A model generated the notes under the pieces. That model was not told the DNA's origin. It made no database searches and saw nothing but the letters and a program-made list of their open reading frames with translations. The translations under genes and the position numbers were made by a program. Source: Rhodospirillaceae bacterium (lineage in GTDB: Bacteria > Pseudomonadota > Alphaproteobacteria > UBA8366). From it: a stretch of DNA of 33,101 nt. Each line of letters starts with the position of its first letter. Positions within the stretch are counted from its first letter, which is position 1. Location: NCBI GenBank assembly GCA_002716125.1, contig PAZH01000012.1:15083-48183 (forward strand). Reading direction: 5' to 3'. Below, piece by piece: positions 1 to 33,101 of the stretch.

Positions 1-1173
1 TGGGCGCTGAGCTTGATCAGCTCCGGTCACTATCTCAGCCATTTTTACGGCTTGGCCTTACCGCCGCTCTTCCCGCTGCTAAAGACCGAGTTCGGCGTGA
101 CCTATATCGAACTTGGCCTGGCGATGACCGCCTATGGGTTCCTAGGCGGCCTCGTGCAGGCCCCCGTGGGCTTTCTCGTCGACCGGCTGGGTCCGAGCCG
201 GGTATTGCTCGCGGGCATGGCCTTGATCGCCACATCCGTTCTGCTCATGGGGTTCGTCTCCTCATATTGGATGCTGCTGGTGCTCGCGGTGTTCGCCGGA
301 CTCGGCAACAGCGTTTTCCATCCAGCGGACTACGCCATCCTGGCGGGCTCGGTCGGCGAGAAACGCTTAGGCCGCGCGTATTCTTTGCACACCTTCTCCG
401 GCTTCCTCGGCGGTGCCTGTGCGCCGGTCGCGATGCTCGCGCTGGCCGCCTATTGGGATTGGCGGACGGCCTTGATCGTCACCGGTGGCGTCGGACTCAT
501 CGTCTTCGCCGCCATGGCGCTCCGGCGCGACGTGCTCGTCGGCGAGGAACGCAAAGCGGATGCCCCGGCGGAAGACGCTAAATCTACATCCGGGTTGGCC
601 CTGTTGATGACGGCGCCTGTGTTGCTGTTCCTTGCATTTTTCATCCTCTACGGCGTGGCGAGCGGCGGCCTTCTCGCTTTCACCGTCAGCGGATTGATCA
701 ACTTACACGGGATCGGTCTCGACGCCGCGAATACAGCCCTGACCGGCCACCTCTTCGGTGTCGTCGGCGGTATTTTCCTCGCCGGATTGATCGCGGATCG
801 TTACCCGCGTCATATCGTGACCGGCGTCGCCGCACTCGCTCTCGCGGCGGTCGCGACGTTGCTGCCGGTACTCGGCTTCTCTTCCGCGATCGCTTTGATC
901 GTCATCATGACGCTTGCCGGTGTCGGTCTTGGTGGTGTGCTGCCGCCCCGCGATCTTATGCTCAAGGCGGTGATCCCGCCCGGTCAGACGGGCAAGGTTT
1001 TTGGCTTTGTTTTCGTTGGGTATTCACTTGGCGTCGCCGTGGCGCCGCCTGCCCTCGGCTCTTATCTCGATGCCGGGCAGCCTTCGATGGTCTTCATCGC
1101 CTGCGCAGGTTTCGCCGCCCTGTCGCTGGTGGCCATCGTTGCCGCGAACATGGCCGCGGCGCGAAAAGGCTAG
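1..1173 (+). CDS. MFS transporter, 5'-truncated by window edge
   Basis: This is a major facilitator superfamily permease, an inner-membrane carrier probably exporting or importing a small organic solute. The frame is open from base 1, and the residues before the first possible start (TTG at 13) already look like transmembrane helix 1, with Gly-His-Tyr and Ser-His-Phe-Tyr. The true start therefore lies upstream of the window. About 12 hydrophobic segments are visible, with the MFS loop 2-3 signature near residues 50-60 (GFLVDRLGPSR) and the repeat of it in the second half (GLIADRYPR). A charged central loop rich in Glu, Ala and Lys separates the two six-helix halves near residue 180. The Phe-His-Pro-Ala-Asp motif near residue 97 resembles Fsr-like (fosmidomycin resistance type) members, but that does not fix a substrate. 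It converges on the alpha-hydroxy-acid oxidase and shares the CTAG that stops both genes. Confidence 0.9.
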   Translation, partial: WALSLISSGHYLSHFYGLALPPLFPLLKTEFGVTYIELGLAMTAYGFLGGLVQAPVGFLVDRLGPSRVLLAGMALIATSVLLMGFVSSYWMLLVLAVFAGLGNSVFHPADYAILAGSVGEKRLGRAYSLHTFSGFLGGACAPVAMLALAAYWDWRTALIVTGGVGLIVFAAMALRRDVLVGEERKADAPAEDAKSTSGLALLMTAPVLLFLAFFILYGVASGGLLAFTVSGLINLHGIGLDAANTALTGHLFGVVGGIFLAGLIADRYPRHIVTGVAALALAAVATLLPVLGFSSAIALIVIMTLAGVGLGGVLPPRDLMLKAVIPPGQTGKVFGFVFVGYSLGVAVAPPALGSYLDAGQPSMVFIACAGFAALSLVAIVAANMAAARKG

Positions 1174-2345
1174 GCCCGCAGGTTCTTCCGCGCTTCGTCG
1201 ATATCCCAATGCAAGAAGTCGGGGCCGAGTTGATCGAGCGCCGGACAGCCGAGCTGCTTCATATTGGTCTCGATCTCGGAACGCACGATCTCGACGGCTT
1301 TCGCAGCGCCCAACTGGCCGCCCGCGATACAGCCGTAAAGCGTCGGCCGGCCCATGAAGACGAATTTGGCGCCCATGCAAAGCGCGATCATGATATCGGC
1401 GCCCCGGCGCACGCCGCCGTCGAGCATCAAGGTCATCCGGTCACCAACCGCGGCATCAATCGCCGGCAGAACGTCGAGCGGCGCGGGCGCGCGGTCCAGC
1501 TGGCGAGCGCCATGGTTGGAGACCATCAATCCATCGACTCCAACTTCGGCGGCCCGGATCGCATCGTCGACCCGCATAATGCCTTTTAGGACCAGATTGC
1601 CGGGCCAAAGCTTGCGGAAGTTCTCGATATCCTTCCAGACGAGCGCCGCCGGGAACTGATCCGAGACGAACTCGCCGACTTGCTCCGGACTTGAACCTTC
1701 CGGCGCGTATTTCTCCCAGTTCGCAAGCATGGCGATACCATGGGTCAAATAATCTTTCATCCACAACGGATGTTTCAGTGCGTTAAACTTGCACTCCCAG
1801 GTCAGCTTCAGCGGCCGACCGAAACCGTTGCGCTTGTTCCGTTCGCGATTGCCGCTCGCCGGGACATCGACCGTTATCACCAACGTCTGGATACCGAGGT
1901 CATGGGCGCGCTTGATCTGATCCTCCGAGATCGAACGGTCCTTCGCCGTGTAAAGCTGGTACCAGCCATGATCCGGGCACTCACGCGCCATGTCCTCCAT
2001 CTTCGCCGTCGCGGCTCCGGACATGATGAAAGGGATATTTGCGTCGCGCGCGGCACGCGCCAGCATCAGATCGCCCTGATGGCGGTAGTTCGAAATGCCG
2101 CCCGTCGGTGCAATGCCGTAAGCGCTGGAATAGGTCCGCCCGAACAGTTCGGTCTCTTGGTTGATCGTCGTGATGTCGACCATATAGCGCGGCACCAGCG
2201 CGCGGTTGCGGAAAGCGTCTTCGTTCCGGACCAGGCCGGATTCGTCCTCGGATCCGCCTTCAATGAAATCGTAAATGAGCTTGGGCACACGCTTCTTGGC
2301 GAGTATCCGCAAGTCATCGAGGTTGATGCAATCGTCGACTTTCAT
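1170..2345 (-). CDS. FMN-dependent alpha-hydroxy-acid oxidase/dehydrogenase (LldD/MdlB-like)
   Basis: This FMN enzyme oxidises an L-2-hydroxy acid to the 2-keto acid; lactate, glycolate and mandelate are the usual family substrates. The 391-residue protein spans the whole TIM-barrel domain. Visible family residues are Tyr-Gln-Leu-Tyr at 129-132, Lys254 (LVLKGI), the catalytic His278 and Arg281 in SNHGARQLD, the phosphate-binding DGGVRRG at 309-315 and GRP at 332-334. The ATG at 2345 is preferred over the upstream in-frame GTG at 2363 because AGGGGA sits 6 bases before it. No membrane-anchoring loop is obvious, so it may be soluble or peripheral. Its stop codon overlaps the stop of the convergent MFS gene within CTAG. 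The exact substrate is not decidable from sequence; a transporter plus oxidase for a 2-hydroxy acid is a reasonable inference from the pairing. Confidence 0.93.
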   Translation of the reverse strand: MKVDDCINLDDLRILAKKRVPKLIYDFIEGGSEDESGLVRNEDAFRNRALVPRYMVDITTINQETELFGRTYSSAYGIAPTGGISNYRHQGDLMLARAARDANIPFIMSGAATAKMEDMARECPDHGWYQLYTAKDRSISEDQIKRAHDLGIQTLVITVDVPASGNRERNKRNGFGRPLKLTWECKFNALKHPLWMKDYLTHGIAMLANWEKYAPEGSSPEQVGEFVSDQFPAALVWKDIENFRKLWPGNLVLKGIMRVDDAIRAAEVGVDGLMVSNHGARQLDRAPAPLDVLPAIDAAVGDRMTLMLDGGVRRGADIMIALCMGAKFVFMGRPTLYGCIAGGQLGAAKAVEIVRSEIETNMKQLGCPALDQLGPDFLHWDIDEARKNLRA

Positions 2346-2433
2346 GGCATATCCCCTGCGCACGGCGCCCAGATGGCGCCCCGGACAGGTTTCAAACTAG
2401 CGCGAAGCCGGAAAACGGCGAGGTGTTTAGAAA

Positions 2434-2598
2434 CTATTCGTTCTTTTTAACGACAAGCCAGATGGCATGGATCATGCCCGGCACGAAGAAAAAGATCGTA
2501 AGCAGGATGTTCAGCCAGAAATGCAGGCCGATGCCGACGGTCAGAAAAGCCGCGACGGGCGGCAGAAGCAAAGCGAGAATAATGCGAACAATGTCCAT
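2434..2598 (-). CDS. YqaE/Pmp3 family small membrane protein
   Basis: This 54-residue hydrophobic peptide starts MDIVRIILALLLPPVAAF and has two membrane segments, roughly residues 4-22 and 28-50, ending in Lys-Lys-Asn-Glu. The Leu-Pro-Pro turn in helix 1, the short Gly-Ile-Gly-Leu link and the Asn-Ile-Leu-Leu-Thr / Pro-Gly-x-Ile-His-Ala pattern of helix 2 are typical of the YqaE/Pmp3 (UPF0057) family. Those proteins are stress-induced in bacteria and influence membrane potential and ion homeostasis in yeast and plants. The ATG at 2598 is preceded by a weak purine-rich stretch (AGAGAAA). It lies 87 bases downstream of the PhyH gene on the same strand and may have its own promoter, since a 14-base perfect palindrome lies just upstream. 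It is too short for many gene callers. Confidence 0.87.
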   Translation of the reverse strand: MDIVRIILALLLPPVAAFLTVGIGLHFWLNILLTIFFFVPGMIHAIWLVVKKNE

Positions 2599-2621
2599 AG
2601 CGGAATTTCTCTATCGGTCAA

Positions 2622-2635
2622 AATGAAGCTTCATT
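2622..2635. promoter_or_regulatory. 14-base perfect palindrome upstream of yqaE-like gene
   Basis: AATGAAGCTTCATT reads identically on both strands and lies 24-37 bases before the YqaE/Pmp3 start codon, in the gap after the PhyH gene. Its position and symmetry suit a dimeric repressor or activator site for the small stress-type membrane protein. A chance palindrome cannot be excluded, and no regulator gene is adjacent. Confidence 0.3.
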
Positions 2636-2685
2636 GAGTCGCGCCGCTCTCCCGAAGTCAAAAGCGCGACGGGACAGTCCGGGTT

Positions 2686-3546
2686 TCAATACGGCGCTTC
2701 CACACCATCGTCCGTGACCCGTTTCTCCTGCCACTCAGTTCCCTTGTAATAGACCTGACGCTGCATCTCTTCGGCTTTCTGATGGAAGGCCACAGCCACC
2801 GGATCGAGATCGATTTGCGGCACCGGCTCATGCTCAAAATGCCCATAAGCGTCTTCACCGCGCACCAGAGCGGCGCTGTCCCAGTCGGCCAGAACTTGGC
2901 GTGTCTCCGGCGGAATATAACGCAAGACGATACCGATACGCCGGTCGTCGCTTTTATTGGGATGGGACGCGTGCGCGATCGAGTAATCGAAGAGCGCGGC
3001 TTCGCCCGTTTGCAATTCGACATTCACAGCCAGGCTCTCATCGACATCCATGATCGTCTGACCTCGGGTCAACATGTTGTGCTGGGCCCGTGTATCGACA
3101 TGCGGCATCGGCGGCTTCAGATGGCTGCCCGGCAGCATCCGCATGCAGCCGCTCTCGACGGTCGCCGGTGACAGCGCGATCCAGACACTCACTAGGTCCT
3201 TGGTGTCGAGGCCCCAATAGTTGTTGTCCTGATGCCAAGAGACGTAACTCGGGCTCTGCGGTTCTTTGATGAACCAATGCGTGGTCCAGCACAGGATATT
3301 CGGTCCGATCAAATCCTCGACCGGATCGAGAATGTGAGGCGCACGCACCAGATAGGCGAGCCATTTGAACAGGAGATGGGTTTTAAACCGATGCGCCCCC
3401 TTTAGCGACCCGCCGTTGGCCGCTTCAAACGCTTCCAATTGACGGCGATAGTCGGCCGCTTCGGTCTCCGTCACTCCTGGAATCGGAAAATGAAACCCGT
3501 CTCGTTTCAGATTTCCAATGGCATTCTCGTCCAGGGCTTTCGGCAT
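2686..3546 (-). CDS. Phytanoyl-CoA dioxygenase (PhyH) family Fe(II)/2-oxoglutarate oxygenase
   Basis: This 286-residue protein belongs to the PhyH family of non-haem Fe(II)/2-oxoglutarate oxygenases, which hydroxylate unactivated carbons of small molecules. The metal-binding triad is visible as His105-x-Asp107 in the motif SWHQDNN and a distal His at about 192 (IAHASHPN). It is followed by the family's Arg in DDRRIG (202-205), which anchors 2-oxoglutarate. The N-terminus (PKALDENAI, then DGF-FPI) is typical of bacterial PhyH proteins and supports the ATG at 3546, with GGAG at a workable distance. The gene begins inside the 3' end of the AhpD-like gene, overlapping it by 122 bases in a different frame, so the two are probably co-transcribed. 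Substrate is unknown: bacterial PhyH proteins act on many compounds and the name does not imply phytanoyl-CoA. Confidence 0.93.
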   Translation of the reverse strand: MPKALDENAIGNLKRDGFHFPIPGVTETEAADYRRQLEAFEAANGGSLKGAHRFKTHLLFKWLAYLVRAPHILDPVEDLIGPNILCWTTHWFIKEPQSPSYVSWHQDNNYWGLDTKDLVSVWIALSPATVESGCMRMLPGSHLKPPMPHVDTRAQHNMLTRGQTIMDVDESLAVNVELQTGEAALFDYSIAHASHPNKSDDRRIGIVLRYIPPETRQVLADWDSAALVRGEDAYGHFEHEPVPQIDLDPVAVAFHQKAEEMQRQVYYKGTEWQEKRVTDDGVEAPY

Positions 3547-4075
3547 CTCCCGCTCCCGATTCGGCTGCGTCCTGCGTCGGCATACCGGTCAGGCTTTCCA
3601 TCGCATGATCCTCGGGCTCAATCCCAAACATATTATTAAAGATATTCATCCCATGGAGCGTTGCCACGGTGAAGCCGATTTCGACGAGTTGCGCGTCGTC
3701 GAAAAACTCGCGCATCTCCGCAAACAATGCATCTGCGTTCTCGGTTTCGTTCTGTGACATGGCCGAGGCAAAGCGCAAAACGGCACGCTCCCGAGGCGTG
3801 AAAACCGCATGGTCGGGATTATGCACTTCGGCTAATTTTTCTTCTGTCATACCGGCATGCCGACCCGCGGCATAGCGATAATTCAGTCAATATCGGCACT
3901 CGTTGATGGTCGCGCAACGAATTCGGATCAACTCTTTCACGCTCGCGTCGACCCTATCACTTAGCCAGATACGCTCGTAAAACGCATTTAGTCCTTCCAG
4001 CAATTCCGGACAATTGCCCCGAACGCGCTGGCTATTCGGCAGGTCTTCGGAACCGGTCAGTTTCACATGCGGCAT
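3425..4075 (-). CDS. AhpD/carboxymuconolactone decarboxylase-like protein with in-frame TGA; candidate selenoprotein (Cys-x-x-Sec)
   Basis: Read through one TGA (3887-3889), this gene encodes 216 residues of the AhpD/CMD fold, whose members are peroxidase-linked thiol oxidoreductases or decarboxylases. The TGA is codon 63 and gives NEC60-R-Y-U63-LNYR; homologues have Cys there (CxxC). Glu48 sits 12 residues before Cys60, the same spacing as Glu118, Cys130 and Cys133 of mycobacterial AhpD, while the usual His four residues on is Arg67. The frame stays open and family-like for about 100 codons after the TGA (MTEEKLAEVH, then FTPRERAVLRFASAMS). A hairpin matching bacterial SECIS rules follows the TGA. 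The ATG at 4075 is chosen because GAGGA lies 9 bases upstream. The last 40 codons overlap the PhyH gene in another frame and look out of character, so a late frameshift that removed the native stop is possible. The alternative reading is a nonsense-mutated pseudogene or a base error (TGC to TGA). The gene is certain; decoding as Sec is likely but unproven. Confidence 0.72.
3850..3880 (-). promoter_or_regulatory. Candidate bacterial SECIS element
   Basis: Starting 6 bases after the in-frame TGA, the minus strand holds the arm TATCGCTATGCCG, a loop CGGGT, and the arm CGGCATGCCGGTA. Twelve of the 13 positions pair (two are G-U), with a single C-C mismatch eight positions from the loop. The loop begins 19 bases after the TGA, is 5 bases long, and has G as its second base. 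These values fall within the published bacterial SECIS pattern: a loop of 3-14 bases, G among its first two bases, and 16-37 bases from the TGA. SelB would bind the loop to deliver Sec-tRNA. Minimum-free-energy folding and comparison with homologues have not been done. Confidence 0.62.
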
Positions 4076-4140
4076 TCTTTGCGGTCCTCTCGCATTCGCA
4101 CATTCACACAAAGTCGATCATACGTCATTTCTTGGAAAAT

Positions 4141-4158
4141 CGCATCTTCGACGATGCG
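4141..4158. promoter_or_regulatory. Inverted repeat in divergent promoter region
   Basis: CGCATC-TTCGAC-GATGCG is a perfect 6-base inverted repeat with a 6-base centre. An overlapping larger symmetry, AATCGC...GCGATT, runs to 4163. It lies in the 195-base gap between the divergent AhpD-like gene (minus) and the second MFS gene (plus), where a shared operator would be expected. No specific regulator can be named. Confidence 0.3.
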
Positions 4159-4270
4159 CGATTAAGCTGGACAGCCCCCCGGTCGGGTCGGTAACCCTTC
4201 TTCCACAGATATCGAACGGAACATCCATGCAAAATCTGACCAAAGCAATTCGACCTGGAGCGACGCCCAA

Positions 4271-5467
4271 ATGACCGGCCGCCTTTGGTTCATGGTTGCT
4301 TGCGGCGTTGTCGTCGTTTTGATCGGCGGCGGGTTGCGGCAGATTTTTGGCGTGTTCCAGGTCGAAGTCACTCAAGAGCTGGACATTGGCTTCGGCCCCT
4401 TCGGTCTCGTTATCGGTATACAGGCACTTATCCTCGGGATCGCACAGCCGGCCTCCGGTCTCTTGGCCGACAAATTCGGCTCCGTACGGGTTATCATTGC
4501 AGGTGCCTTAATTTACGCGCTTGGGCTGTGGTGGGCCGGGCAAAGCACGTCGGCTTGGGAATTGGCGGTCTCGCTGGGGCTGATCGTCGGCATCGGCCTC
4601 ACCGGCCCGACACAAGTGCTCGTCCTCGGCGCGGTCGGAAAAGTCATTCCGGACAATCGCCATTCCTTCATCTTCGGTACGATCATCGCTTCGACGTCGC
4701 TCGGGGGCGCGCTCCTGATTCCCGTTGTTTTCCAGGTTATCCAGTCTTTCGATTGGCGAACGGCTTTTAGTGTCGCCGCACTCGTAATTGTGGTTCTGCC
4801 GCTCGTGGCCTTAGGTCTCTACAATAAGGGGCCCGCCGCGGACGGCGGTCCTCGGCAATCGATTCGCGACGCGATGACGGAAGCGCGATCGCATTCGGGA
4901 TTTATTCTCCTGACGCTGGGATTTTTTGTCTGCGGGTTTCACGTCACTTTCATTGGCACGCATCTACCGGCCTTTCTGACCGACAGCGGCCTATCGCCTG
5001 AATTTTCGGCCGACGCCCTCGCGATGGTGCTTTTTTGCAATGTCATCGGCGCCTTCTTGTTCGGAACGCTGGGCGACCGCTTCAGCAAGAAGAACTTGTT
5101 GACGTTGCTCTATGCCGCCCGGGCGGCGCTCATGATCGCTATGCTCATGGTGCCCATCAGCGAAACCACGACGATTATATTCTGTGTGGCCATGGGATTC
5201 TTATGGCTTTCGACCGTACCGCTGACCAGCGGTCTCGTCGCACAGATCTTCGGTACGCAATATTTCTCGATGCTTTTCGGGATTGTTTTCATGAGCCACC
5301 AGATCGGCGGATTTCTTGGTGCATGGCTTGCCGGGTATATCTTCGACACGACAGGATCGTACGACCTAATGTGGATCGCGGCAGCGGCCCTTGGCGTCGT
5401 CTCCGCGCTGCTTCATTGGCCGATCCAGGAACAACCGCTGGAGCGCCTTTCGGCTCAAGCAAGTTAG
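4271..5467 (+). CDS. MFS transporter (monocarboxylate/OFA-like)
   Basis: This is a complete 398-residue MFS permease with about 12 membrane helices. The N-terminal half carries the loop 2-3 signature GLLADKFGSVR near residue 64 and the second half its echo GTLGDRFSKK near residue 263. Helix 1 with Gly-Gly-Gly-x-Arg-Gln-x-Phe-Gly-Val-Phe resembles monocarboxylate and oxalate:formate-type carriers, so an organic anion is the likely cargo (inference). The ATG at 4271 follows GGAG at a slightly long distance. It heads a plus-strand series: the GMC oxidoreductase follows after 66 bases, then the alcohol dehydrogenase and the HIBADH-like enzyme, suggesting uptake and stepwise oxidation of one compound. 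It is divergent from the AhpD-like/PhyH unit. Confidence 0.92.
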   Translation: MTGRLWFMVACGVVVVLIGGGLRQIFGVFQVEVTQELDIGFGPFGLVIGIQALILGIAQPASGLLADKFGSVRVIIAGALIYALGLWWAGQSTSAWELAVSLGLIVGIGLTGPTQVLVLGAVGKVIPDNRHSFIFGTIIASTSLGGALLIPVVFQVIQSFDWRTAFSVAALVIVVLPLVALGLYNKGPAADGGPRQSIRDAMTEARSHSGFILLTLGFFVCGFHVTFIGTHLPAFLTDSGLSPEFSADALAMVLFCNVIGAFLFGTLGDRFSKKNLLTLLYAARAALMIAMLMVPISETTTIIFCVAMGFLWLSTVPLTSGLVAQIFGTQYFSMLFGIVFMSHQIGGFLGAWLAGYIFDTTGSYDLMWIAAAALGVVSALLHWPIQEQPLERLSAQAS

Positions 5468-5533
5468 GCCAATTGCCGCACAATCCGTTGCGCCTAACTT
5501 CTTAGTCGATCAATTCTCCATGGGTCGACGGCA

Positions 5534-7171
5534 ATGGCGCAGATTCAGAATTACGATTACATCGTCGTGGGCGCCGGTTCCGCCGGCTGCACGGTCGCAA
5601 ATCGATTGAGCGAAGACGAAGACGCGCGCGTTCTGCTATTGGAGGCAGGCGGCTTCGATCATGACCCAATCATTCACGTACCGATCGGTTGGGGCCGAAT
5701 TCTGTTCAAACGGCTCCACGATTGGGACTATTTTTTCGAACCGGAGCCGCATCTCGATAATCGCGCCGTCGAGTGCGCCCGCGGCAAGGTGATCGGCGGT
5801 TCTTCTTCGATCAACGCCATGGCATACGTCCGATGTCATCCGCTTGATTTCGACCGTTGGGCGAAAAACGGCTGCACGGGTTGGTCATTCGCGGACATGC
5901 TTCCGTATTTCCAACGTCAGGAAGATTGGGAAGGCGGCGCCGACGCGTACAGAGGCCAAGGCGGCCCTCTCACCACGACACGGAACCGCTACCCGGACCC
6001 CCTTGTCGATGCCTGGATCGAAGCGGGCGCCGAAGCGGGTTATAGATTCACCGAGGATTACAATGGCGCTGAGACGGACGGGTTCTGCATTATGCAGTCG
6101 ACGGTGCGGCGCGGTCTTCGGTGTAGCGCGTCGGTGGCCTATCTTCGCCCCGCGATGAAACGTCCCAACCTGGTCGTTAGCGAAAAGTCGTTGGTTCTGG
6201 AAATCGTCATGGAGGGAACGCGCGCTGTCGGAATCAAGTACAGCCACCGCGGCCAGACCTATACGGCTTATGCCGCCAACGAGGTCGTCCTTTGCGGCGG
6301 CGTGATAAATTCGCCCCAAGTCTTGATGCTGTCCGGGATCGGAGCGGCCGACGAATTGGCCGAACATGACATCGACTGCAAAGTCGATTTGCCGAATGTG
6401 GGCAAGAACCTTCAAGACCATCTTTCGGTCGGCATCGAATACGAACGAAAAGAGGACGGCCCCTTCGTCGGCGTCCTGAGATTCGACAGACTCCTGGCCG
6501 CCATGGCGCGCGCCTACGTGATGGGCGATGGGTTTGCCACGGCGATGCCGGGGCCCGTCATGGCCTTTTTGAAAAGCGACGCGGCGCTGGCGCAACCGGA
6601 CATCCAGTTCATCACGCGGTTTGTACCGCCGGAATCGCAGCCTTGGTTTCCAGGCTACAAGGCCCGGCCCAAAGATGCCTTCATGTGCCGGCCCGTCATC
6701 CTACATCCGGAGAGCCGCGGCCATGTAAAGCTGAAATCCGCGAATCCGGCGGATCACATTGCGATACACGGGAATTTTCTGAGCGAGCGGAAAGACAGGG
6801 ACACATTTCGAGCCGGTTTTGAAATGGTTCGGGATGTCGTCAGTCAGAAACCGCTCGACGCATTTCGGGGCGCTGAAATCAATCCCGGACCCGATTGCAA
6901 GACACCGGAACAAATCGACGCTTTCATCCGTCAGACGGCCTGGACCGTCCATCACCCGCTCGGCACCTGTAAAATGGGGGCGGCGAATGACGAGACGGCT
7001 GTGGTCGACCCAACGCTTCGGGTTCGCGGCGTCGAGAACCTTCGGGTTGTCGACGCTTCCGTGATGCCGGACATGCCGGGCGGAAACATCAACGCACCAG
7101 TGATCGCCATGGCCGAGCGCGCCGCCGACCTTATTCGCGGCAATCAGCCCTTGGCACCGGCGGCCATCTAA
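5534..7171 (+). CDS. GMC family FAD-dependent oxidoreductase (choline/alcohol dehydrogenase-like)
   Basis: This 545-residue flavoprotein oxidises an alcohol to the aldehyde or ketone. The FAD-binding Rossmann motif GAGSAG is at residues 13-18, followed by the acidic end of strand 2 (LLLEAGG). The first GMC signature is seen around GKVIGGSSSINAM. The C-terminal part has His473-His474 in TVHHPLGTCKMG and Asn518/Asn520 in GGNINAP, the catalytic His/Asn pair of the family separated by the usual 44 residues. The length is normal for choline-dehydrogenase-like members. It lies between the MFS carrier and the zinc alcohol dehydrogenase on the same strand, so it probably acts on the imported compound or an intermediate. 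Choline itself is not implied: such genes are often annotated betA by similarity alone, and no betaine aldehyde dehydrogenase is present here. Confidence 0.94.
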   Translation: MAQIQNYDYIVVGAGSAGCTVANRLSEDEDARVLLLEAGGFDHDPIIHVPIGWGRILFKRLHDWDYFFEPEPHLDNRAVECARGKVIGGSSSINAMAYVRCHPLDFDRWAKNGCTGWSFADMLPYFQRQEDWEGGADAYRGQGGPLTTTRNRYPDPLVDAWIEAGAEAGYRFTEDYNGAETDGFCIMQSTVRRGLRCSASVAYLRPAMKRPNLVVSEKSLVLEIVMEGTRAVGIKYSHRGQTYTAYAANEVVLCGGVINSPQVLMLSGIGAADELAEHDIDCKVDLPNVGKNLQDHLSVGIEYERKEDGPFVGVLRFDRLLAAMARAYVMGDGFATAMPGPVMAFLKSDAALAQPDIQFITRFVPPESQPWFPGYKARPKDAFMCRPVILHPESRGHVKLKSANPADHIAIHGNFLSERKDRDTFRAGFEMVRDVVSQKPLDAFRGAEINPGPDCKTPEQIDAFIRQTAWTVHHPLGTCKMGAANDETAVVDPTLRVRGVENLRVVDASVMPDMPGGNINAPVIAMAERAADLIRGNQPLAPAAI

Positions 7172-7185
7172 CGAGGAGGACAGCA

Positions 7186-8238
7186 ATGAAGGGAATCGTC
7201 TTTATGGGCGAGCGGAAAGTCGAGTTAATGGACTTCCCAGACCCCGAACCCGGCCCGCGCGACGTCGTCTTGGAGATCAAAGCATCCGGTATGTGCGGCA
7301 CGGATCTTGGTCCTTACCGGCGGGAATACAAACCCGGCATGACGACTTCCGGGGTGAGTCGCGTCGACGGACATGTGATCGGTGGGCACGAACCTTGCGG
7401 CGTTGTTGCCGCGGTCGGTTCCGCCGTCAGCGAGCAAGAAGCCAAGGTCGGCGACCGCGTAATGGATCATCATTACGACGGGTGCGGCACCTGTCGGCAC
7501 TGCCAGTCTGGCTGGTCTCAGATGTGTCTCGACGGTGCCGTGGTTTTCGGCTCCGGCGGTCACGGCGCACATGCCAAATACATGAGCGTTCCGGCCCACA
7601 CTTTAGTGCCTCTGCCTGACGATATTTCATTCGAAGCGGGGGCCGCGATTTCTTGCGGTACAGGTACGGCATACGGCGCCCTCAAGCGCCTCGGCCTCGA
7701 GGGAGACGAGACCATCGTCGTTTTCGGCCAAGGCCCCGTCGGCCTCTCCGGCACGCAGCTCGCCGCGGCGATGGGTGCTCGTGTGATTGCCGTCGATATC
7801 TCTGCAGAGCGCCGGGAGATGGCGCTGTCACGTGGCGCCGATATCGTCATCGACCCAAGTGCCGATGACCCCGTTCAGGCGATCAAAGATCTCACGCATG
7901 GCGAAGGAGCCGATAAGGCACTGGACGCCACGTCGTCGTCCGATGCCCGTCGGAACGCCGTCCGCAGCACCCGTGCTTGGGGAACCACATGTCTCGTCGG
8001 CATCGGCGGCGACGTGCAGTTAGAGGTGCTACCGGACCTCATTCACCGGCAAATTACACTGGTCGGCCACTGGACGTTCTCCAAGGTCGGGCAAGCCGAC
8101 TGCGCACGTTTCGTCTCGGATCGTAAAATAGACGTCGACAGTCTCTTCACCCACAAATGGAAACTCGAAGACGCAGAGGAAGCCTATCAGCTCTTCGATC
8201 AACAGAAGACCGGCAAAGGGGTCTTCCTGCCCGCGTAG
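7186..8238 (+). CDS. Zinc-dependent medium-chain alcohol dehydrogenase
   Basis: This 350-residue enzyme of the MDR superfamily performs NAD(P)-dependent oxidation of an alcohol or polyol. The catalytic zinc ligands are Cys37 (MCGTD) and His68-Glu69 (GGHEP). The four structural zinc ligands are Cys100, Cys103, Cys106 and Cys114 (GCGTCRHC...MC). The cofactor motif GQGPVG is at 181-186, and Asp204 at the end of the next strand favours NAD over NADP. The ATG at 7186 has a strong GAGGAGG site 7 bases upstream, only 14 bases after the GMC gene stop, so the two are an operon. The next gene, HIBADH-like, follows after 25 bases. Substrate specificity is not evident. Confidence 0.94.
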   Translation: MKGIVFMGERKVELMDFPDPEPGPRDVVLEIKASGMCGTDLGPYRREYKPGMTTSGVSRVDGHVIGGHEPCGVVAAVGSAVSEQEAKVGDRVMDHHYDGCGTCRHCQSGWSQMCLDGAVVFGSGGHGAHAKYMSVPAHTLVPLPDDISFEAGAAISCGTGTAYGALKRLGLEGDETIVVFGQGPVGLSGTQLAAAMGARVIAVDISAERREMALSRGADIVIDPSADDPVQAIKDLTHGEGADKALDATSSSDARRNAVRSTRAWGTTCLVGIGGDVQLEVLPDLIHRQITLVGHWTFSKVGQADCARFVSDRKIDVDSLFTHKWKLEDAEEAYQLFDQQKTGKGVFLPA

Positions 8239-8263
8239 GGCCCAACGGAAAAGGATTAAGAAT

Positions 8264-9145
8264 ATGGAACTAGGTTATGTCGGATTGGGCGCGATGGGGG
8301 GTGCGTTGGCGCGCCGATTGATGCTGTCGCACAAGTTACGCGTTCTCGATTTACGGCCCGAGGTCGTTGCCGAATTTGCCGACAATGGCGCGATTCCGGC
8401 GCAGGACGGCGCGTCGCTGGCGCGCGAGAGCGACATTATTCTACTCTGTCTGCCCCGTTCAGCGGATGTCCGAGACGCTATTTTCGGGCCGGGTGGTCTC
8501 GCGGAAGGGCTCGAACCCGGCAAGATCATCATCGATCAGACGACTGGCAATCCGGACGAAACCCGGGCCATGGCGGCAGAGCTGGCAGAGAAGGGGATCA
8601 CGATGATCGACGGTCCGGTCTCTGGCGGGCCGGCGGGAGCGGACGCAGGCACCATCGCAATTATGGTGGGCGGCGCGATCGAGACTTTCAACAAAGTGAA
8701 ACCCTATCTCGAGTCAATTAGCCCGAACGTGATGCATTGCGGCGATATCGGGAACGGCCATGTTGTGAAATTGGTGAACAACACGATCGCCGCCTGCAAC
8801 CGTATGGCCATGCTCGAAGCTGTCGCTATGGGTCGTAAGTACGGACTGACGCTCGAAACGATGAGCGACGTAATCAACAAATCGTCCGGCCGCAGCGGCG
8901 CGACTGAGCGCGGTCTACCCGCCATGATCGAAGGCGTCCAAAGCTCGAACTTCGCTATGGCGTTGATGCTGAAGGATGTGACCTTGGCGACCCAACTCGG
9001 CACCAATTGCGGCGCACCAATGATGATGCACAACATCGTGCGCGGGATGCTGCAGAACGGTCTCTATCACTGCGGCCAAGATGCGAATATGGACGAAACA
9101 GCCGAACTCATCGAGGCCATGGCCGATATGAAGTTCCGCGAATAA
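8264..9145 (+). CDS. 3-hydroxyisobutyrate dehydrogenase family (beta-hydroxyacid dehydrogenase)
   Basis: This 293-residue protein is a beta-hydroxyacid dehydrogenase (HIBADH, tartronate semialdehyde reductase and relatives) that interconverts a 3-hydroxy acid and a semialdehyde with NAD(P). The N-terminal cofactor motif GLGAMG is at residues 7-12. The substrate-binding DGPVSGG is at 116-122, and the catalytic Lys169 is in GHVVKLVNN. Asp29 after the second strand (RVLDLRP) points to NAD. It is the last gene of the MFS-GMC-ADH operon, 25 bases after the ADH, with AAGGA about 7 bases before its ATG. It converges on the FAH-family gene with a 6-base gap. Specific substrate is not resolvable; in this context it may complete oxidation of a hydroxylated acid. 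Confidence 0.93.
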   Translation: MELGYVGLGAMGGALARRLMLSHKLRVLDLRPEVVAEFADNGAIPAQDGASLARESDIILLCLPRSADVRDAIFGPGGLAEGLEPGKIIIDQTTGNPDETRAMAAELAEKGITMIDGPVSGGPAGADAGTIAIMVGGAIETFNKVKPYLESISPNVMHCGDIGNGHVVKLVNNTIAACNRMAMLEAVAMGRKYGLTLETMSDVINKSSGRSGATERGLPAMIEGVQSSNFAMALMLKDVTLATQLGTNCGAPMMMHNIVRGMLQNGLYHCGQDANMDETAELIEAMADMKFRE

Positions 9146-9151
9146 GGACGC

Positions 9152-9925
9152 CTAATCGACCACTTTCATCGTGATCCGACCGAGGCTCGAGAACCGGGCC
9201 TCGACGGTATCGCCGGCGTCCGGCCGGATCAGTGTCGAAATCCCACCGGTCATAACGATGTCGCCAGGCTTCAGGGTCTCGCCCTTCGCGCCTAATCGGT
9301 TCGCCAGCCAAGCGACGGCATTGAACGGATCGTCCATGATATCGGCGCCATATGTTGTGCTGACGTGATTGCCGTTGCGCGTAAACACAATCTCTTCTTC
9401 GACCAAGTTGTGATCCATCACGAGATCAACTGGGGCACCGATCATGATGGCACCACCAAGCGCACTGTTGGCGATCATATCGGCGGCAGGCGGAATTTCG
9501 GTAAATGGAATGTCGGGTAGCTCCAAGGCCGGCAGCCCGCACTCGATGGCGCGTCGAGCATCGGAGGCTTCTACACCCGGCCCAGATAATGCTTCCCCCA
9601 TTCGAAACGCGATCTCCGCCTCCGTGTGCAGATCGACAAACGCGCTCCGCGACACGGTATCGCCGTCGTCATAACAGCCGGGAAAGAGAAACCCGTATAT
9701 CGGTTCTTCGACACCCAAAGCCTCCCGGCCCACAGGCCCGGTGGCCGCAAGTTTCCAACCCACCAACGTCTTGCCTTGTGCCAGTAAAGTCGCCCGATAT
9801 GCATCCTGAATCTGATACCCCCGATCGAGAGACAGCGGCTCGTCGTCCGACAGAGGCGGAATTTTCGTTCCGCGAGTGCGCGAGGTCATCATGCGCGCCA
9901 CAATCGCATCGTTCGGTTGCATCAT
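9152..9925 (-). CDS. 2-keto-4-pentenoate hydratase / FAH-family hydratase (MhpD-like)
   Basis: This 257-residue protein of the fumarylacetoacetase-fold family resembles 2-oxopent-4-enoate hydratase and 4-oxalocrotonate decarboxylase, enzymes of aromatic meta-cleavage pathways. Visible features are VGWKLAAT near residue 55, the metal-binding acidic stretch HTEAEIAFRMG near 100, LPALELPD near 133, and the C-terminal GDIVMTGGIS turn. The reading frame continues far upstream into the acyl-CoA dehydrogenase gene, but the family-like sequence begins at MMQPNDAI. The start is therefore set at 9925 (or the adjacent ATG at 9922), just 2 bases after the acyl-CoA dehydrogenase stop and with GGGGATTAAGG as ribosome site. 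The tight spacing indicates translational coupling. No ring-cleavage dioxygenase or aldolase partner is in the window, so meta-cleavage is an inference only. Confidence 0.9.
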   Translation of the reverse strand: MMQPNDAIVARMMTSRTRGTKIPPLSDDEPLSLDRGYQIQDAYRATLLAQGKTLVGWKLAATGPVGREALGVEEPIYGFLFPGCYDDGDTVSRSAFVDLHTEAEIAFRMGEALSGPGVEASDARRAIECGLPALELPDIPFTEIPPAADMIANSALGGAIMIGAPVDLVMDHNLVEEEIVFTRNGNHVSTTYGADIMDDPFNAVAWLANRLGAKGETLKPGDIVMTGGISTLIRPDAGDTVEARFSSLGRITMKVVD

Positions 9926-9927
9926 CC

Positions 9928-11085
9928 TTAATCCCCGTATCGGCGCAGTACTTCTTGGGCGAGCGACATCCGGAGGATCTCTTCCGGCCCCTCCGTGATC
10001 ATCATCGAACGCATATCCCGCCAAAGTTTTTCCACCGGCATATCGGTCGTGAGTCCCATTCCCCCGAAGATCTGCAGACAACGGTCCGCAGCCTCATAAC
10101 CTTTGCGATCGCCTAGATACTTACAAAGATAGGAGTCCCAGCGAATATCTTCTCCCGCGTCGAACTTCGCCGCTGTGTTGTAGATGAGCGGCCGCATGGT
10201 TTGCAGATCGGCGTAAATATCGACCATCGGCCATTGCACGGCTTGCCGGTCCGCGAGGGGCCGCCCGAAGGTCTTTCGCTGTTGGGCATAGCTCGCACTC
10301 ATCTCGAGACAGCGTTCCATCACGCCGAGCGCGCCCGCACCATGACGTACGCGTCCGATGGTGATCCAGTGTTGCGCCATCTTGAAACCGTCACCTTCTT
10401 TGCCGATAAGGTTCTCCACTGGCACCCGTGCGTCGTCGAATGCAATTTCACACGGCTGGTCGTCCATCATCGTTTCCTGGCGGCGCAGGACAGTAACGCC
10501 CGGCGAATCCGCATCAACGAGAATACAGGAGACGCCACGCGCCCCTTTCTCCGGATCGGTGACGCAAGTGACCTTAAAAAAATCAGCGGAATCACCGCCC
10601 GTAATGAACCGCTTCATCCCGTTGATAACATAGTGGTCGCCGTTGCGAACGGCGGTTGTTCGAATCGCCGCCGCATCCCCGCCCGCATCCGGTTCCGTTT
10701 GCGCGAACGCGTGTTTCTTTTCGCCGCTGACGACCGGATAGAGGTACTTCTCACGTTGTTCCTCGTTCAGGTAGGAGACCAAGATCGGGCTCATGTCATG
10801 GCCGAATATCCACGGTTTGCGCCGCGGAAAAGCGATCGTTCGGCCGATCTCCTCCCAGACGATGGTACGTGCCAGAAGGCCAAGCCCCATACCGCCGTAT
10901 TCTTCCGGCAAATCGATCTGCCAAATGCCGAGCTCCTGAGCCCGGGCTTCCCATTTTTCCCGATACTCCGGCTTCAAATCGGGGCCTTCCCAAGAATCGC
11001 GCTCGTACGGAATGACTTCATTGTCGATGAAGCGGCGCAATGTATCCCGCATCAACCGTAATTCTTCGGGCAGCTCTAAATCCAT
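9928..11085 (-). CDS. Acyl-CoA dehydrogenase
   Basis: This 385-residue FAD enzyme introduces a 2,3 double bond into an acyl-CoA and passes electrons to ETF; the ETF-ubiquinone oxidoreductase at 23.3-24.9 kb would be the downstream acceptor. The N-terminal helical domain (LELPEELRLMRDTLRRF), the FAD-binding segment AFAQTEPDAGGDAAAIRT near 130, the central GVSCILVDAD strand, and the C-terminal GGMGLTTDMPVEKLWRD are all present. Glu365 in the motif TEGPEEI occupies the position of the catalytic base in medium-chain enzymes (YEGT). The ATG at 11085 has GGATG at 8-12 bases upstream. It is divergent from the crotonase gene and co-directional with the FAH hydratase. Specificity is unknown. Confidence 0.94.
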   Translation of the reverse strand: MDLELPEELRLMRDTLRRFIDNEVIPYERDSWEGPDLKPEYREKWEARAQELGIWQIDLPEEYGGMGLGLLARTIVWEEIGRTIAFPRRKPWIFGHDMSPILVSYLNEEQREKYLYPVVSGEKKHAFAQTEPDAGGDAAAIRTTAVRNGDHYVINGMKRFITGGDSADFFKVTCVTDPEKGARGVSCILVDADSPGVTVLRRQETMMDDQPCEIAFDDARVPVENLIGKEGDGFKMAQHWITIGRVRHGAGALGVMERCLEMSASYAQQRKTFGRPLADRQAVQWPMVDIYADLQTMRPLIYNTAAKFDAGEDIRWDSYLCKYLGDRKGYEAADRCLQIFGGMGLTTDMPVEKLWRDMRSMMITEGPEEILRMSLAQEVLRRYGD

Positions 11086-11215
11086 AATTTAACATCCGCG
11101 TCCAATGGGCTCTCGATTGAGGTAGCGGCCCGAACACGATTGTCGACAAGAAGCGACTCGTCAAACGCATCGATGCCCTTACCTCACTGAGCAGCACAAT
11201 GAAGGAGAACCGGTG

Positions 11216-12088
11216 ATGGAATTCGATTACGAATGCGTGAAATTGGAGCAGCATGACGGGATCTCGTGGCTTTACATGCACCGGCCCGAGAAAAAGAACG
11301 CCATGAGCCCGCAACTTCACTACGAAATGGACGAAGCCTTGGCGCGTCTTGAAGGCGATCCCGAGACAAAGCTGGTCGTCCTCACCGGGTCGGGCGGCAA
11401 CTTCAGCGCCGGCCAAGATTTAGGCCTGTTCTTCCGCGCGCTGGAAGACAAGCCCGCCGAATCCAAACGCGCGCAAGAAGCCGCGAACCGCTGGCGCTTC
11501 GAACGACTCTGGAACTACGACAAACCGACCATCGCCATGATCCACGGGTTCTGCGTCGGCGGCGCCTTTATGCAACTGCTGTCGACCGATTTCGCAATCA
11601 CCGCGGACAACGCCACTTTCTCTCTCAGCGAAGTGAACTGGGGCATCCTCCCGGGCGCACTTGTCGCGAAGCTCGTCGCGGATGCCTGTCTGCCGCGCCG
11701 CGCTCTCTACTACAGTTGCACCGGCGAAGCCTTCGATGGACATGAAGCAGAGAAGATCGGAATCGTCGACAAAGTCGTCCCCGAGGAAGACTTGGTTATG
11801 GAAGTCGAAAAGCTCGCGAAGGAATTGATGAAGAAGAGTCCGGCCGTCCTCCGTGCTACCAAACAAGCGGTTCGCCAGGTTCGGACAATGGATCACAGCC
11901 AAGCGTTCGACTATCTGATGGAAAAGAACATGTCGATCCGCTACCACGACAAGCGTTTCAATATGCAGAGCTCTTATGACACGGGCCTAAAGCAGTTCCT
12001 CGACGAGAAAAGCTACAAGCCGGTCTACGAGTCCTTCCAAGCCGTCCCGCTGATCACGGATCAGCGCGAAGAAGGCGGCGACGATTAA
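11216..12088 (+). CDS. Crotonase-family hydratase, related to hydroxycinnamoyl-CoA hydratase-lyase
   Basis: This 290-residue crotonase-superfamily enzyme probably hydrates an enoyl-CoA. Overall it resembles p-hydroxycinnamoyl-CoA hydratase-lyase (HCHL): RPEKKNAMSP at 24-32, KPTIAMIHGFC at 103-113, SEVNWGILPG at 138-147, and the C-terminal KQFLDEKS. Glu139 matches the catalytic Glu143 of HCHL. The two tyrosines that hold the phenolic substrate in HCHL (Tyr75 and Tyr239) are Phe72 and Met235 here, so a hydroxycinnamoyl substrate is doubtful; this comparison is from memory of the HCHL sequence. AAGGAG lies 8 bases before the ATG at 11216; an in-frame GTG at 11213 is also possible. It is followed 13 bases later by a class III CoA-transferase, which could activate its substrate, and is divergent from the acyl-CoA dehydrogenase. 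Confidence 0.92.
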   Translation: MEFDYECVKLEQHDGISWLYMHRPEKKNAMSPQLHYEMDEALARLEGDPETKLVVLTGSGGNFSAGQDLGLFFRALEDKPAESKRAQEAANRWRFERLWNYDKPTIAMIHGFCVGGAFMQLLSTDFAITADNATFSLSEVNWGILPGALVAKLVADACLPRRALYYSCTGEAFDGHEAEKIGIVDKVVPEEDLVMEVEKLAKELMKKSPAVLRATKQAVRQVRTMDHSQAFDYLMEKNMSIRYHDKRFNMQSSYDTGLKQFLDEKSYKPVYESFQAVPLITDQREEGGDD

Positions 12089-12101
12089 GGCGGCACGGAA
12101 C

Positions 12102-13274
12102 ATGCCGATGCTTTCAGGAATCAAGGTTATCGAGTTGACCAACATGATCACCGGTCCGCTTTGCGGAATGATGTTGGCCGACCTCGGTGCCGAGGTGATC
12201 AAAGTCGAGAACCCGAAAGGCGGCGATCTGTTCCGCAGTTGGCGCGGCGGCACCTATAGCGCGCAATTCGGTGCCTATAACCGAAACAAACGTAGCATCA
12301 CACTCAATATTCGCTCGGAAGCCGGCGCAGATATTCTGCGGAAACTGATCGACGATGCGGATATTCTCTTGCAGAACTTCCGCCCGGGCGTGATGGACCG
12401 TCTTGGCTTTGCCCGGGACGACCTGATGGCCCGAAATCCGAAACTGATCCATTGCTCCATCAGTGGCTTCGGGGAAGACGGTCCTTATCGCGACCGACCG
12501 GCGTATGATGCGGTGGCGCAGGCGCTCTCGGGTGTCTCGAGCTTGTTTGTCGATCCCGAGGAGCCGCAGTTCACCGGTCCAACGGTCGCCGACAACGCGA
12601 CCGGCTTCTACGCTGTCTACGGTATTTTGGGTGCGCTTTTCGAGCGGGAACGCACCGGTAAAGCACGCTATCTCGATATCAACATGCTGGAATCCGGCAT
12701 CGCCTTCATACCGGACCCTTTCGCGAATATGAGCAACAGCGGCATAACGCCCGGGCCAACGGTCCGCGTCCAGGCCTCGCAATCCTTCGCGTTGAAATGC
12801 GGCGACGGAAAGCTGTTGGCGATCCATCTCTCGATCCAAGAAAAATTCTGGAAGGGAGCCGTCGCCGCCTTCGAGTGCCCGGAGCTTTTGGAGGATCCGC
12901 GGTTTGCGGAACGCGCAGGCCGCATGGAGAATTACATGGCCTTGAAGGAGGCGTTCCAGAATGCAGCCGCCAGCCAGCCGCGCGCGTACTGGCTGCCGCG
13001 CCTCGACGCAGAAGACGCCCCCTTCAGTCCGATCCTGACGCTCGACGAGACAATGATGGACCCGCAGGTCCAGCACCTCGACACCTTTTACCAGGCATCA
13101 CATCCAAGCGAAGGCGATCTCACGCTGATCCGGCGACCCGTCCATATCGACGGCTCGCGCGACGACCAACCGCTGGCCCCGCCGCCAACCTTGGGCGAGC
13201 ATTCAGAAGAAATTCTGGAAGAGTTAGGCTACAGCGAAAAGATCGCTAGCCTCCGCGAAGACAACGTTATATAG
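12102..13274 (+). CDS. Class III (CaiB/BaiF) CoA-transferase
   Basis: This 390-residue family III CoA-transferase moves CoA between carboxylic acids through an enzyme-bound aspartyl-CoA. The N-terminal GIKVIELTNMITGP, the LADLGAEVIKVENP segment near 25-38, NKRSITLNI at 62-70, ENFRPG-like QNFRPG near 91-96, and the catalytic Asp164 in VADNATG are all visible. The length is in the normal range. It lies 13 bases downstream of the crotonase gene and is evidently co-transcribed, so it may load CoA onto the acid that the crotonase and acyl-CoA dehydrogenase process. Donor and acceptor acids cannot be assigned. This is one of two such enzymes in the region; the other (13660-14895) is closer to formyl-CoA:oxalate transferases. 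Confidence 0.94.
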   Translation: MPMLSGIKVIELTNMITGPLCGMMLADLGAEVIKVENPKGGDLFRSWRGGTYSAQFGAYNRNKRSITLNIRSEAGADILRKLIDDADILLQNFRPGVMDRLGFARDDLMARNPKLIHCSISGFGEDGPYRDRPAYDAVAQALSGVSSLFVDPEEPQFTGPTVADNATGFYAVYGILGALFERERTGKARYLDINMLESGIAFIPDPFANMSNSGITPGPTVRVQASQSFALKCGDGKLLAIHLSIQEKFWKGAVAAFECPELLEDPRFAERAGRMENYMALKEAFQNAAASQPRAYWLPRLDAEDAPFSPILTLDETMMDPQVQHLDTFYQASHPSEGDLTLIRRPVHIDGSRDDQPLAPPPTLGEHSEEILEELGYSEKIASLREDNVI

Positions 13275-13349
13275 CGGCCGGACATTGGTTCACACCAACG
13301 GCGCGGTACCTATCGCTGCGACGGCCATACATCTTAATCGGGACGAATC

Positions 13350-13637
13350 ATGAAAAAGTTTATGATGCTGCATTTCGGGTTCGAACAACCGACGCCCGAC
13401 GTCATGGAGAAATGGAATCAATGGTTCGCTGCAGTCGCCGAGCGAACCGTCGAGCACGGCGGATTCATGAACTGCCGTGAAATTTCGCACGACGGGACCG
13501 TCGACCTACCGTTCGGCGCAGACTCGATCACCGGTTATTCGATAATCGAAGCGGAAGATATGGCTGAAGCCGAGCGCCTTGCCGAAGGCAACCCGTTCAT
13601 CAAGAGCCTCCGCATCTATGAAGTGCGGAACCACTAA
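13350..13637 (+). CDS. YciI-like (YCII/DGPF domain) small protein
   Basis: This 95-residue protein begins MKKFMMLHFGFEQPTP and contains the dimeric alpha/beta-barrel pattern of YCII-related proteins: a first strand with Met-Leu-His, a helix with WNQWFAAV, a Gly-Tyr-Ser-Ile strand, and a helix AEAERLAEGNPF before the last strand. Members of this fold include small dehalogenase- or lyase-like enzymes and subunits of unknown role. The ATG at 13350 follows GGGACG at 5-10 bases. It lies 75 bases after the CoA-transferase on the same strand and ends 22 bases before the stop of the convergent second CoA-transferase. It could be the last gene of the crotonase operon or have its own promoter. Function is unassigned. 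Confidence 0.85.
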   Translation: MKKFMMLHFGFEQPTPDVMEKWNQWFAAVAERTVEHGGFMNCREISHDGTVDLPFGADSITGYSIIEAEDMAEAERLAEGNPFIKSLRIYEVRNH

Positions 13638-13659
13638 CGCGTTCGAACGTCTTACCGTC

Positions 13660-14895
13660 TTACGTCCCGACGGCACCTGCCGCCTTCAATTCGCCGACGG
13701 CCGCATCGTTGAGGCCGAGCCATTCGCCGATGACTTCTTCGGTATGCTCGCCAAGCATCGGTGAAGATTTGATGCGCACCGCCTTACCGTCGACGCGGAC
13801 GGGCCAGCCCGGCATCTTGAAAGGTTCATGTACCGGGTGGATCATGGTCTGCATGACACCCCGGTCCTCGAACGTCTTGTCCGCGTAAAGTTCGGCCGTA
13901 TCCATCACGGCGCCCGCCGGAATTCCGGCTTCGCCGACGATGTTCATGGCATCGAACTTGGTCTGCGTCTTCGTCCAGGCAGCGATAATGTCATCGACTT
14001 CCGGCTCGTGCTGGAGACGTTTCGCCGGCGTGTCGTATTTCTCGTCGCCGATCAAATCTTCACGGCCGACGACTTTCAGCAGGCGGTCCCAATGTTCCGG
14101 GTTCGCCCGGCTTGTCATGATGTAGATGTAATCGTTCGGTCCGCCGGGCGCACAAGGATATAGCCCCATCGGCGCGTTCTCGATACCGGGCACTTTGCTC
14201 CCGCCCCGCTCCGCCACTTTTTGCGTGAGGCCCATGGTCGAGAACGGGATGCGCATGTAGTGCAAGATGGCATCCTGCATCGCAACCTCGAGCTTATGTC
14301 CCTCGCCGGTCTCGCGCTTCTTATAGAGCGCACCCAGCACCGTGATCGCCAGCAGCATGCCGGTGCCCGTATCGCCGAGCGAGATGCCGGGGCGGGTCGG
14401 GGGCCCATCGGCATCGCCCGTCACGCTGAAGGTACCGCCGCAGGCCTGCGCGATCATGTCGAAGGCCAGGTTCTTTTCGAACGGGCTGCCTTCGCCGAAA
14501 CCCTTCACTTGCGCGTAGATGATACCTGGATTGATCTTCTTGACCTCTTCATAACCGAGGCCGAGCCGTTCGATCGCCCCCGGCGCGAAGTTCTCGACCA
14601 TCACATCGGCTTCCCGGAGCAAATCCCGGATCAGTTCGAGGCCCTCCGGCGATTTCAGATTTGCCGTCATGGATCGCTTATTGGCGTTCAGGATATGGAA
14701 ATAGAACGGATCGTCGTCCGGATGGTTCGGCTTCAAGCGGCGGCCCGGATCGCCACGATTCGGGTTCTCGACCTTCACCACATCTGCCCCCATCCAGGCC
14801 AGCGCCTCGGTGCAGGTGGGGCCTGCTTCGAATTGCGTAAAATCGAGTATTTTAACGCCTTGCAGAAAATTAAAATCGGTCAGTTGATCAGACAT
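13660..14895 (-). CDS. Class III (CaiB/BaiF) CoA-transferase, formyl-CoA:oxalate transferase-like
   Basis: This 411-residue family III CoA-transferase is somewhat more Frc-like than its neighbour. It shows KILDFTQFEAGPTCTEALAW near 15-34, GADVVKVENPNRGDP at 36-50, ANKRSMTANL near 71-80, ENFAPGAIERLG at 101-112, and the catalytic aspartate in LGDTGTG (Asp175). The ATG at 14895 is chosen because GGAGGTG lies 7 bases upstream; in-frame sequence continues to 14925 but lacks such a site. It sits 62 bases after the alpha/beta hydrolase on the same strand and is probably the last gene of the cupin-TauD-hydrolase operon. No oxalyl-CoA decarboxylase gene accompanies it, so oxalate is not a safe substrate call. 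Confidence 0.93.
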   Translation of the reverse strand: MSDQLTDFNFLQGVKILDFTQFEAGPTCTEALAWMGADVVKVENPNRGDPGRRLKPNHPDDDPFYFHILNANKRSMTANLKSPEGLELIRDLLREADVMVENFAPGAIERLGLGYEEVKKINPGIIYAQVKGFGEGSPFEKNLAFDMIAQACGGTFSVTGDADGPPTRPGISLGDTGTGMLLAITVLGALYKKRETGEGHKLEVAMQDAILHYMRIPFSTMGLTQKVAERGGSKVPGIENAPMGLYPCAPGGPNDYIYIMTSRANPEHWDRLLKVVGREDLIGDEKYDTPAKRLQHEPEVDDIIAAWTKTQTKFDAMNIVGEAGIPAGAVMDTAELYADKTFEDRGVMQTMIHPVHEPFKMPGWPVRVDGKAVRIKSSPMLGEHTEEVIGEWLGLNDAAVGELKAAGAVGT

Positions 14896-14957
14896 GACAG
14901 CACCTCCAGTGAGCCGGGATGCCAATAAGGGTAATCCGCTCGGAGATTCCGCAAAGT

Positions 14958-15812
14958 CTAATCTATCAACTCGGGGAGCAAGGCGTTGACCGCCGCCGAA
15001 GCTTCATACTGCGCCCAATGTCCGACATCGGGCAGAACATGAAAGGCGACATTCGGGTGGATATCCTCGACATAGGCGCGGACACTCGCCAAATCCGGAT
15101 CGAGTGTGACGTCGGCATCCCCGAAGATACAGTTAAGCTGGCAGGGAAGGTCGCGGAGGCTATCGGCGAGAACCATCGAACGGGCGATCCCACGCGACCG
15201 CAATCGCGCTTTCGACATATTTTCGAGTTGGATCGTAAGCGCCAAATCGTCAGCTGCCTCTGGATTACAGACCATCAACTTCTGCAAGTTCGATCGATGA
15301 AGAGGCGCGGCTTCGTCAACCGGCAGATCGGGGCGGACGACGACCAAATCGTTCGCCGGGCCCGTACCCGTCAGACCGAGCACCGGCGAGCCGATCAAGG
15401 TGAGACTGCGGATGCGCTGGGCTTGTTTATGGGCGATCAATCCTGAGATCACGCCGCCGAACGAAAACGTCACCAGGTCGAACGGCTGTTGATCCGGCAC
15501 AGCCACATCGATACCGGCCGAGACGACCTTCGCTAAATCTTCCGCATCATAGGGTCGAGGCAACGACGCAGAGTCGCCACAGCCCGGGAGATCGGCGGCC
15601 ACCAGTCGGTAGTCCTTCTCCCAAACGGGGATATTTCGCACCCAATGGTTCCAAGCGCCAAACCCGCCATGCAGCAGCACAACGGGTGGCCGCTCCGAAT
15701 TGTCCCGCCCCCATACCCGCCAGACCATTTCACCATCGCCACAAGGTGTGCGTATTTCTTCGCTGCGCGCCAACAGCGCATCGAGTAACGCACGAGATGT
15801 CTTATCAATCAT
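14958..15812 (-). CDS. Alpha/beta-fold hydrolase
   Basis: This 284-residue alpha/beta hydrolase carries HGGFG at 48-52 forming the oxyanion hole, the nucleophile elbow around Ser117 (TFSFGG, with Thr in place of the usual first Gly), and DVGHWAQYE near the C-terminus with the catalytic His. The fold covers esterases, lactonases, C-C bond hydrolases and others. The ATG at 15812 was selected because the family-like sequence begins MIDKTSRALL just after the stop of the TauD-like gene (16-base gap), although the frame is open further upstream inside that gene. The ribosome site is weak. As the third gene of an operon with a cupin and a 2-oxoglutarate oxygenase it may cleave an ester or ring-opened product. 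Substrate is unknown. Confidence 0.88.
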   Translation of the reverse strand: MIDKTSRALLDALLARSEEIRTPCGDGEMVWRVWGRDNSERPPVVLLHGGFGAWNHWVRNIPVWEKDYRLVAADLPGCGDSASLPRPYDAEDLAKVVSAGIDVAVPDQQPFDLVTFSFGGVISGLIAHKQAQRIRSLTLIGSPVLGLTGTGPANDLVVVRPDLPVDEAAPLHRSNLQKLMVCNPEAADDLALTIQLENMSKARLRSRGIARSMVLADSLRDLPCQLNCIFGDADVTLDPDLASVRAYVEDIHPNVAFHVLPDVGHWAQYEASAAVNALLPELID

Positions 15813-15828
15813 GAGTCTTCGAATAACC

Positions 15829-16677
15829 TTAATAGGGCGTGTCGCCGACGACGGTCGTGCGATGCATATGCCGATTGCTGTCCGGCGGCGGCGGCTCCGC
15901 AATATGCATGCAGCATCGGTTATCCCAAAATACAAGGTCGTGCAGGCGCCATTTATGGCGATATACGAATTGCGGCTCGACGCTGTGCTCCGTCAACTCG
16001 GTCAACAGCGCATCGGCTTCAGCCTCATCCAATCCGAGTATGCGGACCGTGTGTGCCGGATTGACGTAGAGCGCCTTCCGCTTGGTCTCCGGATGGGTAC
16101 GCACGACCGGATGTTCGACGGGCGGCACGGACGCCAATTGCGCTTCGGTCAAAGGGGGGCGTTCGTTCTCGGTGTAGTACTTACGCGCGCTGCCGATCAA
16201 GAACTCCGCCTTGAGATCGTCGATCTTTGACTTCGTTGCCGCGGGCAACGCCTCATACGCGCGATACATATTGTTGAATAGGGTGTCGCCGCCCTCGGGC
16301 GGTATTTCAAGCGCGTACAGCAGTGATCCCAAGCTTGGCGTCTCGGCGTAGGATAGGTCCGAATGCCACCGGCGGCCGGCGGACGCCAACCCGGCGAAAT
16401 CGCCATCCGCCGTCTTTTTGTTCGAGACCTTGAGGATCTCCGGATAGCCCGGCAGCAAAAACTGGTCGTAGACGTGCCCGGACAAGTCGCCAAAGCGGCG
16501 GCTAAAGACGATGTGTTGCGCCGGCGTGAGATGTTGGTCGCGGAAGACCAGAACCTGATGATCGAGATGCGCTTGATGCACGCGCGCGAAGGTCTCTTCG
16601 TCGAGCGGTTCCGCCAGATCCAAACCAACGACTTCCGCGCCGAGCGCCGTCGACAGAGGGTTTATCTGAAAACTCAT
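15829..16677 (-). CDS. TauD/TfdA family Fe(II)/2-oxoglutarate dioxygenase
   Basis: This 282-residue dioxygenase is of the taurine/2,4-D type, which hydroxylate a small acid and thereby release sulfite, a phenol or another leaving group, using 2-oxoglutarate. The iron triad is His105 and Asp107 (WHSD) and His258 (WDNRCCMH), and Arg273 (HMHRTTV) would bind the 2-oxoglutarate carboxylate. The N-terminal LSTALGAEVVGLDLAEPL is typical of the family. The ATG at 16677 follows the cupin stop by one base (TAACATG), so translation is coupled. The substrate is not readable from the sequence; no sulfonate-specific neighbour (such as an ABC taurine transporter) is present. A related but distinct 2-oxoglutarate oxygenase, PhyH, is encoded at 2.7-3.5 kb. 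Confidence 0.94.
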   Translation of the reverse strand: MSFQINPLSTALGAEVVGLDLAEPLDEETFARVHQAHLDHQVLVFRDQHLTPAQHIVFSRRFGDLSGHVYDQFLLPGYPEILKVSNKKTADGDFAGLASAGRRWHSDLSYAETPSLGSLLYALEIPPEGGDTLFNNMYRAYEALPAATKSKIDDLKAEFLIGSARKYYTENERPPLTEAQLASVPPVEHPVVRTHPETKRKALYVNPAHTVRILGLDEAEADALLTELTEHSVEPQFVYRHKWRLHDLVFWDNRCCMHIAEPPPPDSNRHMHRTTVVGDTPY

Positions 16678-16678
16678 G

Positions 16679-17083
16679 TTATCCTCGCTCCCCCGGCAAC
16701 CGCTTTATCGCCGGAAAGGGTTTCGGTCCTGGCCGCCGCTCGCTCATGTATTCCGGTTTCATAAAATAGAGCAACATCATGCGCCCGTCCGGGCCCGCTT
16801 GGATGCTGTGATACTGATCAGCCGGCAAACACACAAGGTCGCCAGCGTTTATGGTCAGTGTTTCTTTTACCTCGAACGTCACCTCACCCGAACCTTCAAC
16901 AATGTACAGGACCTCGTCCTCATTCGGGTTCTTATGCATCGGTGTGACCTGGCCCGGCTCATAACAATTCAAATGAACGACAGCATCTTTGGTGCTCATC
17001 AGTTCTTGATTGACCCGTGCATCGGCCGAAAACGCAGCGACTTCCGTAACGTTTACGGTGTAGGCATCGTCCAATTCAGCCAT
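16679..17083 (-). CDS. Cupin domain protein
   Basis: This 134-residue protein is a single cupin barrel. The first cupin motif is seen as His-x-Asn-Pro-Asn-Glu-Asp-Glu (near 50-57) followed by LYIVEGSGEVTF, and the second as GDLVCLPADQYHSIQ near 91-105 with its metal-binding His. Cupins of this size are metal-dependent isomerases, dioxygenases or simple binding proteins. The ATG at 17083 has an excellent AGAAGGAGGT site. It is the first gene of a minus-strand operon with TauD, hydrolase and CoA-transferase, and is divergent from the SLC13-type carrier across a 227-base gap. The role is unknown; an accessory to the dioxygenase step is a guess from position. Confidence 0.9.
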   Translation of the reverse strand: MAELDDAYTVNVTEVAAFSADARVNQELMSTKDAVVHLNCYEPGQVTPMHKNPNEDEVLYIVEGSGEVTFEVKETLTINAGDLVCLPADQYHSIQAGPDGRMMLLYFMKPEYMSERRPGPKPFPAIKRLPGERG

Positions 17084-17147
17084 TTCGACCTCCTTCTAAA
17101 CATCCAAGAAATAAGTTGTAGCGGGCAAGGAATGCGTCCACCTGCGG

Positions 17148-17157
17148 GTTCGCGAAC
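17148..17157. promoter_or_regulatory. Short palindrome in cupin/SLC13 divergent gap
   Basis: The 227 bases between the divergent cupin operon and the SLC13-type gene (17084-17310) contain the perfect 10-base palindrome GTTCGCGAAC. The part nearer the transporter is noticeably richer in A and T, consistent with promoters. No convincing -35/-10 pair was found, and the palindrome could be chance. Confidence 0.2.
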
Positions 17158-17310
17158 GCGCATCTCCTCCGCGTCGCATATGAATTGCGCCGCGGCGCCG
17201 GATTGCCATCTTGAATTCACACGATAAGTCAGAAGAATAATAGCTTTAGTGTCGAATACGACTTGGCGAGATAAAGTTATGAAGATCGAGACGAACTCGG
17301 TTTTTAGGTC

Positions 17311-18852
17311 ATGACAGACTTTACACTTGCCTTCGACAGTCTGCGTGCACACGAACCAGCCGTCAGCTGGACGTACCGCCTACGACGGCGCAGCCAGTTC
17401 GGCTTTGCGCTGATACGAACGCAGATCAACCTCTATTATTTTTGGGAGAAACGCTGGTTCTTCATCGCGCTTGCGATCGGCGCCATCATGCTTTCGCTGC
17501 CACAACCGGAAGGCCTGAGCCGGGAAGGCATGATCGTTCTCACGATGTCGGCCGTGGCCACCATCTTGTTCATCACGGAGCCGGTTCCTTTACCGACCGT
17601 GGCACTGCTGATCATCGTCGGCCAGGTTATCATGCTCGGCATCGAATCGACGGTCGTGGCCAAAAGTCTAATGACGGATTCCGTTCTGTTCATCATGGGA
17701 TCGTTAATGCTGGCGGTTGCGGTCGTTAAACAACAACTCGACAAGCGGATCGCTTATGCGATCGTTCGTCTGACGGGCACCCGGACAATCAATGTCTGCT
17801 TCGGGATTTCGGTTGTCTCGGGTCTGCTGGCCTCGTTCATCGGCGAACACACGGTCGCCGCGATGATGCTGCCGGTCGGCATTACATTGATCCAACTGAC
17901 ATCGGACGACCCACGGAAAGTGCGCGGCCTCGCCGCCGTCTTGCTGTTCTCGATCGCCTATGGCTGCTCGGTCGCGGGGATAGGCACACCATCCGGCGGC
18001 GCGCGAAACGCGATTATGGTCGGTTATTGGAAGGAGTTCTTCTTCGACCCGACCAACCCAGAGACGCGGCGCTTCCTGGTCGATTATGTCTCTTGGATGG
18101 CCTACGCCTATCCGATGTTTCTGTTGCAATTGCCGCTCGTCACCATGGTGTTGTTGTTCACGTTCCGGCCGGAATACCGCGACCTCTCGCGAGCCGTCGT
18201 AAAACTCCGCAGCCAAGTCGCACAACAAGGGCCGATGCGGGCCAGCGATTGGGTCGCCATAGTCTTTTTCGCACTGATTCTGTTCGGGTGGATTTCCCAA
18301 TCCAGTGAGTATGGGATGGGCACCATCGCGGTCGTCGGTGCGTGTTTGTTCTTGATCGCCGGATTGGTTCAATGGGAGGACGTGAATTCGGGCGTCAACT
18401 GGGGCGTCGTCCTGCTCTATGCAGCGGCTATTTCGCTCGGCGTTCAAATGAAAGACACCGGCGCCGCACAATGGATGGCGAAGAACTTCCTGGCGTTCCT
18501 AACGCCGATCGGAGCGGAAGATGGGATCGGCCTGTGGGCGGCGATCTCCATGCTGACGACCGCGGTCACCAATACAATGTCAAACGGTGCCGCCGTGGCT
18601 GTTTTGGGGCCGTTCGTCCTCAAGGTTGCGGTAGCCGCCGGCGAAAGCCCGATTATCCTCGGCTTCATCACCGCAATTTCCTCCGCCTTTGCCTATCTGA
18701 CCGTGGTCGGAACCCCTGCCTGCACCATCGTCTACGCATCGGGCTATCTAAAGGCGACCGATTTCCTGAAGGTGGGTTGGCGGATGGCCGTCATTTCAAC
18801 GATCGTCATGTTGCTGGCCGCCATACTCTACTGGCCACTCATCGGCGTATAG
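17311..18852 (+). CDS. SLC13/DASS-type anion transporter
   Basis: This 513-residue inner-membrane permease of the divalent anion:sodium symporter/citrate transporter type moves dicarboxylates, sulfate or related anions. About 11-12 hydrophobic segments follow a 50-residue cytoplasmic N-terminus. The two re-entrant loop motifs that bind sodium and substrate in VcINDY (SNT) are altered. The first reads GEHTVAAMMLP (about 187-197), with Glu-His in place of Ser-Asn; the second reads TNTMSNGAAVAVLGP (about 413-427), with Ser-Asn kept but Gly for Thr. The fold and surroundings of both loops are preserved, so this is probably a subgroup feature rather than decay. AGGT lies just upstream of the ATG at 17311. 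The next gene, a universal stress protein, follows after 13 bases, an arrangement suggesting the USP modulates the carrier. Confidence 0.9.
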   Translation: MTDFTLAFDSLRAHEPAVSWTYRLRRRSQFGFALIRTQINLYYFWEKRWFFIALAIGAIMLSLPQPEGLSREGMIVLTMSAVATILFITEPVPLPTVALLIIVGQVIMLGIESTVVAKSLMTDSVLFIMGSLMLAVAVVKQQLDKRIAYAIVRLTGTRTINVCFGISVVSGLLASFIGEHTVAAMMLPVGITLIQLTSDDPRKVRGLAAVLLFSIAYGCSVAGIGTPSGGARNAIMVGYWKEFFFDPTNPETRRFLVDYVSWMAYAYPMFLLQLPLVTMVLLFTFRPEYRDLSRAVVKLRSQVAQQGPMRASDWVAIVFFALILFGWISQSSEYGMGTIAVVGACLFLIAGLVQWEDVNSGVNWGVVLLYAAAISLGVQMKDTGAAQWMAKNFLAFLTPIGAEDGIGLWAAISMLTTAVTNTMSNGAAVAVLGPFVLKVAVAAGESPIILGFITAISSAFAYLTVVGTPACTIVYASGYLKATDFLKVGWRMAVISTIVMLLAAILYWPLIGV

Positions 18853-18865
18853 TGGGTCGGGGCCA

Positions 18866-19870
18866 GTGAAACCTTTCGAGGACGTCGATAGCGGATTCTA
18901 TGCTGAAGCGGAGCGCGAGCTTGAGGCGATCCGCGAGGAACGCCGCAAACGGTTTCGCATCTTAGTCTGCCTGGATGGAACTGAAGAATCTTATGAAGGC
19001 GTCAAAATCGCAAAGGAGATTGGCGCCAGCGACGATTGCGATATCATTTTGCTTTACGTCCGAACCGTCGACCAAGGGTTAAGATCGGGCGGCCTGCAGA
19101 TGCGTGTCGCACGACAGAACATGCTTGAGTGGGACCTCGACCTGCCAGGCATCCAATACTTGAAACTCGGCCGCAACATGCTGATCGGAGCCGACGAACA
19201 GCGCAACGAATGGCAAACCATTTCCAGCCACAAGGCGATCCGCGGCGATCCGCTCGGCGACAATAAGATCGAGTACCGCAAAGAGTCCGGCAAAAGCATT
19301 GTCCTCAAGCTGAAAACCGCCCCGGACACGGCAAGCGGCATCCTCGATCAATACGAACTCGGCCCCTACAATTTGATGATTATTGGTAAGCCGAGCCGCT
19401 GGCGAGGACAGGTGAAGTCGTTATTCCGGATGAGCGTCGTGCAACGCGTTGCCATGTTGTCCCGCTGTTCGGTTATGATCGCGCGCGAGACGCCGGGCCG
19501 GGAAGGCTACCTCATCTGTCACGACGGCTCGGAACACAGCATGGATGCCGTACGGCGAACAGCGGTTCTCGCGCAGCATTGCGGCAAGAAGGTCACCTTG
19601 TTGGGTGTGGCCAAGGTCGAAGAGGAGCGCGGCGAGGTCGAAACACAACTCGCATCCGCCTGCGCAAAGCTGGACCGCATCGGTATTCCGACGGAAGCCC
19701 CGATATGTGATATCGGCGACCCCGTACAACGGATTCTCGAGGTCGGAAAACACTTCGAACTGATCACCGTTTCTGAGTACGGGAACTCCCGCTTACGGCG
19801 CCTCTTCGGCGGCAGCGTCGCCTTCGACGTGCTGGGCGCAGCGACAAGTTCCGTCCTGGACGTTAAGTAG
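18866..19870 (+). CDS. Tandem universal stress protein (UspA family)
   Basis: This 334-residue protein contains two Usp-like domains. The first begins near residue 33 with RILVCLDGTEESYEGVK. The second begins near residue 212 with GYLICHDGSEHSMDAVRR and ends with a glycine-rich segment (EYGNSRLRRLFGGSVAFDVL). The Gly-x2-Gly-x9-Gly-(Ser/Thr) ATP-binding signature is not cleanly matched, so nucleotide binding is uncertain. The start is GTG at 18866, 13 bases after the SLC13-type gene, with a GGGGC stretch as a poor ribosome site; reinitiation from the upstream gene is likely. Pairing of Usp domains with membrane carriers is common and often regulatory. It converges on the tRNA-Gln gene, which ends 20 bases beyond its stop. 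Confidence 0.87.
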   Translation: MKPFEDVDSGFYAEAERELEAIREERRKRFRILVCLDGTEESYEGVKIAKEIGASDDCDIILLYVRTVDQGLRSGGLQMRVARQNMLEWDLDLPGIQYLKLGRNMLIGADEQRNEWQTISSHKAIRGDPLGDNKIEYRKESGKSIVLKLKTAPDTASGILDQYELGPYNLMIIGKPSRWRGQVKSLFRMSVVQRVAMLSRCSVMIARETPGREGYLICHDGSEHSMDAVRRTAVLAQHCGKKVTLLGVAKVEEERGEVETQLASACAKLDRIGIPTEAPICDIGDPVQRILEVGKHFELITVSEYGNSRLRRLFGGSVAFDVLGAATSSVLDVK

Positions 19871-19890
19871 CGCAGCTGATTTTCTGAAAA

Positions 19891-19965
19891 TGGCTGGGGC
19901 GGCAGGATTCGAACCTGCGAATGCCGATACCAAAAACCGGTGCCTTACCACTTGGCCACGCCCCA
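19891..19965 (-). tRNA. tRNA-Gln (anticodon UUG)
   Basis: The minus strand folds as a full 75-base cloverleaf with encoded CCA. The acceptor arm TGGGGCG pairs with CGCCCCA, the D-loop contains AAGTGGTAAG, and the T-arm is AGGTTCGAATCC. The anticodon stem is CCGGT/ATCGG with one G-U pair and loop TTTTGGT, giving anticodon TTG. It is 20 bases downstream of the convergent USP gene. The opposite strand has an open frame with the well-known artefact sequence GAAGFEPAN, which is antisense tRNA and not a gene. Confidence 0.97.
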
Positions 19966-19976
19966 ATCCGAGGCGG

Positions 19977-20005
19977 AACATAAGGCCGCACGCCCCGTCC
20001 CGCAA
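19977..20005 (-). promoter_or_regulatory. Predicted promoter of tRNA-Gln
   Basis: On the minus strand TTGCGG (20000-20005) and TATGTT (19977-19982) are separated by exactly 17 bases, and the -10 box ends 11 bases before the mature tRNA. A GC-rich discriminator (CCGCC) follows the -10, as in stringently controlled stable-RNA promoters. The remainder of the 204-base gap up to the ferredoxin gene (20006-20169) shows no further recognisable element. Confidence 0.6.
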
Positions 20006-20169
20006 GAGGAAGCTGCGCGGCAGAGGGCCGCATCCGCCAAACGGCACATCGATCGATATTGCCGCGCCGATAATCGCATCGAGGGCACCCATCGAAGGAC
20101 ACGCTCGAACGAATCTAAGGATATACGTGAAAGCCGTGGCGTTGCGGGCGATTAGACGCGACGGCCGGT

Positions 20170-20490
20170 CTAAGCGCCCGGATAAAGCATTGCCCCGGCG
20201 TCGTTCTTGCCCGCCCGCTCCTCGAACTCATCAAGCAAAGTCGGCACGTCGTCCATCGACAGGTTTTGCCGGAACTCGCCGCCCACGAACCGAAGGTTAG
20301 GGCCATCGTTACATTTGCCAAGACAGACGATGCGTTCGATGCGGACGGCCAAGCTTCGCTCTCGAACACCCTTCTCCAGCGCATCCGCAATCTCCGGCGA
20401 TCCGCTCAATTCGCAGCATTTACCGCGTGGGCCGCGCATCATATTGACGCATACCACGACGCGAATCGTATCATTGGCCGCTTCGCTCAC
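20170..20490 (-). CDS. Thioredoxin-like [2Fe-2S] ferredoxin
   Basis: This 106-residue small iron-sulfur protein of the thioredoxin-fold [2Fe-2S] type shows Cys14, Cys25/Cys26 and the C-terminal pair Cys56-x3-Cys60 (VCLGKCNDGP). That matches the C-x(10-11)-C ... C-x3-C spacing of the family. It would act as a cytoplasmic electron carrier or cluster-binding accessory. The GTG start at 20490 overlaps the TGA stop of ispE as GTGA, so it is translationally coupled to ispE. IspG and IspH of the same isoprenoid pathway need reduced iron-sulfur donors, which makes a link plausible but unproven. No ribosome site precedes it, in keeping with coupling. Confidence 0.82.
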   Translation of the reverse strand: MSEAANDTIRVVVCVNMMRGPRGKCCELSGSPEIADALEKGVRERSLAVRIERIVCLGKCNDGPNLRFVGGEFRQNLSMDDVPTLLDEFEERAGKNDAGAMLYPGA

Positions 20491-21365
20491 GAACTGCTGG
20501 TCCTAAATCGGGTCGGTCGAACCCACCAACCTTCGGTATCGATCGACGCCGCCGCCGCCACCGCGGCTTCAGGGTCGTCGAACAAACCAAAACAGGTGGC
20601 ACCGCTGCCGGAGAGACGCGCCAATCGACAACCAGGAGCTTCTTCCAGCGCCGTTAGGACTTCGTGGATCACCGGCGCCAAACGCAATGCCGGTTCCGTC
20701 AGGTCATTCGAACGGTCTTCGAGCATTGCCACAAAGTTTGCCAGATTCCGCGGCACTTTCATCAGCGGCAACGCCGGCGAAAATCCACCGCGGCGGGCCT
20801 GAAACACTGAGGGCGTGGCCAACGTGACACCCGGATTCACAAGCACCAAGCCCGCGTCTGGCAGCTTCGGGCCGGCCTCGAGGCGCTCGCCGACCCCGCC
20901 AACATGCACCGTATCGCCAACCAAGCACGCAGGAATATCCGTCCCGAGGCCAAATCCGACTTCTTTCAAATCGACTTTATCGGCTTCGATATTCCAGAGT
21001 TGCGCGAGGCCACGAAGCGTCGCGGCCGCATCCGCCGAACCGCTACCGAGACCGGCAGCAACCGGCAGATCTTTCTGCAATCTTATGTGCACTTTAGGCT
21101 CGATACCCGCCGCCTCGCCGAGCGCACGCGCGGCGCGCAGAACGAGATTGTCTTCCTCGCTTGAGAGGCGCGCCGAAAACGTGCCTTCAATATCCAGCCC
21201 GAGCTCATCGGCCGGCGTCAGGGTCAAGACGTCGAATTCGTCGGTAAAAGCAATCAAGGATTCCAGTTCATGGTATCCGTTGGCCCGGCGCCCGACGACA
21301 TGCAGATAAAGGTTAATCTTGGCCGGGGCTTCGACGCGGATGGACCCGCTTGCCGCCATACTCAT
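20487..21365 (-). CDS. ispE: 4-diphosphocytidyl-2-C-methyl-D-erythritol kinase
   Basis: This 292-residue GHMP kinase catalyses the ATP-dependent phosphorylation of CDP-methylerythritol, the fourth step of the MEP isoprenoid pathway in the cytoplasm. It has the N-terminal EAPAKINLYLHVVGRRANGYHEL motif (roughly residues 13-35, with Lys and Asn of the active site), the GHMP ATP loop VAAGLGSGSADAA near 100-113, and the C-terminal GSGATCFGLF near 261-270. The ATG at 21365 overlaps the stop of the TPR gene as ATGA, and a second ATG at 21359 is possible; an open extension to 21470 lies inside the TPR gene and is not family-like. It is in the operon ETF-QO / TPR / ispE / ferredoxin, with the first pair less tightly spaced. 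Confidence 0.95.
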   Translation of the reverse strand: MSMAASGSIRVEAPAKINLYLHVVGRRANGYHELESLIAFTDEFDVLTLTPADELGLDIEGTFSARLSSEEDNLVLRAARALGEAAGIEPKVHIRLQKDLPVAAGLGSGSADAAATLRGLAQLWNIEADKVDLKEVGFGLGTDIPACLVGDTVHVGGVGERLEAGPKLPDAGLVLVNPGVTLATPSVFQARRGGFSPALPLMKVPRNLANFVAMLEDRSNDLTEPALRLAPVIHEVLTALEEAPGCRLARLSGSGATCFGLFDDPEAAVAAAASIDTEGWWVRPTRFRTSSS

Positions 21366-23149
21366 CCGTCGGAGCCCTTCTCTGGAACCGCTTCCAAGCC
21401 TTTCTCGAGTTTGACCTCGATGCGATCGACTTCTTCTTTTTCCGGATTCAGGCTGAGCGCGCGCCGCCACTGGAAACGCGCTTCGTGTTTACGGCCCACT
21501 TTCCAATACGCATCGCCCAAGTGATCGCTGATAATGGGATCAAGCGGGCGAAGCTCAACGGCCCGCTCTAAATGTTGGACCGCCTCTTCGTAATCGCCGA
21601 GCCGATAGAGCACCCAGCCCATGCTATCGACGATATAACCGTCGTCTTGCCGCTGCTCGACCGCACGCTCGATCATCTCGCGGGCTCTTTTAAGATTGAT
21701 CCCCTGATCGACCCAGGAATAACCGAGATAATTCAGGACATACGGCTGGTCGGGCTTCAGTTCGAGCGCCTTCAGGAAGTCTTTCTCCGCGATATCCCAT
21801 TTTTTCAGTCGCTCGAGCGAGATGCCGCGATAGTAATACAGCATCCAATCCCGCGGACCTTGAACACCAAGGCGTTCGAACGCGCGGTTATAGGCATCGA
21901 CGGCACCCTGGTAGTCTTCTTTCAATCGCAGAAAACTACCGAGCCGGACAAGCGGATCCGTCTCGGTCGGCCGTTCTTTCGCCATTGCCTCCAGCAGGGC
22001 CTTCGCCTCCTCAAGGCGGTTGGTCGTATTTAGATTCTCCGCCGTCTTCAGCCGCGCGAGCCAACTGTAGGAAGTTTCCTTACCAATCGTTTTGTATATC
22101 TCGATCGAATCTTCGTGCCGCCCGCTGCTGTCCAAAATATCGCCCATCAACAATTGCGCGACCGGAAAATCGGGCTTTAGGTACGTCGCTATTCTTGCAT
22201 AGAGCAAAGCAGCGGCACCGGCGCGGGTCATCGGCAGCGCAGAGGCGAGATTGAACATACCTTCCGCGAACCCGGAGACGATATTATCGGCAATCGGCCG
22301 CACCGGCCGGTTTTCTTTCAGGCGCCGAAGTTCATACCCAATCAAATAACTCGCCGGGTTCGCCTGGAGATAGGCTTCATACAGTGTTTTTGCTTCGTCC
22401 TTGCGGTCTCTTCTCTCTAAGAATGTGCCCGTCGCACGTACCATACGAAGCGGCGTCTTATCGATTTTTTCCGTCGCCTTCTTATAAATCTCATCGGATT
22501 TGGTGAAATTGCCCGCTTGCTCGTTGAGCAACGCCAAATGCAAATTCATCAGACTGACGAAACCGCTTTCATTGGAAAGCGGCTCAAGCAACTTGAACGC
22601 CCCCTCGAAATCGCCGGTCCCCGCTTGAATCCACGCGCCTGCCAGAGGTTGGCTGTAACGCGCCAAACCTTGTTCCGGCACATTTTTCAGCCGCTCTTGC
22701 GCTTTCGTGAAATCTCCTTCTTTGACGTCCCTTGCCGCAAGCAACAGCAACGCCGTCGTCATTCCCGACTCGCGCTCTTCCATGCGTTCGGCAATTTCGA
22801 TCGCTTTGTCAACCTGGCCAGCGCCTAAAAACAAGACAAAGGCACGCCGCGACAGCGCTTCATTTTCGGGGTCATCTTCCAACACCCGCGCCATAAGGTC
22901 CGCCGCTCCGGACAAATCATGCTGTTTCTCGGCGAACCGACCGGCGAGATAGCTGCCGGCAGTCGAACTTGGTGTATTTGAATCGGTAACAACAATTTGC
23001 GCTCGTCCCGCATCGGCAAGTAAGGATGATCCGCCGTTCTGTGCGGAAACGCATGCCGTCGACAACCACAGCAAGCCGAGCGCGGCACCGGATAGTACCC
23101 GCCGCGCAACCCAGCCGGATCTCGGTCGTTCTTTGACTGGCGCCGTCAT
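21362..23149 (-). CDS. Exported tetratricopeptide repeat protein
   Basis: This 595-residue protein has an N-terminal signal sequence (basic RPRSGWVARR, hydrophobic LSGAALGLLWLST, then ACVSAQ) and many TPR repeats from about residue 55 to the end. The last repeats are the clearest: LNYLGYSWVDQG, DSMGWVLYRLGDYEEAVQHL and DHLGDAYWKVGRKHEA. Cleavage after Ala-x-Ala by signal peptidase I is likely; the Ser-Thr-Ala-Cys run is only a marginal lipobox. The protein would sit in the periplasm or at the inner face of the outer membrane as a scaffold. Such TPR proteins next to ispE are common in alphaproteobacteria. The ATG at 23149 gives the signal peptide directly; the frame is open to 23254 with no better site. 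The 120 bases between it and the ETF-QO gene show no clear terminator. Confidence 0.9.
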   Translation of the reverse strand: MTAPVKERPRSGWVARRVLSGAALGLLWLSTACVSAQNGGSSLLADAGRAQIVVTDSNTPSSTAGSYLAGRFAEKQHDLSGAADLMARVLEDDPENEALSRRAFVLFLGAGQVDKAIEIAERMEERESGMTTALLLLAARDVKEGDFTKAQERLKNVPEQGLARYSQPLAGAWIQAGTGDFEGAFKLLEPLSNESGFVSLMNLHLALLNEQAGNFTKSDEIYKKATEKIDKTPLRMVRATGTFLERRDRKDEAKTLYEAYLQANPASYLIGYELRRLKENRPVRPIADNIVSGFAEGMFNLASALPMTRAGAAALLYARIATYLKPDFPVAQLLMGDILDSSGRHEDSIEIYKTIGKETSYSWLARLKTAENLNTTNRLEEAKALLEAMAKERPTETDPLVRLGSFLRLKEDYQGAVDAYNRAFERLGVQGPRDWMLYYYRGISLERLKKWDIAEKDFLKALELKPDQPYVLNYLGYSWVDQGINLKRAREMIERAVEQRQDDGYIVDSMGWVLYRLGDYEEAVQHLERAVELRPLDPIISDHLGDAYWKVGRKHEARFQWRRALSLNPEKEEVDRIEVKLEKGLEAVPEKGSDG

Positions 23150-23269
23150 GCTTTCGTTGCCACTTTCCGTTCCTAAGCCGTTAATAATACCCGAGTTTAC
23201 CGGGGCAAGCCAACGAACGATTGCGCGGACGGTCGAAGCGGAACGCCACCCCAATCGACACCCTATGCG

Positions 23270-24916
23270 TTACATATTCGGGTAGTTCGGTCCGCCGCCG
23301 CCTTCCGGCGTAACCCAAACGATATTCTGGGTCGGATCCTTGATATCGCAGGTCTTACAATGCACGCAATTCTGCGAGTTGATCTGCAATTTTGGATTCG
23401 AGCCGTCATCGTCATAGAGGATTTCGTAGACCCCTGCAGGACAATACCGCTGCTCAGGGGCCGCAAATTCCGCCAGATTGACGTCAACCGGCACACTGTC
23501 GTCCTTCAACGTCAGGTGAATTGGCTGATCTTCTTCATGATTGGTCGCCGAGAAGGATACGTTCGTCAAACGGTCGAACGAAATGACGCCGTCCGCTTTT
23601 GGATACTCGATCGGCTGGAAGTCCTTCGCCTTTCCAGTCGCTTCGTGATCCGCGTGACCGTGTTTGAGGGTCCAAGGCGCTTTGCCCCGGAAGAGAATCT
23701 GGTCAATCCCGGCATAAAGCATCCCGCCATAAAGGCCCCACTTAAAGCCCGGACGGACGTTGCGGGCATCGCTCAATTCTTGATGCACCCAAGATTTCTG
23801 GAAGGCGTCGGCATATTCGACAAGTTCATCGGAACCGCGCTCGGCGGAGATCGCTTCGAATGCAGCTTCCGCCGCCAACATGCCCGACTTCATCGCAGTA
23901 TGACTGCCCTTGATTTTCGGCGTGTTCAAGGTGCCGGCCTCGCAGCCGACGAGCACGCCGCCCGGGAACGTCAATTTCGGCAGGCTTTGCAAGCCACCTT
24001 CGTTCAACGCCCGCGCGCCATAAGCGACCCGGCGGCCGCCTTCGAAATATGGCTTGATCTTCGGATGCATCTTGAAGCGCTGAAATTCCTCGTAAGGGCT
24101 GAGATAGGGATTCTCATAGTCCAACCCGACCACGAAACCGACGGCGACTTGATTGTTTTCCAAGTGATAGAGGAACGATCCACCATAGGTATCGGTCTGT
24201 AACGGCCAACCCGTCGTGTGAACAACAAGACCCTCTTGATGCTTCTCCGGCTCGATCTCCCACAATTCCTTGATACCGATTCCGTAGGTCTGTGGCTCGA
24301 CCCCTTCACGAAGATTGAATTTCTCCATGAGCTGTTTGCCGAGACTGCCGCGACAACCTTCCGCAAAGAAGGTGTATTTCGCATGCAGCTCCATACCGAC
24401 CTGGTAATTGGGTCCCTGCTCGCCTTCGCGGGTTACACCCATATCGCCGGTGGCAACGCCTTTCACCGAACCGTCGTCGTTGTACAGAACTTCCGATGCC
24501 GCAAAGCCCGGATAAATCTCCACGCCCATGGATTCGGCTTGCTCGCCCAACCAGCGACACAAGTTACCTAAACTGATGATATAGTTGCCGTGGTTTTTCA
24601 GAACGGGCGGCAACATAAATGTCGGCAGCGACAGACCGCCGCCCTCGCTTAAGATCAGAAACTTCTCGTCCTTCACAGGCGCGTTGAGCGGTGCTTCCTT
24701 TTCTTTCCAATCAGGAATGAGCTCATTGAGCGCTCGCGGATCCAAAACCGCGCCAGACAAGATATGCGCGCCGACCTCCGAACCTTTCTCCAAGATCGTG
24801 ACTTCAATGTCGCGGCCTGCTTCAGCAGCCAGTTGTTTCAGACGGATCGCCGCGGCCAGGCCGGAAGGGCCGGCGCCAACAATCACCACATCAACTTCCA
24901 TCGATTCGCGTTCCAT
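23270..24916 (-). CDS. Electron transfer flavoprotein-ubiquinone oxidoreductase
   Basis: This 548-residue peripheral membrane protein passes electrons from ETF (reduced by acyl-CoA dehydrogenases) to ubiquinone. The FAD motif [13 protein letters not shown] lies at 14-26. A central quinone-binding region is suggested by the YPGFAASEV and GIKELWEI segments. The C-terminal [4Fe-4S] ligands are Cys492 (RYCPAGVYE), Cys517, Cys520 and Cys523 (NCVHCKTC). The protein ends in the typical [15 protein letters not shown]. The ATG at 24916 has AGAGAGGT 7 bases upstream; Met6 is a possible alternative. It is divergent from the uracil-DNA glycosylase gene. The acyl-CoA dehydrogenase at 9.9-11.1 kb would feed it through ETF, whose genes are outside the window. 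Confidence 0.96.
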
Positions 24917-25017
24917 CGCGACACCTCTCTACTTACGCAATCTCGAAACCTTGACGCGTTCTCTATCGTACCGCGCCGGAATTTGGTAGACACTTAGAGC
25001 AAAGGAGTTCTGACGCC

Positions 25018-25848
25018 ATGACGGAAGACCGCGAAGAGGCGCCGCCAATCTCCCCACTCGATGCCCTGCGGTGGCATATCGAGATGGGTGTCGACGAGTT
25101 AATCGACGATCAACCGATCGATCGCTACGCGACGGCCGCGATACCGCCCGCCGCGGTCACGGTGCCGAGCCCTTCTGCCAATTCGCAGCCCACCCGGCCG
25201 GCCGCCCCTGCATCTCCCGGACAGCCGCTCGCCCCTTCGGAAGGCGCGCGCGACGCGATCGCCATTGCACGCGATGCGAACAGCATAGAAGGCCTCAGGG
25301 AGCGGCTTGAGACATTCGAAGGTTGCGCGCTGAAGTTCACGGCAACAAATACCGTCTTCGCCGATGGCGATCCGGCGTCGGATGTTATGTTCATTGGCGA
25401 AGCGCCGGGCGTCGACGAAGACCGCCAGGGACTGCCTTTCGTCGGCGCCAGCGGACAGTTACTGAATCGCATGCTGTCGGCCCTCGGACGCGAGCGTACG
25501 TCGATCTATATTTCGAATATTCTGTTTTGGCGGCCGCCCGGCAACCGCAGCCCGACGGCGGCCGAAACCGCAGCCTGCCTCCCCTTCGTGCAACGACATA
25601 TCGAGCTCGCAAGACCGAAAGTCCTAGTGTTCCTCGGCGGCAGTTCAGCGAAAACCATGTTGGACCGAACCGAAGGGATTATGCGCCTGCGCGGAAAATG
25701 GTTCGACTACATGAGCGAGGGGCTGGACACGCCCATCCCGGCGATGCCGACCTTCCATCCCGCATTCCTGTTGCGCCAGTCGGCTCAAAAGAGAGAAGCA
25801 TGGCGCGACTTCCTGGCCATCCAGGAGAAGCTTGAGGAAATCGCTTAG
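25018..25848 (+). CDS. Uracil-DNA glycosylase, family 4-like (lacks two Fe-S cysteines)
   Basis: This 276-residue uracil-DNA glycosylase excises uracil from DNA in base-excision repair. A Pro/Ala-rich N-terminal tail of about 85 residues precedes the catalytic domain. Motif A is GEAPGVDED at 127-135, followed by PFVGASGQLLNRML, the RPPGNRSPT loop at 172-180, and motif B FHPAFLLR at 246-253. Family 4 enzymes hold a [4Fe-4S] cluster with four Cys; here only Cys103 and Cys187 remain. The first-pair partner is missing, and the cysteine before RPPGN is Trp171. I recall the same pattern in other alphaproteobacterial homologues, so it is probably ancestral to this subgroup. AAGGAG lies 12 bases before the ATG. 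It is divergent from ETF-QO and convergent with the caspase-like gene. Confidence 0.93.
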   Translation: MTEDREEAPPISPLDALRWHIEMGVDELIDDQPIDRYATAAIPPAAVTVPSPSANSQPTRPAAPASPGQPLAPSEGARDAIAIARDANSIEGLRERLETFEGCALKFTATNTVFADGDPASDVMFIGEAPGVDEDRQGLPFVGASGQLLNRMLSALGRERTSIYISNILFWRPPGNRSPTAAETAACLPFVQRHIELARPKVLVFLGGSSAKTMLDRTEGIMRLRGKWFDYMSEGLDTPIPAMPTFHPAFLLRQSAQKREAWRDFLAIQEKLEEIA

Positions 25849-25875
25849 GCGCCAGGATAGCGCTTTGCCACGTGA

Positions 25876-27888
25876 CTACTTCAATGTGTTTTTGGCTTGG
25901 GCCGGAAACGTGACGGACCTCAACTCGTATCGCTCCGAAGAACCTGCGTCGGTGTTCTTGAGGCTCGCATACTGTTCTGCCGGTTGCTGTTTTCCCGACC
26001 ATTCCCGGACGGATTTTACGACCAAACCCGATTTCGGGTGGTACCATTGGCGCTGCTCGAACACGCGACCAAGCGAACTACGCGCCATCGTTCTAATGAC
26101 GAAAGTGTCTAATCTACGATTGACCACGGTGATAGCTTCGGCACCTTCCACAACAAGGTCAAACGACCACTCATCGACATACGGAACGTCGAAAGCGGTC
26201 GGCGGCGCGTATTCCTCAAGATCAAACTTGGTTCCGTTCCCCACCTTTAAAGGAAATAACCCCAACAAGGCAGCGTGCGCGGTCTTGGAAACCTTGAGTG
26301 AAGGCTTGCTGCAGCCATCGGCAAATATCTTTCCATCGTTGACGGTTGTAAAAACGCGCTCCCCACTCTGAAAGATGCCTGCCGTAAGTTTGAAATGGTT
26401 ACCCGCTTTCGTGAGAATTTCGGCTTCATTTCTGGCAGCATCGATTACTTGGAATTGTTGAGTATCGTATTCCACGCGTGTCCCTTTGGGGACCAAGACG
26501 AATTCGGCGGCGGGCAACTCGATTGAAATCGGCAACGCCTTCTCCGCCGGCGTCGTTTCCGCCGAGCGGTTGGGCATTCCGGCAGCTAATTGGCGACGTT
26601 GTCGCTCGGCTTCCGATCGCCGTTCCGCCGCCGCCAGGCGAGTCCGCTCAGCGGCCAGTCGTTCACGCTCTGCTTTTAGACGAGCCTCCAGTTCGCGATT
26701 GCGCCTTTCAGCCTCCGAGGCAAGGCGTCTTCTTTCTTCTTCAAGGCGTTCTTTTTCAGCCTGGAGATTTTTTCTTTCATTTTCCATCAGCGCTTGGCTT
26801 CGCTGAATCGACGCAATTTTAACTTCGGCCAAAGCCGAAAACGTTTCACCAGGGTATTGGGCGAGGTAGGCTTGATAAGCGGCTGCGTCACCGCTTTCCT
26901 TTATCGATTCCCAAAACACCGTTTCCTGTTGAAGTTTGGCCGCTTCGGCCATGGCGCTCGGATTGGACAGATTGGTCGGCGGCGTTCCAGGTTTCGTGTT
27001 CGGACTTCGCGTGGGCAATCCGAACACGAAATCGCCTCGATCCCATCCTTTGTCGCGAAGCTTTCCATATCGGGGCGTTTGCTTGGATTGCGTCAGGTTG
27101 GTGGCCCTGTCGGTTAGAAAGAGGCCAACTTCGCTTGCCGTCAAATAACCGTCTCCGTTTGCATCAGCATTCTCTTCGCCCTTAAGAGCCCGGATAAAGA
27201 GCTCCCGAAACCCACCATCATCCGAGACTGTCTGCCCCGCATCTCCGGACGTGAGGAATTGGCGCACCGGCAGTGTGGTCGCACGAGTCACGGCGGCAGG
27301 TGGCAAAGCACGCGCTGAATCGAACACTGTGCCGGAGAAACATGAATCGAATACCGCAAAAGCGTGTTTTGATTGTGCTAAACGGACGTATTCACCCATT
27401 CGCCGAAGCGAAAGCGCTTTGACACGAAATCTGCCGCCAGCCTCCGGTCTCGGCGCATCGGCCGGAATAAGGAATCCTTCGTCATTCTCCGTATGGCCAT
27501 GACCGGCAAACCATGCGAAGAGCCGTGCATTCGGGTCTTCGCCCCGAAGCAAGAAGAAATCCTCAAGCGCGCGGTCGAGCTCTCTAGCTTTCAGGTTTAA
27601 CTTTAAGTCAACGCTGAAGCCGCGTTCTTTTAACAAATCTGCGATTAAAGTCGCGTCTTTTACGGCATTTGAAAGATGAGGCCACCCGTTCTCGTAAGCA
27701 TCGATCCCAATGACGAGCGCGTAAGACGCACCGAAGAGCTCGACCTCTTCAATTACGGCCGCGTCTTTATCCGCATTCTCGCGGAGGGAAACCGAGAAGC
27801 CGCGCGTTTCTGCGGCGACCCCGCTGAAGGTAACGACCGTCATCAAAAAGGAGACAGCAGCAACCGAAACGCTTCCTACAGTCCTCAA
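25876..27888 (-). CDS. Exported caspase-like (peptidase C14) protein with EF-hand loop and coiled coil
   Basis: This approximately 670-residue protein begins with a signal peptide (RTVGSVSVAAVSFLMTVV, cleavage after GVAA). The caspase-fold domain covers about 50-290, with the dyad His130 (FAGHGH) and Cys183 (FDSCFSG). An EF-hand loop DANGDGYLTASE at 242-253 has Asp, Asn, Asp, Tyr, Thr and Glu at positions 1, 3, 5, 7, 9 and 12, so calcium may bind. YGKLRDKGWDRGDFVFGLP follows. A 75-residue highly charged coiled coil (about 360-435) precedes a roughly 200-residue C-terminal domain with no recognised family. The TTG at 27888 is preferred because AGAGGAGG lies 8 bases upstream; an in-frame GTG at 27912 lies upstream of that site. 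Base use in the coiled coil and tail is more A/T-rich than neighbours, and its place between UDG and Slt genes may mark an insertion. Confidence 0.88.
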   Translation of the reverse strand: MRTVGSVSVAAVSFLMTVVTFSGVAAETRGFSVSLRENADKDAAVIEEVELFGASYALVIGIDAYENGWPHLSNAVKDATLIADLLKERGFSVDLKLNLKARELDRALEDFFLLRGEDPNARLFAWFAGHGHTENDEGFLIPADAPRPEAGGRFRVKALSLRRMGEYVRLAQSKHAFAVFDSCFSGTVFDSARALPPAAVTRATTLPVRQFLTSGDAGQTVSDDGGFRELFIRALKGEENADANGDGYLTASEVGLFLTDRATNLTQSKQTPRYGKLRDKGWDRGDFVFGLPTRSPNTKPGTPPTNLSNPSAMAEAAKLQQETVFWESIKESGDAAAYQAYLAQYPGETFSALAEVKIASIQRSQALMENERKNLQAEKERLEEERRRLASEAERRNRELEARLKAERERLAAERTRLAAAERRSEAERQRRQLAAGMPNRSAETTPAEKALPISIELPAAEFVLVPKGTRVEYDTQQFQVIDAARNEAEILTKAGNHFKLTAGIFQSGERVFTTVNDGKIFADGCSKPSLKVSKTAHAALLGLFPLKVGNGTKFDLEEYAPPTAFDVPYVDEWSFDLVVEGAEAITVVNRRLDTFVIRTMARSSLGRVFEQRQWYHPKSGLVVKSVREWSGKQQPAEQYASLKNTDAGSSERYELRSVTFPAQAKNTLK

Positions 27889-27961
27889 GCCTCGTTCCTC
27901 CTCTCGATGCACAAAGAGTTACAATGGGTCGTACCGCGACGTCTCCACATTATCCCGCACT

Positions 27962-28002
27962 AAGAATTTCGCGGCAACGATGTCCGTTACGCCGCGATTC
28001 TT
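27962..28002. promoter_or_regulatory. Long imperfect hairpin between caspase-like and lytic transglycosylase genes
   Basis: AAGAAT-(TT)-CGCGGC-AACG is followed by the 5-base loop ATGTC and then CGTT-(AC)-GCCGCG-ATTCTT. This makes 16 base pairs broken only by two 2-base bulges, in the gap between two divergent genes. It lacks a T-run on either side, so it is not a standard terminator. It could be an operator, a leader structure or a REP-like element. I found no second copy in the window, but I could not search exhaustively. Confidence 0.45.
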
Positions 28003-28080
28003 GCTTAACTTTCCGATCTCTAGTACCACTACTATTCATGCGCGTTATTGAATTCCGCTTGTAATGGGGCAATCAAACTC

Positions 28081-29898
28081 GTGATTTCTATCGCCATCCG
28101 GCGGACACTCGCTTTGACTGCGATTGTCTGCGGTACCGTATGCGTTGGCGTCCCCGCGAGCGCGCAGGATACTGCCGCCATTCCCATCGGACGCGACGCG
28201 GACCCACAAGCGTCCCTGCCGACGATCATACCGGCACAAGATGCTGCGCTTTACCGGCGTATTTTCGAACTGCAACAGGACGGTAAGTGGCGGCAGGCGG
28301 ATAAGCTGATCAAACAAATCGGCGACCGGCTGTTGATGGGCCATGTCCTGTATCAGCGTTACATGCACCCGACGAAATACCGTTCGCGTTACGTTGAGTT
28401 GAAAGCGTGGTTAAAAGAATACGCGGATCATCCGGGCGCACGCCGGACTTACGCCCTCGCCATGCGGCGAAAACCGCACAACTGGCGCGCGCCCCAGCGT
28501 CCGCTTGGCGTCTCTTTCGGCCCTCTACCTTCCCCCGTCCAAGAGAATGCGGAAACCGGCCGGACCGGCAAGAAGAAGTATGGGACGAGAGCGCAACGCC
28601 GGCATGCTCGCTACGTCACCCGCCAAGTCAAATCGCTGGTGCGGCGTGGCCGGCCGACCCGAGCTTTGGAACGACTCCAGCAACGCGATATCAAACGGCG
28701 CTTCCATGCGGTCGGCTACGACCGGGCACTCGCCATTGTCGCGCGCGGCTATTATCACGCAGAGCTGGACGAGAAGGCTTTGCGGACCGCCGCCCCCGCC
28801 ATAAAGAGATCGGGGGCCAAGGCGCCGATGGCGCTCTGGTGGTCCGGGCTCGCGGCCTGGCGTTCGGGGGATTACGCGCGATCCGCACAGAATTTCGAAA
28901 TGCTCTCCGCCGCGGCGTTGGAAGACGACTGGATCGAGTCGGCGGCCGCTTTTTGGGCGGCACGCGCTTATCTCGCCGCTCGGCAACCAGCACGCGTCAA
29001 TCCCTTGCTGGCGAAAGCCGCGCAGAAACCGCGAACATTCTACGGTTTACTGGCGGCGAGAGCGCTTGGCGAAATTCCGGTCTTTGAATGGGAATTGCCG
29101 AAGCTGGGCACAGTTGAAATGAGCTTGTTGTCGCAGGCTCCCGCGGCGAAACGGGCACTGGCACTGATTCAAGTCGGCGAGACCACGCGCGCCGAATCAG
29201 AACTCAAGAGATTTACCGGCAGCCTGTCGCCGGAATTGGCGCGGATCCTCCTCGGCCTGACCGCGAAAGCCAATCTGCCGGCACTCGCCTATCGCCTTGG
29301 GCGGCTGCTAGAACGTAAGAGTGGCTATCACTACGACGCCGCTCTCTACCCCATGCCCGATTGGGTGCCGAAAGACGGTTACAAGGTCGACCGCGCGATG
29401 ATTTTTGCGCTGATCCGACAAGAATCCGGTTTTAAGCCGAAGGCCAAAAGCAAGGCCGGCGCACGGGGTTTGATGCAGCTCATGCCACGAACGGCTGGCT
29501 TCATGGCCGGCAAGCGCTTCCGCGGGCACCGGCGTCACGCCCTGTTCAATCCCGAATACAATATCGAGCTGGGCCAATCCTACGTGCAGCATCTGTTGGC
29601 GTTTCCGGGGATTGAAGGAAACCTGTTCTACACAACGGTCGCTTACAATGGCGGCCCCGGCAATTTGAACAAATGGCGCCGCACATCGGAATATCAGGAC
29701 GATCCGTTGCTCTTTATCGAAAGCGTACCGTCCAGGGAGACTCGTGCCTTTGTCGAGCGTGTCCTGACCAATCTCTGGATTTACCGCTATCGTCTCGGTC
29801 AGCCGACACCGTCACTCGATGCCATCGCCGCCGGCACCTGGCCGCGCTATAACCGCCTCGACCCCAATTCGAAGAAGGTCGCAGTCCGTGCCAATTGA
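28081..29898 (+). CDS. Soluble lytic murein transglycosylase (Slt-like)
   Basis: This approximately 605-residue periplasmic enzyme cleaves peptidoglycan between MurNAc and GlcNAc, forming anhydro-muramyl ends. A signal peptide (IRRTLALTAIVCGTVCVGVPASA) is followed by a long alpha-helical superhelical region, as in E. coli Slt70, and a C-terminal goose-lysozyme-like domain. The catalytic Glu448 lies in IRQESGF, followed by AKSKAGARGLMQLMP, with AYNGGPGNL near residue 521. The start is uncertain: GTG at 28081 gives a compact signal peptide and has GGGG about 11 bases upstream, while TTG at 28048 would add 11 residues. Its 3' end overlaps moaB by 11 bases, so these two are co-translated. The 5' gap contains a long hairpin. 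Confidence 0.93.
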   Translation: MISIAIRRTLALTAIVCGTVCVGVPASAQDTAAIPIGRDADPQASLPTIIPAQDAALYRRIFELQQDGKWRQADKLIKQIGDRLLMGHVLYQRYMHPTKYRSRYVELKAWLKEYADHPGARRTYALAMRRKPHNWRAPQRPLGVSFGPLPSPVQENAETGRTGKKKYGTRAQRRHARYVTRQVKSLVRRGRPTRALERLQQRDIKRRFHAVGYDRALAIVARGYYHAELDEKALRTAAPAIKRSGAKAPMALWWSGLAAWRSGDYARSAQNFEMLSAAALEDDWIESAAAFWAARAYLAARQPARVNPLLAKAAQKPRTFYGLLAARALGEIPVFEWELPKLGTVEMSLLSQAPAAKRALALIQVGETTRAESELKRFTGSLSPELARILLGLTAKANLPALAYRLGRLLERKSGYHYDAALYPMPDWVPKDGYKVDRAMIFALIRQESGFKPKAKSKAGARGLMQLMPRTAGFMAGKRFRGHRRHALFNPEYNIELGQSYVQHLLAFPGIEGNLFYTTVAYNGGPGNLNKWRRTSEYQDDPLLFIESVPSRETRAFVERVLTNLWIYRYRLGQPTPSLDAIAAGTWPRYNRLDPNSKKVAVRAN

Positions 29899-30415
29899 CG
29901 AAAAACTGCCTTTCCTGCCGGTCCATATCGCTGTGATGACCGTATCTGACACGCGGACGGAGGCCGACGACCGTTCGGGCGATACGCTGGTGGAGCGACT
30001 TAAAGCCGATGGCCACATCCTGGCGGCGCGGACGATCGTTAAAGACGATTCAGATGCGATTGAGGCGCAACTGAATACATGGGTCGAGAACCCGGACATC
30101 GATGCGGTGATCTCGACCGGCGGCACCGGCGTGACCGGCCGCGACGTCACACCCGAAGCCTTCGCACGGGTCTGCGAGAAGGATATCCCGGGCTTCGGCG
30201 AATTGTTCCGATGGATCAGTTTCCAGAAGATCGGCACATCAACGATCCAGAGCCGCGCTGTCGCAGGCGTCGCGAAGGGTACGTATCTATTCGCCCTGCC
30301 GGGTTCGACCGGGGCTTGTAAGGACGGCTGGGACGAAATCTTACACCACCAATTGGACAGCCGATTTCGACCCTGCAATTTCGTCGAGTTGATGCCCCGC
30401 CTGCAGGAAAAATAG
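29888..30415 (+). CDS. moaB: Molybdenum cofactor biosynthesis protein MoaB
   Basis: This 175-residue protein of the MoaB/MogA family is involved in the adenylation stage of molybdopterin maturation. Typical features are VHIAVMTVSDTRT near 14-26, DRSGDTLVERL, the glycine-rich STGGTGVTGRDVTPEA near 77-92, and LFALPGSTGACKDGWDEIL near 138-156. The GTG at 29888 is chosen because AAGAAGG lies 9 bases upstream; the frame continues back inside the transglycosylase gene but is not family-like there. The start overlaps the end of the slt-like gene by 11 bases, so coupling is likely. It converges with the PEP-mutase-like gene. Confidence 0.95.
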   Translation: MPIDEKLPFLPVHIAVMTVSDTRTEADDRSGDTLVERLKADGHILAARTIVKDDSDAIEAQLNTWVENPDIDAVISTGGTGVTGRDVTPEAFARVCEKDIPGFGELFRWISFQKIGTSTIQSRAVAGVAKGTYLFALPGSTGACKDGWDEILHHQLDSRFRPCNFVELMPRLQEK

Positions 30416-30433
30416 CAACATGGCCGTTACCCG

Positions 30434-31255
30434 CTATTTCATGAATCCGGCCAGGTCCGGCGAAGGCAAACCCGTTTTGACAAATCCGAATGTGCCTTGG
30501 TCGCGGGCTTCCGTCGCCGCATCGACAACCGCTTGCATGGCGCTTCGATAGATCGCCGTCGCCAAACTGATACGCCGGACGCCGGACGCTTGCAGTGACG
30601 CGACATCGAAGGACCGGCCCGGAATACCCACCATGAAATTGAACGGTTTGGAAAGCGCGCTGCAAACGGTCTTCACCGCCTCTAGGTCGGGAAGTCCGGG
30701 TGCCATAAGAAACTTTGCGCCCGCGTCTTCGTACGCTTTCAATCGGCGGATTGTATCGTCCAGATCCGTATTCCCCCGCAAGAAGTTTTCACACCGCCCC
30801 GTCAGATGAAACGCGAACCCAAGCGCGTCGGCGTCCGCTACCGCGGCCTCGATACGGGCAACCGCCGCATCAAATGGATAGATCGGGTTGTCCTTGTCTT
30901 TCGTCGCATCCTCGATGGTGCACCCGACCAACCCCGCTTCCACGGCGAGGCGAATGGTCTCCGCAACATATTCCGGTTCATCGCCGAAACCGTTCTCGAA
31001 GTCAGCGGAAACTGGCAAATCGGTCGCGCCGACAACCGTTGCTGCATGGGCCAGCGCCTCGTCACGGGAGATGCGGCCGTCGCGCCGGCCAATCGTGCCC
31101 GCAAATCCGCCGCTCGATGTTGCGAGCGCCTTGTAGCCGAGGCCTGATAGGATACGCGCGGAACCCGCGTCAAAGACATTGCCGATGATGAACGACTCTG
31201 GTCCTTCGTGAAGCTGGCGGAAGATTTCGGCTTTTTCGGATTGGCTGACACTCAT
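30434..31255 (-). CDS. Isocitrate lyase/PEP mutase family protein
   Basis: This 273-residue TIM-barrel enzyme belongs to the isocitrate lyase/phosphoenolpyruvate mutase superfamily, which makes or breaks C-C or P-C bonds next to a carboxylate. The family start IGNVFDAGSARIL is at 24-36. Mg-binding residues are visible as Asp85 in SADFENG and Glu115-Asp116 in CTIEDAT, and TGRCENFLRG at 152-161 has Arg154 and Glu156 as in related lyases. The KKCGH signature of true isocitrate and methylisocitrate lyases is absent, so it is of the oxaloacetate-hydrolase/decarboxylase-like subgroup with unknown substrate. The ATG at 31255 has GAGGAG 7 bases upstream. It is in the same direction as, and 76 bases downstream of, the transferase pair. 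Confidence 0.92.
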   Translation of the reverse strand: MSVSQSEKAEIFRQLHEGPESFIIGNVFDAGSARILSGLGYKALATSSGGFAGTIGRRDGRISRDEALAHAATVVGATDLPVSADFENGFGDEPEYVAETIRLAVEAGLVGCTIEDATKDKDNPIYPFDAAVARIEAAVADADALGFAFHLTGRCENFLRGNTDLDDTIRRLKAYEDAGAKFLMAPGLPDLEAVKTVCSALSKPFNFMVGIPGRSFDVASLQASGVRRISLATAIYRSAMQAVVDAATEARDQGTFGFVKTGLPSPDLAGFMK

Positions 31256-31330
31256 GACGATACTCCTCAAATGAAGACGCGCTTGATGGCCCGCCCGAGC
31301 ATGATCTGTCGAGGACCAATCGCGAACCTT

Positions 31331-31912
31331 TTAAGGGGCCACTGCACCGAACCAGCGATCATAAGCCTCACCGTTGTCGACATCGCATTTCGTCGCCGCA
31401 AATGACGGCGGTCGTACCAAATTGCCAATGCAATCGGCCAATGCGTGTTCGGTCGACCACCGTACGCCTTTGAACAAGTCTGGTGCGACGCGACTGTTAG
31501 CAAGGCCGACAAGCCAGAAGCCACCGTCCTCCGCCGGCCCAAAAACAACGTCGGACCGTCCCAAACCACGAAAGGCATGGCGAATATCGCTTCGAGACAC
31601 ACCGGGAATATCCGATCCGATCAGTACGGTTGAGCCTTGCGGCAGAGCGCGAAGCGCCGTTTCCATGCGCACACCAAGGTCGCCGCGCGCTTGCAAACGC
31701 CGCGGCAGGTTACGGGGCCAGCGACCGGCCCCCCGGTCCAAGAAAAGCCAGCATTGCCATCGGGGATCGCGCCCGAGCATTCTGAGCGTCGCAGCGAGGT
31801 TGCGACGGTAAAAACGCAAAGCTTCCGTTGTTCCGATATCGGCCGCAAGACGCCGTTTGACCCGGCCAAGTCGGGGCGGCTTCGCGAATATGATGAGGTG
31901 ACGACGCCTCAT
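31331..31912 (-). CDS. TIGR04282-type nucleotidyl/glycosyltransferase-like protein (DUF2064)
   Basis: This 193-residue GT-A-like protein of the DUF2064/TIGR04282 family was once named transferase 1, rSAM/selenodomain-associated, and is now linked to arsenosugar biosynthesis. The N-terminal IFAKPPRLGRVKRRLA (8-23) is like the nucleotide-binding start of CofC-type transferases. The motif GSDIPGVSRSDI is near 118-129, and GPAEDGGFWLVGL near 144-156 is characteristic of the family. Its ATG overlaps the stop of the upstream GT2 gene as ATGA (31909-31912), so they form a coupled pair. No arsS or arsM gene is in the window. Function by family association only; the sugar or nucleotide handled is unknown. 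Confidence 0.9.
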   Translation of the reverse strand: MRRRHLIIFAKPPRLGRVKRRLAADIGTTEALRFYRRNLAATLRMLGRDPRWQCWLFLDRGAGRWPRNLPRRLQARGDLGVRMETALRALPQGSTVLIGSDIPGVSRSDIRHAFRGLGRSDVVFGPAEDGGFWLVGLANSRVAPDLFKGVRWSTEHALADCIGNLVRPPSFAATKCDVDNGEAYDRWFGAVAP

Positions 31913-32595
31913 CCGTAAACCCGTTTGATCGCGTCCGCCGGAACACCAATGTAGAAGAGCGCCAGGCAGGCGAGATTTCGCATAGGCCGCACCCAGTATC
32001 CATCTTGCTGAAACCGCACCGCCGAGGTTGTGGCCCGAAAGTCGATCGCCGCAAGCGACCCGCGTCCAAGCCGCCGCACGATATCGACATCCTCCATCAA
32101 CGAGAAATCGCGATAACCGCCGATGCGGCTGTAGAGACGTTTTGAGATCAACAAGCCCTGATCACCGTACGGCAATCCGAACAACCGATTGCGCCACCGC
32201 ACGAGACGTTCTAACCGACGTGCCGATGACGAAGGGTCGTCGAGGGCGAATTCAAAGTACCCGGCCGTCTCGGCCGCGTTGGGCCGCTCGATAAAAGCCC
32301 GCACGCCGTCGCTCCAGCCTGGCGCCAAAACCGTATCCGCATGCAGAAAGAGAAACCAATCGCCCCGCGCCGCGTCCGCACCGGCGCGAAGTTGGCGGCC
32401 TCGACCCGGCGGGCCTTCCACTAAGACGGCACCCGCATCGATGACGGCCTTTTGCGTTCCGTCCTCGGAACCGCCATCCGAGACGACGAGTTCTTTGATC
32501 AGGCCGACGCTTTCCATTTGCGCCAGCGCACCGAGTGTCGGTCCCAAAACCGGGCCCGCATTCAGCGTCGGGATGATGATACTGAGTTCCGCCAT
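31909..32595 (-). CDS. TIGR04283-type family 2 glycosyltransferase
   Basis: This 228-residue GT-A glycosyltransferase (family 2) of the TIGR04283 group was formerly named transferase 2, rSAM/selenodomain-associated, and is now often called arsenosugar biosynthesis-type. It shows SIIIPTLNAG at 5-14, VVSDGGSEDGT near 37-47, the DxD-like FLHADTVLAPG near 82-92, and LPYGDQGLLI plus DFSLMEDVDIVRRL in the acceptor half. A C-terminal hydrophobic segment (LACLALFYIGVP) may touch the membrane. The gene is the first of the coupled pair and is divergent from the radical SAM gene across 84 bases. Substrate is unassigned. Confidence 0.92.
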   Translation of the reverse strand: MAELSIIIPTLNAGPVLGPTLGALAQMESVGLIKELVVSDGGSEDGTQKAVIDAGAVLVEGPPGRGRQLRAGADAARGDWFLFLHADTVLAPGWSDGVRAFIERPNAAETAGYFEFALDDPSSSARRLERLVRWRNRLFGLPYGDQGLLISKRLYSRIGGYRDFSLMEDVDIVRRLGRGSLAAIDFRATTSAVRFQQDGYWVRPMRNLACLALFYIGVPADAIKRVYG

Positions 32596-32644
32596 GCGGG
32601 CTTTCTATCACAGGCTGCGGCGGGACGTACAATTCACGCGGATA

Positions 32645-32673
32645 TTGAATGTTCCTTTTTTGTTCTATATCCT
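32645..32673 (+). promoter_or_regulatory. Predicted promoter with LexA (SOS) box, leaderless
   Basis: TTGAAT (32645-32650) and TATCCT (32668-32673) are spaced by 17 bases. The spacer contains GTTC-N7-GTTC (32651-32665), the LexA direct-repeat consensus known in alphaproteobacteria such as Caulobacter and rhizobia. The -10 box ends 7 bases before the ATG at 32680, which leaves no room for a ribosome-binding site and suggests a leaderless transcript. Repressor bound here would block RNA polymerase directly. Confidence 0.6.
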
Positions 32674-32679
32674 GCCCCC

Positions 32680-33101
32680 ATGGATTGGAAACTTCCAGAT
32701 CGGGCAAGAAAGGGCCGCGGTGCGGTTAGCAACCGCGCCGGGCGGTTCGAAGCGAACAATTTTGAAGCGGTCGATGACGGTTGGACCCGGGAAGTCGAGG
32801 AACTCGAGCAAATCTCGACGACCCTGACGGTCGACACCGCTCGAAAAGTCATCTCCCGCAACCAGTCGCCCGATGTTCCGTTCGACCGTTCCATCAATCC
32901 CTATCGCGGATGCGAGCACGGGTGCATCTATTGTTTCGCGCGACCGACGCATGCGTATTACGGGCTGTCCCCCGGTCTCGATTTCGAAACCAAGCTATTC
33001 TACAAGCTGGACGCCGCCGAACGACTGCGCAAGGAACTGCACGATCCTAAATATCAGGTCGACGTCATGGCACTCGGCACGAACACGGACCCTTATCAAC
33101 C
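32680..33101 (+). CDS. PA0069-family (SplB-like) radical SAM protein, 3'-truncated by window
   Basis: This is the first 140 residues of a radical SAM enzyme; the frame is open to the window edge. The [4Fe-4S]/SAM motif is Cys78-x3-Cys82-x2-Cys85 (CEHGCIYC), followed by FARPTHAYYG. The N-terminal KGRGAVSNRAGRFE and TTLTVDTARKVISRNQSPDVPFD are typical of the PA0069-type group related to spore photoproduct lyase. Members are often predicted DNA-repair proteins, with no confirmed reaction that I know. The ATG at 32680 is the first possible start, lacks a ribosome site, and lies directly behind the LexA-box promoter, which fits an SOS-controlled repair role. The full family length is about 350 residues. 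Confidence 0.93.
   Translation, partial: MDWKLPDRARKGRGAVSNRAGRFEANNFEAVDDGWTREVEELEQISTTLTVDTARKVISRNQSPDVPFDRSINPYRGCEHGCIYCFARPTHAYYGLSPGLDFETKLFYKLDAAERLRKELHDPKYQVDVMALGTNTDPYQ

Follow-up and report, generated by a model that had tools for sequence, protein, structure and literature searches.

The gene at positions 4075 to 3560 on the minus strand of the window (the whole 33,101-nucleotide stretch of DNA analysed here) very likely encodes a selenoprotein, in which an in-frame UGA is read as selenocysteine (Sec) by way of a predicted SECIS hairpin to give a predicted Cys-x-x-Sec enzyme of the AhpD/CMD fold. We regard it as a genuine Sec gene because the UGA recurs in three species, distant homologues carry Cys, the hairpin and the protein past the UGA are under selection, and selA, selB, selD and tRNA-Sec are present. 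The features that mark a bacterial selenoprotein gene, namely an in-frame UGA at the Cys of the homologues, a full Sec machinery and a SECIS-type hairpin, are found here together.

The minus-strand frame from 4075 to 3425 is interrupted solely by the TGA at codon 63 (3889-3887), in the context C60-R-Y-TGA-L-N-Y-R, as described in the initial annotation. Its conserved part comprises codons 1-172 (3560..4075, minus), with 172-codon orthologues in two other genomes. When the TGA is read as Cys, the translation matches Pfam CMD with 53 bits (cut-off 23) over residues 23-104, which places the TGA within the CMD domain. The translation also passes the NCBIfam model of the AhpD core domain, TIGR00778 (34.4 bits, cut-off 27.8). 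A score above the gathering threshold together with an AhpD-like fold places the protein in the CMD/AhpD superfamily (PF02627). A survey of the class found matches at E 1e-20 or better in 14 of 385 genomes, the own genome among them, and all 16 distant loci from this survey have Cys at both the C60 and the codon-63 columns. The TGA (3887..3889, minus) therefore occupies the position of the second Cys of CxxC, in line with the earlier claim that it aligns with a redox Cys. Cys60 (3896..3898, minus), the putative partner of Sec in CxxU, is kept in the orthologues as well as in the 16 distant homologues. Glu48 (3932..3934, minus), a candidate proton-relay residue 12 positions before Cys60, aligns with a Glu of the Pseudomonas aeruginosa protein PA0269; its column holds Glu in 14 and Gln in two of the distant homologues. 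The AhpD spacing of Glu48, Cys60 and residue 63 noted at the outset is borne out, with all three residues in place. A draw of 398 genomes from the phylum gave no match at E 1e-25 beyond the own genome, and viral contigs yielded no relative, either by protein patterns or by the DNA pattern of the hairpin. The 156 plasmid records all fall below 60% identity (28-33% among the 10 matches listed).

Among 43 genomes of the order, matches at E 1e-20 or better occur in three: the own genome, one genome of the same genus (locus L027; 91% identical to the window protein across the conserved 172 residues) and one from a different family (locus L028; 74% identical). The two loci returned by a scan of genome contigs, in records titled Rickettsiales bacterium RS378 (TaraRedSea) and uncultured Rhodospirillaceae bacterium, are identical to L027 and L028, respectively, so that the DNA comparison comprises three orthologues. 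All three carry TGA at codon 63, and its repetition in two other genomes excludes a single base-call error. Between the window gene and L027, dN amounts to 0.05 ahead of the hairpin region and 0.08 past it, with dS at 1.4 or saturated; by these rates, purifying selection acts on the gene both upstream and downstream of the TGA. The initial annotation had named a miscalled base at codon 63 and disabling mutations in relatives as grounds for abandoning the reading; neither was found.

The predicted bacterial SECIS hairpin (3850..3880, minus) has 12 pairs and the loop CGGGU (3863-3867). Its stem begins 6 bases and its loop 19 bases past the TGA, and it is the minimum free energy structure of 3892-3846; the geometry first proposed is reproduced in each of these respects. 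A hairpin that follows the UGA closely and has a small, G-containing apical loop conforms to the bacterial SECIS loop rule as given in PMC1088965; the initial annotation gives 16-37 bases as the permitted distance to the loop. The folding energy is ordinary (z of -0.86 for the window gene and between -0.88 and -1.59 for the three orthologues), and 609, 292 and 1174 of 5000 recodings of the three genes fold at least as well. A scan of both strands of the window finds the exact register with 12 of 12 pairs twice, once at the codon-63 TGA; among 5489 in-frame positions in 17 genes of the three loci it occurs at three, all accounted for by the three TGA sites. When the three genes are recoded at random with synonymous codons at local usage, all 12 pairs form in 459, 471 and 29 of 100,000 trials. 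Pairing is kept in all 36 cells (12 pairs in three genes); three pairs differ at both bases (A-U to U-A, U-A to C-G and C-G to U-A), and one-sided changes are absent. As good a result arises in 21 of 500 shuffles; slid versions of the hairpin show no two-sided change. All three two-sided changes fall on one branch, that of L028, and of their six bases three alter the protein (Y66F, R72Q and H73R), the other three being silent. Synonymous differences in codons 64-79 amount to 3.0 per 11.5 sites between the window gene and L027 (elsewhere 77.3 per 100.5; Fisher P 0.0015, from rounded counts) and to 5.0 per 11.5 between the window gene and L028 (elsewhere 85.4 per 103.8; P 0.011, likewise from rounded counts). 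A test of codon-identity conservation gives P 0.012 for the window gene and L027; the remaining pairs have P 0.43 and 0.39. By this pattern of substitution, the predicted hairpin is itself under selection.

The machinery for Sec insertion is encoded in the same genome. The assembly, of which the window occupies part of contig C12, consists of 89 contigs (4.78 Mb, 87.59% complete, 5.48% contaminated) and contains a tRNA-Sec (78.7 bits, cut-off 47; called SeC with anticodon tca by ARAGORN), selB (454 bits), selA (594 bits, adjoining selB on contig C27) and selD (312 bits). All four genes whose presence had been left to be checked are above their curated cut-offs; only such matches are counted, as several loose families give sub-cut-off matches in control genomes. 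Both relatives come from draft assemblies: the L027 genome (64% complete) has tRNA-Sec, with selA not seen, and the L028 genome (93% complete, 530 contigs) has selA, with tRNA-Sec not seen. Three other genomes of L028's genus hold selA and a tRNA-Sec at 71.4 bits (G015-G017). We note that tRNA-Sec at 67 bits or more is found in 19 of the 43 genomes of the order, among them 10 of the 11 from family f1 and 9 of the 11 from f3 but none of the 14 from f2 or the 7 from f4; the Sec trait seems to be family-linked across the order, whereas the gene itself is found in only three genomes. The own genome likely encodes a second selenoprotein. A search for Rdx/SelW gave one match above its cut-off, a SelW-like gene (L054, G000:C74:21305-21511) with one in-frame TGA in MKVRIHYCQP-TGA-GYK. 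This layout is CxxU, as in the window gene, but the fold family (Rdx) is a different one, and the predicted downstream hairpin is weak (-8.7 kcal/mol). Sec-containing formate dehydrogenase gave nine matches in the own genome (87.59% complete), none of which is above the cut-off or has an internal stop.

With Cys placed at position 63, an AlphaFold2 model (pLDDT 90, pTM 0.85) finds its closest fold in PA0269 (2ijc, 2o4d), the nearest solved structure (profile score 84 bits, TM 0.69-0.71 by query). PA0269 shares the aligned Glu-12-Cys-x-Tyr-Cys arrangement with the window protein at 23-27% identity and differs in having Cys at position 63 and His in place of Arg67. Other peroxidase-related CMD proteins and the debrominase Bmp8 (6ohi, 6ohj) follow further down the fold list. 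Mycobacterium tuberculosis AhpD (1knc, 1gu9) is a weak fold match (E 0.65-0.80, TM 0.48-0.60). The relay of AhpD proper consists of Glu118, Cys130, His132, Cys133 and His137. Its CxxC is preceded by a Glu at 12 residues, as in the window protein, and the place of His137 is that of Arg67, four residues after Sec. In the window protein Glu48, Cys60 and residue 63 have their counterparts in this relay, but both His are replaced, by Tyr62 and Arg67, so that the protein does not qualify as an AhpD alkyl hydroperoxide reductase proper. The best NCBIfam match is NF053654, a YciW-related (seleno)protein (66-76 bits, residues 11-150); at 66.4 bits, far under the cut-off of 310, the window protein is not a member. 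None of four further NCBIfam (seleno)protein models is passed (NF041047, 33.5 of 110 bits; NF041238, 29.9 of 175; NF041537, 19.9 of 510; NF045649, 19.0 of 380).

The gene stands in a catabolic neighbourhood. Next downstream lies a gene for a PhyH-family oxygenase (2686..3546, minus; Pfam PhyH, 106.7 bits), and beyond it one for an FMN-dependent hydroxyacid dehydrogenase/oxidase (1170..2363, minus; FMN_dh, 404.7 bits). A divergent MFS transporter (4271..5467, plus; MFS_1, 150.1 bits) is accompanied by further divergent genes for a GMC oxidoreductase, a Zn-dehydrogenase and a hydroxyisobutyrate-type dehydrogenase. The neighbourhood of L027 has matching families in matching places, including the PhyH gene directly after the CMD gene, the FMN-dependent enzyme and the divergent transporter. 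The Zn-dehydrogenase, which in the window is flanked by the GMC oxidoreductase and the hydroxyisobutyrate-type dehydrogenase, is the exception, as L027 3266-3908 holds no counterpart among frames of at least 150 aa. L028 has an enoyl-CoA hydratase, an enolase-superfamily protein and an MFS transporter on the downstream side of the gene, and the PhyH upstream of it is a different one, with 27% identity across 94 aa. Since PhyH comes next after the gene both in the window and in L027, and L028 has a different arrangement, the operon with PhyH put forward in the initial annotation is likely within the genus, and the case beyond it is weaker. Elsewhere in the window, 25876-27912 (minus) encodes a protein of 678 aa that contains a caspase domain (Peptidase_C14, 56.8 bits).

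Judged by the neighbours and the fold, peroxide removal would be the most likely role of the enzyme. SelB carrying Sec-tRNA would bind the hairpin, and in the finished protein Sec63 would act as the attacking selenolate, by analogy with the mechanism of AhpD. Cys60 would resolve Sec63 through a selenenylsulfide, which a cellular thiol would then reduce again. With less assurance, the neighbouring oxygenase and the FMN-dependent hydroxyacid oxidase may be the source of the peroxide, or of a peroxidised substrate, that the enzyme would remove; either would arise during the breakdown of an organic acid. A different main work for the same Sec enzyme has, in our estimate, somewhat less than an even chance: it may reduce or dehalogenate some intermediate of the pathway, in the manner of Bmp8, or be a general thiol-disulfide oxidoreductase. 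Bmp8 matches the window protein by profile as well as by fold, the catabolic genes around it (MFS transporter, GMC oxidoreductase, Zn-dehydrogenase and hydroxyisobutyrate-type dehydrogenase) would suit such a role, and the best NCBIfam match of the window PhyH is 'chlorinating enzyme', albeit with 81.9 bits below a cut-off of 226.3. Against this, peroxidase-related proteins of the PA0269 type outscore Bmp8 (84 versus 37 bits), no NCBIfam halogenase model is passed at its cut-off, and the neighbours of L028 are different.

The database relatives of the protein are short, in keeping with the expectation that automated annotation would split the gene at its stop. The full-length protein as query has one hit, P0001, with 30% identity and with Ala and Glu at the two Cys/Sec positions; a full-length profile gives 25 hits, of which 24 are 94-109 aa in length and P0001 alone is full-length. 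The part after the UGA gives 30 hits of 67-109 aa, 18 of them of 97 aa, under length limits that would have admitted a 172-aa Cys form. The letters of 23 of these hits were read and 19 were aligned; all 19 begin at or after residue 64, and 17 end at the column of residue 172. P0030, one of the four hits read and left unaligned, starts with unrelated sequence. As the hits are short and start where they do, gene callers seem to cut the family at the UGA, the presence of a UGA upstream of each cluster being presumed. Names among the hits suggest Gammaproteobacteria as further hosts (P0023, Chromatiales; P0032, Gammaproteobacteria). A CMD paralogue flagged with one TGA (L019) was considered as a further TGA gene and rejected, as this TGA is its natural end.

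That gene callers place a 97-aa protein here, a length shared by 18 of the 30 hits, would also fit a UGA that is a true stop, with a 62-codon product and a separate downstream protein starting at Met76. We consider this very improbable, as the CMD domain spans the UGA, both halves are conserved jointly in three species, position 63 is Cys in every one of the 16 homologues, and the genome has a complete Sec machinery.

The preferred reading, a single Sec-containing protein, requires one correction to its length. Codon 173 (3557..3559, minus) is TCG in the window gene and a stop in both relatives (TAA and TAG), so the final 44 sense codons (173-216) look like a run-on into phyH. This stretch (3425..3556, minus) continues to a TGA stop, overlaps the start of phyH and is conserved in neither L027 nor L028. 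The initial annotation, with a gene of 217 codons and a protein of about 24 kDa, was too generous; the conserved protein probably has 172 aa and, by estimate, roughly 19-20 kDa. The TCG reflects either a real loss of the stop or an assembly error. It could be taken as the first sign of decay, but that the gene is decaying, that codon 63 is a sequencing error or that UGA has been reassigned to Trp is scarcely credible, given an identical TGA in three genomes, low dN with near-saturated dS on either side of it and, against Trp, the three of 15 named window genes that end in TGA and the 110 Trp codons written TGG, on which that last option was rejected.

The enzyme is of an already known kind, that of CxxU CMD/AhpD-like selenoproteins. 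The statement in the initial annotation that such proteins had been reported from marine metagenomes holds: a 'CMD domain-containing protein' with CxxU (pfam02627) is listed in the Sargasso Sea set of 2005 (PMC1088965) and an 'AhpD-like 2' selenoprotein, also CxxU and pfam02627, in the GOS set (PMC2398784), with further Sec-containing CMD/AhpD-like CxxU proteins tabulated in PMC9312934 and PMC13188914. As far as the excerpts of these accounts go, the window gene has the Pfam family, the CxxU motif, the marine source and a SECIS-like hairpin in common with the Sargasso and GOS proteins, a likeness at the level of domain and motif. A search of the open-licence literature found no description of this very subfamily.

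The window gene leaves the understanding of Sec insertion unchanged. It is a well-supported addition to the selenoprotein genes of marine Alphaproteobacteria and accounts for 30 protein clusters that exist only as short C-terminal pieces. We tentatively suggest, as a possibility that falls short of being probable, that it belongs to a Sec-committed CMD subfamily of marine Alpha- and Gammaproteobacteria, which would have no close Cys orthologue and would be tied to oxygenase-linked catabolism. If this is true, the subfamily together with the SelW-like protein would be a reason, in place of formate dehydrogenase, why these bacteria keep their Sec machinery.
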